The notes below the pieces were generated by a model, which was not told the origin of the DNA, searched no databases, and saw nothing but the letters and a program-made list of their open reading frames with translations. The translations under genes and the position numbers were made by a program. A stretch of 46,162 bases of DNA from a virus. Where the stretch lies: IMG/VR virus record IMGVR_UViG_3300020034_000030, positions 1 to 46,162 of that record; one strand, given 5' to 3'. Positions 1 through 46,162 of this stretch are shown one piece after another (the first letter of the stretch is position 1; every line of letters starts with the position of its first letter).

Positions 1-427
1 ATGCGGGTCCCGAGGGCGGGGGTCCTCCCCCTGGGCAACCCCTCAGACTACCATACTCGGACCTCAGAGCACAAGCCCAAAGACAAGAGATCTGAGTCAC
101 ACTGACCTCAACCCGCGCAGCCCACGCTCCCTGCCCTGCGGCACCTGCCCACACCCGTGCCCCTGCTGTCCCTGTGCCTGCACACCCACGCACAGGAGCC
201 CCTGCACCCCGGTGCCCTGCCCTGCTGCCCCTGCACCCCACACAGGGGTACCCACACCCCCGCCCTGTGCCCGTACCACACGCTGAGGTCCACGCACACA
301 GCCCAGCACACCCTCCCCGGTACGCACACCCCAGACAGGGGGTACAGGGCCTCACAGGCCCACACAGGGGGCAGTACGCGCATACGCCCTGGTGGTAGGG
401 GCGGCCTGTGCCAAGGGCCCGGAACGC
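1..427. other. C-rich non-coding left terminal region
   Basis: No credible gene is visible: the open frames here are low-complexity translations without ribosome sites. The plus strand is strongly C-rich with CACAC and CCCTG runs. The 12-mer CCCCTGCACCCC occurs at 199-210 and 228-239, so the minus strand carries many G3-G4 tracts and could fold into G-quadruplexes. The motif CAGGGG(G)TAC occurs at 243 and 336, and again at 443 and 693. Lying at the genome end beside the HNH and terminase end of a circularised map, it may belong to the packaging or cos region. That role is inferred. Confidence 0.6.
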
Positions 428-466
428 AAAAAAGCCCGCTCCCAGGGGGTACCTGGGAGCGGGCCC
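428..466 (-). terminator. Intrinsic terminator for the left leftward operon
   Basis: A perfect 13-bp stem (434-446 with 452-464) and a 5-nt loop are followed, on the minus strand, by a run of six T (complement of 428-433). It lies just downstream of the stop codon at 486-488 and would end leftward transcription of the three genes between 486 and 1870. Confidence 0.85.
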
Positions 467-485
467 TAAAATCGAGGGTGCGGGG

Positions 486-665
486 CTAGACCTTTGAGTG
501 ACGTCTGTTGATCTCGTCCTGCAAGGCGAGCGTCTGAGTGGCCGTAGGGCCAAGCTCCGCGAGCATGGCAAGTCGACCCGTGGACACGTAGCTGAGAGCG
601 CTACGCATGCTCCGGTAGGAGTCGGTCTTGCGGAGGTACTCCGCGCTGTCGGTGTATTTGCTCAT
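486..665 (-). CDS. Hypothetical 59-aa protein
   Basis: A leftward frame starting MSKYTDSAEYLRK and ending RRHSKV, followed at once by the terminator at 428-466. It is the last gene of the leftward left-end operon. It is mostly polar and probably helical, with no cysteine motif, signal or membrane segment. The G-rich ribosome site lies about 10 nt from the ATG and is weak. No family is recognised. Its position between a secreted metalloprotease gene and a terminator, on the same strand, supports it being real. Confidence 0.6.
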   Translation of the reverse strand: MSKYTDSAEYLRKTDSYRSMRSALSYVSTGRLAMLAELGPTATQTLALQDEINRRHSKV

Positions 666-718
666 GGCACAAAAGTACCCCCGGCACGAGACCAGGGGTA
701 CCGCCGTACGGGTGAATC

Positions 719-1276
719 TCAGAAGTGCGAGTCCAAGACAGAGCGCGCGAGCGTTTGGATTTCGGGCGAAAACCCTCCGGCCTTGACCGCGTACGGCGAG
801 TACGGGTCTGCCCGGATTCCCGTCAGATTCACGAAGTTGGGGCGCAGGAGCGCGGACACGCAGTCAGCCACCAGCTCTTCGGTCCGGATCTCCCCGGTCA
901 TCCCCCAGTCTTGGGTGACCTGGGTGTGGGCCCACTCGTGAGCGACGACTGAAAAGACCTTCTCGCAGGGGATCGAGACGTCAAGCGCGACGATGTTCGA
1001 GTCGTGCCACGTCAGTCCCCAAGCACCGTCCGACTTCGCGATGTGCGCCCAGATCCAGCGGGTGTCCGGGTCCGCGTGCAAGAACGTCTTGGCATCGGCG
1101 AGCACGTTGGCCGCGCAAGGGGTCGGAGCCGCTGTGTCCAGGTCCCTGACGGCTTGGGGTACGGGGATCGCGGCCGGAGCCACTGCGACGACCGTGGGGT
1201 GCAGAGCCAGCCCCGCGATGACTGCTGCTCCGCACATCAAGGCGAACATCGCGGCTGCGAGCATCTTGCGAATCAT
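719..1276 (-). CDS. Putative secreted zinc metalloprotease
   Basis: 185 aa. The N-terminus is a clear signal or anchor: a short basic start (MIRKM) then about 20 hydrophobic residues (6-27), followed by an Ala/Pro-rich linker. The catalytic zinc motif HEWAH is at 113-117, and a downstream EELVADC at 133-139 could give the third zinc ligand. The HExxH plus E-x-x-AD(C) arrangement resembles the neutral zinc metallopeptidase family (PF04228-like); that assignment is from motifs only. A GGGAG ribosome site precedes the ATG. It sits in an accessory leftward operon away from the lysis genes, so cleavage of an exported or surface protein is more likely than a lysis role. That is inferred. Confidence 0.7.
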   Translation of the reverse strand: MIRKMLAAAMFALMCGAAVIAGLALHPTVVAVAPAAIPVPQAVRDLDTAAPTPCAANVLADAKTFLHADPDTRWIWAHIAKSDGAWGLTWHDSNIVALDVSIPCEKVFSVVAHEWAHTQVTQDWGMTGEIRTEELVADCVSALLRPNFVNLTGIRADPYSPYAVKAGGFSPEIQTLARSVLDSHF

Positions 1277-1327
1277 GGTGACTCCCTGGGTTGGTGACGC
1301 CAGTCTTGCACGAGCGGGACCGAGCTG

Positions 1328-1870
1328 TCAAGCGACGTTGCGGACAAACTCCGCGAGGCCACCGTCGTAGCTGCGCTCGATGTGCTTGACCGCCGCTGCG
1401 ATGCCACCGACGTCGATGCCGCAGTCCCAGCACCAACCGATGGCCTCGGTGATTAGGGGTTCCAGGTTGCCCGAGTCGCGCAGCACGTCGCCCATGACCG
1501 GCGCACTCAGGTCCTGGTCGTCTTCAACCACGGTGCACACCCGACTGTGGACGTTGAGGGAGCAGGTGTGCGACTGCGCCATGTACTCGGTGGAGACGGC
1601 GTCGCTGGCGACCAGGTACGCGAACCCATCGGCGTCGACGGGCTGGTTGACGCGCCACACGCCCGGGAAGGACTTGACCGTGACCCTGGTGCCCTCGGGC
1701 ATCTGGTCCTGCGCGGCCAGGGCGTTGAGGCCGTCTGCGATCTTGCGAGCGGTCGTCTCGTCCAAGCGCGAGGCCGATGTGGCCTGGACGTCAAACCCGT
1801 CCGGGTCCGAGACGTACCAGTTGCGGCCGGTCTCGCTCTGGTGGACTGTGTACTGCGCGCTGTTGCTCAT
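1328..1870 (-). CDS. Hypothetical 180-aa protein
   Basis: First gene of the leftward left-end operon, with a good GAGAAGG ribosome site before the ATG. The N-terminal part (about 1-80) looks like a small alpha/beta domain (YTVHQSETGRNWYVSDPDGF then a helix with LNALAAQ), and the C-terminal part contains a WCWDCG cluster near residue 147. There is no signal peptide or membrane segment. No family is recognised. It shares an operon with the secreted metalloprotease gene. Confidence 0.7.
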   Translation of the reverse strand: MSNSAQYTVHQSETGRNWYVSDPDGFDVQATSASRLDETTARKIADGLNALAAQDQMPEGTRVTVKSFPGVWRVNQPVDADGFAYLVASDAVSTEYMAQSHTCSLNVHSRVCTVVEDDQDLSAPVMGDVLRDSGNLEPLITEAIGWCWDCGIDVGGIAAAVKHIERSYDGGLAEFVRNVA

Positions 1871-1911
1871 GGGGCAACCTTCTCAGTACGAGCGCATGGT
1901 GTCAAGGATGT

Positions 1912-1925
1912 GTGACCTAGACCAC
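1912..1925. promoter_or_regulatory. Dyad operator-like motif, copy 1
   Basis: GTGACCTAGACCAC. With its flank it matches the right-end copy at 46065 over 18 nt with two transitions, and it matches the 2180 copy at 10 of 14. It lies 42 nt upstream of the leftward gene start at 1870 and just before a TTGACT hexamer, a position where a repressor or activator could act. Confidence 0.5.
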
Positions 1926-2055
1926 AACCGCTTGACTCTTCGCTGTCCAAGGGGCAGAGTCGCTCTTGTCAGGCCGGACAGGGACGCAAGCACCGGGCAA
2001 CCGAGAGTCCCGGACCGCATGATCGCCGACTGAGGCCATGCGGAGCACTGTGCGC

Positions 2056-2083
2056 TTGACAGACGCCCTGCATCTGGTAGGGT
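2056..2083 (+). promoter_or_regulatory. Rightward sigma70-type promoter P1
   Basis: TTGACA at 2056-2061, a 16-nt spacer, then TAGGGT at 2078-2083. The -35 is consensus and the -10 is the common GC-rich actinobacterial variant. It reads toward the early genes. Confidence 0.65.
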
Positions 2084-2179
2084 GAGCACTACCAACTCAA
2101 CAGCGGCACGGCAAGCCACCCATGGCGCGCAGTGCTCGGACCACCCTCGCGGGTCGGACTGCCGGGCACCCACCGCTTT

Positions 2180-2193
2180 GTGACACAGGTCAC
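2180..2193. promoter_or_regulatory. Dyad operator-like motif, copy 2
   Basis: GTGACACAGGTCAC, a perfect 5-bp inverted repeat around a 4-nt centre. It lies 12 nt upstream of the -35 of promoter P2 and shares 12 of 14 bases with the copy at 46065. Confidence 0.5.
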
Positions 2194-2205
2194 GACGACT
2201 GGGGC

Positions 2206-2235
2206 TTGACAGGCCGCTGGGCAGTACGGTAGGTT
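2206..2235 (+). promoter_or_regulatory. Rightward sigma70-type promoter P2
   Basis: TTGACA at 2206-2211, an 18-nt spacer, then TAGGTT at 2230-2235. Its -35 sits in the same CTTGACA context as P1, giving tandem early promoters. Transcription would start near 2243, leaving a leader of about 340 nt before the first gene. Confidence 0.65.
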
Positions 2236-2584
2236 GAAACCAGACAGACCAGGGCCGGGAAGCAAAGGGCGAAAGTCCCGAGTACCCGCGACACCCGCAT
2301 GAACGGCACGACCCAACTACATAAGAGCCGCCCCTCTCTACGAACAAGGGGTGCTCACCTCGGTTTAGCTAAGGTTGGACGACCCTGACCGGGGGGAGCG
2401 GGAGTAGAAACTCGATCCTCCCGATATAAACACCCGCATCACGGGATTGTTGTGAAACAAACCTGCGGAAGGGAATCCAGAAAGGACCTCTCTCGGTGAC
2501 TTGAACCCGATGATTGTTGGTGGAGTCGGTTTCCATCCTGGATACGTAAAAGGCTTGAAAAGGTTTCAACGAAAGAGGCTTGGT

Positions 2585-2845
2585 ATGGGCAACATTGCAC
2601 TCAGTAAAGCTTTCGCGGAGCTGAAGACCGAGAACGAATACGTACAGGACTTTGGTACGTTTTTCGTCTGCGTCAACAAGCTCGGGGGCGGCACGCTAGG
2701 AAAAAGCTATGACGGCGGCTGGTGGGTCGTGCTTATGGACTCGGATGCACTGGTCAGGATCGAGCAGTTCCCGGTGAACACGGGCATGCCGCACACCCAC
2801 GAATGGGTGGCCGAGTGGGTCGCAGAAGACAAGGACTGGTCATGA
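2585..2845 (+). CDS. Hypothetical 86-aa early protein
   Basis: First rightward gene. The start MGNIALSKAF is chosen because AAAGAGG lies 7 nt upstream; a longer in-frame start at 2501 has no ribosome site. The sequence is alpha/beta-like (GTFFVCVNKL, GGWWVVLMDS) and ends in an acidic tail, WVAEDKDWS. The stop overlaps the next start as ATGA. No family is recognised. As the first early gene it may be a host-takeover protein, which is inference from position. Confidence 0.75.
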   Translation: MGNIALSKAFAELKTENEYVQDFGTFFVCVNKLGGGTLGKSYDGGWWVVLMDSDALVRIEQFPVNTGMPHTHEWVAEWVAEDKDWS

Positions 2846-3033
2846 ACGCTCGGATGGAAGAGCTTTGGATCGGTCGCATCCTTCAGCATTGGATGACGGG
2901 CGAATACGCCCGCGTCGAGTCGTGGCCGAACAAGTCTGAGGTCCGGGTCCTGGTGCAGACCGGCGACCATGCTGGTCAGACACTAGACATGGACGCTCGT
3001 GCAATGCAGTACGACTGGGACGCGATCAACTAG
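2842..3033 (+). CDS. Hypothetical 63-aa early protein
   Basis: Starts MNARMEELWI by ATGA overlap with the preceding gene, so it is probably translationally coupled. It contains a small beta-rich part (EVRVLVQTGDHAGQTLDMDA). No motif or family is recognised. Confidence 0.7.
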   Translation: MNARMEELWIGRILQHWMTGEYARVESWPNKSEVRVLVQTGDHAGQTLDMDARAMQYDWDAIN

Positions 3034-3049
3034 CAGGAAGGCTTGGACC

Positions 3050-3187
3050 ATGGACCCAAGGGCGACTGAGCAGCGCATTATCGAGCTGCTGGCCACCGGC
3101 AATACCGACGACTTGACTGAGGCTCGCTATCTGCGAGCCGAGCTGGATCGCTGGCGCTCCCGGGGAGGATTCAAACCTGTAGGCTAG
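3050..3187 (+). CDS. Hypothetical 45-aa helical protein
   Basis: Starts MDPRATEQRI after the repeated element GGAAGGCTTGGACC, which supplies the ribosome site. It reads as a two-helix peptide: IIELLATGNTDD then ARYLRAELDRWRSR. The stop is followed directly by the first covarying hairpin repeat. The function is unknown. Confidence 0.65.
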   Translation: MDPRATEQRIIELLATGNTDDLTEARYLRAELDRWRSRGGFKPVG

Positions 3188-3255
3188 AGGCTTGGGGCGG
3201 GACCGGCTTAATCTCCGGTCCCCACCCTAGATTCTGGACAACGGGAAGGCTTGAT
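3188..3255 (+). repeat. Start-associated hairpin repeat, copy A
   Basis: AGGCTTGGGG, then an 8-bp stem (3199-3206 with 3215-3222, 8-nt loop), then a CCCTAGATTCTGG-like segment and GGGAAGGCTTGAT, ending at the ATG of the next gene. Copies B to E keep the architecture while the stem bases change in a paired way. Confidence 0.7.
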
Positions 3256-3462
3256 ATGGCTAAGGTAAAAGAGCGATGGGACGGCTCGCGGGAGATCGTG
3301 CTCAGCACCCAAGAGGCTCGGGGTTTGCGCTCGCTCTTGGGTGCTGGGGTGGCGGTGCAGTCCGTACAGGAGCTGGGCTTGTGGCAGCTGATCGAACTGT
3401 TGGTGTCGGAGGGCGTCGAGCGAACCCACGAGTTTGCAGTCATCGCAGAAGTGCGCTACTAG
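3256..3462 (+). CDS. Hypothetical 68-aa protein
   Basis: Starts MAKVKERWDG with GGGAAGG 7 nt upstream at the end of hairpin repeat A. It is mainly helical (EARGLRSLLGAG, LWQLIELLVSEGVE). It is flanked by hairpin repeats on both sides, so it may be translated or expressed as an independent unit. No family is recognised. Confidence 0.7.
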   Translation: MAKVKERWDGSREIVLSTQEARGLRSLLGAGVAVQSVQELGLWQLIELLVSEGVERTHEFAVIAEVRY

Positions 3463-3539
3463 CCCAGAAGGCTTGAGGCGAGACCGGCCGAAACTCCGGT
3501 CTCCCACTCTGGAAATCTGGTCTCACGAGAGGTTTGACT
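3463..3539 (+). repeat. Start-associated hairpin repeat, copy B
   Basis: Stem GAGACCGG (3480-3487) with CCGGTCTC (3496-3503), 8-nt loop. Relative to copy A the third stem pair changes from G-C to A-T on both arms, a compensatory difference. The unit ends with CGAGAGGTTTGACT at the ATG at 3540. Confidence 0.7.
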
Positions 3540-3932
3540 ATGAGCGAGACGGCGGAATACCCGAGCATGCGCATCGTTCCGATGTGGCGGGTGTTGGAAG
3601 GCGAGTCCGTGGACTCCCCGAGCTACTCGGACGACGGAGATGATGGTTACACGGTCGCTGAGATCCTCGAATTCAAGCGCGAGGATGGTGGCTACGAGGG
3701 TCTTCGCCAGTCGATCGAGACGCACGGCCTGGCACAAGGCTACGAGCCGGTGTTCGACGGCGTCACGGTCCGGGAGGGTCACCACCGTATCGCAGCGCTG
3801 GTCGACCTAGGCGCGAAGTGGTGTCCGGTAAACGACGGCCGGGACCCGTCTACGCCCTGGAAAGCCCCTGACGGCACGATGCCCGGCATGTGTGCGCACT
3901 GCGAAGCCGATGAGTGTGACTGTATGTGGTGA
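3540..3932 (+). CDS. ParB-like nuclease domain protein
   Basis: 130 aa. FDGVTVREGHHRIAALVDLG (72-91) carries the G-H-H-R box of the ParB/sulfiredoxin superfamily (80-83), used in nucleotide binding or DNA hydrolysis. The preceding helix (YEGLRQSIETHGL) fits the usual I-x-S-I-x-x-x-G segment. The C-terminus ends in a cysteine cluster (CAHCEADECDC, 118-128), possibly a metal site. There is no partner ParA, so plasmid-type partition is unlikely; a DNA-modifying or regulatory role is possible. The ATG is preferred over TTG at 3534 because CGAGAGG is correctly spaced from it. Confidence 0.7.
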   Translation: MSETAEYPSMRIVPMWRVLEGESVDSPSYSDDGDDGYTVAEILEFKREDGGYEGLRQSIETHGLAQGYEPVFDGVTVREGHHRIAALVDLGAKWCPVNDGRDPSTPWKAPDGTMPGMCAHCEADECDCMW

Positions 3933-4003
3933 TCGGAAGGCTTGGGGCGGGACTGGACGTAATGCCAGTCCTCACCCTGGAATTCCGAACGAAAGGCTCT
4001 GAC
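3933..4003 (+). repeat. Start-associated hairpin repeat, copy C
   Basis: Stem GGGACTGG (3949-3956) with CCAGTCCT (3965-3972), 8-nt loop. The sixth pair is T-A where copies A and B have C-G, again changed on both arms. The unit ends in CGAAAGGCTCTGAC at the ATG at 4004. Confidence 0.7.
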
Positions 4004-4126
4004 ATGGCGCGAGGCAAGACGTACGCTCGACAAGGTGGGCGGGTCACGGTCCGCAAGGCCGGAGGACATCTCATCACGCTAGACTGCAAGGGCAACATCA
4101 TTTCCGTCAAGACCCGGAAGGCTTGA
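4004..4126 (+). CDS. Small basic 40-aa protein
   Basis: MARGKTYARQ start, with GAAAGG from hairpin repeat C upstream. It is very basic, with a short beta-hairpin pattern (GRVTVRKAGGHLITLDCKG). It might bind nucleic acid, judging by charge only. The stop codon lies inside an AAGGCTTGA element that also serves as ribosome site for the next gene. Confidence 0.6.
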   Translation: MARGKTYARQGGRVTVRKAGGHLITLDCKGNIISVKTRKA

Positions 4127-4129
4127 GAA

Positions 4130-4525
4130 ATGGCCGGACCGCGCACGCTAGAACTTCTCGAACGCAACGGTGGTTTCACGATCAACCACCTTGGCCTGGA
4201 AGTAACCAAGGGCTTTGCGGTGTCCACCGACCCCCAGCTAACCCGGGTGATCAAAGACATCGTGACGGCGAGCGAGCTTTTCCAGTATGTCAGTGACAAC
4301 TTTGATGTACTGGTCGACCCGTACAACGGCAAGGTGTTCGGCGGCTGGCTTGACACCCAAACCGGCTGGACTTACCTCGACGTCATCACTGTGGTGACCG
4401 ATCGCGAAGAGTCTTTGCGCCTCGCCTCGATGCACGGCGAGATTGCCGTCTACGATCTGGGCACACACGAAGAGATCCGGGTCAATTACCCGAAGTCTGA
4501 TTTCGTACTGGTTAATGAGGTCTGA
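4130..4525 (+). CDS. Hypothetical 131-aa protein
   Basis: Starts MAGPRTLELL, with GGAAGG about 9 nt upstream overlapping the previous gene end. It has an N-terminal helix, then alternating strands and helices (GGFTINHLG, WTYLDVITVVTD, EIAVYDLGTHEEI). The globular composition suggests a folded cytoplasmic protein. No recognisable motif. It is followed by hairpin repeat D. Confidence 0.7.
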   Translation: MAGPRTLELLERNGGFTINHLGLEVTKGFAVSTDPQLTRVIKDIVTASELFQYVSDNFDVLVDPYNGKVFGGWLDTQTGWTYLDVITVVTDREESLRLASMHGEIAVYDLGTHEEIRVNYPKSDFVLVNEV

Positions 4526-4590
4526 AGGTCTTGGACTGGACACCGCATGTCGGTGTCCTTTCCCTGGATAATCAGACGAGAGGTATGATC
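4526..4590 (+). repeat. Start-associated hairpin repeat, copy D
   Basis: CTTGGACT, then an 8-bp stem (4538-4545 with 4551-4558, 5-nt loop), then a 22-nt block at 4562-4583 that is identical in copy E and ends in the ribosome site CGAGAGG. Confidence 0.75.
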
Positions 4591-4827
4591 ATGAGCGATA
4601 TCCGACCCTTGAATGTCATCGCGGCGGAGATTAACGACGATTGGGGCAAGCCCTACTTCGGTGCGGTGCCATACATCCAAGCCATGGGCTACCTGGTTGA
4701 AGTCACCGACTACTACGGGGAGGATCTGGGCCGGCACATTGTCGCCTACTTCCTGTCGAACGCGAGCACATGGCGCGGACCCGTCGCCCGTCGAGTCAAG
4801 GCGGAATTGAAGTCCATCGTTCGCTGA
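4591..4827 (+). CDS. Hypothetical 78-aa protein
   Basis: Starts MSDIRPLNVI, 7 nt after CGAGAGG of hairpin repeat D; an in-frame ATG at 4585 is too close to the ribosome site. Contains AAEINDDWGKPYFGAVPYIQAM and GEDLGRHIVAYFLSN. The pattern of short helices around aromatic residues is seen in other small actinophage early proteins, but no named family is recognised. Confidence 0.7.
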   Translation: MSDIRPLNVIAAEINDDWGKPYFGAVPYIQAMGYLVEVTDYYGEDLGRHIVAYFLSNASTWRGPVARRVKAELKSIVR

Positions 4828-4894
4828 CGATCTTGGACTGAGTACCAACCCGTGTGGTACTCTCTCCCTGGATAATCAGACGAGAGGCAAGGCC
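4828..4894 (+). repeat. Start-associated hairpin repeat, copy E
   Basis: CTTGGACT, an 8-bp stem (4840-4847 with 4855-4862, 7-nt loop) of completely different sequence from copy D, then the same 22-nt block (4866-4887). The stem is kept while its bases are not, so pairing rather than sequence seems to be selected. Confidence 0.75.
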
Positions 4895-5470
4895 GTGAAG
4901 CTACTTCAGAAGAACATCAACGCCACGTACCGGGCGGCCACACCGGCCGAGCGAGCCGAGGGAAAGTCTTGGTACTCGACCGCAAGGTCGGTGGCCGAGT
5001 CCCTGGACCCTCAAGACCCCGCGCGCGCCGCTGCGGTTATCGCTGTGCTGTCTCCGCAAGTACACTGGGACCGCAATGTCAAGATGGCCGCAGACGCGTA
5101 CGCAGGCCGAGAAATCAAGGGCCTGGGTGTGAACGCGGCTAAGGCTCGACGCATCGTCGCGGGTGCGGACCCAGACGACGTGGTGTCCGGCCCGAAGGTA
5201 CGCGCGTTCTGGCACTCAATCGTCAACCCGAGCGACCCGCGATGCATCGTGGTCGACCGTCACGCGTTTGACGTCGCGGCTGGCACGGTGATGGACACCC
5301 ACGAGCGGGATGCCGTGCTTCAGCAGAAAGGCGTTTACGACTTCGTGTGCAAGCTGTACGTGGACGCAGCTCGGACGCTGTCCAAGGAATTCGGGCCCAT
5401 CACGCCCGTTGAGGTCCAGGCCACAACGTGGGTCGCCTGGCGGCGCATGAAGAAAGCTTTCGGGCTGTAA
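4895..5470 (+). CDS. Conserved-type phage protein, glycosylase-like architecture
   Basis: 191 aa, GTG start 7 nt after CGAGAGG. It is all-helical in appearance, with AAVIAVLSPQVHWDRNV, a GPKVRAFWHSIVNP segment, CIVVDRHAFDVAAG and a C-terminal TPVEVQATTWVAWRR. The order of helices followed by an Asp-containing VDRHA turn recalls helix-hairpin-helix DNA glycosylases, and proteins of this layout are common in actinophages. The enzymatic idea is weak, because no catalytic Lys-Asp pair is obvious. It ends the block of hairpin-associated early genes. Confidence 0.6.
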   Translation: MKLLQKNINATYRAATPAERAEGKSWYSTARSVAESLDPQDPARAAAVIAVLSPQVHWDRNVKMAADAYAGREIKGLGVNAAKARRIVAGADPDDVVSGPKVRAFWHSIVNPSDPRCIVVDRHAFDVAAGTVMDTHERDAVLQQKGVYDFVCKLYVDAARTLSKEFGPITPVEVQATTWVAWRRMKKAFGL

Positions 5471-5510
5471 CATCAGCTCGCCCGGTCCGAACCAACCCGA
5501 GAGAGGTATC

Positions 5511-5729
5511 ATGACTGTAAAGCCTTCCGACCTGAAGATCAATGCCCCGAAGGTCGACCCTGTCAAGCGCAGGGGCCGTACCCACGGACTTGGGGAGCGC
5601 GACCCCAAGACCTTGCCCGATGGCACCCACCGCCGCGAGTCGTTCGAGGAGAACGAGGCGGGTACGAAGCGCTGGGCCAAGCTCGGAAAGCTCTCGCGCG
5701 GAATCTCGTGGACTGGTAGCAAGTACTAA
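5511..5729 (+). CDS. Hypothetical 72-aa basic protein
   Basis: Starts MTVKPSDLKI after GAGAGAGG. It is rich in Lys, Arg and Gly with little hydrophobic core (VKRRGRTHGLGERD), so it may be disordered and bind nucleic acid. Its end lies 9 nt before a tRNA-like element. No family is recognised. Confidence 0.65.
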   Translation: MTVKPSDLKINAPKVDPVKRRGRTHGLGERDPKTLPDGTHRRESFEENEAGTKRWAKLGKLSRGISWTGSKY

Positions 5730-5737
5730 CAGACCGG

Positions 5738-5803
5738 GCGTGTTGGTAACGGTGAATGTGGTATGCTGCCACTAAGCCCAGGGGTTCGATTCCCCTGACG
5801 TCC
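5738..5803 (+). tRNA. tRNA-like element, 3' half recognisable
   Basis: AGGGGTTCGATTCCCCT at 5779-5795 is a perfect T-arm, followed by GACGTCCA as a 3' acceptor strand. Upstream, GTGG-TATGCTG-CCAC forms an anticodon-like hairpin, but the nucleotide before the anticodon is A instead of T. No normal D-arm can be drawn; GGGCGT could pair with six acceptor bases, but spacing is then wrong. It may be a decayed tRNA or a captured 3' tRNA fragment (attP-like, although no integrase is present). Confidence 0.4.
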
Positions 5804-5840
5804 ACTCGAAAGCCTTGACATCAATGAAAGGGTTGGCACA

Positions 5841-6029
5841 GTGAGCAACACCAAGACCATCTCCGTGTACTCGGTCAAGAACACCACGACGGGTCGGTTG
5901 ATTTACGTGAAGGACCCGGACCGCAAGCGCGCTGAGCGCCTGTTGGTGTCGGCCCTGAACAACCGCCCAGGGTTCGACTACAAGATCACCCGGGGCTCGA
6001 TCCCCAACCCGGAGTACGTGCCCGCGTGA
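5841..6029 (+). CDS. Hypothetical 62-aa protein
   Basis: GTG start with GAAAGG 9 nt upstream, preceded by TCGAAAGCCTTGACA, a 15-nt element that recurs before the gene at 6542. It contains VYSVKNTTTGRLIYVKDPDRKRAERLL, a small beta-beta-alpha arrangement. The stop overlaps the next start as GTGA. The function is unknown. Confidence 0.65.
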   Translation: MSNTKTISVYSVKNTTTGRLIYVKDPDRKRAERLLVSALNNRPGFDYKITRGSIPNPEYVPA

Positions 6030-6205
6030 CGCCCAACCGCGTGTTCCAAGACTCCGAGGGTGACCTATGGTTTGAGGTAACACCCGACAGGTTCGTGTGC
6101 GCCTCGAACCGAGAGTGCGCCGACCAGGTCAGCCCTTGGCTCCGAGCGCGCTTGCGATCCGTCTCGCTCGTGTACGGCCCCCTCACCCCGAAAGGCATCG
6201 AATGA
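6026..6205 (+). CDS. Hypothetical 59-aa protein
   Basis: Begins at the GTGA overlap with the preceding gene (VTPNRVFQDSEGDLWFEVTP) and ends by ATGA overlap with the next, so it is embedded in a coupled run. The FQDSEGDLWFEVTPDRFVC part looks like a beta-hairpin and is loosely similar to the opening of the next protein. No family is recognised. Confidence 0.6.
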   Translation: MTPNRVFQDSEGDLWFEVTPDRFVCASNRECADQVSPWLRARLRSVSLVYGPLTPKGIE

Positions 6206-6447
6206 ACGTCAACACGTACGACGCAACGCCCCTGCTGGACCAGACCATCAGCACCTCATACCGAAAGTGGCGGGTGTTTGACGACGGCAGCCCCGACCAC
6301 TGCTATCCGCTGTGGTTCGAGCTGGGGCCCGACGAGTTTTGGTGTGGTAGGGACGTCCGGGACGCAGCAGACACGCGCCGGGAGGGCTACAACGGTGTGA
6401 GCCTGGACACGCTCGTGTCCTGGACCCCGAACGGCAAGCTAGTCTGA
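6202..6447 (+). CDS. Hypothetical 81-aa protein
   Basis: Starts MNVNTYDATP at an ATGA overlap. It contains WRVFDDGSPDHCYPLWFELGPDEFWCGRD, aromatic and acidic, probably a small beta-domain. Two separate cysteines, no metal motif. No family is recognised. It is followed by an intergenic hairpin before the phosphoribosyltransferase gene. Confidence 0.65.
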   Translation: MNVNTYDATPLLDQTISTSYRKWRVFDDGSPDHCYPLWFELGPDEFWCGRDVRDAADTRREGYNGVSLDTLVSWTPNGKLV

Positions 6448-6466
6448 TCGATCGGACGCTGGGCTC

Positions 6467-6498
6467 TGGCCATCAGTAGCGCGTGCTGGTGATGGCCA
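6467..6498 (+). promoter_or_regulatory. Intergenic hairpin upstream of phosphoribosyltransferase gene
   Basis: A 9-bp perfect inverted repeat, TGGCCATCA (6467-6475) with TGATGGCCA (6490-6498), 14-nt loop, no T-run. It precedes TCGAAAGCCTTGACA and a GAGAGAGG ribosome site, so it may be a more diverged member of the start-associated hairpins. Confidence 0.45.
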
Positions 6499-6541
6499 CT
6501 GCCGAACACCCGATTCGAAAGCCTTGACAGAGAGAGGAATC

Positions 6542-7012
6542 ATGGATCAAAACCGACAGGGCGGCGCGCGCTACAAGGGCGTCACTTCGTACCTGGAACC
6601 GATCATCACGAATCGAGCCGCAACGTTGTCTCGGGCGTACGCCACGCTAGTGGACAAGGACTTTGATACCTTGGTGGGCAGAGGTCTGTCCGGTGCGCTC
6701 ATCATCCCCGAGCTGGCCAGCATACTCGGCAAGCGCTGGGCTGTCGTGCGCAAGCCAGGCGACTCCAATCACCGGGAGTACGCGGTCGAGGGCACCATCG
6801 GAAAGCGTTGGATCTTCGTGGATGACGTGATTTCCACGGGTGCCACGTACCGGGACGTTCACAGGCAGGTCGACAACGCGTACGTGGCGTACCTTGAGCG
6901 CCGGGAAGAGTTTAACGACCAGCCGGCCGTCCTCGACGCGGGCGTCATTGAGCACGTCGGCTACTACCTCTACTACCACAACGTTTGGAGTTCTGATAAC
7001 AATGGCTGGTGA
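6542..7012 (+). CDS. Phosphoribosyltransferase-like protein
   Basis: 156 aa. WIFVDDVISTGATYRDV (90-106) is the PRPP-binding loop of type I phosphoribosyltransferases, with the two acidic residues D94 and D95 and the STGAT phosphate loop. GRGLSGALIIPELAS (47-61) fits the upstream PPi-binding strand-loop. These enzymes transfer ribose-5-phosphate from PRPP to a base; the substrate cannot be told here. The start is 6 nt after GAGAGAGG. It is probably part of phage nucleotide metabolism and overlaps the next gene by 11 nt. Confidence 0.8.
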   Translation: MDQNRQGGARYKGVTSYLEPIITNRAATLSRAYATLVDKDFDTLVGRGLSGALIIPELASILGKRWAVVRKPGDSNHREYAVEGTIGKRWIFVDDVISTGATYRDVHRQVDNAYVAYLERREEFNDQPAVLDAGVIEHVGYYLYYHNVWSSDNNGW

Positions 7013-7436
7013 GTGGGCTTTCAAGAACTGGCGCGAGCAGCCTCTGCCCAAGCCGGTGAACTGGGACGCGCATCCCGAGTGGTTCAACCAGGACACAGGC
7101 GCGGCCAAGAGGCTTCACGGACCCCGCTTCAGAGACCCAGACGACCGCACCTGGACGTGGGGCCCGACTGTGTCCGTGCGGGACGTCGGGGACTACACGG
7201 TCCTGCACTTTCAGTGGGACTGCTCGCGCCACGGCTTTGGTCAACAAGAGAGGCATGGCGTTGAAGGCTTCACGGCCTGGGTCGGGTCCGAGCTGATCGG
7301 CCATGTGTGGGACTCACTTGACGAGTGCCTAGTCGACATGGTACGATTCAAGCATGAAGGTCGCAGAGGCTCTTCAGGTCCTCGGGCCACCGAGTACTTC
7401 ATGCGGATGATTGCTGAGCCGGAGTGGGAGAACTGA
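7002..7436 (+). CDS. Hypothetical 144-aa protein
   Basis: Starts MAGEWAFKNW inside the end of the phosphoribosyltransferase gene. Aromatic-rich, with DYTVLHFQWDCSRHGFGQQ and VGSELIGHVWDSLDECLVDM. It looks like a single alpha/beta domain without a recognisable active site. The stop overlaps the next start (TGATG). Confidence 0.7.
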   Translation: MAGEWAFKNWREQPLPKPVNWDAHPEWFNQDTGAAKRLHGPRFRDPDDRTWTWGPTVSVRDVGDYTVLHFQWDCSRHGFGQQERHGVEGFTAWVGSELIGHVWDSLDECLVDMVRFKHEGRRGSSGPRATEYFMRMIAEPEWEN

Positions 7437-7648
7437 TGGGCTCGACGGCCTGGAACAAGAAGCGAGGCGTGCTGTGCGCTGCTTGCAAGCTGTGGCTTGA
7501 CTCGGACAACCCCGACAAGACACCCAACCACAAGCCCAAGGGCGACATCCTGTCGCTTAAGGATTGTCCGGGCAGCGGCCGAAAGCCCAAGAATTCGAAA
7601 GGATTCGAGGGCGGCATCTACCCTTACAACAAGAAGCGAGGGAGGTAG
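7436..7648 (+). CDS. Small zinc-ribbon-like protein (paralogue of 11159-11302)
   Basis: 70 aa. The pattern is CAACKLW, then TPNH, then CPGSGRKP, then KGF. The protein at 11159-11302 repeats it as CRACGQW, TPNH, CPGAGKKP, RGF. Three cysteines and a conserved His could bind one zinc. The two genes are about 3.5 kb apart, which points to duplication. Highly basic, so nucleic-acid binding is plausible but inferred. Confidence 0.7.
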   Translation: MGSTAWNKKRGVLCAACKLWLDSDNPDKTPNHKPKGDILSLKDCPGSGRKPKNSKGFEGGIYPYNKKRGR

Positions 7649-7649
7649 C

Positions 7650-8111
7650 ATGTTCGGACCGAGCGTCAAGAAGGTCAACCGAGGCGGGCGAATCGTGTAC
7701 GTCGTCCAGTGCTCAGAAGCCCGATGCAAGCATGAAGCACAAGGGACCACGAAGTCCGAGGCCCTACGCGAACTGAAGAAGCACGATCGCAGCAGCCATC
7801 AGCGGGACCGCGAGCGCGCCAAGCAGGTCGAGCGCAAGGACAAGGACCTCAAGGCCAAGCAGGCGAAAGCTTTGGCTCGGGAGGAAGCACGGGCCAAGGT
7901 CGACAAGGCTCGCGCGGCGGCCCAGGAAAAGGCCGACAAGGCTCGATCTCAAGAGGGCTGGAACACCGGCCGGTCTGCGTCCTCGGGTCTGAAGACCAAG
8001 GGTATCCCGGGCGTTCCCGACGGCCAGAAGGTCACCGGCAAGGTCTACGACGACAAGGGCAAGGTTGTGCCTTACGACGTGCTGAAGAAGCACGTGCAGG
8101 GCTGGGACTAA
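7650..8111 (+). CDS. Zinc-finger-like protein with long charged helix
   Basis: 153 aa. The N-terminal 45 residues hold CSEARCKH followed by KSEALRELKKHDRSSH, a C-x4-C...H-x4-H arrangement shared with the proteins at 8115 and 8269. Residues about 48-105 form a very Lys/Arg/Glu/Ala-rich coiled coil. The C-terminal part has GIPGVPDGQKVTGKVYDDKGKVV, which looks like a small beta-domain. GGGAGG lies just upstream of the ATG. A nucleic-acid-binding scaffold is a plausible role, inferred from composition. Confidence 0.7.
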   Translation: MFGPSVKKVNRGGRIVYVVQCSEARCKHEAQGTTKSEALRELKKHDRSSHQRDRERAKQVERKDKDLKAKQAKALAREEARAKVDKARAAAQEKADKARSQEGWNTGRSASSGLKTKGIPGVPDGQKVTGKVYDDKGKVVPYDVLKKHVQGWD

Positions 8112-8114
8112 GGG

Positions 8115-8261
8115 GTGCCCGACAACTATCACTTAGTCCAGATCACCTCAGAGACTTGGAAGGCTACGTGCAGGCTGTGTGGTCAGTCCTTCCAGTCGGA
8201 CGTCAAGTCAAAAGCCCGTGGCCGAGTCAAGAGCCACGTCAGAGACAAGCACGGAGGGTAG
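8115..8261 (+). CDS. C2H2-type zinc-finger microprotein
   Basis: 48 aa, GTG start 3 nt after the preceding stop. CRLCGQSF...VKSHVRDKH gives C-x2-C and H-x4-H, close to a classical C2H2 finger with a longer centre. TWKATCRLCG aligns with the finger segments of the neighbouring genes at 7650 and 8269. Too short for most automatic annotation, but coding phase and context support it. Confidence 0.65.
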   Translation: MPDNYHLVQITSETWKATCRLCGQSFQSDVKSKARGRVKSHVRDKHGG

Positions 8262-8268
8262 GAAAGGC

Positions 8269-8457
8269 ATGGCACGAGAGTATGACCCAGGCGACCGAGC
8301 TGTCGTCATGAAGGTCACGAAAAAGCGCTTCACCTGGTACGCCGTGTGCAAGGAAGACAACCACACGGCCAAGGGCAGCACCGAGGCGGAAGCCGTCCGT
8401 CACTTCACGTACCATCTCATCAGGGTACACCCGGGCCGCACGGTTAAGAAGGTCTAA
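8269..8457 (+). CDS. Zinc-finger-like 62-aa protein
   Basis: Starts MAREYDPGDR with GGAAAGG upstream. WYAVCKEDNHTAKGSTEAEAVRHFTYHLIRVH repeats the finger layout of the two preceding genes, with C/H in place of C/C as first ligands and a closing H-x(3)-H...H. The three form a tandem paralogous set. The stop overlaps the next start. Confidence 0.7.
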   Translation: MAREYDPGDRAVVMKVTKKRFTWYAVCKEDNHTAKGSTEAEAVRHFTYHLIRVHPGRTVKKV

Positions 8458-8591
8458 TGGCCCACGACAGGTACGACGTGCGCTCGCGATGCCCTGCATG
8501 CAGGGCTATGGTGGTCGAAGGCTCGAAACACAAATGCCCGATGGGCCGAGACCGTGACCCGTTCGTCAACCCGCTGATGGAGAAAAAGTGA
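8457..8591 (+). CDS. Zinc-ribbon microprotein, 44 aa
   Basis: MAHDRYDVRS, then CPAC and HKCPMG, giving three Cys and one His spaced as a small zinc ribbon. Start and stop overlap both neighbours (TAATG before, GTGA after), so it sits tightly in the operon. Shares the C-x2-C...CP(G/M)G shape with 7436 and 11159. Function unknown. Confidence 0.6.
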   Translation: MAHDRYDVRSRCPACRAMVVEGSKHKCPMGRDRDPFVNPLMEKK

Positions 8592-9448
8592 CCGAGTACT
8601 CCGCCGATTGGGCGCGGCTGGCAATCGTCAAGGGCCAGCCGCGCTCGGTGTCCCAAGCCCAGCAGTACCTGGAAGACTTGGGCGGGTGTCCGTATCGGTA
8701 CTTCCTGGCTCGAATTATTCGGGCTTGGGACCGCCCGGCCGCCTGGCTACCCCAGGGCATTGCTGTCCACGAGGCAGCGGAGTGGTGGGAGAAAGGCAAG
8801 AGGACGGGCACCCTCGACCAGATGTTGGCTGAGTACCAGAAGTCCTACAGGCTTCACACCGAGCGTCTGCTTGGCGACACCCCCAACCCGAACCATTGGT
8901 TCGCCAGCGGCCGGTATGAAGGGCAGGAAGACATCACCCGGCGCGCGGCGCTCGGTGCCGAGCAGGTCCGCCGCTACTACGATTACTACGTCAACCAACA
9001 CCCGGGCGAAGTTGTCTGGATCACGCCTTCGGGCGAGCCGGCGATCGAGCTGGGCTTCTCGGTGTACTTCGGGAAAGTCTTGGTTCGAGGCTTCATAGAC
9101 CAGATCATTGACGAGATGACAGGTCACCCCGAGCAGTTTGAAGGCAAGCTACGGGATATCAAAACCGGTGTGTCGCCCGGCGGGATCTTCCAGCTCAGCG
9201 TGTACCGGTATGCTACACTCAAAGAATACGACGTCGACATCCTGACCGGGGACTACTGGATGGGCCGAGAAGGCGGTCCGACCAAAGCTTACGATCTTAC
9301 GGTCATGACTGAGGATCAGGTCACGGATGTGTTTGGAAGGATGGACGCAGGGGTCAAGGCTGAAGACTTCACGCCTTCACCCTCCGAGAAGAACTGTGGG
9401 CGCTGTGGTGTGGCCACCGCCTGCCAATACGCGATTGGAGAGGCATGA
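8588..9448 (+). CDS. Cas4/RecB-like PD-(D/E)XK exonuclease with Fe-S cysteines
   Basis: 286 aa. Motif I GIAVHEAAE (57-65, H61), motif II GFIDQ with D171, motif III LRDIKTG with D190 and K192, then QLSVYRYA (Q-x3-Y). The four cysteines expected to hold a [4Fe-4S] cluster are C34 (GCPYRYF), C270, C273 and C279. This is the layout of Cas4, AddB-type and phage RecB-like single-strand exonucleases. A role in DNA end processing, recombination or host DNA degradation is likely. No CRISPR array or other cas gene is nearby. GTG start by GTGA overlap. Confidence 0.85.
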   Translation: MTEYSADWARLAIVKGQPRSVSQAQQYLEDLGGCPYRYFLARIIRAWDRPAAWLPQGIAVHEAAEWWEKGKRTGTLDQMLAEYQKSYRLHTERLLGDTPNPNHWFASGRYEGQEDITRRAALGAEQVRRYYDYYVNQHPGEVVWITPSGEPAIELGFSVYFGKVLVRGFIDQIIDEMTGHPEQFEGKLRDIKTGVSPGGIFQLSVYRYATLKEYDVDILTGDYWMGREGGPTKAYDLTVMTEDQVTDVFGRMDAGVKAEDFTPSPSEKNCGRCGVATACQYAIGEA

Positions 9449-9861
9449 GCGACGAGCTGAACATCACAGCCGAGCAGGTCATCGAGACCTTGCGGCAGGT
9501 GGTCAAGGGCCAGGAGGACTTCAGGTACCACGACCTTTACGACACCGACGGCGTCGGAGGTTCCGCCTGCCGTTACGTGGTCGCCGGATGCGTGGCCTGC
9601 TTGGTGGGCAGAGTACTTCACATCCTCGGTTTTACGATCGCGGAGTTGAACGACATGGACCACCAGAGCACCTCCAGGAAGGACTACGGCAGTCTGTCGA
9701 TCATGCATTCCCGCCTACCAGGCCGAGTTACCATCTCGGCCAAGGCGGTGATCGTTCTTCAGGCCGCCCAGACCGAGCAGGATGCCAACAACATGTGGGG
9801 AGCAGCCCTGCTCACTGCCGAGGACCAGTACGCGAACATCACCGAAGGGACGAACGCATGA
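9445..9861 (+). CDS. Hypothetical 138-aa protein
   Basis: Starts at an ATGA overlap with the exonuclease gene. Helical N-terminus (ITAEQVIETLRQVVKGQEDF), then a GGSACRYVVAGCVACLVGRVLHILGF stretch with three cysteines that is hydrophobic enough to be a buried helix. Resembles small actinophage proteins of unknown role. The C-terminal helix contains AVIVLQAAQTEQDANN. Confidence 0.7.
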   Translation: MSDELNITAEQVIETLRQVVKGQEDFRYHDLYDTDGVGGSACRYVVAGCVACLVGRVLHILGFTIAELNDMDHQSTSRKDYGSLSIMHSRLPGRVTISAKAVIVLQAAQTEQDANNMWGAALLTAEDQYANITEGTNA

Positions 9862-10256
9862 GCGTCGAAGGTCTCAGCATTCACGCCGACGTCTACATCA
9901 AGGCGCAAGGCAAGGAATTCTTCATTGGTCACGGACCTCTCACGCATTCCACCGACGAGCAGCAGTGGTGGTACAACCTGGCCGATTTCTTCCACAGGGT
10001 CGCCTGGGAGATGGCGTCCGAGGGTGTCAAGATCGGTAGGCCCGATCCCAGCGCGGCTGCGACTGATACCTCAGCCCCGCGCAAGCTGACTACCCTGGCA
10101 GGCGATCACTTTTATGAGGTTTCGCCCGACAAGTTCCTCGCTGCGATGTCGCTGCAGGACGCTCGGGAAAGCTTTGGCAAGGGAGCTGCAACCGTGACGT
10201 ACAGGCAGGTCATGAGTACGTTCCCCAACCTTCGGGAGGAGAAGATCAATGACTGA
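9858..10256 (+). CDS. Hypothetical 132-aa protein
   Basis: Starts MSVEGLSIHA at an ATGA overlap. HADVYIKAQGKEFFIGHGP forms an N-terminal beta-hairpin, followed by a helix EQQWWYNLADFFHRVAWEM, a low-complexity linker (PSAAATDTSAPRK) and a C-terminal helical part. Two-domain appearance; no recognised family. The end overlaps the next gene by 8 nt. Confidence 0.7.
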   Translation: MSVEGLSIHADVYIKAQGKEFFIGHGPLTHSTDEQQWWYNLADFFHRVAWEMASEGVKIGRPDPSAAATDTSAPRKLTTLAGDHFYEVSPDKFLAAMSLQDARESFGKGAATVTYRQVMSTFPNLREEKIND

Positions 10257-10461
10257 AGCGAGCGATTTCCGACTTTTCGCATCCGTCAAGGGCGGCCAAG
10301 AAGCTCTCGGCGAGTTCGTCTGGGTGGCAACCCGGGGCGACGTCATAGCCGTCCTGGTAAAACCGTGGAATGCCTGGAGTGATGTCGGACAGCTAGTACC
10401 CAGCGCCTACAGCCTGGAAGACCTGGAGAACAAGGAATCTTTCGTGGAGGTGAAGCTGTGA
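10249..10461 (+). CDS. Hypothetical 70-aa protein
   Basis: GGGAGGAGAAG ribosome site lies inside the preceding gene. Starts MTEASDFRLF; beta-rich (GEFVWVATRGDVIAVLVKPW) with a C-terminal acidic helix. It is directly coupled to the RNA ligase gene (overlap of 4 nt). Function unknown. Confidence 0.7.
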   Translation: MTEASDFRLFASVKGGQEALGEFVWVATRGDVIAVLVKPWNAWSDVGQLVPSAYSLEDLENKESFVEVKL

Positions 10462-11162
10462 GTGGCCTCACGTTCGAGGGCTGGCCCAAGACGCCACGCC
10501 TGAGCGCCAAGGGCTCGATGGTGGTCACGGAGAAGATCGACGGGACGAATGCCTGCGTCATCGTCCAGCGCTTCGGGGAGGGCCGGTCGCTGATTGATCT
10601 CGACCTGTCCGACCCTCAGTCCCACAACGGTATCTGCTTTGTGTTCGAGGCGGCAGGCCCAGACGAAGAAGACCGGGTGTGGCTGGTCGGCGCGCAATCC
10701 CGCAACAAGCTGATCTTCCCGGGCAAGCACTACGACAACGCGGGCTTCGCGGGCTGGGTGCTGGGCTACGCGCTTGAGTTGGTCAGCCTGCTTGGTCCGG
10801 GCCGGCACTTCGGTGAATGGTGGGGCCAAGGAATACAGCGAGGCTACGGGATGGAGTGCAAGAAGTTCTCGCTGTTCGACGCGCATCGCTGGGCCCGGGT
10901 TGCTATCGAGCGTGGTGACTGGAACTTTCGGGCTGACAGGATCGGCATGACCACGGTTCCTACCCTGCACATTGGGCAGTGGTCCGACAGCACAGTCGAG
11001 GATTGCCTCGGTGTTCTGCGGAGACACGGCTCGATGGCCGCCTTGCAGTTTGGGGTGGTCGGGCAGAAGGCTGAAGGCGTGGTCGTTCGGCACCGAGCGC
11101 TGGGTGGCAACCTGAAAGCATTCGTGGATAACGACGACACGCCCAAGGGCCAGCAGGTATGA
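10458..11162 (+). CDS. RNA ligase, Rnl2-type
   Basis: 234 aa. Nucleotidyltransferase motif I TEKIDGT places the adenylated lysine at K26. FGEWWGQGIQ (motif III/IIIa region), AEGVVVR (motif IV, E206) and LKAF (motif V, K220) follow in order. The length fits a compact RNA_ligase-family enzyme without a long C-terminal domain. It would seal 3'-OH and 5'-phosphate RNA ends using ATP. With the second ligase at 22423 and the kinase-phosphatase at 23641 it suggests an RNA-repair module. GTG start after GGAGGTGAAG. Confidence 0.85.
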   Translation: MSGLTFEGWPKTPRLSAKGSMVVTEKIDGTNACVIVQRFGEGRSLIDLDLSDPQSHNGICFVFEAAGPDEEDRVWLVGAQSRNKLIFPGKHYDNAGFAGWVLGYALELVSLLGPGRHFGEWWGQGIQRGYGMECKKFSLFDAHRWARVAIERGDWNFRADRIGMTTVPTLHIGQWSDSTVEDCLGVLRRHGSMAALQFGVVGQKAEGVVVRHRALGGNLKAFVDNDDTPKGQQV

Positions 11163-11302
11163 AGCGCGAATCTCGATGCCGAGCATGCGGACAGTGGGTA
11201 GCCGCGAATCAGCAGCTCGTGACGCCCAACCACCCGAGCCCTGGCTACAAGATCTGTCCGGGCGCAGGCAAGAAGCCTTCAGCAACGAGAGGCTTCGGGT
11301 GA
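11159..11302 (+). CDS. Zinc-ribbon microprotein (paralogue of 7436-7648)
   Basis: 47 aa at an ATGA overlap with the RNA ligase gene. CRACGQW, TPNH, CPGAGKKP and RGFG correspond one-to-one with the protein at 7436. The 47-residue version lacks the C-terminal extension. The conserved C-x2-C, His and last Cys probably bind zinc. Too short for routine calling but strongly supported by its paralogue. Confidence 0.7.
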   Translation: MKRESRCRACGQWVAANQQLVTPNHPSPGYKICPGAGKKPSATRGFG

Positions 11303-11385
11303 AAGCGATCAAGCGAGCGGTTCCCAGCAAGGTGCCCTGCACGGCCAAGCCGGTCAAGCCTGTGTTCGTTAAGCGCACACGATGA
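11299..11385 (+). CDS. Very small basic protein, 28 aa
   Basis: GTGA overlap with the preceding stop and an ATGA overlap with the following start make a perfect junction-to-junction fit. VKAIKRAVPSKVPCTAKPVK is strongly basic. It may be a real peptide or simply the translated spacer that carries ribosomes through the junction. There is no independent evidence of function. Confidence 0.4.
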   Translation: MKAIKRAVPSKVPCTAKPVKPVFVKRTR

Positions 11386-11612
11386 TCGACGTCGGTACCC
11401 TGGCCCGTGCAGAGTTCACTGAGGTCAGGGCGAACGGAACCGTGATCCGGAAGACTTGGCACGCAGAGGCCCACGGTGTCGAGCTGGTATTCACGACACC
11501 AGACCTGGACTCAGAATACTGGGTCTCGCCTATCAAGACCATGCGCGAAAAAGGCGTGGCCCTGATAGACTCATCAGGTCAGATGATTGTCAACGAGAGG
11601 AGAGACCGGTGA
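11382..11612 (+). CDS. Hypothetical 76-aa protein
   Basis: Starts MIDVGTLARA at an ATGA junction. A beta-rich pattern (EVRANGTVIRKTW, GVELVFTTPD, EYWVSPI) ends in GVALIDSSGQMIVNERRDR. Reads as a compact folded domain. No family recognised. Confidence 0.65.
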   Translation: MIDVGTLARAEFTEVRANGTVIRKTWHAEAHGVELVFTTPDLDSEYWVSPIKTMREKGVALIDSSGQMIVNERRDR

Positions 11613-11848
11613 CAAGGTATCGCTACTGGATCGAGAACGGTCGGTTCCCGCTGGTGTTCCGGTGGGATGACAAGGCCAAGACGATGGAGTACTGCGCCCT
11701 CGGTGTGAGCCTGCGATGGGTGCCAGACCTTGGGTCTGGGTCGCATACCCCCGAGAACATCAACGACGGTCTTCACCCCGAGGATGGAGCGTACGCACCA
11801 GAGTACACGGCCGAAGCCGCTGAGGCCCGCATCGAGCTGGGGGCATGA
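11609..11848 (+). CDS. Hypothetical 79-aa protein
   Basis: GTG start by GTGA overlap, with GAGAGGAG upstream. RYRYWIENGRFPLVFRWDDKAKTMEYC is aromatic and beta-like, the C-terminal half is acidic and poor in structure. No family recognised. Codon use matches its neighbours. Confidence 0.65.
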   Translation: MTRYRYWIENGRFPLVFRWDDKAKTMEYCALGVSLRWVPDLGSGSHTPENINDGLHPEDGAYAPEYTAEAAEARIELGA

Positions 11849-11940
11849 TGGAAATTATCTGTCCCGAAGATGGATATTATGACGACGGCGAGAACGACTT
11901 CTACCTGGGTGACCCGGACTGGGATTACCCGCGTGATTGA
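11845..11940 (+). CDS. Acidic microprotein, 31 aa
   Basis: ATGATG start overlapping the previous stop. 12 of 31 residues are Asp or Glu (EDGYYDDGENDFYLGDPDWD), so it is very acidic. Such acidic peptides can mimic DNA or bind host proteins, but that is speculation. It ends inside the start of the next short frame. Confidence 0.45.
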   Translation: MMEIICPEDGYYDDGENDFYLGDPDWDYPRD

Positions 11941-12001
11941 CGTTCAGACCGAAAAGGAACTGGAAGAGAAGTACGTCATCCTCAGAAAGGGGAAGAAGTG
12001 A
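11933..12001 (+). CDS. Microprotein, 22 aa
   Basis: GTG frame overlapping both neighbours (8 nt and 4 nt); EKELEEKYVILRKGKK is a charged helix. It carries the GAAAGGGGAAG ribosome site of the next gene within its own coding sequence, so its translation might expose that site. Weak support as a protein. Confidence 0.3.
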   Translation: MIDVQTEKELEEKYVILRKGKK

Positions 12002-12195
12002 GCGAACCGAACTACCGAGTCGTGGTCAACGCGATCGAGGAAGTCTTCACTCTAGGCTTCGAGCATCAACCCGTGATCAATGTGAATGAGAACGCCCAGT
12101 TCTTCTGCCTAGAAAACGAGCAGCACGACGCTCTGGTCCTGCCCTACTCGCAACTGCTTTCGATCTTCGTTACCAACCTTACTGAGGAGGACTGA
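11998..12195 (+). CDS. Hypothetical 65-aa protein
   Basis: GTG start 6 nt after AGAAAGGGG. Contains VVVNAIEEVFTLGF and NAQFFCLENEQHDALVLPYSQLLSIF, a mixed alpha/beta pattern with an acidic end (TEED). No family recognised. Stop overlaps next start. Confidence 0.65.
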   Translation: MSEPNYRVVVNAIEEVFTLGFEHQPVINVNENAQFFCLENEQHDALVLPYSQLLSIFVTNLTEED

Positions 12196-12371
12196 TGTCT
12201 GAAGCGCTGATTCTCGGATACAGCTCCAGCGCTAATATCACATTCAACGGTGAAATCGAGACTTGCATCACCGTCGAGGAGTGGAAAGCGATGACCGAGA
12301 AAGAGCAGCACTGTGTAATTGAAGAGACCGTGTGGGAGCTGATCGACGTCTACCCCAAGAACGCTGAGTAG
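12195..12371 (+). CDS. Hypothetical 58-aa protein
   Basis: MSEALILGYS start with GAGGAGG upstream. NGEIETCITVEEWKAMTEKEQHCVIEETVWELIDVY is acidic and helical, with the WKAMTEKEQ helix typical of small phage regulators. It shares one base with the endonuclease VII start. Too short for routine calling. Confidence 0.6.
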   Translation: MSEALILGYSSSANITFNGEIETCITVEEWKAMTEKEQHCVIEETVWELIDVYPKNAE

Positions 12372-12817
12372 TGACCATCAACTCGGTCGAGCCGTGCATC
12401 GACTGTGTGCAAGAGCGGCTGCCGCTTACGCGCAAGGCGACTCGGCCGGGCCCTCGGTGTGTGACCCACAAGAGGCTTCGGAAGGCTTCGGTCTCAGACG
12501 CTCGCTGGGCGGCGTACATCCTCAAGACGTACAACTGGACCCCCGAGATGTACTGGGCCCTGTACGAGGCGCAGGGAGGCCATTGCGGGCTATGCCAGCG
12601 GGCCACAGGCAAGGCCCGAAGGCTTGCGCTCGATCACGACCACTCGTGCTGCCCGGGGCCCATGTCCTGCGGTCGATGCGTCCGAGGGCTGCTTTGCAGC
12701 ACGTGCAACAAGCTGTTAGGCTTCGCCCGAGACGCCATTGAGTACTTCCGGCGATGCATCGAGTACCTGGAAAATCCTCCGGCCAGACGAGCTAGGATTT
12801 GGAGGTCCAAGAAGTGA
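12371..12817 (+). CDS. Recombination endonuclease VII
   Basis: 148 aa. HCGLCQ (C72, C75) and GLLCSTCNK (C109, C112) form the zinc site, and LDHDHS (D88-H91) between them is the catalytic segment of the T4 gp49-type His-Me (HNH) fold. LCSTCNKLLGFARD is highly characteristic of Recombination_endonuclease_VII proteins. The enzyme resolves branched DNA such as Holliday junctions before packaging. N-terminal CIDCVQER adds another cysteine pair. GTG start overlaps the previous stop; the end overlaps the primase start. Confidence 0.88.
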   Translation: MTINSVEPCIDCVQERLPLTRKATRPGPRCVTHKRLRKASVSDARWAAYILKTYNWTPEMYWALYEAQGGHCGLCQRATGKARRLALDHDHSCCPGPMSCGRCVRGLLCSTCNKLLGFARDAIEYFRRCIEYLENPPARRARIWRSKK

Positions 12818-14553
12818 GCAAGGTAGACATCGTTCAGGACTACCTGAACAGAGGGTGGGTGCCATTCAGCTATGAGCACCAGTATTCACCCGGAAACAAC
12901 TGGCAGCATTCGAAGGTCAGCCCGGACACCCTGGCTAAGGTGGTCGAGTCTGACACACCCGTCGGCCTGCTGCTTGGAGATCCTTCGAAGCTCGTGGTAG
13001 TGGACATCGACCCGCGCAACGGTGGAGACCTTCAGGCAGTGCTCAGCCACTACAAGATCAAGAAGACAAGGGTTCACTCGACGCCGTCCAAGGGCTGGCA
13101 CCTGTTGTTCCGATACGAAGGCTCGCTGAAGAAGACCACGGGTGACAAGACCGGGATCCCCGCGCTGAAAGGCGTGGACCTCCTGGCCAACGGCTCGAAC
13201 ATCATCGCTCCTCCGACCGCCCGGGTGAACCACCCCAAGGGCAAGCCCGATGGTCAGTACACGGTGATCGTGGACGCCGAGCCGAGCCTTCTTCCCGAAG
13301 AGCTTAGGCTCGACTGGGAGTCGGCGCTGGTCACCGAGCTCCCCGACAACGTCGAGGGCGCGGAGGTCTCCCCGGAGAACTACGACTGGGTGTTGCAGAT
13401 CCACAAGCAGAACGTGGAGATTGCAGCCCGGGCCCCTGAAGGATCGAGGGACGACACGTGCATCGCTCGGATTGGTGCGTCGATGCGCATCGCAGTCGCG
13501 GTGCCCGACGACGTGCTATCGATCGAAAAGGTTAGGGACGATTTCGAGTCGAACCTTCCGTACGTCGTCACTGATCTGAAAGGCAAGGTGGCCAGGGCAG
13601 TTGAATGGGCGAAGGCCCGGGCCTGGGTCGAGCCGCCACGAGACGAAGGATCTGTGCTTCCCGAAGGCGTGGCCCCCGAGATGGCGGCCGAGTACTGGGA
13701 GGCGCTGGCCAGGCTTCGAGTGCGCGAGGCAGCCAAGGACACCTTCCGGATCGAGCGCATCGAGTCGGACGCACGCAAGGTCCGCTTCGGTGACTTCGTG
13801 GAAGGCCGAGAGTTCCGAACCAAGAGGCCGGACACCCCGCGCTGGGTGATTGAAAACCTGATCCATCACGGCGGTAGCTCGCTGCTGGTCGGTCAGTACA
13901 AGGCCGGCAAGTCGACGCTGATGTTGAACATGATCCAGGCTTTGACCACGGGCGGTTCGTTTCTCGGATCGTTCGGTGTCCCCCACCCGCTGAAGGTCGC
14001 CTACGTGGACCTGGAGCTGGGGCGCTCGCTGGCCTGGGACTGGTTTGACGAGATCCCGGACGTCAACTTCGGAAACCTGGTGTACGTCCCTAGGGTCGGT
14101 CAGGGCGCGCAGTTGAATATGCAGTCGGAGACCATCCGGTCCAAGTGGGCCCGGAGGCTGCGCACCGCAGGCGTCGACGTCCTGATCATTGACCCCTTGT
14201 CGCCCGTCATGTCGGGCGTCGGGATTGATGAGAACTCGGCCGAGACGGTCAGGCCCATGCTCGACTCGTTCGACGTGCTGAAAGTCGAGGCGGGGCTGCA
14301 AGCCCTGATCGTGACCCACCACACCGGCCACCAGAACGCGGGTCGAGCCCGAGGCAGTACGGCCTTCCTCGATTGGTGCTCGTCGTTCATGGCCATCACC
14401 AAGCAGGGTGAGGACGAGACATCGCCTCGCGCATTTAGGGCCTTCGGCCGAGACGTATCCGTGGCTTCTTCGCCCTTGGTGTTCGACGCCAAGACCAAGA
14501 CAACCAAGCTGAGCACGGCCGTCTACAACCCACCCGCATCCAACCCGTTCTGA
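12814..14553 (+). CDS. Bifunctional primase-polymerase / RepA-like helicase
   Basis: 579 aa. The N-terminal prim-pol domain has VVVDIDPRNGG (about 61-71, metal-binding DID) and STPSKGWHLLF (about 88-98). A linker leads to a RecA-fold ATPase with Walker A GQYKAGKST (360-368), YVDLELG, and Walker B VLIIDP (about 456-461), then THHTGH and ARGSTAFLDWCS. This matches phage and plasmid prim-pol plus AAA_25/RepA fusions that prime and unwind at the fork. GTG at 12814 is preferred because GGAGG is 8 nt upstream. Confidence 0.88.
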   Translation: MSKVDIVQDYLNRGWVPFSYEHQYSPGNNWQHSKVSPDTLAKVVESDTPVGLLLGDPSKLVVVDIDPRNGGDLQAVLSHYKIKKTRVHSTPSKGWHLLFRYEGSLKKTTGDKTGIPALKGVDLLANGSNIIAPPTARVNHPKGKPDGQYTVIVDAEPSLLPEELRLDWESALVTELPDNVEGAEVSPENYDWVLQIHKQNVEIAARAPEGSRDDTCIARIGASMRIAVAVPDDVLSIEKVRDDFESNLPYVVTDLKGKVARAVEWAKARAWVEPPRDEGSVLPEGVAPEMAAEYWEALARLRVREAAKDTFRIERIESDARKVRFGDFVEGREFRTKRPDTPRWVIENLIHHGGSSLLVGQYKAGKSTLMLNMIQALTTGGSFLGSFGVPHPLKVAYVDLELGRSLAWDWFDEIPDVNFGNLVYVPRVGQGAQLNMQSETIRSKWARRLRTAGVDVLIIDPLSPVMSGVGIDENSAETVRPMLDSFDVLKVEAGLQALIVTHHTGHQNAGRARGSTAFLDWCSSFMAITKQGEDETSPRAFRAFGRDVSVASSPLVFDAKTKTTKLSTAVYNPPASNPF

Positions 14554-14563
14554 GAGGAGTGAT

Positions 14564-15040
14564 ATGAGCGATCCCAAGTTCAACGAAGGCGACGAGATTC
14601 TCGTTGTCGAGGGGGAGTTCAAAGGCCGACACGGCACGGTGCTCCGATTTGAAGCGATCTTCGAGACGTACATGGTCACGCTGCCCGAGCTGAGCCTCAC
14701 AGGCTACTTCGCCTGCCGTGAAAGCGAGCTGGAGCTGTTGGACGAGTCGTCCGATGACGATGCGGTTGATGAGATCGACGTCCCGTCCTTCGGGATGACG
14801 AGCGAGCAGTTCACCAGCCACTTGGAGTATCTGTTCACCCGGTCATTGGAGCATGTATCTTCAGTCGGACCGGAGCAAGCGTTCTTCGGATTCCAGGAGT
14901 TCGAAGGCAAGTCGGCAGCCGACCAGCTCGTCGCGCTGATGCTCAAACTGGAAGAAGGGATGGCCATGTTCGCCCAAGCACACATTCTCATCGGCCGTAC
15001 CGTCGTAGCACTGGAGAGCGTGAATGATCAAATCAAGTAA
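14564..15040 (+). CDS. KOW-motif-like hypothetical protein, 158 aa
   Basis: Residues 8-28 (GDEILVVEGEFKGRHGTVL) resemble a KOW beta-hairpin as in NusG or ribosomal L24. An acidic linker (ESSDDDAVDEID) joins it to a helical C-terminal domain with FFGFQEFEGKSAADQLVALMLKLEEG, a pattern often found in small actinophage proteins of unknown role. GAGAGGAG ribosome site. A transcription-elongation role is only suggested by the KOW-like part. Confidence 0.65.
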   Translation: MSDPKFNEGDEILVVEGEFKGRHGTVLRFEAIFETYMVTLPELSLTGYFACRESELELLDESSDDDAVDEIDVPSFGMTSEQFTSHLEYLFTRSLEHVSSVGPEQAFFGFQEFEGKSAADQLVALMLKLEEGMAMFAQAHILIGRTVVALESVNDQIK

Positions 15041-15818
15041 AGCCATGAAGCTCCTGACGCTGGACATCGAGACGTCGGCACACATCGTGGAGACCTGGGG
15101 CCTATTCCAGCAGAATATCGGCCTGAACCAACTCACCGAGCCTACGAGGATGATCTCCTTCGCGGCCAAGTGGTTGGACAACCCGACGGTCGCGTTCTTC
15201 TCGGAATACCACCACGGTCGCGACCGCATGGTCGAGGCGGCGTTCGCTCTCGTAGATGAGGCTGACGCTGTGATCCACTTCAACGGCAAGGGCTTCGACA
15301 TGAAGCACCTCAACCGGGAGTTCAAGGAGCACGACGTCCGGGTTCGGGATGGCGAGGATAGCGGCGAGGGTGTTCATCTGGGAAGGCCCAGCTCGTACCA
15401 CCACATCGATCTGCTGACTGCGGTCAAGGCGAACTTCCGCCTGGCCTCGAACAAGCTCGACTACGTGGCCGGTGAGTTCCTGAAGCTTGGCCACAAGGTC
15501 AAGCATCCGGGGTATGATCTGTGGAAGGCGTGCAGGGCCGGAGACCCTAGGGCCTGGGGTCTCATGCGAAAGTACAACAAGGGTGACGTGACGCTCACCG
15601 AGCAGGTGTACTTGGAGCTGCTGGAGTGGATCGACAACCACCCGAACATGCAGCTCTTCACGGGACAGCCCGGGACGTGCCCGACGTGCGGTAGTCCGGA
15701 CCGGCAGAAGCGCGGAACCCGCAAGACTCTGCTGTCCGTGTACCAGACGTACTTGTGCAATGACTGCGGTCGACGCTACCAGGGCAAGGACGTCCTTCTA
15801 CGAGCTGAAGAAAGGTGA
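15024..15818 (+). CDS. DnaQ-like 3'-5' exonuclease with C-terminal zinc ribbon
   Basis: 264 aa. Exo I LTLDIETS (D14, E16), Exo II VIHFNGKGFDMKHLNREF, Exo III YNKGDVTLTEQ (Y-x3-D) are all present, so it should be an active DEDDy nuclease. Residues after about 222 hold CPTCG and CNDCGRRY, a zinc ribbon seen in some phage exonucleases. The genome polymerase has its own exonuclease domain, so this is a second proofreading or DNA-degrading nuclease. The ATG is supported by GGAGAG; an internal ATG at 15045 is possible. Confidence 0.82.
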   Translation: MIKSSKAMKLLTLDIETSAHIVETWGLFQQNIGLNQLTEPTRMISFAAKWLDNPTVAFFSEYHHGRDRMVEAAFALVDEADAVIHFNGKGFDMKHLNREFKEHDVRVRDGEDSGEGVHLGRPSSYHHIDLLTAVKANFRLASNKLDYVAGEFLKLGHKVKHPGYDLWKACRAGDPRAWGLMRKYNKGDVTLTEQVYLELLEWIDNHPNMQLFTGQPGTCPTCGSPDRQKRGTRKTLLSVYQTYLCNDCGRRYQGKDVLLRAEER

Positions 15819-15820
15819 CC

Positions 15821-16444
15821 ATGGATACGGGAGATGGGTTGGAGTACATCGAGACGGTTCTGCCCGACATCAAGAAGGCAGCCCAGCGGGTATCCAAGAA
15901 GTGGCCGCAGGTCACGACGGAAGACGATCTCTTCCAAGACCTGGTCGTGCACTTCCTGGAGGCCCCCGGGTCTCTGGAGAAGCTCGCGGGTCTGTCACCG
16001 AGTGACCGACTGGCCAGGCTGGTGGCTATCGGCCACGAGCGTGCGTCAGGGGCTCGCGACACCCTGGAGGTGTTCTCCGGTCAGTTCACGTATTCCGTGG
16101 ATGAGGTTCGCAAGCTGGCCGAGCGCGGGGCGGTCCTGGGCGAGGTGCCCGGGTTCAACGCTGCGGTCGTGGACTTCCAGGCTTCCCTGGCCCTGCTGAA
16201 GAGTAGGAACCGGGACTACTGGAGCGTTATCGTTGATCGGTACGCAGAGGGCAAGGAGGCGTCGTCCATCGCGGCCGAGCGGGTGTTGCTTCAGCGAGCC
16301 ATGGACAGCCTGACCACCCTGATGAACAGGGCTCGGGCCACCCAGCGCTACGAGTACACGAACGGAGGCCAGCATCGCAACAACAAGCGCGCGCTCAACC
16401 AGTCTGACCTTGACTATTCAGGCGAGGGTCGGTACGATGACTGA
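15821..16444 (+). CDS. Sigma-factor-like DNA-binding protein
   Basis: 207 aa. TTEDDLFQDLVVHFLEAP resembles sigma region 2.1/2.2 (E-D-L-x-Q-E/D), preceded by a helix as in ECF sigma factors. The part from about 150 to 185 (YWSVIVDRYAEGKEASSIAAERVLLQRAMDSL) could be a region 4-like helix-turn-helix. A phage-coded factor directing late transcription would fit, but a general HTH protein is an alternative. ATG is preferred over GTG at 15815, which would overlap the ribosome site GAAAGG. Confidence 0.5.
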   Translation: MDTGDGLEYIETVLPDIKKAAQRVSKKWPQVTTEDDLFQDLVVHFLEAPGSLEKLAGLSPSDRLARLVAIGHERASGARDTLEVFSGQFTYSVDEVRKLAERGAVLGEVPGFNAAVVDFQASLALLKSRNRDYWSVIVDRYAEGKEASSIAAERVLLQRAMDSLTTLMNRARATQRYEYTNGGQHRNNKRALNQSDLDYSGEGRYDD

Positions 16445-16520
16445 GCCAGACCCCGACGACTACGAGGTTATCCAAGACTTGTGGTACGCAGCCATGCACC
16501 CGGAAAGGGGCAGTGAATGA
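16437..16520 (+). CDS. Acidic microprotein, 27 aa
   Basis: MTEPDPDDYE start overlapping the preceding gene by 8 nt, stop overlapping the next start (ATGA). Acidic N-terminus, then VIQDLWYAAMHPE. The GAAAGG near its end is the ribosome site of the next gene. Support rests on junction fit only. Confidence 0.4.
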   Translation: MTEPDPDDYEVIQDLWYAAMHPERGSE

Positions 16521-16675
16521 TCAACGTCTTTGACGCAGAGGTTCTCGACTCGGCCGCCGACATGTATCGCGCCTGGACTATTCCCGAGCTGTACCCCGAC
16601 CAGCGGCAGCCAGTGCTTGCCAACTGGTCCAACGACGACCTGGCCGCTTACTGCGGTGGCCAGTACACCAACTGA
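16517..16675 (+). CDS. Hypothetical 52-aa protein
   Basis: MINVFDAEVL start 7 nt after GAAAGGGG. VLDSAADMYRAWTIPELYP is helical, WSNDDLAAYCGGQYTN ends it. No motif. It precedes the SSB-like gene by 17 nt. Confidence 0.6.
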   Translation: MINVFDAEVLDSAADMYRAWTIPELYPDQRQPVLANWSNDDLAAYCGGQYTN

Positions 16676-16692
16676 GAAAGGGAGAAAACCAA

Positions 16693-17103
16693 GTGGGATT
16701 CGATGATGTGAACGAGGCCATCCTCACGGGCGGCGGCGGTTACGCCAAGCTTCAGCAGAGAGGCGCGGTGGTCGAGGGTGTCCTGGTCGACGTGAGCACT
16801 CGGGAGATGATCTACGACGGTCTGGTCGTCAAGAGCAAGAAGACGGGGCAGCCCCGCAAGGAATGGGTCTTCGTGCTGGACACGAACGATGGCCGGATCA
16901 AGGTCTCCGCTCGGGAGAACATCCAGATCGCGACCCGGAGCGCGTTGGATAAGTCGGGTTCAACCAAGCTGGAGGCGGGGGCCAAGATCCGGTTTGAGGT
17001 AGTCAAGGACTCGGTTCGAGGAGAGGTTTCGGCCGAGGTCGTTGTCACGTACACCCCGCCGAAGTTCCAGGTGTTCGCTGACGATGACGCCCCGCCGTTC
17101 TGA
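16693..17103 (+). CDS. Single-stranded DNA-binding protein-like
   Basis: 136 aa. Beta-rich, OB-fold-like body (VVEGVLVDVSTREM, WVFVLDTNDGRIKVSAREN, IRFEVVKDSVRGEVSAEVVVTYT) and an acidic tail DDDAPPF that mimics the DDD-I-P-F tip by which bacterial SSBs recruit partners. It lies between the primase-helicase and the DNA polymerase, as expected for a replication SSB. The sequence is not a standard SSB, so family is inferred. GTG start, GAAAGGGAG ribosome site. Confidence 0.65.
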   Translation: MGFDDVNEAILTGGGGYAKLQQRGAVVEGVLVDVSTREMIYDGLVVKSKKTGQPRKEWVFVLDTNDGRIKVSARENIQIATRSALDKSGSTKLEAGAKIRFEVVKDSVRGEVSAEVVVTYTPPKFQVFADDDAPPF

Positions 17104-17135
17104 GTCCGGGTCACCAACTACCTGAGAGGAAACTA

Positions 17136-17579
17136 ATGGCTGAGGAAGACATCTTTGACGACAGCCCCAAGGCTGACGTTGTGATCGAGCGGGACCGAGT
17201 GTCCGTCACGCTCAAGGCCGGCCCGTACGAAGCGCCGTGGATCGTGCTGCGGGGCAAGGACCCGGCAGACATCCAGGCTCAGTTTGATGACTCGCTGGCC
17301 GAGCTGATGAAGTCGGTGGCCCAGGCCCAAGCTTCATTCATCCGGCTGTACGACGCGGCCAAGGGCGCGAAGGTCGCGGCCAAGGGCCAGGCCGGCAAGC
17401 CCGCAGGCGCTGGCAACAAGGTCGAGGTGGACATCCCGTTCGCCCCTGATGACGGTGCCACGAGCAAGACCACGTGCAGTCACGGCGATCGAACTCGGGT
17501 CGAGCACAAGGGTAAGGTCGGATGGATCTGTGTCCTGCCACAAGGCAGCGACGGCCGATGCGAGACCATCTTCGAGTGA
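17136..17579 (+). CDS. Replication-associated hypothetical protein, 147 aa
   Basis: GAGAGG ribosome site 7 nt before the ATG. N-terminal beta-strands then a helix, an Ala/Lys/Gly linker (KGAKVAAKGQAGKPAGAG), and a C-terminal CSHGDRTRV...WICVLPQG...C segment that could bind a metal with its three cysteines and a histidine. Placed between the SSB-like and polymerase genes, it may assist one of them. A similar two-gene pair is common in actinophages; the role is unknown. Confidence 0.65.
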   Translation: MAEEDIFDDSPKADVVIERDRVSVTLKAGPYEAPWIVLRGKDPADIQAQFDDSLAELMKSVAQAQASFIRLYDAAKGAKVAAKGQAGKPAGAGNKVEVDIPFAPDDGATSKTTCSHGDRTRVEHKGKVGWICVLPQGSDGRCETIFE

Positions 17580-17585
17580 GTCCTA

Positions 17586-17637
17586 GTCGGGGGTACGCCG
17601 AGCCACCACTGGGTGGACTTCGACCACTGCCCCCGAC
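17586..17637 (+). promoter_or_regulatory. Intergenic hairpin upstream of polymerase genes
   Basis: GTCGGGGG (17586-17593) pairs perfectly with CCCCCGAC (17630-17637); CCAC/GTGG pairs inside. No T-run follows, so a simple terminator is unlikely; it may protect mRNA ends or regulate the polymerase part of the operon. Confidence 0.4.
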
Positions 17638-17653
17638 CTTCTAGGGAGGTGTT

Positions 17654-17755
17654 ATGAAGATCCGGCTGCTATTCGGCAAGTGCCCTTTGTGCGGTAAACG
17701 ATACCTGGTGGCGACCAGCCATCTCTGGTTCTACTGCGCCCGGACTCCGCGATGA
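17654..17755 (+). CDS. Zinc-knuckle microprotein, 33 aa
   Basis: MKIRLLFGKC with GGGAGG upstream. CPLCGK and a later HLWFYC give a one-zinc site. Its stop overlaps the DNA polymerase start (ATGA), and the polymerase has no good ribosome site of its own, so translation of this peptide probably feeds the polymerase. Confidence 0.55.
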   Translation: MKIRLLFGKCPLCGKRYLVATSHLWFYCARTPR

Positions 17756-19596
17756 AGGGCGCTCTCACACTCGACATTGAGACCCACGAGAGAAAAAAGC
17801 TTTACTCCATGCAGCCCGAGGAGTTTGTCCGACTAATCGGGTATGCCTGGGATGACGACGAGCCGGTCCTGACCACTTCCCTGGACGAGCTGAAGCAGCA
17901 GATCAGCAAGGCTCGGTGGATCATCGGGCACAACATCCACGACTTCGACCTTCGAGCGGTGTTCGGCATCAAATCCAACACGCCAATGAAGTTGGCCGAC
18001 GAAGAACGCGTGTTCGATACCTGGACCCACGCCGTTCTGGTTCACCCAGCACCGCGAGAGTACATCAACCGCTTCGGTAAGAAGGCCAAGGCCAACAAGC
18101 CTGAGCAGATGCTGTCGTGGTTCTCCCTGGACGAGCAGGCGTACCAGCTTGGCGTCCCGGGCAAGACCGACAAGCTGAAGGACCTGGCCTTCGAGTTCGG
18201 AGACCCGGGCATCAAGGTCAAGGCCGAGCGGATCAAGGACGGCTTCGGCAAGATCCCTGTTGATGAGGAGCGATATCGCTCATATCTGGTGGGCGACGTC
18301 AAGGCGTCTCGCGCCATAGCCAAGCGGCTGCTGGCCAAAGGTACCCTGGACGCCTACGCGCTGCGAGAGCAGCGAATAGAGTCCCGGAAGGCCACAATCT
18401 CGTCCAACGGCGTCCGCGTTGACAAGGTAAAGGCCACTGCTCGTCGCGACAAGCTCAAGGGCAAGCGCGACGAGATCATGGCTATGCTCATCAAGGATTA
18501 TGACTTTCCGACAGAAGGCAAGCAGCCCTGGCGGTCCTCGCTTGGTAAGGAAGCAGTCCTCAAGGCCCTGGCAGACCGAGGCGTGTCCGAAGGTACCAAG
18601 TTGACATGGCCGCGCACTGAAAAGGGTGCGCTTCAGCTCGGTGGCGAAGTTCTCCTCGACCTGACCAGAGGGTCCGAGGCGGAAGACCTGGGTAAGGCGC
18701 TGGCCGAGCTGATGGGCCAGCGATCCCTGTCTCAGCTCACGCTCGACTGCATGTACCCAGACGGGCTCGTGCATCCCGAGATCACGATGCTTCAGCGCTC
18801 GGGGCGTTGGTCCACGACAGAGCCGGGTCTCACAGTCTGGACAACTCACAAGCCCAACGCCATTGAGAAAGAGTACTACCTCCCTGACAGCGACGACCAC
18901 GTGCTGCTGGAGGTAGACGCCAGCAACGCAGACGCTCGTGTCGTGGCCTGGTATTCGGGTGACCTGAAGTTCGCCGAGCGATTCGAGCCCGGGGCCGATG
19001 GTCACATGATCAACGCCTGGGCGGCCTGGGGCAAGGACGTCGTCGGCACTGACAAGAAGGATCCGAAGACTGCGGCCTTCCGGCAGCTAGCCAAGCCTTA
19101 CGGCCACGGCTGGTCGTACGGAGGTGGCCCGAAGACCCTTTCGATGCAGACCGGCACCAAGTTTGAAGACGCCAAGCAATTCTGCGACGGGATGAACGCA
19201 ACGTACAACCGCGTGATCGCCTGGCAGAACTCGGTCCGGACTTACGCTCGATCGCACGGATACGTAATCAATCAGTGGGGTCGCAAGATGTGGGTCGAAA
19301 AGGGCCGGGAGTACACCCAGTCCCCCGCGCTCATGGGTCAGTCGGGCACGCGAGAGCTGATGTGCGATGCCTTGCTGGCCATGCCTCACAAAGTGGTCCG
19401 GACGGTAAAGGGCCAGATCCACGATGCCCTGCTCTTCAGCGTGCCTCGCAAGAACTTCGAGGCATGCAGGGACTATCTTGTCAAGCTGATGACGTGTACG
19501 CTGGAGGCACCCTCGGGCGGCATGCAGATGGCGTTCCCGATGGAAGCAGGGCCCGCAGGCGATAACTGGTACACGTCAGATCACAACAACCACTGA
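17752..19596 (+). CDS. DNA polymerase I, family A
   Basis: 614 aa. An N-terminal 3'-5' exonuclease (DIET 8-11, HNIHDFD 60-66, YLVGDVKASR) is followed by the polymerase: motif A VDASNADARVVA (near 388), motif B RQLAKPYGHGWSYGGG (from 444), motif C IHDALLFS (556-563). There is no 5'-3' exonuclease domain, which is normal for phage enzymes. Motif C has HDA where most family A enzymes have HDE, and motif A has DASNAD for DYSQIE; the metal-binding aspartates remain. This is the replicative polymerase. Confidence 0.93.
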   Translation: MKGALTLDIETHERKKLYSMQPEEFVRLIGYAWDDDEPVLTTSLDELKQQISKARWIIGHNIHDFDLRAVFGIKSNTPMKLADEERVFDTWTHAVLVHPAPREYINRFGKKAKANKPEQMLSWFSLDEQAYQLGVPGKTDKLKDLAFEFGDPGIKVKAERIKDGFGKIPVDEERYRSYLVGDVKASRAIAKRLLAKGTLDAYALREQRIESRKATISSNGVRVDKVKATARRDKLKGKRDEIMAMLIKDYDFPTEGKQPWRSSLGKEAVLKALADRGVSEGTKLTWPRTEKGALQLGGEVLLDLTRGSEAEDLGKALAELMGQRSLSQLTLDCMYPDGLVHPEITMLQRSGRWSTTEPGLTVWTTHKPNAIEKEYYLPDSDDHVLLEVDASNADARVVAWYSGDLKFAERFEPGADGHMINAWAAWGKDVVGTDKKDPKTAAFRQLAKPYGHGWSYGGGPKTLSMQTGTKFEDAKQFCDGMNATYNRVIAWQNSVRTYARSHGYVINQWGRKMWVEKGREYTQSPALMGQSGTRELMCDALLAMPHKVVRTVKGQIHDALLFSVPRKNFEACRDYLVKLMTCTLEAPSGGMQMAFPMEAGPAGDNWYTSDHNNH

Positions 19597-19607
19597 GAGG
19601 ATACGCC

Positions 19608-19967
19608 ATGACAACCAAGAATGAGCAAGAGCTGTTCGAGGAGATCATGCTCAAGCGCACACCCGCCGAGGTGCTGGAGACGGAAGCCGAGCTGGAGGGC
19701 CTGCAGGATCAGAACACTGAGCTGGAGCGTCTGGTCGAGCAGCACAAGGCTCGCTACGCGGGTCTTCTCAGGGTGACCGAGTCGAAAATCCAGATGATTT
19801 CAGAGCTGCAAAACACCCTGAAGGCACTCGTCGCCGACCACATCAGGTTTGGTCGGGCTGTCAACGAGGCCACGAACAGCGTGCGGGCCTTGCGGGACGT
19901 TCCGGTCAGTGACCTGGACGACGCGGTTGCCCGGGTCGCCAACGCTCTCGACGCTGCCGGTGCCTAA
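19608..19967 (+). CDS. Coiled-coil hypothetical protein, 119 aa
   Basis: Residues about 24-75 form a continuous heptad helix (ETEAELEGLQDQNTELERLVEQ onward). The C-terminal part is a further helix ending in VARVANALDAAGA. GAGAGG ribosome site. No catalytic residues; probably an oligomeric accessory protein directly downstream of the polymerase. Confidence 0.7.
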   Translation: MTTKNEQELFEEIMLKRTPAEVLETEAELEGLQDQNTELERLVEQHKARYAGLLRVTESKIQMISELQNTLKALVADHIRFGRAVNEATNSVRALRDVPVSDLDDAVARVANALDAAGA

Positions 19968-20160
19968 ACAGCGGATATGGGTCGTCCTGGGGGTGCTGAA
20001 CCACCTCCGGGCGGCCTTTTCCACCAAGGAGGAGCTGCGGAACTGGCTCCGAAAGATCAAGGACCCCCGGATCATCCACGGTTTTACGGGATACAAGATT
20101 GGAACGCCCGGGACCGCTGTGCGAGTCGACCTACAGGCGATCAGAGAGGACAAGACGTGA
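19960..20160 (+). CDS. Hypothetical 66-aa protein
   Basis: The GTG start (VPKQRIWVVL) overlaps the previous gene by 8 nt; earlier starts in this frame run antiphase through the coiled-coil gene. RIWVVLGVLNHLRAAFSTKEELRNWLRKIK is helical and basic, followed by a beta-hairpin. Weak ribosome site; coupling is likely. Stop overlaps next start (GTGA). Confidence 0.6.
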   Translation: MPKQRIWVVLGVLNHLRAAFSTKEELRNWLRKIKDPRIIHGFTGYKIGTPGTAVRVDLQAIREDKT

Positions 20161-20609
20161 CGGAATCCCGAGTTACCAAGGACAGTGGCCAGCGCGCGAA
20201 CTACGGCAATGGAGGCGTGCGCGACACCCAGGAGGGCAAGGCTCGCATCGACCTTCTGCTTCCGGAGACCGTGCCGTACGACGAGCAGTTGCTCACCCGA
20301 TGGGCTCAGCTCATGGCTCGCGGTGCTGAGAAGTACACGGATCGGAACTGGGAGCAGTTTTCAGACCGAGCCGCTCTGGACCGGGCGAAGTCTTCGGCTC
20401 TTCGGCACATGATTCAATGGGCCTCGGACGAGACCGACGAAGACCACGCTGCTGCTGTGTGCTTCAATCTGATGGCCGCCGAGTACATCAAGGGCGTTCT
20501 GGACGGTAGCTGGCCGGCGCTGCGGCGCGCCGTCGAGACCGAGACCGCGCTGTACGATCTGCTCGGTCTCGACGTCCCAATCACACCAACCACGGATCGG
20601 ACAAGCTGA
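20157..20609 (+). CDS. dATP/dGTP diphosphohydrolase-like protein (MazZ family)
   Basis: 150 aa. GGVRDTQEGKARIDLLLPE, then LMARGAEKYTDRNWEQF, SSALRHMIQWASDETDEDHAAAVCFNLMA are the conserved blocks of the dATP/dGTP diphosphohydrolase family (PF18909 type; G-A-x-R-D..GK-R-D, A-x-KY-x-x-x-NW, A-x-x-RH-x-x-x-W, D-E-D-H-x-A-A). Related enzymes hydrolyse purine dNTPs, and one member, MazZ of S-2L, feeds aminoadenine synthesis. No PurZ is present here, so ordinary dNTP control is more likely. GTG by GTGA overlap. Confidence 0.8.
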   Translation: MTESRVTKDSGQRANYGNGGVRDTQEGKARIDLLLPETVPYDEQLLTRWAQLMARGAEKYTDRNWEQFSDRAALDRAKSSALRHMIQWASDETDEDHAAAVCFNLMAAEYIKGVLDGSWPALRRAVETETALYDLLGLDVPITPTTDRTS

Positions 20610-21028
20610 TGTCGTACAACAATGTGATCCCCGCTAACTTGCTGACGAATAAGGGCGTTCTGGAGCGGTTCCTCACGCTGCGGCCTTACGAACCGAAGCC
20701 CCCGCGATCCGACCTTTTGTGGGCTGCGGTCGACCTCGACGGAACCCTGGCCACCTCGGTCTGGCGTCCCGACAACCCGACGTCGGACATCGGCACCCCA
20801 ATCTGGGCGAACGTCGAGAAGCTGGACGAGCTGGTCGAGGCGGGTTACAAGATCATGATCCACACATCCCGGCCGGACACCGACTACGAGAACATTGAAG
20901 GCTGGTTGAATCACTACCATATCCCGTTCAAGGTGATCCGCACCGGCAAGCCTCTCGCGATCCTGTACATTGACGACCGAGGCCGGCACGCAGACGCCGC
21001 GTCCTGGCTGCCAGGAGGGAAGCACTGA
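20609..21028 (+). CDS. HAD-superfamily phosphatase
   Basis: 139 aa. Motif I VDLDGTL (D42, D44), motif II HTSRP, and a C-terminal LYIDDRGRH motif with the acidic pair. The compact size and lack of a large cap suggest a small-substrate phosphatase, for example a nucleotidase acting with the preceding purine dNTP enzyme. A stand-alone polynucleotide 3'-phosphatase is also possible. One-base overlap with both neighbours. Confidence 0.8.
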   Translation: MSYNNVIPANLLTNKGVLERFLTLRPYEPKPPRSDLLWAAVDLDGTLATSVWRPDNPTSDIGTPIWANVEKLDELVEAGYKIMIHTSRPDTDYENIEGWLNHYHIPFKVIRTGKPLAILYIDDRGRHADAASWLPGGKH

Positions 21029-21237
21029 TGAGTTTTCTCCGCGATCTGAAGTACTGGCAAGTCACCCGGCGGACCCAGCGGATACGTCCGTGGCTCGCGA
21101 CCAAGTACCCGAAGTGGGTGATCACCAACGCCCTGATCCATGCCGGTGTTCAGAAGATTCGAGGTAACGAGACCGTACCCGAGGTGCCATTCATGATCGT
21201 GTACAAGCGTTGGTGCAAGGAAGGACGAAACCGATGA
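21028..21237 (+). CDS. Hypothetical 69-aa basic protein
   Basis: MSFLRDLKYW start overlapping the HAD stop. Very basic and aromatic (LKYWQVTRRTQRIRPWLATKYPKW), with a central VITNALIHAGVQKIRG helix. No family recognised; nucleic-acid binding is possible from charge. Confidence 0.65.
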   Translation: MSFLRDLKYWQVTRRTQRIRPWLATKYPKWVITNALIHAGVQKIRGNETVPEVPFMIVYKRWCKEGRNR

Positions 21238-21527
21238 CCGAAATCCGTCTGAGTGTCGAGACACCCGAGGTTAACGTCTGGGTGGTCAAGATCCGCGTCC
21301 AGTGCGGCCGGTCGAGCCTGGACGTTGTCGAGCACGGGGTTGAAGGCAACGGAGCCTGGGCTGTGTGGTACGGCGGTACTGTGCTCGCAGGAGGCAAGTT
21401 GACCGGCGCGCAGCACCTATCCTACGAGGATGCGCTGTCCTGGGCGAAAGCCAACGTGTCCCTTCGGGAAAACCGCCGGCTCGCTCAGGTACAGCTCCAA
21501 GCCTACTACGAGAACGGACCGTCATGA
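21234..21527 (+). CDS. Hypothetical 97-aa protein
   Basis: ATGA junction start (MTEIRLSVET). Beta-sheet pattern of about four strands (VNVWVVKIRVQCG, WAVWYGGTVLAGGKL) then a helix SYEDALSWAKANVSLRENRR. No family recognised. Confidence 0.65.
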   Translation: MTEIRLSVETPEVNVWVVKIRVQCGRSSLDVVEHGVEGNGAWAVWYGGTVLAGGKLTGAQHLSYEDALSWAKANVSLRENRRLAQVQLQAYYENGPS

Positions 21528-21946
21528 CCGAGCAGCTTGAATTCAACTTCGCTGTCGGCGACCCCGAGATCCCAGATCGTCGGGACGCACTGCTTGAGGA
21601 GCTGTACGCCGAGCTGGCCCGTCAGGACGAGAAGTGGGGCCTTCAGAACCACCCAGTCTTCTCAAGCTCGTGGCCGTCAGACCCCCACTACAACGCTCGC
21701 CTGCGCTCCGAGAGCTGGAAGGCAATCAATGACCAGCGGGTGTCTCGCGGCAAGCTTGCCTGGGACGGTATCCTGTTCGAAGAGGTTGAAGAGGCCCTGG
21801 CCGAGAAGTTCGGCACCAAGGACTTCGAGACCGAGATGATCCAGACCGCTGCGGTTGCGCTCGCGATCGCAGATCACAGTCGAAGGGAAAGGGGCGGGTA
21901 CGATGGCTCACTGGCCGGAGATCGAGGTCAAGAAGCGGGGCGCTAA
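21524..21946 (+). CDS. MazG-like NTP pyrophosphohydrolase-related protein
   Basis: 140 aa. LLEELYAELARQDEKWGLQNHP and ILFEEVEEALAEKFG...MIQTAAVALAIADHSRR match the helical layout of a protein family widespread in Streptomyces and its phages; EEVEEAL resembles the EExxE metal site of all-alpha NTP pyrophosphohydrolases. It may clean unwanted dNTPs alongside the genes at 20157 and 20609. Enzymatic role inferred. The C-terminal end overlaps the next gene in another frame. Confidence 0.6.
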   Translation: MTEQLEFNFAVGDPEIPDRRDALLEELYAELARQDEKWGLQNHPVFSSSWPSDPHYNARLRSESWKAINDQRVSRGKLAWDGILFEEVEEALAEKFGTKDFETEMIQTAAVALAIADHSRRERGGYDGSLAGDRGQEAGR

Positions 21947-22160
21947 GAAGCGCGCAGGCAAGAACGTTCGTGAAGGGGCCAAGCAGGTCACGCTAGTCCA
22001 GATCACGGTGTCCACGGTGATGAAGTGTAAGCTCGAAATCGTCATCACGGACCGAGTGCCCGTCGCCAGCGAACGGACCGAAGAGGCGCGCATGAGGCGC
22101 GGGGTTCAGACTCGGGCATACGATCACATCGGGCGATGCAAGAAGGGTTGTCGTGGCTAG
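21903..22160 (+). CDS. Hypothetical 85-aa basic protein
   Basis: MAHWPEIEVK start chosen for the GAAAGGGGCGGG ribosome site; it overlaps the preceding gene by 44 nt. Lys-rich N-terminus (KKRGAKKRAGKNVREGAKQ), beta-strands (LVQITVSTVMKCKLEIVIT), and a C-terminal CKKGC. The layout suggests a nucleic-acid-binding peptide. No family recognised. Confidence 0.6.
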   Translation: MAHWPEIEVKKRGAKKRAGKNVREGAKQVTLVQITVSTVMKCKLEIVITDRVPVASERTEEARMRRGVQTRAYDHIGRCKKGCRG

Positions 22161-22383
22161 CCGGTACCCTACTGACCAGGCTTTCGTGATCCATGCCTGG
22201 TGTGAGGCCGACGGTGTGGACAAGACGGCGGGTGACTGGCACCAGTGGGACTGGTATGCTACACTGGCCATGGCCAACGCACAGGGCGTCCGGATCTGCC
22301 AGACTCGGTGGATCGGGAAAGACGGGACTCACTACGGTAAGTTCCAAGTCTGGGTCCTAGCGGGAGAAACCAACGGACGATGA
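22153..22383 (+). CDS. Hypothetical 76-aa protein
   Basis: GTG start within the end of the preceding gene. Aromatic (WHQWDWYATLAMA) with GVRICQTRWIGKDGTHYGKFQVWVLAGE as beta-strands. No family recognised. It is followed by a UUCG-type hairpin. Confidence 0.6.
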   Translation: MASRYPTDQAFVIHAWCEADGVDKTAGDWHQWDWYATLAMANAQGVRICQTRWIGKDGTHYGKFQVWVLAGETNGR

Positions 22384-22388
22384 GTGGC

Positions 22389-22404
22389 GGGGCCTTCGGG
22401 CCCC
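22389..22404 (+). promoter_or_regulatory. UUCG tetraloop hairpin
   Basis: GGGGCC-TTCG-GGCCCC, a very stable 6-bp stem capped by a TTCG loop, between the stop at 22383 and the RNA ligase ribosome site. There is no T-run, so it is more likely an mRNA stability or processing element than a full terminator. Confidence 0.5.
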
Positions 22405-22422
22405 TCCCTCGGAGAGGGAACC

Positions 22423-23523
22423 ATGAACCTGTATGACTTGATGACGTTCGAGGAGCTGGAAGAGGCGCTTCGCGAGAAGCTGGTCCGGATCCAGTATCAC
22501 CCGACGCGCGAGCTGAGCATTCTGAACTACACCGAAAAAGCGCAGTTCTCCAAGACCTGGAACAACGTCACCCTCAACTGCCGGGGTTTGATCATCGACA
22601 CGCGGACCAAGAACATCGTGGCCCGGCCTTATCCCAAGTTCTTCAACTGGGGCGAGCAAGCCGAGATCAGCCTCGAAGAGCCGGTGGTCGTCACCGACAA
22701 GCTCGACGGATCGCTCGGCATCATGTACGGCGGCGGAGCTCTCGGCCCGCAGATCGCAACCCGAGGCTCGTTTACCAGCGACCAGGCAATTTACGCCGAC
22801 GCGATCCTTCAGGACAAGTACCCAGACTTCACGCCGCGCGCCGGCTGGACCTTGCTGTTCGAGATCATTTATCCGTCCAACCGGATCGTGGTCGACTACA
22901 AGGGCCTGGACGACCTAGTACTGCTCGGTGCCATTGACATCCAGAGCGGGGCCATCATGGGCCCTGAGATGGTCTCAGACTGGCCGGGACCGCGAACTGA
23001 GGTGTTCCCCTACAAGACCTTCGGAGAGGCGCTCAGCGCGCCGCCCAGGCCCGGTAAAGAAGGTCTGGTGGTTAGGTCGCTCATGGACGACCACATGGTC
23101 AAGATCAAGCAGGACGACTATGTGCAGCTCCACAAGATCGTCACCGGTCTGAACGAGAGGGCCGTATGGGAGCGGGTAAAGGCCAACCCGGGAGACCGGG
23201 ACAAGATCCTGGAAGGCATCCCCGACGAGCTGCACAACTGGGTGAGCGTGGTGGCCACGGACCTGCTGGACGAGATGGGCGGCCTGGTTGACCAGGTAAT
23301 CTACGCCTGGCAGGAAATCATAGGGCTCGAAGGCGTCTCCCCCCGAGACCTCCCGCGAGCAGAGTTTGCCCGTCGCGCCAAGGTGTTCAAGCCCTGGGTC
23401 AGAACCGTTCTGTTCTCGTGGCTGGATGACAAGCACGACCGAGGACACGAGTTCCTGTGGAAGCAGATCAAGCCTGCTAGCGAGAAAGGCCCGTACAGTG
23501 GCAGCAACCCGAAGGTGTCCTGA
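22423..23523 (+). CDS. RNA ligase, T4 Rnl1-type
   Basis: 366 aa. Motif I VTDKLDGSLG gives the adenylated lysine K93. LLFEIIYPSNRIVVDY is the motif III region, EGLVVR is motif IV and VKIKQDDY motif V. NCRGLIIDT and ARPYPKFFNWGE upstream are typical of RNA_lig_T4_1. T4 Rnl1 reseals tRNA cut by the host anticodon nuclease PrrC; the adjoining end-healing enzyme at 23641 supports the same job. GGAGAGGGAA ribosome site. Confidence 0.9.
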   Translation: MNLYDLMTFEELEEALREKLVRIQYHPTRELSILNYTEKAQFSKTWNNVTLNCRGLIIDTRTKNIVARPYPKFFNWGEQAEISLEEPVVVTDKLDGSLGIMYGGGALGPQIATRGSFTSDQAIYADAILQDKYPDFTPRAGWTLLFEIIYPSNRIVVDYKGLDDLVLLGAIDIQSGAIMGPEMVSDWPGPRTEVFPYKTFGEALSAPPRPGKEGLVVRSLMDDHMVKIKQDDYVQLHKIVTGLNERAVWERVKANPGDRDKILEGIPDELHNWVSVVATDLLDEMGGLVDQVIYAWQEIIGLEGVSPRDLPRAEFARRAKVFKPWVRTVLFSWLDDKHDRGHEFLWKQIKPASEKGPYSGSNPKVS

Positions 23524-23644
23524 GTGCGGGTTCGTGGTACGCTTAGTCATGAGAACCAAGGGCCACTGGATCTACCCGATTCATTGGGCCGACACCCTAC
23601 ACACCAAGCGATGCGTCTACTCGTACAAGGAGGTAAGTCCGTGA
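23498..23644 (+). CDS. Zinc-ribbon microprotein, 48 aa
   Basis: GTG start with GAAAGG 8 nt upstream, inside the last 26 nt of the RNA ligase gene. CPECGFVV and a later H-x(4)-C (HTKRCVY) make a one-zinc fold. The stop overlaps the kinase start (GTGA), so it sits between ligase and kinase-phosphatase and may belong to the repair module. Role unknown. Confidence 0.6.
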   Translation: MAATRRCPECGFVVRLVMRTKGHWIYPIHWADTLHTKRCVYSYKEVSP

Positions 23645-24570
23645 GCGGTTTTTTGTTGCACATCTATCGAGGCATCCAGGGCTCGGGCAAGACCACGCTG
23701 GCCCTGGAGAACCAGGCTATCGACGGCGGAAGGCTGGTCGGCCGAGACCATCTCCGAAGGCTTCTCGGGGTCCAGGGCCTGGGCACTCGCAAGCAGGAGG
23801 CGGAGGTCACCGACCTACAGGGTCGGTTGATCGCAGAGGGTCTGCGAGCCGGGCAGGCCGTCCATGTAGACGACATGAACCTCAAGGCCACGTACGTCCG
23901 TCGCCTGATGGGTATCGCCGAGTACTACAGCGCGGGGGTCACGATCCACGACCTGACGAGCGTGCCGCTGGAGACCTGCTTGCAAAGGAACCGCCTGCGC
24001 TCGGGCCTAGGCGCTGGGTTCGTGAACGAAGGCGTCATCCTGTCGAACTGGGAGAGCTTCATCAAGCCCACCAAAGGCCAGGGCCTGCCTGTCCCCAGCT
24101 CCGCACTGTACGACCCCAAGTTGATCCCGGCCGAGCCGTACATCCCCGACCCCTTGAAGCCAAGGGCTATCCTGGTCGACCTCGACGGCACGGCTGCGCT
24201 GATGAACGGCCGAGGCCCGCACGACTACCACCGAGTGTCCGAAGACCTGCCGAATCAGGCGGTCAAGACCTTGGTGTGGGTCTGGATGAGCCGGGGCTAC
24301 GACGTCGTGTATCTCTCGGGTCGTCCTGACTCGTGCAGGGACGACACCGTGGCCTGGCTGACTCAGAACTTTTACGTCCGAGGCGCTGCGCTACACATGC
24401 GTCGGACTGGAGACCACCGGCCGGACTTCATGGTCAAGCGAGAGCTGTTCGACAAGCACGTCCGGAACCAGTACAACGTGGTGTTCGCCCTGGACGATCG
24501 TGACCAGGTGGTCCGGATGTGGCGGGATCTCGGACTCAGTGTCTTCCAGGTCAACGAGGGGAACTTCTGA
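23641..24570 (+). CDS. Polynucleotide kinase-phosphatase
   Basis: 309 aa, two domains as in T4 Pnkp. The 5'-kinase has P-loop GIQGSGKTTL (11-20) and VHVDDMNL. The C-terminal 3'-phosphatase is HAD type: LVDLDGTAAL (D180, D182), YLSGRPDS, and ALDDRDQVV. It removes 2',3'-cyclic or 3'-phosphate ends and phosphorylates 5'-OH ends, preparing cleaved RNA for the ligase encoded just upstream. The GTG start overlaps the previous stop. Confidence 0.92.
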   Translation: MSGFLLHIYRGIQGSGKTTLALENQAIDGGRLVGRDHLRRLLGVQGLGTRKQEAEVTDLQGRLIAEGLRAGQAVHVDDMNLKATYVRRLMGIAEYYSAGVTIHDLTSVPLETCLQRNRLRSGLGAGFVNEGVILSNWESFIKPTKGQGLPVPSSALYDPKLIPAEPYIPDPLKPRAILVDLDGTAALMNGRGPHDYHRVSEDLPNQAVKTLVWVWMSRGYDVVYLSGRPDSCRDDTVAWLTQNFYVRGAALHMRRTGDHRPDFMVKRELFDKHVRNQYNVVFALDDRDQVVRMWRDLGLSVFQVNEGNF

Positions 24571-24746
24571 TGCTTATCGGTGAGCCCACCTACACCTGCA
24601 AGGTGTGCGGAAAGATCCAGTTCGTCCGGCCCACTAGCCGTGGCTATCCGCCCGACGTCGCACGAGCCAAGCTTCTCCGCAGGTGCAGCACTGACGAAGA
24701 CAACCACACACCTGATATCGAGTATCGAGCGGGGGTCCTGGTCTGA
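24570..24746 (+). CDS. Zinc-finger microprotein, 58 aa
   Basis: MLIGEPTYTCKVCGKIQFV with CKVCGK, then RRCSTDEDNH, giving C-x2-C...C-x6-H. GAGGGG ribosome site; one-base overlaps on both sides. It is the next gene after the kinase-phosphatase and may bind nucleic acid. Its cysteine layout resembles the proteins at 8457 and 23498. Confidence 0.65.
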   Translation: MLIGEPTYTCKVCGKIQFVRPTSRGYPPDVARAKLLRRCSTDEDNHTPDIEYRAGVLV

Positions 24747-24826
24747 TGAGTGTCATCGACGCTATTATTCTGTTCGCGTGCTGCCTGCTGGGGTCACTCG
24801 CCCTTATCGTGACTTCGAGACGATGA
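24746..24826 (+). CDS. Single-pass membrane microprotein, 26 aa
   Basis: MSVIDAIILF then ACCLLGSLALIVTSRR: one hydrophobic helix with a basic C-terminal anchor, suggesting the C-terminus stays in the cytoplasm. ATG overlaps the previous stop and the stop overlaps the next start. Clean coding junctions and a textbook membrane segment argue that it is real. Confidence 0.55.
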   Translation: MSVIDAIILFACCLLGSLALIVTSRR

Positions 24827-24990
24827 GCTTCCTCAGCCAGCGCATGTACGAAGAGAAGAAGTGGGCGGGCGCGATTTCTTGGGCCCGCAGGGTTCAGCGC
24901 GAGGTTGACGGACACAGTAACGTTCAGTGGCCCGACGACCGACGGCTAACTGGGAACATCCAAGTCTCGTACCGAGGACGTGCGGGTTGA
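24823..24990 (+). CDS. Hypothetical 55-aa protein
   Basis: MSFLSQRMYE start at an ATGA overlap. EEKKWAGAISWARRVQREVDGH is an amphipathic basic helix. It lies between two predicted membrane proteins and is coupled to both. No family recognised. Confidence 0.55.
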   Translation: MSFLSQRMYEEKKWAGAISWARRVQREVDGHSNVQWPDDRRLTGNIQVSYRGRAG

Positions 24991-25166
24991 TCGCCTTCTG
25001 GTTGATCGGGATGTTCGTCTCATTCATGATTAGTACAATGGTCGCCGCGATCGTGTTCATCTTGACGTCGTTTGTTGGCATCGTTATACTGGTGTTGATC
25101 CTGGTGGTCGCTGTGCTCAGTGCCATCACCCCCGACCTGGAGGACGAAGACCGTGACGATCGGTAG
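24987..25166 (+). CDS. Membrane protein with two hydrophobic segments, 59 aa
   Basis: TTG start by TTGA overlap with GAGGA upstream; an internal ATG at 25008 is an alternative. LIAFWLIGMFVSFMISTMV and IVFILTSFVGIVILVLILVV form two membrane helices, and the tail is acidic (LEDEDRDDR). As an early-strand gene it is less likely to be the lysis holin, which lies on the other strand, and may serve superinfection exclusion or membrane alteration; that is inferred. Confidence 0.6.
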   Translation: MIAFWLIGMFVSFMISTMVAAIVFILTSFVGIVILVLILVVAVLSAITPDLEDEDRDDR

Positions 25167-25356
25167 GTTTTACGTCTCAATCCGCCACAACGTGAAGATC
25201 CAAGGTGTCAAGGTGTCCCGCTACGTGGTTAAGAACTACGACACCGGCAAAATCGCCCGGGGCACCAAGGGCTTCGGCGGAGCGGTCAGCGGTTTTTACG
25301 AGACCCGAGACGAAGCGCAAAAGGTCGCCGACAAGCTGAACAAGAAGTACCCCTGA
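25153..25356 (+). CDS. Hypothetical 67-aa basic protein
   Basis: GTG start (VTIGRFYVSI) after GGAGGACGAAG, overlapping the membrane-protein gene by 14 nt. RYVVKNYDTGKIARGTKGFGGAVSGFYETRDEAQKVADKLNK is a beta-beta-alpha arrangement. Similar small basic proteins occur near 5841 (TTTGRLIYVKDP...A). Unknown function. Confidence 0.6.
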   Translation: MTIGRFYVSIRHNVKIQGVKVSRYVVKNYDTGKIARGTKGFGGAVSGFYETRDEAQKVADKLNKKYP

Positions 25357-25377
25357 CAGCTCGATCCAAAGCCCGAA

Positions 25378-25412
25378 GGGAGGTGATTCACGTGTGTGAC
25401 CGCGAGTACTAG
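25378..25412 (+). promoter_or_regulatory. Six-codon mini-ORF with strong Shine-Dalgarno
   Basis: GGGAGGTGAT (25378-25387), nearly perfect against the 16S tail, precedes GTG TGT GAC CGC GAG TAC TAG (25392-25412). Its stop overlaps the even better AGGAGGTGAT of the next gene. It may be a leader peptide that controls that gene by ribosome placement. Confidence 0.4.
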
Positions 25413-25425
25413 GAGGTGATGCCCA

Positions 25426-25608
25426 GTGTCCATGGGTAACGGCCAACGCCGTAAGTACAACATCTGCATGTGTCAGTTCTGCTCAGGATCCAGCGCAACT
25501 CGGAAGAGGTGGTCCAAGCACTACACCCACAAGCTCGATCGGGTGGAGGGCAAGGAAGAGATCCTCGACCAGCTAGACGATCACCGACTCGGTATAGACC
25601 CCGACTAA
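25426..25608 (+). CDS. Hypothetical 60-aa protein
   Basis: Last rightward gene. GTG start 9 nt after AGGAGGTGAT, a perfect Shine-Dalgarno; ATG at 25432 is an alternative. CMCQFCSGSS with RKRWSKHYTHK gives three clustered Cys and two His, a possible zinc site. It ends 4 nt before the bidirectional terminator. The exceptionally strong ribosome site suggests high expression. Confidence 0.7.
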   Translation: MSMGNGQRRKYNICMCQFCSGSSATRKRWSKHYTHKLDRVEGKEEILDQLDDHRLGIDPD

Positions 25609-25612
25609 CGAC

Positions 25613-25672
25613 AAAAAGGCCCTCGGGTCCTTGGTCCCTCAAGAGAGGTTCCTTGGACCCGAGGGCCTTTTT
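25613..25672. terminator. Bidirectional terminator between early and late operons
   Basis: An 18-bp perfect stem including A5 and T5 ends (25613-25630 with 25655-25672) has a 24-nt loop that itself contains CCTC-AAGA-GAGG. It works in both directions: rightward after the stop at 25608 and leftward after the holin stop at 25680. Confidence 0.9.
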
Positions 25673-25679
25673 GCGTTGA

Positions 25680-25916
25680 TCAGTTCTTCGGTTGGTTCTT
25701 CACGCCGAACACAGCGCTGACCGTCGCTACCGCAGTCAGGACCGCAGTCAGCAGCGTGCCGCCCTCGGCCCAGCTCACCGAGCCGTCGGACACCGAGGTG
25801 ATGAACAGAGCCAGGACACCAGCCGCCGACGCCAGGGTCGCAGCAACTGCCTTCGCAGCCGTGGTCACCTGCTCGGGCACCGGGACCTGAAGGTCAGGGG
25901 TGTTGGGGACCGTCAT
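25680..25916 (-). CDS. Holin-like membrane protein
   Basis: 78 aa. Two hydrophobic segments, AVAATLASAAGVLALFITSV and GGTLLTAVLTAVATVSAVFGV, separated by a short turn, with a polar N-terminus and a KNQPKN tail. Immediately downstream of the endolysin gene on the same strand, it fits a class II-type holin of actinophages. Last gene of the late operon, ended by the terminator at 25613-25672. Confidence 0.75.
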   Translation of the reverse strand: MTVPNTPDLQVPVPEQVTTAAKAVAATLASAAGVLALFITSVSDGSVSWAEGGTLLTAVLTAVATVSAVFGVKNQPKN

Positions 25917-25943
25917 GTGTTCTCCTTCATTGGTCGACCCGTC

Positions 25944-26780
25944 TCACTTCGAGACGGGAGTCACGTCCACGACATTCACGCTGTCGTTGACGACGCGCAC
26001 GGGAAGGCCTGTACTGTAGTTCGAAAGGGACTTGGATCGCCTGTCCAGATCATCCCAGGTGAAAGCCTCGACCCATTGGACCGGAGCACCCTTGGCAATG
26101 TTGGCGTTAGCGCTGTTCAGTTCACCCGCAGACCCAAGGCCGACGAAGATGTTACCGGTCAGGAGCGCGGTGCCCTTGCCCTCACACTTGATGTACATGC
26201 AATCCTCCGGATAGAAACTCACTGGCTTGACCGGCAGCTCACCGGTCAGGTACTTCTGGACGAGCGCGCGAAACCCCGCCATGTCGCCCGGGATACCCAC
26301 AGGGTCGATCTTCCGACCCACGGGCTTGCAGATCTCCTTGTGACCGACGACCCGAGAGGCCGGGACCCCATAGTGTTTACACAGTGAGGCCACTGCCTGA
26401 GCTAGGCCCTGGACCTGAGCGTCCGGCCACACAGCGCCAGTACCCGGGGACTCAACCTCAATGCCAATAGCGTGGCTGTTGTCCATCCACGACTGCAACA
26501 CGACGCCCGCGTGGTAAGCCAGGCCGTTCGAGATCGCGTACATCCTGCCGCTTCGACCACAGCCTAGCTGGGCCAGCGGACCCGGAAGGTCGGAGCGTCC
26601 GTTTACCACGGTGTTAAGTGACGGATAGTCGCCGGTCCGGGTCGCGGGGGTCGCGGTGTGGTGGATCGTGATGCTGTCCACCTGAATCAAGGATCCGTGG
26701 TTCCGACCGATCCAGCCTGCGACCTCTTCTACGGCCGAGCCTCCTGCGCGCAGGGCATCGGCCATGTCGTTAAGCAGCAC
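25944..26780 (-). CDS. Endolysin, N-acetylmuramoyl-L-alanine amidase
   Basis: 278 aa. An Amidase_2 (PGRP-like) domain covers about residues 33-175: ITIHHTA (H40), LAYHAGV, and GHKEICKPVGRKIDP supply the zinc ligands and catalytic residues. The C-terminal 85 residues (from about 195) look beta-rich and probably bind the cell wall. No signal peptide, so release depends on the holin. GTG start 8 nt after GGGAG. It cleaves the amide bond between muramic acid and the stem peptide. Confidence 0.9.
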   Translation of the reverse strand: MLLNDMADALRAGGSAVEEVAGWIGRNHGSLIQVDSITIHHTATPATRTGDYPSLNTVVNGRSDLPGPLAQLGCGRSGRMYAISNGLAYHAGVVLQSWMDNSHAIGIEVESPGTGAVWPDAQVQGLAQAVASLCKHYGVPASRVVGHKEICKPVGRKIDPVGIPGDMAGFRALVQKYLTGELPVKPVSFYPEDCMYIKCEGKGTALLTGNIFVGLGSAGELNSANANIAKGAPVQWVEAFTWDDLDRRSKSLSNYSTGLPVRVVNDSVNVVDVTPVSK

Positions 26781-26801
26781 TAGCTGCTCCCTCCTTATAG
26801 A

Positions 26802-27506
26802 TCACTGGCTGGGGCTCGGGTTGCATTCGTACTGCAAGTCCTTGGGCTCGGTGTCGATGCACTCGTAGGTGACGATACCGATGGTGAACGTGAAGGACAC
26901 GATCGCAGGGCCCGTCAACCCATCCTTGCCATCTACGCCTGGGTCACCCTTGGGTCCTTGACACGTCGGGTCGACCATCGGGCTGCAAGGGTCGCCTTTA
27001 GGGCCTTGAACCCCAGGATCGCCGTCTTGGCCCCTAGAACCGTCTGTGCCGGCCGCGCCTGGCTTTCCGGTACATCCGGGCACCTCCGGCACACAAGGCT
27101 CTCCACGGAGTCCCTGGGGGCCCTTAAATCTTGGATCGTGCCTCATCTGGTCTAGGACCATGGCCGCAGCCGCAGAAGCGACCGCAGAGACGTCAACCTG
27201 CTCGCCCGGAGGTGGCAGTGGTATCGGAGGCAGCCCTGCCTTCTCGCGAAGCTTGTTGGCCTCTCGCAAGTCGTGGATGGCCTGCTCGTTGATCGCGTTG
27301 TTGGCTTCGTTGCCCGCGATCTTGATGGTGTTGATGCCGTTCCAGGCCGTTGAGGCCAAGGCAATCAGAAGGGACAGGATCACAACGGCCTGGCCCTTGC
27401 GCCCCATCCTTCGCTCAATCCGCTGAACCGTAGGCACCTGCTCGACCTGAGCCAGAGCGGAGTCCAGATCAGCGAGAGGTTCCCCGTGGCCCCTTGAGGT
27501 AGTCAT
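26802..27506 (-). CDS. Membrane-anchored collagen-like protein
   Basis: 234 aa. Residues about 38-57 (AVVILSLLIALASTAWNGIN) form one membrane helix after a basic, cytoplasmic-looking N-terminus, then a helical stalk (EANNAINEQAIHDLREANKLREKA). Collagen-type G-x-y repeats follow from about residue 127 (KGPQGLRGE, GKPGAAGTDGSRGQDG, KGDPGVDGKDGLTG), broken twice by cysteine-containing inserts, with a small cysteine-bearing C-terminal domain. Lying between the tail fibre and endolysin genes, it may be a lysis or surface protein. ATG chosen because upstream codons overlap the next gene without a ribosome site. Confidence 0.7.
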   Translation of the reverse strand: MTTSRGHGEPLADLDSALAQVEQVPTVQRIERRMGRKGQAVVILSLLIALASTAWNGINTIKIAGNEANNAINEQAIHDLREANKLREKAGLPPIPLPPPGEQVDVSAVASAAAAMVLDQMRHDPRFKGPQGLRGEPCVPEVPGCTGKPGAAGTDGSRGQDGDPGVQGPKGDPCSPMVDPTCQGPKGDPGVDGKDGLTGPAIVSFTFTIGIVTYECIDTEPKDLQYECNPSPSQ

Positions 27507-27840
27507 TTTCCGTTTCCAACTCCCGGACTCGGTTGTTAAGCTTGTCGATCTCCTGGCGATCAGCGTCACGCAATGCGCGAAGCTCGGTCACTTCTGCCTT
27601 CAGGGCAGCCATCTGCTCGCGAACGAGGGACACAGCTTCTCGGGCCGCCGCCACAGCGCCCACCTCGCCTTCGAGATCAGCCTTCTTGTCTTCGCGCTTC
27701 TCCTTGCGGCCGTCCTGCCAGATCTTGGCCAGCCAGCCTATGAGTCCGCCGCCAGCGATCAGGGGACCTCCGGTGCCAAGGACCGTAGCCCAGTCGAAAG
27801 CCGCTGGCTCCGCTGCCTGTGCGAGCAGAAACCAGCTCAT
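27469..27840 (-). CDS. Membrane-anchored coiled-coil protein
   Basis: 123 aa. LGTGGPLIAGGGLIGWLAKIW (about 21-41) is a single membrane segment after a short N-terminus that could face outward. The rest is a long charged coiled coil (REDKKADLEGEVGAVAAAREA to RVRELETENDYL). A holin-accessory or spanin-like role in the lysis block is possible. It overlaps the genes on both sides (4 nt and 38 nt). Confidence 0.65.
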   Translation of the reverse strand: MSWFLLAQAAEPAAFDWATVLGTGGPLIAGGGLIGWLAKIWQDGRKEKREDKKADLEGEVGAVAAAREAVSLVREQMAALKAEVTELRALRDADRQEIDKLNNRVRELETENDYLKGPRGTSR

Positions 27841-28268
27841 GGGCGTTCTCCCTGTCTCAGTCCATTGGCCAGATCCACCAGTTCGTGGACCAGCTCTCGC
27901 TCCTCGGTTTTTCTAGCCTGCCTGTTTCGACGCTCCATGCGGATGTCGTGGATGCTTTGCATTGCGAACGCCCCGAACAGGAAGGCGTAAGCAAGCACCC
28001 GAGTGCCGCCGGATACGGCGACCACGAGCGAGATTGTCGTGAGTCCGATCGCGACCACGAAGAGACCCGCCATGCGATAGCCTTCGCGCCGACCCATCCC
28101 AACGATAAGGAATGCGCCGGCCACGAAGAACTCGATGCCCAGGGTCAGTTCGGCCCAGTAAGGCGAAGAGCGTTCGAGGCTCACAATCGGGTAGACCGTG
28201 GAGTAAGCCCCGAACGCCATCAGCAAAAGGTAGATCCCGAGGCGGTCCCACTGCCTCAAGATGTTCAT
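27837..28268 (-). CDS. Multi-pass membrane protein of lysis block
   Basis: 143 aa. About four hydrophobic segments: LGIYLLLMAFGAYSTVYPIV, LTLGIEFFVAGAFLIVGMG, MAGLFVVAIGLTTISLVVAV, and VLAYAFLFGAFAMQSI. The C-terminal tail is charged and helical (cytoplasmic). Between the tail fibre and lysis genes, it could be a holin or anti-holin. Stop overlaps the next start (ATGA). Confidence 0.65.
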   Translation of the reverse strand: MNILRQWDRLGIYLLLMAFGAYSTVYPIVSLERSSPYWAELTLGIEFFVAGAFLIVGMGRREGYRMAGLFVVAIGLTTISLVVAVSGGTRVLAYAFLFGAFAMQSIHDIRMERRNRQARKTEERELVHELVDLANGLRQGERP

Positions 28269-28272
28269 GTGA

Positions 28273-29088
28273 TCACGACGCGATATACGTAAGGGCCATG
28301 GACGCCCGCAGCGCGCCCGTGGTCTCGATGGTTAGGTTTCCACCGCTGTTTTGGCCGGCGAACAGCTCGATGTACTGACCCACAGTCAATCGGATCGGAA
28401 TGGTTCGGGGGGCCACGGTTGAGTGAGCGACTGTGCCTGCAGGTCGCTGGACGCCCGTTCCGTCAACCACTGTCCCACTCCGTCGCCACTCGGCGAACCG
28501 AGCGAGGGTGGTGTTGGACGTGAAAGTCACACCGCCTGTAGGCAAGTACAACCCGGCTGTGGTGCACACGAACCTGTCGTTCGCATCATCCCAGGTCATA
28601 CCCCGAACCTCAACCAACGAGTCGAACTGGACCTTGGTGGGTGTGGCCGAGGTGGTAAAGGTCTGGCCTGCGGTGTTGAGCACCGATCCGTGAGGCGCGG
28701 CACCGCCGGTGGCGGCTTCGAGCGCAGTCACCCGGGTGCCAAGAGCGGGGTTACCCGTCGAGGCGTCCAAGGTCCTGGTCTCAACCACCGCGATCCGCGC
28801 GCGCGCGTCCGTAAGCTGCGAGGTGGCCGAGCCGGTGGTCACGTTCGACCCGGTGCCTACACCAGAGCCGAGACGGGCGTCAGCGGTCGCAGCCGTGGTG
28901 ACGCCCGCCCCGAGCCGGTCAGACAACTGCTGATTGCCTATGCCGACCGTTCCCGAGACGTTCGTAGTCCGAGCCTCTACGACATCGGCCCGGGTGTCGA
29001 GGTCATCGACGTTGGTGATGATCTGGTTATTAGCGGCCGAAGAGGCAACGCCGTTGGCAGTCGCCGGGGTCATGTTTCCGTAAGCCAT
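28273..29088 (-). CDS. Tail fibre / receptor-binding protein with C1q-like head
   Basis: 271 aa. The N-terminal half is Ala/Thr/Gly-rich with repeating VVEARTTNVSG, AVVETRTLDAS and TRVTALEAATGG units, a trimeric fibre-like shaft. The C-terminal 135 residues (TPTKVQFDSLVEVRGMTWDD, AGLYLPTGGVTF, GQYIELFAGQNSGGNLTI) follow the strand pattern of C1q/TNF jelly-roll heads found on phage fibres. This is the best candidate for host receptor recognition. It directly follows the largest minor tail gene. Confidence 0.7.
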   Translation of the reverse strand: MAYGNMTPATANGVASSAANNQIITNVDDLDTRADVVEARTTNVSGTVGIGNQQLSDRLGAGVTTAATADARLGSGVGTGSNVTTGSATSQLTDARARIAVVETRTLDASTGNPALGTRVTALEAATGGAAPHGSVLNTAGQTFTTSATPTKVQFDSLVEVRGMTWDDANDRFVCTTAGLYLPTGGVTFTSNTTLARFAEWRRSGTVVDGTGVQRPAGTVAHSTVAPRTIPIRLTVGQYIELFAGQNSGGNLTIETTGALRASMALTYIAS

Positions 29089-29089
29089 G

Positions 29090-31504
29090 TCAGGCGCTCC
29101 AATAGAAGGTGTTGTCCCACAGACCGTACTGGGGCGAGTCCCAGATCCCGATGCGCGGTGGTTCGGTCATCTCGACCGTCAGATCGTCAATCAGCCCCGA
29201 GTCCTTCGAGTACGACCTGCGAATGCCATACACCTGAAGGTGCATCTCTTCGCCCATGCCTTCGGGATCCCGGACCTTGAGCGCGTCGCCCATTTGCAGA
29301 CGAGGGTCGCCGGCTGTGGTGATCGCGTCGGTCGTAGGGATTGGCTTGGTCGTTCGCGCCAGCAGCTTGGTAAACATGCCAGCATTGTCGTAAAACTCTT
29401 GGTACCAGTCGCTCGCGAGCGGAAGCCCTTGCGGACCATACTTGGCCACGGAAGGTGCGTCCGACTTCAGGAACACCTGGTCATCGAACATCGTAAGCAT
29501 CGAGCCGTCCCACCTGAACGCGGGATTTCCCCCAGTCAGGGCGAAGCGCACTGTGTAGGCGTTGCCGTTCCATGCCTGAATGACCGTAGCGCCATCCTTG
29601 TCCCGGAACATACGGCTTTCCCACACCCCACCGCCTGGGAGAATGTCCTCCCAGGCCGTGCCGTTCCACTTTTGAACGACGACGCCGAAGCGCGTCAGGC
29701 TGTCGTCCCACTTCGGCAGAGGGCCGTTGGAGTCGATGTTCTCGTACACCGTTGGCTGGCCTGAGTTGGGAGTCACGATGTTGTCGACCCACACACGAAG
29801 CAGCGAGGTGGTGCCCGGTGCCATGATCAGCTCGTCAGGCCCTTGGGCCTGGTAGACCACGACATTCTGAACGCGAGCCTTCTTGGCCGTGATCGAGTAG
29901 ATGTTTCGGACCGAATCGGACGACGTGGTCATCGACAGTCCGCTGATGTCATCCAGCGTCAGGGTACGGACGAAGACATCCTTCTTCGCCTGAATCGTGT
30001 CTTGATTCCAGAAGTGGAAGACGCCCGACTCGTCCCAGAAGACCGCGCCAAACTCAGCGGCGGCAACCTCGGCGATAACGTCCCAGCCCAAGGCCCCCCA
30101 CCTCTTAGGCAAGAAGGACAGGCGGTTGAGCCCGGTGTCGAGCACGGCCGCGTACTTGGCCGGCATGCCCGACTCGGCAGGCGTCGTGAGGAAGGGACCG
30201 AGATAGGTGCCCACGATGATGTCCTGAAGCGCAAGCTTCCGGGTCAGGGTGAACCGACCCGTGGCGTTGCGAATAGACGTGCCCGACGCCTGGCCAAGGC
30301 TTTGAGTGGCCGTTTGCGTAGCGCCGACCGTCAGCCTGATCTGCTCGCTCGGTGAGACCCAGCGATACTCGGCCCGACACCTAACGAAGTCGTTGCCCGC
30401 GCCCGAAGGGATATTGACCTTCGTGCCGTTGAACGTCAGGCCCGTGAACGTGTCGATGAAGCGAATCCACATCTGGCCCGCGCCGACCATAACGTTGATC
30501 GTGCGATCGGACTTGGGCACAAAGGACATAATGACCGAGTCCGGCATGGTCAGCCACCAGGCAGAGCCCGCGATGTTTTGGGTCTGAAGGGTGAACGCCA
30601 TCACCAGCATGCTGTCAATGTCAACTTCGAGCTTGCTCGCCGACCAGTAAATGTCTACGTCGTTTCCCCAGTCTCGCTGAGCGCGAAACATCTTGGGCTT
30701 GTTCGTGGGCTCGGGTGAATCGGGGTGCGGCTGACCGAAGTCCTGGTACATCGTGAGGTTGACGTCGGTGTCCGTGTCTGCGAACTGATTTTGAGACGAG
30801 CCGTCAACCCACCCGATGTTGGGGGCGATACCTCCGTTGCCGGACAGATAGATCTGTACGGTTCCGTTGCCCATCTCGGCGTCAGCAGGCCATCGCCACG
30901 GTGTTGCAGACGTGTCGCTAAAGCGCAGGCAGTGGTCTATGACCCAGTGCGAGTACATGAGCTGCCCGGTGATGAACCCCGAGTTGGCCTGGAGGTCCAG
31001 CATCCCCCAGTCGGTGTGCTGGATGGGCTTGCGAAGCTTTTCGACCCTGTCCAAGGCGGTGAAGGCCACGGAGTTCGACCCTCGATCCGGCCGCACCGTC
31101 CTGATGTTCCCGATGAACTGGGGGTACACGACAGGACCTGTTGAGGTGTCAACGATCAGCCGGTACTTGACCTCGGCACCAACGACGTTCAGGTTGTACA
31201 GGGGAGATAGCCCGTTGTAAGGAGAGAAGACCCCGACCAGGTTCATGCCGTGAAAGCCCTGCTGGCCGCCGATTGAGAACGTGAGTTCGGCAGCCGCAGA
31301 GCCCTCGATCAGCATGACCTCGGCCGGAGCAGCGCCCTGCAGGGAGCGATCCGTGACGATGTCATCAGCGAACTGAGACAGGTCTGATAGTGCGTGGTCG
31401 TACAGGCCGTTGCCATTCCAGTCGACAAGAACCTCGGCCCGGATACTGCGCTCGGAAGAGAGGATAACCGCTTCGGCTGCTGCTCCACCGTGCGTCTGCA
31501 TCAT
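29090..31504 (-). CDS. Minor tail protein, baseplate hub-like
   Basis: 804 aa. The N-terminal 200 residues (RAEVLVDWNGNGLYDHALSDLS, VGVFSPYNGLSPLYN, PQFIGNIRTVRPDRGSNSVAFTALDRVEKL) match the opening of large actinophage minor tail proteins that begin with a hub-type fold. A middle part looks like a carbohydrate-binding jelly roll, and the rest holds beta-rich domains. Starts ATGATG overlapping the preceding gene stop. It lies in the usual place for the tail-tip hub after the distal tail protein. Confidence 0.8.
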   Translation of the reverse strand: MMQTHGGAAAEAVILSSERSIRAEVLVDWNGNGLYDHALSDLSQFADDIVTDRSLQGAAPAEVMLIEGSAAAELTFSIGGQQGFHGMNLVGVFSPYNGLSPLYNLNVVGAEVKYRLIVDTSTGPVVYPQFIGNIRTVRPDRGSNSVAFTALDRVEKLRKPIQHTDWGMLDLQANSGFITGQLMYSHWVIDHCLRFSDTSATPWRWPADAEMGNGTVQIYLSGNGGIAPNIGWVDGSSQNQFADTDTDVNLTMYQDFGQPHPDSPEPTNKPKMFRAQRDWGNDVDIYWSASKLEVDIDSMLVMAFTLQTQNIAGSAWWLTMPDSVIMSFVPKSDRTINVMVGAGQMWIRFIDTFTGLTFNGTKVNIPSGAGNDFVRCRAEYRWVSPSEQIRLTVGATQTATQSLGQASGTSIRNATGRFTLTRKLALQDIIVGTYLGPFLTTPAESGMPAKYAAVLDTGLNRLSFLPKRWGALGWDVIAEVAAAEFGAVFWDESGVFHFWNQDTIQAKKDVFVRTLTLDDISGLSMTTSSDSVRNIYSITAKKARVQNVVVYQAQGPDELIMAPGTTSLLRVWVDNIVTPNSGQPTVYENIDSNGPLPKWDDSLTRFGVVVQKWNGTAWEDILPGGGVWESRMFRDKDGATVIQAWNGNAYTVRFALTGGNPAFRWDGSMLTMFDDQVFLKSDAPSVAKYGPQGLPLASDWYQEFYDNAGMFTKLLARTTKPIPTTDAITTAGDPRLQMGDALKVRDPEGMGEEMHLQVYGIRRSYSKDSGLIDDLTVEMTEPPRIGIWDSPQYGLWDNTFYWSA

Positions 31505-32343
31505 GTCTCCAATAGGGTCAGAGTCGTGTTTCGGTATGGGAATCGCGGAGTGACCACAGACATCTGGTCGAAGGACACAACAGGTGCCCCGCCTCCAAGC
31601 TCCCAGGCCGTCGGAGTGGCCCCTAGCTCGACCTGTGCGGCCGTGAACGAGATATCGGGAGTAGCGTTGGTGGTATAGAACGCCAGCTTGGCCATGACGG
31701 CGTTAGCGGGCACTGTGATGGACACGTTCTGTCGGGTCCAGGCTGTCGTGACGCTCTTGGACACGAAGCTCGGCGCTGTGACAGAGACGTTGTCCCTGTC
31801 GAACAGGTCGAAGCCCACGAACATCGTCACGGCCGTCGAGCCCTTGAGGTACACGGAGCCCGTGATCTGTTCGCCCGGGGTTACCGTGGTCTTCTTCCAG
31901 TCGTCCAGCCTTACGACGCCTGTGCCCGCGCGGTTAGTCCACTTGTAGGCAGAAGATCCGATATCACCGGCCGCTACGGGCCAGTCCCACACGCGAGTGG
32001 TGAAGCCCGTGGTTAGGGCCGCACCCTCCATGCTTCCGCCCGAACTCTTACACAGCGAGGCAGCGGCCGTGAGCCTATTGACCTTGAAGGGGTTGAGTAG
32101 TCGATAAGGGCCTGGCGTCACCCGCATGTTGAGGGCTTCGAGCCAGGCGAACTCAGCCTTGTCTAGATACCTGAAGTCGAAGGAGAACTTCTGTCGAAGC
32201 CCCGTAACGTTCAGGGATCGCGCCCCGGAGAGACCTTGGAAGATCCCTCCGAAGCGCTCGACCGTCACATCAACATCGCGCTCGGGGCAAACGAACGGCC
32301 GCAGGTTACCCAAAGGGCCTACGTACCAAATCGGTTCACTCAT
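31501..32343 (-). CDS. Minor tail protein with carbohydrate-binding-like domain (distal tail type)
   Basis: 280 aa. MSEPIWYVGPLGNLRPFVCPE starts it, at an ATGA overlap with the tape measure stop; longer versions run antiphase into that gene. Residues 30-95 (RSLNVTGLRQKFSFDFRYLD, AWLEALNMRVTPGPYRLLNP) fit a distal tail/Siphovirus tail component. Residues about 110-265 (ITGSVYLKGSTAVTMFVGFDL, NVSITVPANAVMAKLAFY, AQVELGATPTAWELGG) have the pattern of a CBM4/9-like jelly roll. It would initiate the tail tip and touch surface sugars. Confidence 0.78.
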   Translation of the reverse strand: MSEPIWYVGPLGNLRPFVCPERDVDVTVERFGGIFQGLSGARSLNVTGLRQKFSFDFRYLDKAEFAWLEALNMRVTPGPYRLLNPFKVNRLTAAASLCKSSGGSMEGAALTTGFTTRVWDWPVAAGDIGSSAYKWTNRAGTGVVRLDDWKKTTVTPGEQITGSVYLKGSTAVTMFVGFDLFDRDNVSVTAPSFVSKSVTTAWTRQNVSITVPANAVMAKLAFYTTNATPDISFTAAQVELGATPTAWELGGGAPVVSFDQMSVVTPRFPYRNTTLTLLET

Positions 32344-35222
32344 CCCCGCCGCCTGTTCAGTGTGTTGTTCTTGTTCACGGACTTGGTGACCTTCTGGCCG
32401 TCCAGCTCGATTGAAAGCCCGGTGGCCAGCGCCGTGAGGATCCTGTCCTCCAGCGGCTGCACGTCTTCTGCCGTGAGCTGCGCGCTCCACTCGGCCGACG
32501 CGCTCGCGCTCATGGCGTCCGTGAGTCGAGCGACCGCAGCCATAGCCGCAGGCTGACCCTTGGTCAGGTCGTCTACGATGCCTTGTGAGATCGAAGACGC
32601 ACCGAGATTGGCCTGAAGCGCTGAGCCGATACCCTTGACCAGGCTAGCCACAGGCGCGAAGCCCGCGACCAAGCCTTGGTGAAGACCTGCCATGATGGCC
32701 TGGCCCGCCGGGACTAGCAGCTTCTTGTCGTAAGACAGCGGGCCCTTGTGATCCGCGATCCAGTTACCGATGCCGCTGACGAATTTCTTGACAGCCTCAA
32801 AAGCCTTCTTGAGGCCGTTGAGGAAGCCGTCGATGATCTTCTTCCCCGCATTCAGAAGCAGGTCGTTTAGGTTGCCAAGGGCATCCATGATCCAGCCGGG
32901 AATGCCCTTGATCCAGTCGATGGTCGCATTCCAAGCATCCTTGATGCCCCGGCCAATCGCCTTGAAGAAGTCAACCACGTCGCCGACGATGTCGCCGATA
33001 CCGCGAAGAATCCCCTTCAGCCCGTCGACTCCGGCCTTGATGAAGTTGACCGCCTCGGTGATCCTGTCGGACACGAACTTCCAGCAGGCGTCCCACACAG
33101 TGTTCAGGAAGCTGGTGATCTTATCCCAGTTGAAGATGATCAGAGCCGCTAGCGCAACAATCGCGATCACGATCAGCGCAATCGGACCCAAAGCCACCAG
33201 CCAGGCCGCTGCGATGATGATCGCGTTGGCGACCGCAGCCGCAGCCATACCGACCCAGGTAGCTATCCAGGCGATCAGCATAGCGCCCATCTGAACCGCT
33301 GTCTTGGCTAGCATCACAGCGTTCTGCGCGATCCACACCGCAGTGATTCTGATCGCGTTGGCTACCGCAACTGCTGCCATCCGGACCCAGGTAGCAATGG
33401 CCTTGGCAGCCATCTGAATCCATGCCTTTGTCGCGGTTGCCGCAGCCTTCGCGGACTCGGCGATCCAGGCACCCGCTGCCTTGGCGGCATCCCTCACGGC
33501 CGTAGCCGCGATCTCGGCCCAGGCCCACAAAAGCTGAGCCTTCGCCGTGATCCACGCGCGCGTAGACGCAGTGGCAGCACCAATCATGTCGGCCGCCCAG
33601 GTCCACACCTTGGTGCTCATCTTGTCAATGATCTTAGCCGCAGCACCCATGGTCTTGATGGCGTTGCTGACACCGATGATACCGTTAGCCACCGTAGCCA
33701 GCAGCTTGAACGTGGTAATCAAAGCGACCAGAGCGATAGCCAGAGGCACCATTACCGAGCGGTTGTTCGACAGCCACTTCGCCATATTCTGAAGCAGCGG
33801 AGTGACGACTCGGATAGCAGCGGCGAACACGGTACCGAAGGTCTCGGCGAACGTGACCAGGAAGGGCTGTAGGTCCTTGAGGATCTTACCCACCGACTTG
33901 AAAACCTGACCGAACAGCTCTGTAGCCGCTGCGATCACGGCCCGCATGACGGCAGCCAAGGACTGGAGTGCGGCCTTGGTTTCTGACGTCTCGGACAGGT
34001 CTCGAAGCGCCTGACTGCCCTTCTCCAGGATGTCCAGGAAGCCCTGTCCACCTCGAAGCGCGTCAAACACGTTCTGGAAAGCGACCACGACGTCCGAAAT
34101 GATCCGGAAGAACTGCTTGATCTTGTCGATAGCGTTTTGGATCCACGCCTGCATCTTGCCCGTCTCGCGAGCGTCGCCCGTCCATGCGCGGAACTTGGCC
34201 GCGATGTTGGTGACCGATCGCCCGAGCGCCGGCAGGAAGGTCGAGCCGACCACCGCGATGTTCTTGAACGCAGCGCCGAAGTCGGCCAGAGCCGGGCGCA
34301 TAGACGTGAACATCTTGCGCACATTTTCCAAGATGAAGCTCGTGTCCTTGACCGACTTCTGGCTTGTGGCCATGTCGATCCAGGACGAAGTCATGCCTTG
34401 GATACCGCCCGCGACACCGGTCAGTCCGGTCTTCAGCGGGGGCAGGAGCTTCTTCATCTTCTCGAACTGCCCGGCCATGCCTTGGAACAGGCGCTCCTGG
34501 ACAGACTTGCGGATCTCAGCCAGTGGCTCCTTGAAGGTGGCCAGCGTCTCCGCTGCGGCCCGAGCGTTCGGGGTCAGCTTCTCCAGTGCAGCCGCGAAGG
34601 CTACAGGGTCTCCTGAGTCCTTCAGGGCCGTGAAGAAGCCCTTGAGACCAACGGCCAGGGCTGCGATGCCCACAGAGGCAGCGGCCGCGAGCGCGGGCAG
34701 CAAGGCCAAGGCCCCGCCGGCCACGGACACAGCGCCCCCGATGGCACCAATCAGGTGCGGGATCGCCAGCAGCACTCCAGACAGCGTCGCCAAGATCGCG
34801 AGCCACTTGGAGATACCCACGACTTCCATGGGGATGCTGATCTTGTAGCCCTGGACGAACTTGCCGATAACCCGGAGCTGCGGCATGATGGCCGCGATGC
34901 TCGCCGGGATGTTGACGGTGACGACTAGCCGGATAGCGCCGGTGACCTTCTGGGCCAGCAGCCGCACGCGACGGGTCTCTCGTACAACCCCGTCACCGTC
35001 GACCTCAACCTTTAGAGGAACCTTCGGGGCCTTCTTCGCCTCGGCCTTGACCTTCTCCATCTCAGCCTTCATGGCGGAGGTGTCGAGGGTCACCGGGATC
35101 TTGATCTCGAAGCCCTTGAGGGCCTTCTTGAGCTTGGCCTTCATTTCTTCAGCAAATTGGGACGTGTCCGGGAGAACCCGGATTGAAACACGGCCGACCT
35201 CCGTGCCTCCAGGACTAGTCAT
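32340..35222 (-). CDS. Tape measure protein
   Basis: 960 aa, the largest product and position-typical after the tail chaperones. N-terminal RVLPDTSQFAEEMKAKLKKAL and coiled regions, a hydrophobic GGAVSVAGGALALLPALAAAAS stretch near residue 180, then a long Ala/Trp-rich set of helices (about 540-700) with repeats such as MAAVAVANAI and MAAAAVANAI, and a second hydrophobic region IALIVIAIVALAALIIF. The length predicts a tail near 140 nm by the usual 1.5 Angstrom per residue rule. AAGAGGAG ribosome site before MTSPGG. Confidence 0.9.
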   Translation of the reverse strand: MTSPGGTEVGRVSIRVLPDTSQFAEEMKAKLKKALKGFEIKIPVTLDTSAMKAEMEKVKAEAKKAPKVPLKVEVDGDGVVRETRRVRLLAQKVTGAIRLVVTVNIPASIAAIMPQLRVIGKFVQGYKISIPMEVVGISKWLAILATLSGVLLAIPHLIGAIGGAVSVAGGALALLPALAAAASVGIAALAVGLKGFFTALKDSGDPVAFAAALEKLTPNARAAAETLATFKEPLAEIRKSVQERLFQGMAGQFEKMKKLLPPLKTGLTGVAGGIQGMTSSWIDMATSQKSVKDTSFILENVRKMFTSMRPALADFGAAFKNIAVVGSTFLPALGRSVTNIAAKFRAWTGDARETGKMQAWIQNAIDKIKQFFRIISDVVVAFQNVFDALRGGQGFLDILEKGSQALRDLSETSETKAALQSLAAVMRAVIAAATELFGQVFKSVGKILKDLQPFLVTFAETFGTVFAAAIRVVTPLLQNMAKWLSNNRSVMVPLAIALVALITTFKLLATVANGIIGVSNAIKTMGAAAKIIDKMSTKVWTWAADMIGAATASTRAWITAKAQLLWAWAEIAATAVRDAAKAAGAWIAESAKAAATATKAWIQMAAKAIATWVRMAAVAVANAIRITAVWIAQNAVMLAKTAVQMGAMLIAWIATWVGMAAAAVANAIIIAAAWLVALGPIALIVIAIVALAALIIFNWDKITSFLNTVWDACWKFVSDRITEAVNFIKAGVDGLKGILRGIGDIVGDVVDFFKAIGRGIKDAWNATIDWIKGIPGWIMDALGNLNDLLLNAGKKIIDGFLNGLKKAFEAVKKFVSGIGNWIADHKGPLSYDKKLLVPAGQAIMAGLHQGLVAGFAPVASLVKGIGSALQANLGASSISQGIVDDLTKGQPAAMAAVARLTDAMSASASAEWSAQLTAEDVQPLEDRILTALATGLSIELDGQKVTKSVNKNNTLNRRRG

Positions 35223-35226
35223 TGAA

Positions 35227-35996
35227 TTATGCTCCTCTTTGCTGGGCTCGGGCCTTTCTGGCAGCATCCAGCCTCTGCCCTGCCATCACCGAGAATAGGT
35301 TAGCCTTCTTGGCCTTGACCTTCTCCGGACGATACGTGGGCTCAGGGGCCTTTGGTGCGCGCTTCGAGTTGGCCGATATAAACGCGTATGTGTTCTCTCT
35401 GACGGCGTCGATGAGTTGAGCCGAGAGATACCGATCCATATCCCACCCTCGGAAATCGTCTCCGCCTCTCATGGCGGCCACGGTGGCGGACCCTAGAGGT
35501 AGGTTCTTGATCAGTATGAGGATCTGTCGAGGAGAGTAGCCCGAGCCGTCGCGCATAGCTGCGACGAGACTCAGGCCACAATACGTCTGTAGGTCAAAGA
35601 GGATGTACTCGCCGTGCTCCTCGATCAGCTCGGCGAGTCCTGCGCTTCCCCCGGCTGGGTCTTCTCCTGCCACCTCTGCATGATCTTCATGTTCATGAGC
35701 AGGTCGTTGCCAATGGCTTTGATCAGCGCCTTGCCCTTCCTGTCCTGTGTAACTGAAGACAGAATGAACTGAATTGCCTCGATCGAAGCGTCTTCGTCCA
35801 GGTCTTCGGCGCTGACGTCCGCACCGTCCTTGACGTCCAGCTCCTTCAGTTTGTCGGTGCACGCCTTCCGGGTCTCTTTGCTGACACGCAGCAGGGACAC
35901 CAGGACGAACTCCTGGCCGCCCGCGCGGAAGACGAAGGGCTCGTACTCCGCCTCCAGCTCTTCCTGGAAGGACTCAAGTGTGAAAACGTTGCTCAT
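35227..35996 (-). CDS. Tail assembly chaperone fusion (GT) by -1 frameshift
   Basis: Reading starts with the 35625-35996 gene, slips -1 at a run of five G on the minus strand (complement of 35648-35652, CCG GGG GAA), and continues in the frame ending at 35227, giving 256 aa. The downstream frame (SAGLAELIEEHGEYILFDLQ to ARKARAQQRGA) has no start or ribosome site of its own and carries conserved-looking tail chaperone sequence (YSPRQILILIKNLP). This is the common G/GT arrangement before the tape measure gene. Confidence 0.78.
35625..35996 (-). CDS. Tail assembly chaperone (G)
   Basis: 123 aa. MSNVFTLESFQEELEAEYEPFVFRAGGQEFVL is acidic and typical of actinophage tail chaperones, followed by LRVSKETRKACTDKLKELDV and a helical C-terminus. 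Ends shortly after the slippery G-run, so the unshifted product is the abundant short form. GAAAGG ribosome site. It would coat the tape measure protein before tail tube polymerisation. Confidence 0.82.
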   Translation of the reverse strand: MSNVFTLESFQEELEAEYEPFVFRAGGQEFVLVSLLRVSKETRKACTDKLKELDVKDGADVSAEDLDEDASIEAIQFILSSVTQDRKGKALIKAIGNDLLMNMKIMQRWQEKTQPGEAQDSPS

Positions 35997-36018
35997 GTTG
36001 GCGGACCTTTCGCTAGTG

Positions 36019-36043
36019 TTTAATTTCAGCGGACCAAATTAAA
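36019..36043 (-). promoter_or_regulatory. AT-rich inverted repeat before tail chaperone gene
   Basis: TTTAATTT (36019-36026) and AAATTAAA (36036-36043) form a perfect 8-bp inverted repeat with a 9-nt centre, striking in GC-rich DNA. It sits between the hairpin after the major tail gene and the start at 35996. It may be a regulator site, promoter element or RNA cleavage site. Confidence 0.45.
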
Positions 36044-36052
36044 GGGTAAAGC

Positions 36053-36092
36053 CAGCAGGGGCAGCCGGTCCGCCAAGACGCTGCCCCTGCTG
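36053..36092 (-). terminator. Hairpin after the major tail protein gene
   Basis: A 13-bp perfect stem (36053-36065 with 36080-36092), 14-nt loop, is followed on the minus strand by GCTTTACCCTTTAA. It begins 5 nt past the major tail stop. The weak T-run suggests a partial terminator or mRNA stabiliser that keeps capsid and major tail transcripts more abundant than distal ones. Confidence 0.65.
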
Positions 36093-36096
36093 TGGA

Positions 36097-36711
36097 TCAC
36101 GGAGTGGTGTCCGGTGCGAGGATCTCGCCGCCAATCCAGTCGAACAGAAGCGGCTCACCCGCGACCCCGTCAGTTCCCTGAAGGAAGGTCGCGCGGGTAG
36201 GCAGGGCACCGAAGTCGTCGGTCGCCAGCGCGATTGCGTCGTCGCGCTTGAACGAGGACTTGGGCGAGTAGAAGCCCACAGCCTCGTCACCATCCACGAT
36301 CACGATCAGCAAAGCACGCTCGACCGTGGTCGCCGGAGCCGAAGCCACCCGGAACCTGCGCTCGCCGTTGACCATGGCGTTCGCCGAGCCGTAATACAGC
36401 TCCAGCGTGCTGTTGTCGAACTGGAGTAGGTTGAGGGTCACGAAGTCGACCGCGACGTCGGTGACAACCTGCCGAAGAGAGGCATTCTGCCACGAGCCAC
36501 GGACTTCGGTTCCGCCGCCGTCCGACCCGAACTCGGGAAGGTTGTCGCGCGAGGTGTGGCCGACAGGGATCCATGCGACAGGGATGTCCGTCGGGTCGAA
36601 GCCGCCCGTGAGGGGGCTTACCTGAACGTCGGTCGGGCTCGCGGTGTTCACCGGGGCAAGAAAGACCCAGCCAGCACCCGCTGTCAAGACCGCGTCGTCG
36701 TTTTGCGCCAT
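36097..36711 (-). CDS. Major tail tube protein
   Basis: 204 aa. MAQNDDAVLTAGAGWVFLAPVNTASP is the usual opening of actinophage major tail proteins; the body is beta-rich (WIPVGHTSRDNLPEFGSDGG, VVTDVAVDFVTLNLLQFDNSTLELYYG, RALLIVIVDGDEAVGFYSPK). Followed by a hairpin, and located between the tail terminator and chaperone genes, both canonical. It forms the hexameric tail tube. Confidence 0.88.
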   Translation of the reverse strand: MAQNDDAVLTAGAGWVFLAPVNTASPTDVQVSPLTGGFDPTDIPVAWIPVGHTSRDNLPEFGSDGGGTEVRGSWQNASLRQVVTDVAVDFVTLNLLQFDNSTLELYYGSANAMVNGERRFRVASAPATTVERALLIVIVDGDEAVGFYSPKSSFKRDDAIALATDDFGALPTRATFLQGTDGVAGEPLLFDWIGGEILAPDTTP

Positions 36712-36722
36712 CTGGCGTCTCC

Positions 36723-37169
36723 TCAGTTTCTCACGGGCCGCAAGCCCATTTGTATTAGTCCCTGGATTCGCCAGGTATCGTCAAAAGGGCTGTCGAACTG
36801 CGTTTGCCCCATTGTCTCAAACTTACTGTGGAAGTACCCGACTCCCGGGACAACCGTTTGGTACTTCACCGCTAGCCACAAAAGGTGGAGTGCGTCTTTG
36901 AAGAGATCTTCGGTTCCTGGAAGAGCTGGGTAATCAGGATCCTTGGCAGTGCTGTACACGGTCAGCTCGATGACCGGGAAGTCCAGCTCGTCGGGACGGG
37001 CGGCATTGGGAAGCCCGCCGATTCGACGCACATTGACCAGAGGGAACCCTCGGTGCGCGACGTCCTCAACCCACGATCCAACCTTGATGTCAGATCGCAG
37101 CCCAGCCTTGAGAATCGGAATCGCGACCGCCTGAACTCGGGGCATCCTGCGCCCCACAAGGCTGGTCAC
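36723..37169 (-). CDS. Tail terminator protein
   Basis: 148 aa. PRVQAVAIPILKAGLRSDIKVGSWVED, FPLVNVRRIGGLPN, ELDFPVIELTVYSTAKDPDY and the LFKDALHLLWLAV helix have the layout of actinophage tail terminators that cap the tail tube and join it to the head. GTG start overlaps the previous stop. Order after the gp10-like gene and before the major tail gene fits. Confidence 0.78.
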   Translation of the reverse strand: MTSLVGRRMPRVQAVAIPILKAGLRSDIKVGSWVEDVAHRGFPLVNVRRIGGLPNAARPDELDFPVIELTVYSTAKDPDYPALPGTEDLFKDALHLLWLAVKYQTVVPGVGYFHSKFETMGQTQFDSPFDDTWRIQGLIQMGLRPVRN

Positions 37170-37477
37170 GCCAGCCCCGCAGCCTTGGTTATGATGTACA
37201 GGCCCACCACGTATCGAGGGAACTTAGCGCTGTGGAGGAAGTGGCCAAACTCGATGGCCTTGGCGTTTCCGCTCGGGTCCACCAGGCTTACTAGACCGTC
37301 CGTCTTGCCAAACTCCGTCTCGATCTTGGCGTTACCCGTCTGACGGTGAGCGGTCAGATTGGCTCGGGCTCGGGTGCCTATCGCCTGGGTCTCATCCCAG
37401 ACAGCTCGCTGCACCGGCTCCAGCTTGGACACGACTCGGTTCATGGCCTTGTCGCTGATGAGGTCGATATCTGCCAT
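37166..37477 (-). CDS. Head-tail connector, HK97 gp10-like
   Basis: 103 aa. MADIDLISDKAMNRVV with ETQAIGTRARANLTAHRQTGNAKIETEFGKTDGLVSLVDPSGNAKAIEFGHF: the H-R-x-T-G-N...G-x-x-D-x-x-V-x-L-x-D-P-x-G...A-x-x-x-E-F-G-H pattern matches gp10/minor tail completion proteins of siphoviruses. The start is fixed by the TGATG overlap with the preceding gene; the longer frame runs antiphase. Confidence 0.75.
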   Translation of the reverse strand: MADIDLISDKAMNRVVSKLEPVQRAVWDETQAIGTRARANLTAHRQTGNAKIETEFGKTDGLVSLVDPSGNAKAIEFGHFLHSAKFPRYVVGLYIITKAAGLA

Positions 37478-37839
37478 CAGTTCCGCCTCACCATGTAGTC
37501 GATGTGCTTGGTTCGCTTGCTCCCGTAGTAGAACGTCGGGAGACCGACGACCGACCAGCGCTCGCCCTTCCATTCAACCTCAGCCGCTTGGCCGAGAGGC
37601 GGGTAAGCCAGGTCATGAGCGCGAGAGAAGCGGAGACGATAGTTCTCTTCCGACTCGTAGCCTTCATTGTCTTGCTCAGCGCGCCTGGCCGAAGTTCCGG
37701 ACTGCCGTGCCGGCTGGATTTCAGCCATAGCGTTGTAGCCGACAGCCGCAGATCGAAGGACGATATTGCCGTCTGCGTCGATATACTCTTCCTCGGGGTA
37801 CACGATCACGGGCTGCTTGGCCCTATCGAGCAGACTCAT
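37477..37839 (-). CDS. Head-to-tail stopper-type connector
   Basis: 120 aa. MSLLDRAKQPVIVYPEEEYIDADGNIVLRSAAVGY then EIQPARQSGTSARRAEQDNEGYESEENYRLRFSR and AAEVEWKGERWSVVGLPTFYYGSKRTKHIDYMVRR, a beta-barrel-like pattern common to stopper proteins (SPP1 gp16 or lambda FII-like). Gene order between adaptor and gp10-like supports it. ATGA overlap upstream. Confidence 0.75.
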   Translation of the reverse strand: MSLLDRAKQPVIVYPEEEYIDADGNIVLRSAAVGYNAMAEIQPARQSGTSARRAEQDNEGYESEENYRLRFSRAHDLAYPPLGQAAEVEWKGERWSVVGLPTFYYGSKRTKHIDYMVRRN

Positions 37840-38270
37840 GACCAGTCCCAGGGCTGCCCAACAGGAGCGAAGGGCACCAAGGCCGCGCCCTCAGCCGTCC
37901 AAGGCGTCGGGAGCACGGGCACGATCTGGAACATGTTCGAGTCGTTACCGCCCAGGAGTTCCCACTCTTCGGGCAGAACCTCAAGCCGGCCGGAAGCGAC
38001 CTGCTGATAGATCGCGTACGAGTAGTTGCCGTCAGATTCCTGGGAGTAGCCCTCGGGGTTCCTCACCAGTCGCAGCACCATCTCGGACTCGATCATTACG
38101 ACGAGCTTCTCGTACGTCGCACTAGCCAGGACCCGGTCATCCAGGTCGTCAATTCGAGTGCGGATCAGAAGCTCAGCGTCTTCAAGTCTGGTGTTGACGA
38201 GAAGCGTCTCGCCGCCGTCTAGATCGCGACCGAGACGGGCCGCGACGTCTTCCGCTGTTGCGTAGGCCAC
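37836..38270 (-). CDS. Head-to-tail adaptor (Gp19/Gp6-like)
   Basis: 144 aa. MAYATAEDVAARLGRDLDGGE then LLIRTRIDDLDDRVLASATY, VVMIESEMVLRLVRNPEGYSQESDGNYSYAI are the conserved blocks of the phage Gp19/Gp15/Gp42-type adaptor that docks on the portal. GTG start with AGGAGACGGG upstream. Follows the capsid genes as expected. Confidence 0.82.
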   Translation of the reverse strand: MAYATAEDVAARLGRDLDGGETLLVNTRLEDAELLIRTRIDDLDDRVLASATYEKLVVMIESEMVLRLVRNPEGYSQESDGNYSYAIYQQVASGRLEVLPEEWELLGGNDSNMFQIVPVLPTPWTAEGAALVPFAPVGQPWDWS

Positions 38271-38287
38271 AGCCCGTCTCCTGTCGT

Positions 38288-38611
38288 TTAGTGTGCTTGT
38301 TCGTACGCTTCGTACACGGCCTCTGGCACTCGGCCCTTGGCTGGCACCTGAAGCTCGGTGTTCTCTCGTGCCCAGGATCGAACCACAGAGGCTTTGGGGC
38401 GCTCTGGGGTGTCGTCACCCTCGGGCTGGGGGTCTGGGTCCTCAGCGGGGACGCTGGGGGCCTGTACGACCTGCTCCTGCGTAACCTGGAGGGGAGCGCT
38501 CCCCTCAACGACCTTGTACCCGCATCTCTCAGCCTGGTCGGCTGAGCAACGAACCACAACATCGTTGAGGAGAACCCTCACTACCCGAGGCTCGCTTTCA
38601 CGAGCACTCAT
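38288..38611 (-). CDS. Structural-region protein with Lsr2-like C-terminal domain
   Basis: 107 aa. The N-terminal 45 residues look like a small beta-domain (VVRVLLNDVVVRCSADQAERCGYKVVEG), followed by a Pro/Asp/Glu linker. The last 37 residues, ASVVRSWARENTELQVPAKGRVPEAVYEAYEQAH in pieces, match the Lsr2 DNA-binding C-terminus (R-x-W-A-x-x-x-x..G-R-(V/I)-P-x-x-V-x-x-A-Y). The family RGR becomes KGR here. Located directly after the major capsid gene, it may bind DNA at the capsid or act as a head fibre or connector. Function inferred. Confidence 0.65.
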   Translation of the reverse strand: MSARESEPRVVRVLLNDVVVRCSADQAERCGYKVVEGSAPLQVTQEQVVQAPSVPAEDPDPQPEGDDTPERPKASVVRSWARENTELQVPAKGRVPEAVYEAYEQAH

Positions 38612-38616
38612 TCAGA

Positions 38617-39588
38617 TCACGCAGCCGTCTGGAACTGGTATTCCACGAACGCCTGCGTGTCGTTCACGAGGAAGCCATACTCAGCCTCCGCGCGGATCGC
38701 GACCAGGTTGTTCTCCCAGAGCGAGACCAGCGTGCCGTTGATCGTAACCGTGGCCTGGGTGCTGACGTCGAAGGAGATCCCGCCGACCGCGCCCCAAACC
38801 GCTTCGTTCCAGTTGCCACCGAAGCCGACGGTGTAATCGGTCGCAGCGGCGGGGGTGACGTCCGCGATACCGTCGCGCATGTAGCTGGGACGCCCGATGA
38901 GCTTGCCCGGGCGCGCAGCCGCCTGCGTGGTCTCGGTGAGCGGGGTGTCCACGTACAGCGGGCGACCCGTGGTGTCCACCGAGGACAGGAACGTCGGCTC
39001 GACAACCTCATCGAACGCGAAGCCCGTGAGGCGCTTGCCGTCATCGACCAGGAGCTGAAGGCCGTTCACGACGTCCTTGTAGGTCCCGCCCGCCGAAGCG
39101 GCCGCGCCGCCCTGGCCATTCGCCGTACCCAGGGGCACGGTCTTCGTGGTCTGAGCGATCCAGGTCGCGAAGGGGCCGCCACCGGCAACGCCCGACGGGC
39201 CACGGTCGTACAGCGCCGCCAGGTCGAACGCCAGGGCAAAAGCCTCGGCGATCTGGGGACGGAGCAGCGACATGTAGTTGGCCGGGTTCGCGCGCACAAC
39301 CTCAGCGGAGACAACGGCCAGGGCCGCGATCTTGTGGGGCGTGATGCTCTTCAGACCAACGCCAGCCTGCGAGGCGGGCTTCTGGCCGCCCTCAGCGACC
39401 CAGCCTGCCTGCATCTTAGCGGTGACCACCGGGATGGCCTCGCCGTTCGCACCGAGCGGCACGCGCCGGGTGAGAGACTGGACCACAGAGACCTTCGCGG
39501 CCTCAGCGAAGTACGGCGCGGCCTGGTTCGGGGCCAAGAAGCCCGCGAACTGACCGTCCGAGGTCTTGGTGGGGGCAGTGATTGCCAT
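38617..39588 (-). CDS. Major capsid protein, HK97 fold
   Basis: 323 aa. VVQSLTRRVPLGANGEAIPVV and AGWVAEGGQKPASQAGVGLKSITPHKIAALAVVSAEVVRA are the N-arm/E-loop and spine regions of actinophage HK97-type capsids, with RPQIAEAFALAFDLAALYDRG as the spine helix and ISFDVSTQATVTINGT...AIRAEAEYGFLVNDTQAFV near the end. Follows the scaffold gene. No separate large N-terminal delta domain, consistent with a separate scaffold. Confidence 0.92.
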   Translation of the reverse strand: MAITAPTKTSDGQFAGFLAPNQAAPYFAEAAKVSVVQSLTRRVPLGANGEAIPVVTAKMQAGWVAEGGQKPASQAGVGLKSITPHKIAALAVVSAEVVRANPANYMSLLRPQIAEAFALAFDLAALYDRGPSGVAGGGPFATWIAQTTKTVPLGTANGQGGAAASAGGTYKDVVNGLQLLVDDGKRLTGFAFDEVVEPTFLSSVDTTGRPLYVDTPLTETTQAAARPGKLIGRPSYMRDGIADVTPAAATDYTVGFGGNWNEAVWGAVGGISFDVSTQATVTINGTLVSLWENNLVAIRAEAEYGFLVNDTQAFVEYQFQTAA

Positions 39589-39605
39589 GGTTGACTAACC
39601 TTTCG

Positions 39606-40100
39606 TCAGCGGGACCCGACAGCGCCCTTGAGGGCTGCCAGCAATCCGTCATCGTCATTCAGGGCGAGGGGCTTACCCTCCGGAGACGGGTCGGTCGCCG
39701 GGGTACGACCCCATGCGTCCCCGAGCAGCTCCTTGACCTGCACGGCCTGCTCGGCAATCTCGTCTTCGGTGACACCGTGCAGCAGCCCAGCGAACTTCTC
39801 CGCCTTCGTCAACACGGTCTCGTCTACCGCTCCCAGAGCGGTCTTCAATTTCGAGAGGGCGACCTTGTTCAGGTCAGACTCGGCCTGAACAGTCTCGGTC
39901 GCCTTGACCGCATCAGCGAGCTTCGCCTCAAAATCAGACGTGAGCGCCGCCGTCACCTCAGCTTTGGCTGCCTCGACAGCCCCAACCTTTTCGGTGCGGT
40001 GCTTGGCAGCCTCGCCACGAAGGTCCTTGATCATCGTCTGAGCGAACTCAGGCAGCGACTCGACCGTGGTGGCCTGTGCGGCGGGGGTGATATCGGTCAT
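39606..40100 (-). CDS. Capsid scaffolding protein
   Basis: 164 aa. Highly charged helical protein (EAAKHRTEKVGAVEAAKAEVTAAL, AKLADAVKATETVQAESDLNKVALSKLKTALG), with a C-terminal VKELLGDAWGRTPATDPSPEGKPLALNDDDGLLAAL typical of actinophage scaffolds. It lies immediately before the major capsid gene and guides shell assembly. GGAGG ribosome site. Confidence 0.85.
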   Translation of the reverse strand: MTDITPAAQATTVESLPEFAQTMIKDLRGEAAKHRTEKVGAVEAAKAEVTAALTSDFEAKLADAVKATETVQAESDLNKVALSKLKTALGAVDETVLTKAEKFAGLLHGVTEDEIAEQAVQVKELLGDAWGRTPATDPSPEGKPLALNDDDGLLAALKGAVGSR

Positions 40101-40149
40101 TCTGGGTGCCTCCTGGGCGGAACGGTGGCCTCCTGGACCACTCTGGGGG

Positions 40150-40956
40150 TTAGGCAGCGATCGACATCGAGATCAGGTCGACGTCGCCCCTTTCGATAGC
40201 TCGGCGGAAGGCGTTGATGGCATCTTGGCCGCCATAACCCTTCGTAGTGTCATTCCATATCTTCCGAGCCCTGAGATAGGCATCTCTGCCGGGCCAACGG
40301 GCCCTGTCAAACACAGGAACGACCTTGCAGTCGCATCCTTCGTGCCAGCGCTTCATAAGCGCGTCTAGAGCCTCTTTATCGCCGGAAGCGATGAGGTCTT
40401 GTGCGGCCGTGTCCCCCAGATCCAAGCCAGCGCCCTTCGCGGACAGATAAACCGGTCCTCGGGACACCAACATCATGCAGAATCCGCAGGTCTCGCGCCC
40501 GGTTGCAACACGGGCCCAGCCCTTGACTACTGGATCAGGGTCGCTTTCGTCCTCGACGGGCCGCAAAAGGGTCTTGCGCCCGCCGTTCTCAACTTCCTTC
40601 ATCGCTCGCAGCGCTATCCGCTCGGCAGCAGCGTCAGAAGCTCCGGGCTTCGAAAACGCTACGCGCGCCGGCTCCATGGCTTCGAGAAACCACTCCAGGC
40701 GGTACTCGGCTAGGAACACGTCGTGACGAGGCAAGTTGGGGTGATGCAGAGCGCGCTGTTCGTCGTAGAACTTGCGCCCCAGCTCCGCCGCAGCCTTTCG
40801 AGCCCGAAGAACGATCGGGAACAAGAGCTGCAAGAGCTGATACCAGATCCGAGGCGTCAAGCCAGCGGACTGGAATTGAGAAACCACCGGGAGCACGTCT
40901 CGCACCAGCTCCGTAGAGATGGCTGCTTGTGCTACTACGTACTCCTCGGCGGTCAT
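40150..40956 (-). CDS. MuF-like minor head protein
   Basis: 268 aa. The long helical N-terminus (VVAQAAISTELVRDVLPVVSQF, RIWYQLLQLLFPIVLRARKAAAELG) is followed by TGRETCGFCMMLVSRGPVYLS and KRWHEGCDCKVVPVF, the C-x2-C plus H-x-x-C-x-C signature of MuF/SPP1 gp7-type proteins. It binds the portal and is often packaged in the head. Stop-start overlap of ATGA with the portal gene. Confidence 0.8.
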   Translation of the reverse strand: MTAEEYVVAQAAISTELVRDVLPVVSQFQSAGLTPRIWYQLLQLLFPIVLRARKAAAELGRKFYDEQRALHHPNLPRHDVFLAEYRLEWFLEAMEPARVAFSKPGASDAAAERIALRAMKEVENGGRKTLLRPVEDESDPDPVVKGWARVATGRETCGFCMMLVSRGPVYLSAKGAGLDLGDTAAQDLIASGDKEALDALMKRWHEGCDCKVVPVFDRARWPGRDAYLRARKIWNDTTKGYGGQDAINAFRRAIERGDVDLISMSIAA

Positions 40957-42374
40957 CCGTTACTCACTCCTGTGGGTGTTGGCGCGCGGGGCGCTTGGAA
41001 CTGAGGCGCGGCCGGCGGGGCCAGTAGCCCTGCTAGCTGCGACTTCGGTGCTTCCTTGTCCCAGACGTCCATCTGCCTGCGCTCCTCGACCGAGAAGCCC
41101 AGCTTGATGCGCCCCATTTCGACCGGAACCAGCGCCCTGCCGTCACCCGAGGTCGTTGAGACCAGCTTGGTGACCGCGTCGGCCTGAGCCGCGAACGTCG
41201 GGGTGGCCGGGTCGCCCCAGATGCTTTCCATCCGGTACGCGCCCTCGGGAAGCGTTTCGCCCATGACCAGCATGGCGATCCGCATGACCTGTTCCCAGGC
41301 ACTTCCGAAGATCGTGGCCTTGCGCTCGCACTTAGTGACCAGTCGAGACTCCGAAGACCTGATGGCCTCGGCGCTTGCCGGGTTGTCCGACGAGAATGAC
41401 AGGTATTGCGGCGGCAAGCCTGTGTATGTAGCGGCCTGCTTGGTCAATTCCTGCATGACCTCGGTGAAGTTTCGCAGCTCGGCGGCCTGGAACTGCTGAG
41501 CCTGAGCGTTTTCGTCCGTGAAGGCCAGGATTCGAGCGATGTACGCCTGGTACGTCGACCCGCCCGACTGCTTCATCAGCTCGTCGCGATCCACACCGAA
41601 CAGCAAGCGCTGCGGGATGGCCATAAGCTCCATCGTGGCTGCCATATTCATCATCGTGCGCGAAGCGACGTCCGTGACGTCCCGAAGCTCGTTGCTGATC
41701 TCCGAAGTGCCGTGCACGTCGTTCAGGTTGGTACGATTGAGCAGCGGGACTACCGGGACGATCCCCAGCTTGTGGTCCACTCGCTCCGTCTCGACCCAGC
41801 CGTTGACACCCCGCTCGTAAACAGCCGTGAACATCGGCATGTACAGCGTGACAACGTTGGGAAGCTGCTGTCCGATCTCGTTAGTCTCGCCAGTCGAGCT
41901 GTCGATGACCCGAATGGCCCACTTGACTCGGTCGTTTCGACGGTCGATCTCCGCGTACATCTCCGCCGGGGAGAAAACCCGGATAATCGGGCACGTCTTA
42001 TCGGCCAGGGGGTCATTCTTGTCCGGAACGGAGATGGCCACGTAAGCTCGGCCGTGCTTGAGCGCCTCTCGGTGCCCAAGCCCCGCGAACTCGTCCAGCT
42101 TGTTGGCTTGCCACCACTTCCAGAGCTTGTCGTCGGCCTTGCCCGCGCCCGCGAGGCGGAAGCCCTGCAGGTTCAGGCGTTCTTCGATGCTGTCGAGATA
42201 CACGCGGCACCAGCCGATGCTCGCGAGCAGCTTCTGCATCTCGACAGGCGTGGCCATACCTATTGCCTGCGGCCTGTGCGTCGAATCGTAATACGCGTTG
42301 TTGGTCTTCAGCTCGTCGCGACTGCCGTTGAAGGCATTCACAGCCGTCTCGACCATGGTCAGGGACGCGGTCAT
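40953..42374 (-). CDS. Portal protein
   Basis: 473 aa. SPP1 gp6-like: RPQAIGMATPVEMQKLLASIGWCRVYLDSIEERLNLQGFR, HREALKHGRAYVAI, GIVPVVPLLNRTNLNDVHGTSEI, DVASRTMMNMAATMELMAIPQRLLFGVDRDEL, and AATYTGLPPQYLSFSSDNPASAEAIRSSESRLV in pieces are characteristic. The start MTASLTM overlaps the terminase stop as ATGA; the upstream extension of the frame is antiphase to terminase. It forms the dodecameric DNA entry channel. Confidence 0.92.
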   Translation of the reverse strand: MTASLTMVETAVNAFNGSRDELKTNNAYYDSTHRPQAIGMATPVEMQKLLASIGWCRVYLDSIEERLNLQGFRLAGAGKADDKLWKWWQANKLDEFAGLGHREALKHGRAYVAISVPDKNDPLADKTCPIIRVFSPAEMYAEIDRRNDRVKWAIRVIDSSTGETNEIGQQLPNVVTLYMPMFTAVYERGVNGWVETERVDHKLGIVPVVPLLNRTNLNDVHGTSEISNELRDVTDVASRTMMNMAATMELMAIPQRLLFGVDRDELMKQSGGSTYQAYIARILAFTDENAQAQQFQAAELRNFTEVMQELTKQAATYTGLPPQYLSFSSDNPASAEAIRSSESRLVTKCERKATIFGSAWEQVMRIAMLVMGETLPEGAYRMESIWGDPATPTFAAQADAVTKLVSTTSGDGRALVPVEMGRIKLGFSVEERRQMDVWDKEAPKSQLAGLLAPPAAPQFQAPRAPTPTGVSNG

Positions 42375-44056
42375 GACAACACCACCACTCCCCCGCTCAC
42401 TGGCTTGTTGTTCATCAGGTATTCCTGTCTGACGCCGAACGCCAGAACAGCAGCAACGGCAGCGTCGATCTTTCGGGACGAGTCTTTGCTCGCCTTGCGG
42501 ATGGAGATGGCGTCGTACGTCGTCGGGTGGCGGTGCGCGTTGAGGATGTGCTGCCTGAGCAGTTTGTCCCCGCCTTGGCACAAAGCCTTCTCTACGATCG
42601 CGTCGTACATCTTCTCGCAGTCGAGGGCGAACTTCTTGGTCTGACCGCGCATGTCGAATGCGATCATGTTACCCGGGGACGCCTTGACCTTGAGCTTCTT
42701 CCGGTACTTGGTGGTCCAGGAGTCCACGTAGCTTTCGAACTCCTTGACATCCGCCCGGAAGCCGACTACCTTGAACCTTGAGAACACCCAGCCGACGGCC
42801 GCGTCGACCTCATCGCGAGGCACTTCGCCGCCATACTTGTCGGGATCCCACACCTGGATCACCTGGAGAAGGCCGTCAGAGACCCTGCAGGCCACCAAGG
42901 CCGTGAAGTCGTTTGACTTCGAGCCGTCAAAGCCTAGCGTGATCATGTCGCCAGGGACGATGGTGTCGTCCACCAGCAGGCTGTCCCACTGTTGGGTGGT
43001 TACCCATGCGTCTTCGGCTGCGTTGATCTGATTCAGGAACTTGCGTCGAGACTCTGAAATCGGGTTGTTCTCGTCCAGGATCGACGCGATAATGGACTCG
43101 ATGTCCAGCCACGTAGCATCCCCGCGAGCTATCTTGATCCCTTCAGCCAGGGCCGCAACACCAATCTTGAAGCCCTCCGGGTCGGTCCCTTCGAACGGGA
43201 TCTCGGACACCGGGGTGTTGGCAGGCGCTTCCAGAGCGTCGTACAGCAGATTGGTGTTGGCGCTCTGGCCCGCAACGACCTTGCAGTAGGTGTCCCACAT
43301 CTTCTCGCCGATGGAGTCCTGGCCGGGCACGTGGGCATTGCAGATCGCGAGGTACCGTGAGCCGACGCCCGCGCGCTTGACGATGTTTCCGTCGATGACG
43401 TTGTACATCAAGTGGCCTGAGTTGTTTTCTAGCCACCACTGCGTCTCGTTCATGACCACGAACGTCGGGCGCTTGCCCTCAAGAGCCAGCGGGCTGGACG
43501 TCACGCCCTGAATCAGCCGACCGCCGCGCGCGAAGACGTGCGTCTTGAGCACTTCGAGGCCGTGCTCTTTCTTCAAGAGCGGGGTGACCAAAGCCGGGAA
43601 CAGCAAGAAGGTGTTTTGGGTCTGATCCTGCGAGACCGCAGCGATCTGGATCCAGGCGCTCGGCCTGGGCTTTCCGATCGGATCGCCCGTCTCTTCATCC
43701 CAGTGGCTGAATGCAACAGGGCCGCACAGCTCGGCGAGCGACATCGCGGCTACGAGCGGGTCCTTGCCCCAGCCCTTCATCCTGCGAAGGACGCCTGAGC
43801 GATAGGCGTAGCGGCCTCTGCGGTCAACCGCATACCACCACAGCAAGAACCGAGCCTGCTCGAACGTGGGGAGAAAGGGGTCGCCGTCCGAGCCCTCGGG
43901 AGCTCGCAAGTACTTAGCCATCCAGTCGAGGACCGCCCAGCCCAAGGTCATTTCTGGCAGATGCCATGCGCCGTCCCTGCGGACCTGCCACGTAGGTCCG
44001 GTCACGTGCGAGGGTGCAGGCAGAAGGTCCGGGAGACGGACCAGGGTGTCCGTCAT
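42371..44056 (-). CDS. terL: Terminase large subunit
   Basis: 561 aa. The ATPase has a Walker A-like VLRRMKGWGKDPLVAA, adenine-binding residues upstream, Walker B PTFVVMNETQWW with catalytic E following, and a coupling motif ICNAHVPG. The nuclease has LGFDGSKSNDFTALV (first Asp), a central acidic residue and RKIDAAVAAVLAFG (last Asp). All packaging-motor elements are present. It cuts and pumps concatemeric DNA with the small subunit encoded at 45170. Confidence 0.93.
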   Translation of the reverse strand: MTDTLVRLPDLLPAPSHVTGPTWQVRRDGAWHLPEMTLGWAVLDWMAKYLRAPEGSDGDPFLPTFEQARFLLWWYAVDRRGRYAYRSGVLRRMKGWGKDPLVAAMSLAELCGPVAFSHWDEETGDPIGKPRPSAWIQIAAVSQDQTQNTFLLFPALVTPLLKKEHGLEVLKTHVFARGGRLIQGVTSSPLALEGKRPTFVVMNETQWWLENNSGHLMYNVIDGNIVKRAGVGSRYLAICNAHVPGQDSIGEKMWDTYCKVVAGQSANTNLLYDALEAPANTPVSEIPFEGTDPEGFKIGVAALAEGIKIARGDATWLDIESIIASILDENNPISESRRKFLNQINAAEDAWVTTQQWDSLLVDDTIVPGDMITLGFDGSKSNDFTALVACRVSDGLLQVIQVWDPDKYGGEVPRDEVDAAVGWVFSRFKVVGFRADVKEFESYVDSWTTKYRKKLKVKASPGNMIAFDMRGQTKKFALDCEKMYDAIVEKALCQGGDKLLRQHILNAHRHPTTYDAISIRKASKDSSRKIDAAVAAVLAFGVRQEYLMNNKPVSGGVVVLS

Positions 44057-44075
44057 CTCGGGCCTCCGTTGGTGG

Positions 44076-44219
44076 CTACTTCGGTCTTCGCGCGATTATG
44101 CGCCTATGCATGACTCGGCCGCAGGTCGAGCAGCGACGAACCTCTGAGGTTACGATCTCTGACCCTACCGTGTTGGTCTCGAACGAGCGCTTGGACTGAT
44201 CGTGCTTGTGGTCATCCAT
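44076..44219 (-). CDS. Zinc-finger microprotein upstream of terminase
   Basis: 47 aa. MDDHKHDQSKRSFETNTVG leads to VRRCSTCGRVMHRR, a C-x2-C plus His cluster with strong positive charge. No strong ribosome site is seen. It lies between tRNA-Lys and the terminase gene on the same strand. Too short for routine calling; role unknown. Confidence 0.5.
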   Translation of the reverse strand: MDDHKHDQSKRSFETNTVGSEIVTSEVRRCSTCGRVMHRRIIARRPK

Positions 44220-44241
44220 TGGATGAGTGTACCACGGGTTG

Positions 44242-44317
44242 TAGACCCGGAAGGATTTGAACCTTCGACCCGCGCATTAAGAGTGCGCTGCTCTGGACCA
44301 GACTGAGCTACGGATCC
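44242..44317 (-). tRNA. tRNA-Lys (anticodon CTT)
   Basis: 76 nt. Acceptor GGATCCG with CGGGTCT (two wobble pairs), D-arm with GTAGCTCAG...GGTCCAGAGC, anticodon arm GCGCA-CTCTTAA-TGCGC, T-arm GAAGGTTCAAATCCTTC. No encoded CCA. AAG is a common lysine codon in GC-rich hosts, so it may boost translation or replace a cleaved host tRNA. Confidence 0.92.
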
Positions 44318-44320
44318 AAA

Positions 44321-44377
44321 GGGAGCTGGCTGCTTCGGGATTACGGCTGCACGCCCACCTCAGCCCTTCCAGCTCCC
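44321..44377 (-). ncRNA. Structured hairpin between tRNA-Lys and a small gene
   Basis: GGGAGCTGG (44321-44329) and CCAGCTCCC (44369-44377) pair perfectly over 9 bp. On the minus strand a second hairpin, GGCTG with CAGCC, lies inside, so the folded element is about 57 nt. It lacks a TTCGA T-loop, so it is not a tRNA. It could be a small RNA or a processing signal for the tRNA transcript. Confidence 0.4.
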
Positions 44378-44404
44378 GGCGACCTGACTAGTACAGGCCA
44401 CGTA

Positions 44405-44581
44405 TCATGCGCGCGGGTACAAGCCGAAGCGCTGCAACGCCCTGAAGTACCAGCGCGTGAGCTTGAAGCCCAGGCTGAAGCGCAGGATCTCAGTCCTTGC
44501 GCCGTGCGCGTTCTTGTCGTGCTCGGTCTGAGTGGCGATCTCTCGCGCGTTGACCTTGACGTCGTTCCAGTTCGTGCTCAT
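44405..44581 (-). CDS. Hypothetical 58-aa basic protein
   Basis: MSTNWNDVKVNAREIATQTEHDKN start with GAGAGG upstream. ILRFSLGFKLTRWYFRALQRFGLYPRA is a basic, aromatic amphipathic helix that could lie on a membrane or on RNA. It lies between tRNA-Asp and tRNA-Lys genes. No family recognised. Confidence 0.6.
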   Translation of the reverse strand: MSTNWNDVKVNAREIATQTEHDKNAHGARTEILRFSLGFKLTRWYFRALQRFGLYPRA

Positions 44582-44613
44582 TGTGATCCTCTCATCACTG
44601 TGTCGTGTACGCG

Positions 44614-44686
44614 CGCGGGTGAAGGGACTCGAACCCTCAACGCACGGCTCGACAAGCCGTTGCTCTACCAATTGAGCTACACCCGC
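44614..44686 (-). tRNA. tRNA-Asp (anticodon GTC)
   Basis: 73 nt cloverleaf. Acceptor GCGGGTG/CACCCGC perfect, D-arm with GTAGCTCAATTGGTAGAGC, anticodon arm ACGGC-TTGTCGA-GCCGT, T-arm GAGGGTTCGAGTCCCTT. Discriminator G, as normal for Asp. No encoded CCA. Confidence 0.95.
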
Positions 44687-44745
44687 AGGTTCGAACAAGC
44701 TAGCAAGGAGACCTAACCGTGAAGCCAGCTTCGCTCCTCGCCGCG

Positions 44746-44810
44746 AGGTGAGCCAGGGAATCGAACCCTGCTAGCGGGGTTATGAGCCCCGCGCTACGCC
44801 TGTACCCACC
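44746..44810 (-). tRNA. tRNA-Met-like (anticodon CAT) with shortened D-arm
   Basis: 65 nt. Acceptor GGTGGGT with GCTCACC (two wobble pairs), anticodon arm CGGGG-CTCATAA-CCCCG, T-arm CAGGGTTCGATTCCCTG. Only 12 nt lie between acceptor and anticodon stems where about 19 are usual, so the D-arm is reduced. CAT could be Met, or Ile if modified at C34. Its function is less certain than for the Asp and Lys tRNAs. Confidence 0.7.
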
Positions 44811-44825
44811 CTCGGTTACTTTCAG

Positions 44826-44895
44826 TCGGCTTGCCAGGAGTCGAACCTGGACTCGGCGTCCCATGACACCAGTGCTTCCATTACACCACCAGCCG
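44826..44895 (-). tRNA. tRNA-like gene with irregular anticodon loop
   Basis: 70 nt. Acceptor CGGCTGG with CAAGCCG (six of seven pairs), 3-bp D-stem GTG-TAATGGAAG-CAC, perfect T-arm CCAGGTTCGACTCCTGG. The anticodon stem can pair in two registers, leaving a loop of 6 (CATGGG) or 8 (TCATGGGA) nt in place of 7. Anticodon CAT or TGG (Pro) is therefore unclear. First tRNA after the proposed promoter at 44976-45004. Confidence 0.65.
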
Positions 44896-44921
44896 ATGCT
44901 TGGGCGTAGGCCGCAGCTACG

Positions 44922-45152
44922 TTACCCCGACAGGCAGGCTGTCAGACCCAAGACTTTCTGTCCTTCATACCGGCCACTGTACTTGCCGGGATCACTGAAG
45001 TCAAGTTCTTGTCCGTTCGAGTCGGCCACGGACAAACAGCCGGATACCTCCGAGTGGATCAGACTCGGCTCTGTTGCGGTCGGGCCTAAGCCCGGTGTTG
45101 ATCTCGCTCCGCACAGCGAGCTTAAACTCCCGGGGAGCAGTGGAGAGGTCAC
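44922..45152 (-). CDS. Doubtful 76-aa open frame
   Basis: A GTG-started frame between the small terminase gene and the tRNAs, with no ribosome site, two TTA codons and a composition unlike its neighbours. A sigma70-type promoter lies inside it. Another frame overlaps it at 45001-45115 with equally weak support. Probably this 274-nt interval is non-coding promoter DNA. Confidence 0.2.
   Translation of the reverse strand: MTSPLLPGSLSSLCGARSTPGLGPTATEPSLIHSEVSGCLSVADSNGQELDFSDPGKYSGRYEGQKVLGLTACLSG
44976..45004 (-). promoter_or_regulatory. Leftward sigma70-type promoter before tRNA and late genes
   Basis: On the minus strand TTGACT (complement of 44999-45004), 17-nt spacer, TACAGT (complement of 44976-44981). 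Optimal spacing and good hexamers. It would start transcription near 44969, just upstream of the tRNA cluster and the terminase-to-holin genes. Confidence 0.6.
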
Positions 45153-45169
45153 CGCTCAACCCGGGAAGA

Positions 45170-45625
45170 TCAGTCAGGAACGACTCGAAGCATCGCCTGC
45201 TTCTCGAACTGCTCCTTGTAGTACGCCGAGGCACCCTGTTCGACCTTCTGAGCGTCTGGGGTTCCTCGCTTAGCCTCGATCTTCACCCTGCGTCGATCAG
45301 CCTCGGTGATGAGCATCTTCCCGAGCATGGAGTCGAGAGCACTAAGCTCCATCGCCCCGGGCCTCTTGCCCGCAGACAGGATGTCGTCCCAGATCTCAAG
45401 GGTCAGGATCGCGTACCACCAGTCCGAAGGCTCGTAGTACTTGACGTTGACCGACTTCTTGATCGCAAGCCACAAGCCCTGAATCGTGGGGTGGATGAAA
45501 GTCTTTGGTGGAATCTTGACCTCAGCTTCGAGGATGAACTCGGTCGTCTCAACGCCAGTCTCACTCGTGGCATTTCGACGTACTCGATCTTCGTCTCTCT
45601 TTCCGATCGGGCCTCGCTCACCCAT
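45170..45625 (-). CDS. terS: Terminase small subunit, P27-like
   Basis: 151 aa. MGERGPIGKRDEDRVRRN resembles the G-x-RG-P-x-x-K...R-x-R-N opening of P27-family small terminases. The rest is helical (TIQGLWLAIKKSVNVKYYEPSDWWYAIL, LSALDSMLGKMLITEADRRRVKIE), as in DNA-recognition small subunits. AGGAGGG upstream fixes this start over one seven codons earlier. It lies one step upstream of the large subunit on the same strand, separated by tRNAs. Confidence 0.75.
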   Translation of the reverse strand: MGERGPIGKRDEDRVRRNATSETGVETTEFILEAEVKIPPKTFIHPTIQGLWLAIKKSVNVKYYEPSDWWYAILTLEIWDDILSAGKRPGAMELSALDSMLGKMLITEADRRRVKIEAKRGTPDAQKVEQGASAYYKEQFEKQAMLRVVPD

Positions 45626-45668
45626 GGTCACCCTCCTGGGGCTCAAGAAGGTCTCCTGGACCTTCGGA

Positions 45669-45970
45669 TTATCTAGAGCCCGGGTGTCTCTCAGTCGGTC
45701 GGTACCTGAGTGCCTTCATCCTGGCCTTCTTGGCATTGCCTTCGAGAGAACTCTTCCGAGCATGGCATCGCTCGCAGGCGGCTTGGAGGTTGTCGTACTC
45801 GTGGTTGTCTCCTGCGACCTTATGATCTACCTCGGTCGCTGCTACCTTGCATCCAACACCCTTGATCTTGCATCGGTGTTTGTCCCTAGCGAGGATGTAC
45901 GGAGTGATCCGGGTCTTCCAGTCACTAGGGAGTCTGGAAGACCCGGATCACTCCGTACAAGCCACTTCAT
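45669..45970 (-). CDS. HNH endonuclease, reading frame interrupted
   Basis: The frame ending at 45669 contains ILARDKHRCKIKG, VAATEVDHKVAGDN and NLQAACERCHARKSS, a full HNH nuclease of the kind found beside cos sites and terminases. That frame has no start codon: it is closed by TGA at 45948-45950. An ATG at 45970, with AAAGGGG directly before it, opens MKWLVRSDP in the frame one base away, a typical HNH start. A -1 shift would join them into 100 aa. A 25-bp inverted repeat spans the junction. It may be frameshifted, decayed or misassembled. Confidence 0.6.
45897..45958. repeat. 25-bp perfect inverted repeat in HNH gene
   Basis: Arms 45897-45921 and 45934-45958 are exact reverse complements around a 12-nt centre. 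Both arms are read as codons, of MKWLVRSDPGLP in one frame and DWKTRITPY in the other. The transcript would form a very stable hairpin at the point where the frame changes. Confidence 0.9.
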
Positions 45971-46162
45971 GTCCCCTTTGACCTTGGGGTTTAGGAGTTC
46001 CTGTGCCCTCCTGTGCCCTTCTATATGGTACTAGGTGTTACGAACCCCGATCCGTAACAGTAGGGTGACCCAGATCACAACCCTGGAGAGTCATCCCTGT
46101 ATAGCCCGAGCGGCATATACCCTGGTCAGCGTCCAAAACCCGTACAGGAAGGCGATACCGCA
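45971..46162. other. Right terminal non-coding region
   Basis: No gene seen. It contains GTTACG...CGTAAC (46037-46042 with 46053-46058), the third dyad motif at 46065, and two tandem GGGCACAGGA units on the minus strand near 46006-46020. If the two ends are joined, ACCGCA at the right end meets ATGCGGGT at the left to make CCGCA-A-TGCGG, a dyad that could be part of a cos cleavage site. Confidence 0.5.
46065..46078. promoter_or_regulatory. Dyad operator-like motif, copy 3
   Basis: GTGACCCAGATCAC followed by AACC; same as copy 1 over 18 nt except for two transitions. It lies upstream (on the minus strand) of the HNH and terminase genes, so one protein could act on both ends of the genome. Confidence 0.5.

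Follow-up and report, generated by a model that had tools for sequence, protein, structure and literature searches.

What do the regularly built spacers between the small early genes of this phage do? The record is a virus contig of 46,162 bp from an uncultured actinobacterial phage, and the whole of it is the window of this analysis. Its terminase shares 62-64% identity with the terminases of the Rhodococcus phages RGL3 and RER2 and their cluster CA relatives, and the closest match found to its DNA polymerase is that of the Mycobacterium abscessus phage phiGD24-3 (63% identity). A series of small plus-strand genes occupies 2.4-6 kb, close to the left end of the window; we call them early because of this position and by analogy with the CA phages. 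A search against phage records returned no DNA-level relative of the region, near or distant. In this report, we propose, with a probability of roughly one half, that five of its spacers, A-E (3184-4880), are structured RNA processing sites in the early transcript, which would be cut between genes, most likely by the host RNase III.

In the predicted fold, each of these spacers is one long irregular hairpin that runs from the upstream stop codon to just 5' of the next Shine-Dalgarno (SD) sequence (Table 1). The hairpins are about 55-60 nt long and are predicted to contain some 18-22 bp, interrupted by small, mostly symmetric internal loops. From the outside inward, the plan consists of an outer helix of 4-6 bp, a 2x2 loop (3x3 in B), 2-4 bp, a 1x1 or 1x2 mismatch, 3 bp, another 2x2 loop (2x3 in B), an 8-bp apical stem, and a terminal loop of 5-8 nt. 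This single-hairpin fold emerges for every spacer once the sequence is extended a few bases in the 5' direction. The CTTGG and CCCTGGA blocks are then each other's pairing partners across the 1x1 or 1x2 mismatch, and the outer helix joins the stop-codon region to the bases just 5' of the SD (A, CTAGA/TCTGG; B, CCAGA/TCTGG; C, TCGGAA/TTCCGA; D, GTCTGA/TCAGAC; E, CTGA/TCAG). The stop codon lies within or directly beside this helix in all five copies, and 0-6 nt separate the 3' strand of the helix from the SD; the slot that the elements fill begins at the stop codon and leaves 7-20 nt to the start. Another short repeat, (G)GAAGGCTTGR, lies immediately before several start codons (window 2578, 3036, 3244, and 4116); it also opens elements A-C and resembles a start-associated sequence.

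Table 1. Predicted hairpin elements, Shine-Dalgarno regions, and downstream genes (positions in the window).
Feature	Positions	Strand	Details	Basis
Element A	3184-3237	+	outer helix 3184-3188/3233-3237; apical stem 3199-3206/3215-3222; between ORF ending 3187 and ORF starting 3256	
Element B	3464-3520	+	outer helix 3464-3468/3516-3520; apical stem 3480-3487/3496-3503; between ORF ending 3462 and ORF starting 3540	
Element C	3933-3988	+	outer helix 3933-3938/3983-3988; apical stem 3949-3956/3965-3972; between ORF ending 3932 and ORF starting 4004	
Element D	4520-4577	+	outer helix 4520-4525/4572-4577, 5' strand with upstream UGA stop; apical stem 4538-4545/4551-4558; between ORF ending 4525 and ORF starting 4591	
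Element E	4823-4880	+	outer helix 4824-4827/4876-4879, 5' strand with upstream UGA stop; apical stem 4840-4847/4855-4862; between ORF ending 4827 and GTG start 4895	
SD region after A	3243-3249	+	GGGAAGG	sequence
SD region after B	3525-3532	+	ACGAGAGG	sequence
SD region after C	3989-3996	+	ACGAAAGG	sequence
SD region abutting D	4576-4583	+	ACGAGAGG	sequence
SD region abutting E	4880-4887	+	ACGAGAGG	sequence
Small ORF 3' of A	3256-3462	+	68 aa, no family	
ORF 3' of B	3540-3932	+	130 aa, PHROG "DNA binding protein" (E 2e-6)	
Small ORF 3' of C	4004-4126	+	40 aa	
ORF 3' of D	4591-4827	+	78 aa, phrog_13953	
DUF7178 protein gene 3' of E	4895-5470	+	191 aa, GTG start 4895	

An RNA structure for A-E is strongly supported by comparison of the modelled copies. 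Over the five copies, pairing holds in 93 of 94 pair cells (98.9%, versus 78% in shuffles), and neither this value nor the covariation score of 0.72 (0.30 in shuffles) was reached by any shuffle. Double-sided changes affect 13 of 20 pairs, as compared with 5.6 in shuffles, and none of 500 shuffles attained 13. When the structure was slid along the sequence, only 30-54% of positions paired. The cleanest case is that of D and E, in which the flanks are identical and four stem pairs differ, all four with compensation. The five-copy alignment was padded by hand; A-C and D-E nonetheless align without reference to structure. A covariance model built from the five copies (R1) has as its significant matches in the window exactly A-E. 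Further, the CU/GG step contains U-G in four of the five copies on the transcribed strand; the other strand would show A-C mismatches at this step, and the coding-strand RNA is thus the likely selected molecule. Judged by folding energy, C, D, and E reach significance (z -3.4 to -4.6), and A and B are borderline (z -1.7 and -2.0); the case for the elements therefore rests on covariation and recurrence, not on energy. We gave no weight to stem-swap permutations on the folded hairpins as a sign of constraint: by construction, every copy is 100% paired with its own strands.

These results fit the preliminary description, which spoke of covarying start-associated hairpins. The five spacers are where it had put them, and their common plan exceeds chance in the shuffles, the slid controls, and the covariance model. 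It was also correct in assigning them an 8-bp apical stem (present in all five), a G-C to A-T change between A and B (which we see both in the apical and in the 3-bp lower stem), a C-G to T-A change in C, and an identical 22-nt block in D and E, CCCTGGATAATCAGACGAGAGG. The consensus blocks that it quoted hold overall, but A has CCCTAGA and GGGAAGG in place of CCCTGGA and CGARAGG, and B has CTTGA and CTCTGGA. Its apical stems stand, but most of the hairpin had been missed, namely the CTTGG/CCCTGGA pairing and the outer helix. As to interpretation, its suggestion of a control of mRNA cleavage is consistent with our findings, but its comparison with the extended start-associated sequences (ESAS) of cluster K mycobacteriophages does not extend to membership in that group.

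Like the window elements, ESAS are inverted repeats that lie 5' of some non-structural genes and adjoin the start. Pope et al. (2011; PMC3203893) state that RNA pairing finds no support in the arms of ESAS, and later work located SigA-like promoters inside them (PMC11373665). We re-read two ESAS of phage TM4 and found near-identical arms without covariation. The arms of the 17-bp inverted repeat of ESAS are conserved in sequence between copies, whereas the window stems differ with compensation. The 13-bp start-associated sequence (SAS), GGGATAGGAGCCC, is absent from the five window spacers, in which the SD regions read ACGARAGG or GGGAAGG. Finally, ESAS contain SigA-like -35/-10 elements, whereas no sigma-70 promoter site was predicted within 2000-6000 of the window. 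Conserved arms, an adjacent SAS, and an internal promoter are thus all lacking, and the window elements are not ESAS. A looser version, in which they would be ESAS-type DNA elements, that is, inverted-repeat operators or promoters 5' of the early genes, accords with their position and general look; the free variation of the stem sequences with pairing kept, together with the promoter result and the TM4 arms, makes it highly improbable, even though hairpins of the CA phages contain the cluster CA stoperator consensus. Such stoperators are directional DNA sites of 13-14 bp (PMC13313380), not covarying hairpins, but they overlap with some of the CA-phage hairpins: the published consensus, TGTCTATTGTCAAG (PMC13313380), occurs inside several covarying ones (early spacers of L003 and L021-L023). 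A given CA stretch may therefore serve both as DNA operator and as RNA structure.

Intrinsic termination does not describe A-E. None has a GC hairpin followed by a T-tract, terminator prediction listed nothing at the element stems, and the sequence after each stem runs into the SD. Short upstream ORFs starting in the hairpin loop were also rejected, as an ATG is found in C and D only. Stable hairpins after stop codons, with no terminator, could be stability devices, 5' or 3' barriers that shield mRNA segments against RNase E/J or exonucleases; cleavage, if any, would then occur elsewhere. We deem this quite improbable, because it leaves unexplained the conserved internal loops, the helix that reaches the SD, and the replacement by ribozymes described below.

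The recurrence of such hairpins in other phages is the second pillar of the argument. Scans of viral contigs with single proteins turned up either no relative or a single remote one; alignment-based scans found relatives, and that anchored on the DUF7178 gene downstream of element E, our syntenic anchor, returned 80 contigs. A bridging fold is frequent in shuffles of a single GC-rich spacer (p ~0.25-0.3 each), so only repetition and covariation count as strong. In L026, a related metagenomic phage, 13 of 14 early spacers are bridged, as compared with 4.1 expected from shuffles. Contig L002 has hairpins before three genes (3/3 bridged versus 0.9 expected), and in two of them the outer helix GTTTCTA/TAGAAAC has the stop codon inside. 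The Streptomyces phage Dagobah has six of eight early spacers bridged (1.7 expected), and one of its elements has the dot-bracket structure of element C, save for a longer apical stem. Phage phiGD24-3 showed no excess of hairpins (2/9 versus 1.7 expected). In L044, three near-identical copies of one spacer hairpin precede different genes (2727, 3235, and 5080), which suggests recent duplication or exchange.

In the Rhodococcus cluster CA phages, hairpins are kept at orthologous spacers. RGL3 and CosmicSans differ by compensatory changes (e.g., GAGCCTTG/CAAGGCTC to GAGACTTG/CAAGTCTC), and at some same-place spacers their stems are completely different. By the automatic criterion, three of six RGL3 spacers are bridged versus 1.3 expected. 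A further model (R2), trained on elements of the window and L026 and on one from Dagobah, picks up another Dagobah element that lay outside its training set (E 0.0017); the stretch concerned, being nearly palindromic, scores on the opposite strand as well. A cross-phage alignment placed by hand from each copy's own fold has 190 of 191 pairings, a figure that this placement biases upward. R1 alone gives weak matches in L026 and L044 (E 0.07-9) and fails to recognize the elements of L002, the CA phages, and Dagobah; homology of the core at the sequence level is therefore unproven across phages. A pattern search of viral contigs for the exact core yielded six matches, none like a hairpin spacer and most of them variants of one coding-like stretch. 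Rfam contains no family of such hairpins, and we found no published description of these elements in the open-access literature.

The preliminary description had also raised the recruitment of a phage factor, for which the tests run provided no specific support. On such a reading, an RNA-binding protein of the phage would bind the elements and thereby activate or repress the translation of each early gene. The conservation of the CUUGG...CCCUGGA core in the window while the helices vary, and the proximity of the elements to the SD, would suit such a protein. We hold this explanation to be rather unlikely, since the core differs in L026, the CA phages, and L002 though the architecture persists, and no candidate binder was found.

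The most telling comparison comes from relatives in which the slot is filled by a ribozyme. At the Rfam threshold, 22 type II hammerheads (RF02276) were found: five in the cultured Streptomyces phage Caelum, six in L119 (a Lentzea sp. NEAU-D7 locus), three in L028, one in L053, and seven in L123 (Streptomyces sp. NRRL F-5123). Until its spacers were recognized as hammerheads, Caelum had the appearance of a negative control. The carriers share the DUF7178 neighbor gene, and the L119 protein is the closest found to that of the window (62% identity). They are without window-type hairpins, yet their spacers are equally regular. For most hammerheads, the upstream ORF stops 0-21 nt before and the next start follows about 12-25 nt after; a few were unassigned by a simple ORF test. 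The series lie between small genes (L119:3848-8475, L015:1398-6971, L123:2303-8296, L028:1859-3286, and L053:5025-5086). In L119, further copies are visible by eye under the Rfam threshold (~3542, 5234, and 5905). Such series thus occur in actinobacterial phages or prophages, including a cultured phage and a Lentzea genome. The window elements have in common with them the slot between small early genes, an approximate length (about 65 nt), and the DUF7178 gene. They differ in that the hammerhead core (CUGAUGA...GAAA, three helices) has no Rfam match in the window, where the elements fold as single hairpins. According to the proposal of Perreault et al. (2011; PMC3088659), such series in prophages divide long phage transcripts into mRNAs the length of an operon or a gene.

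The simplest reading of this slot, which hammerheads occupy in the relatives, is that it is the place of early mRNA cutting. A double-strand-specific nuclease would be the likeliest agent, since the window elements have no ribozyme core and it is shape, not sequence, that is conserved. A new class of self-cleaving ribozyme would also account for a slot used by hammerheads in phages and prophages with the same neighboring gene. We regard this as having very little chance of being correct, however, as the elements are plain irregular hairpins with no pseudoknot or junction, and their core, unlike that of known ribozymes, is not conserved between phages.

The reading that we favor, processing by a double-strand-specific endonuclease, would work as follows. 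The early genes would be transcribed as one polycistronic RNA, in which each spacer would fold into its irregular hairpin. The nuclease, most likely the host RNase III, would cut this hairpin and thereby release short monocistronic mRNAs with the SD intact. In related phages, self-cleaving type II hammerheads appear to perform this task in that slot. What selection keeps in the window elements is the shape of the predicted hairpin rather than the sequences of its stems. The role would be that of the RNase III sites between the early genes of T7, a phage whose early region is cut by RNase III. Those sites are likewise irregular hairpins between consecutive early genes, extend approximately from the stop codon to the vicinity of the next start, and are repeated within one early operon; in our own test, stop-to-SD hairpins appeared in two of four T7 early spacers (L014). 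As in T7, the window elements are intergenic irregular hairpins of about two helical turns between consecutive, presumably co-transcribed, early genes. They differ from the T7 sites in sequence and loop layout, and cleavage at them is something that we infer.

The processing model thus builds on a predicted structure, its covariation, its recurrence, and a slot common with hammerheads; that neither a sigma-70 promoter nor a terminator was predicted at the stems also speaks for it. Against it, a slot common with ribozymes does not prove a common function, and the CUUGG/CCCUGGA core in the window is more conserved than RNase III needs, which may reflect common descent. Another possibility is that the fold is a bridge for translational coupling, setting the stop codon beside the downstream SD so that terminating ribosomes re-initiate without cleavage. 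The outer helix at the stop codon, with its 3' strand so near the SD in every copy, has just this geometry, and the same is seen in L026, L002, the CA phages, and Dagobah. Nonetheless, self-cleaving ribozymes in the relatives' slot would sever rather than bridge, and plain gene overlap is a cheaper means of coupling; we therefore judge this explanation unlikely.

If processing is correct, actinobacterial phages repeatedly separate the small genes of early operons at the RNA level, and they do so with two interchangeable devices in one slot, a structure-conserved hairpin or a self-cleaving ribozyme. It would also assign a role to short covarying spacers, which readily escape notice, and provide a context for asking why prophages carry hammerhead series. 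Only tentatively would we go further and suggest that these phages use a new family of structured RNAs interchangeably with hammerheads for early mRNA cuts, possibly including an undescribed form of self-cleavage. These notions would be testable in culturable phages, namely those of cluster CA on R. erythropolis and Dagobah on S. coelicolor.

Other RNA-related features of the window are recorded here in their own right. It encodes an RNA repair set of two RNA ligases (RNA_ligase; T4 Rnl1-like) and a polynucleotide kinase/phosphatase (HAD_PNKP), at 10458-11162, 22384-23523, and 23524-24570. On the minus strand, 44241-44895 holds tRNA-Lys, tRNA-Asp, and a third tRNA with a two-base anticodon. 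Between early genes, at about 5740-5805, there is a tRNA-like 3' half (GGTTCGATTCCCCTGACGTCCACT and similar) that is not called as a tRNA; such halves are also found between early genes in L026 (~7930-8000) and L044 (~6720-6780).
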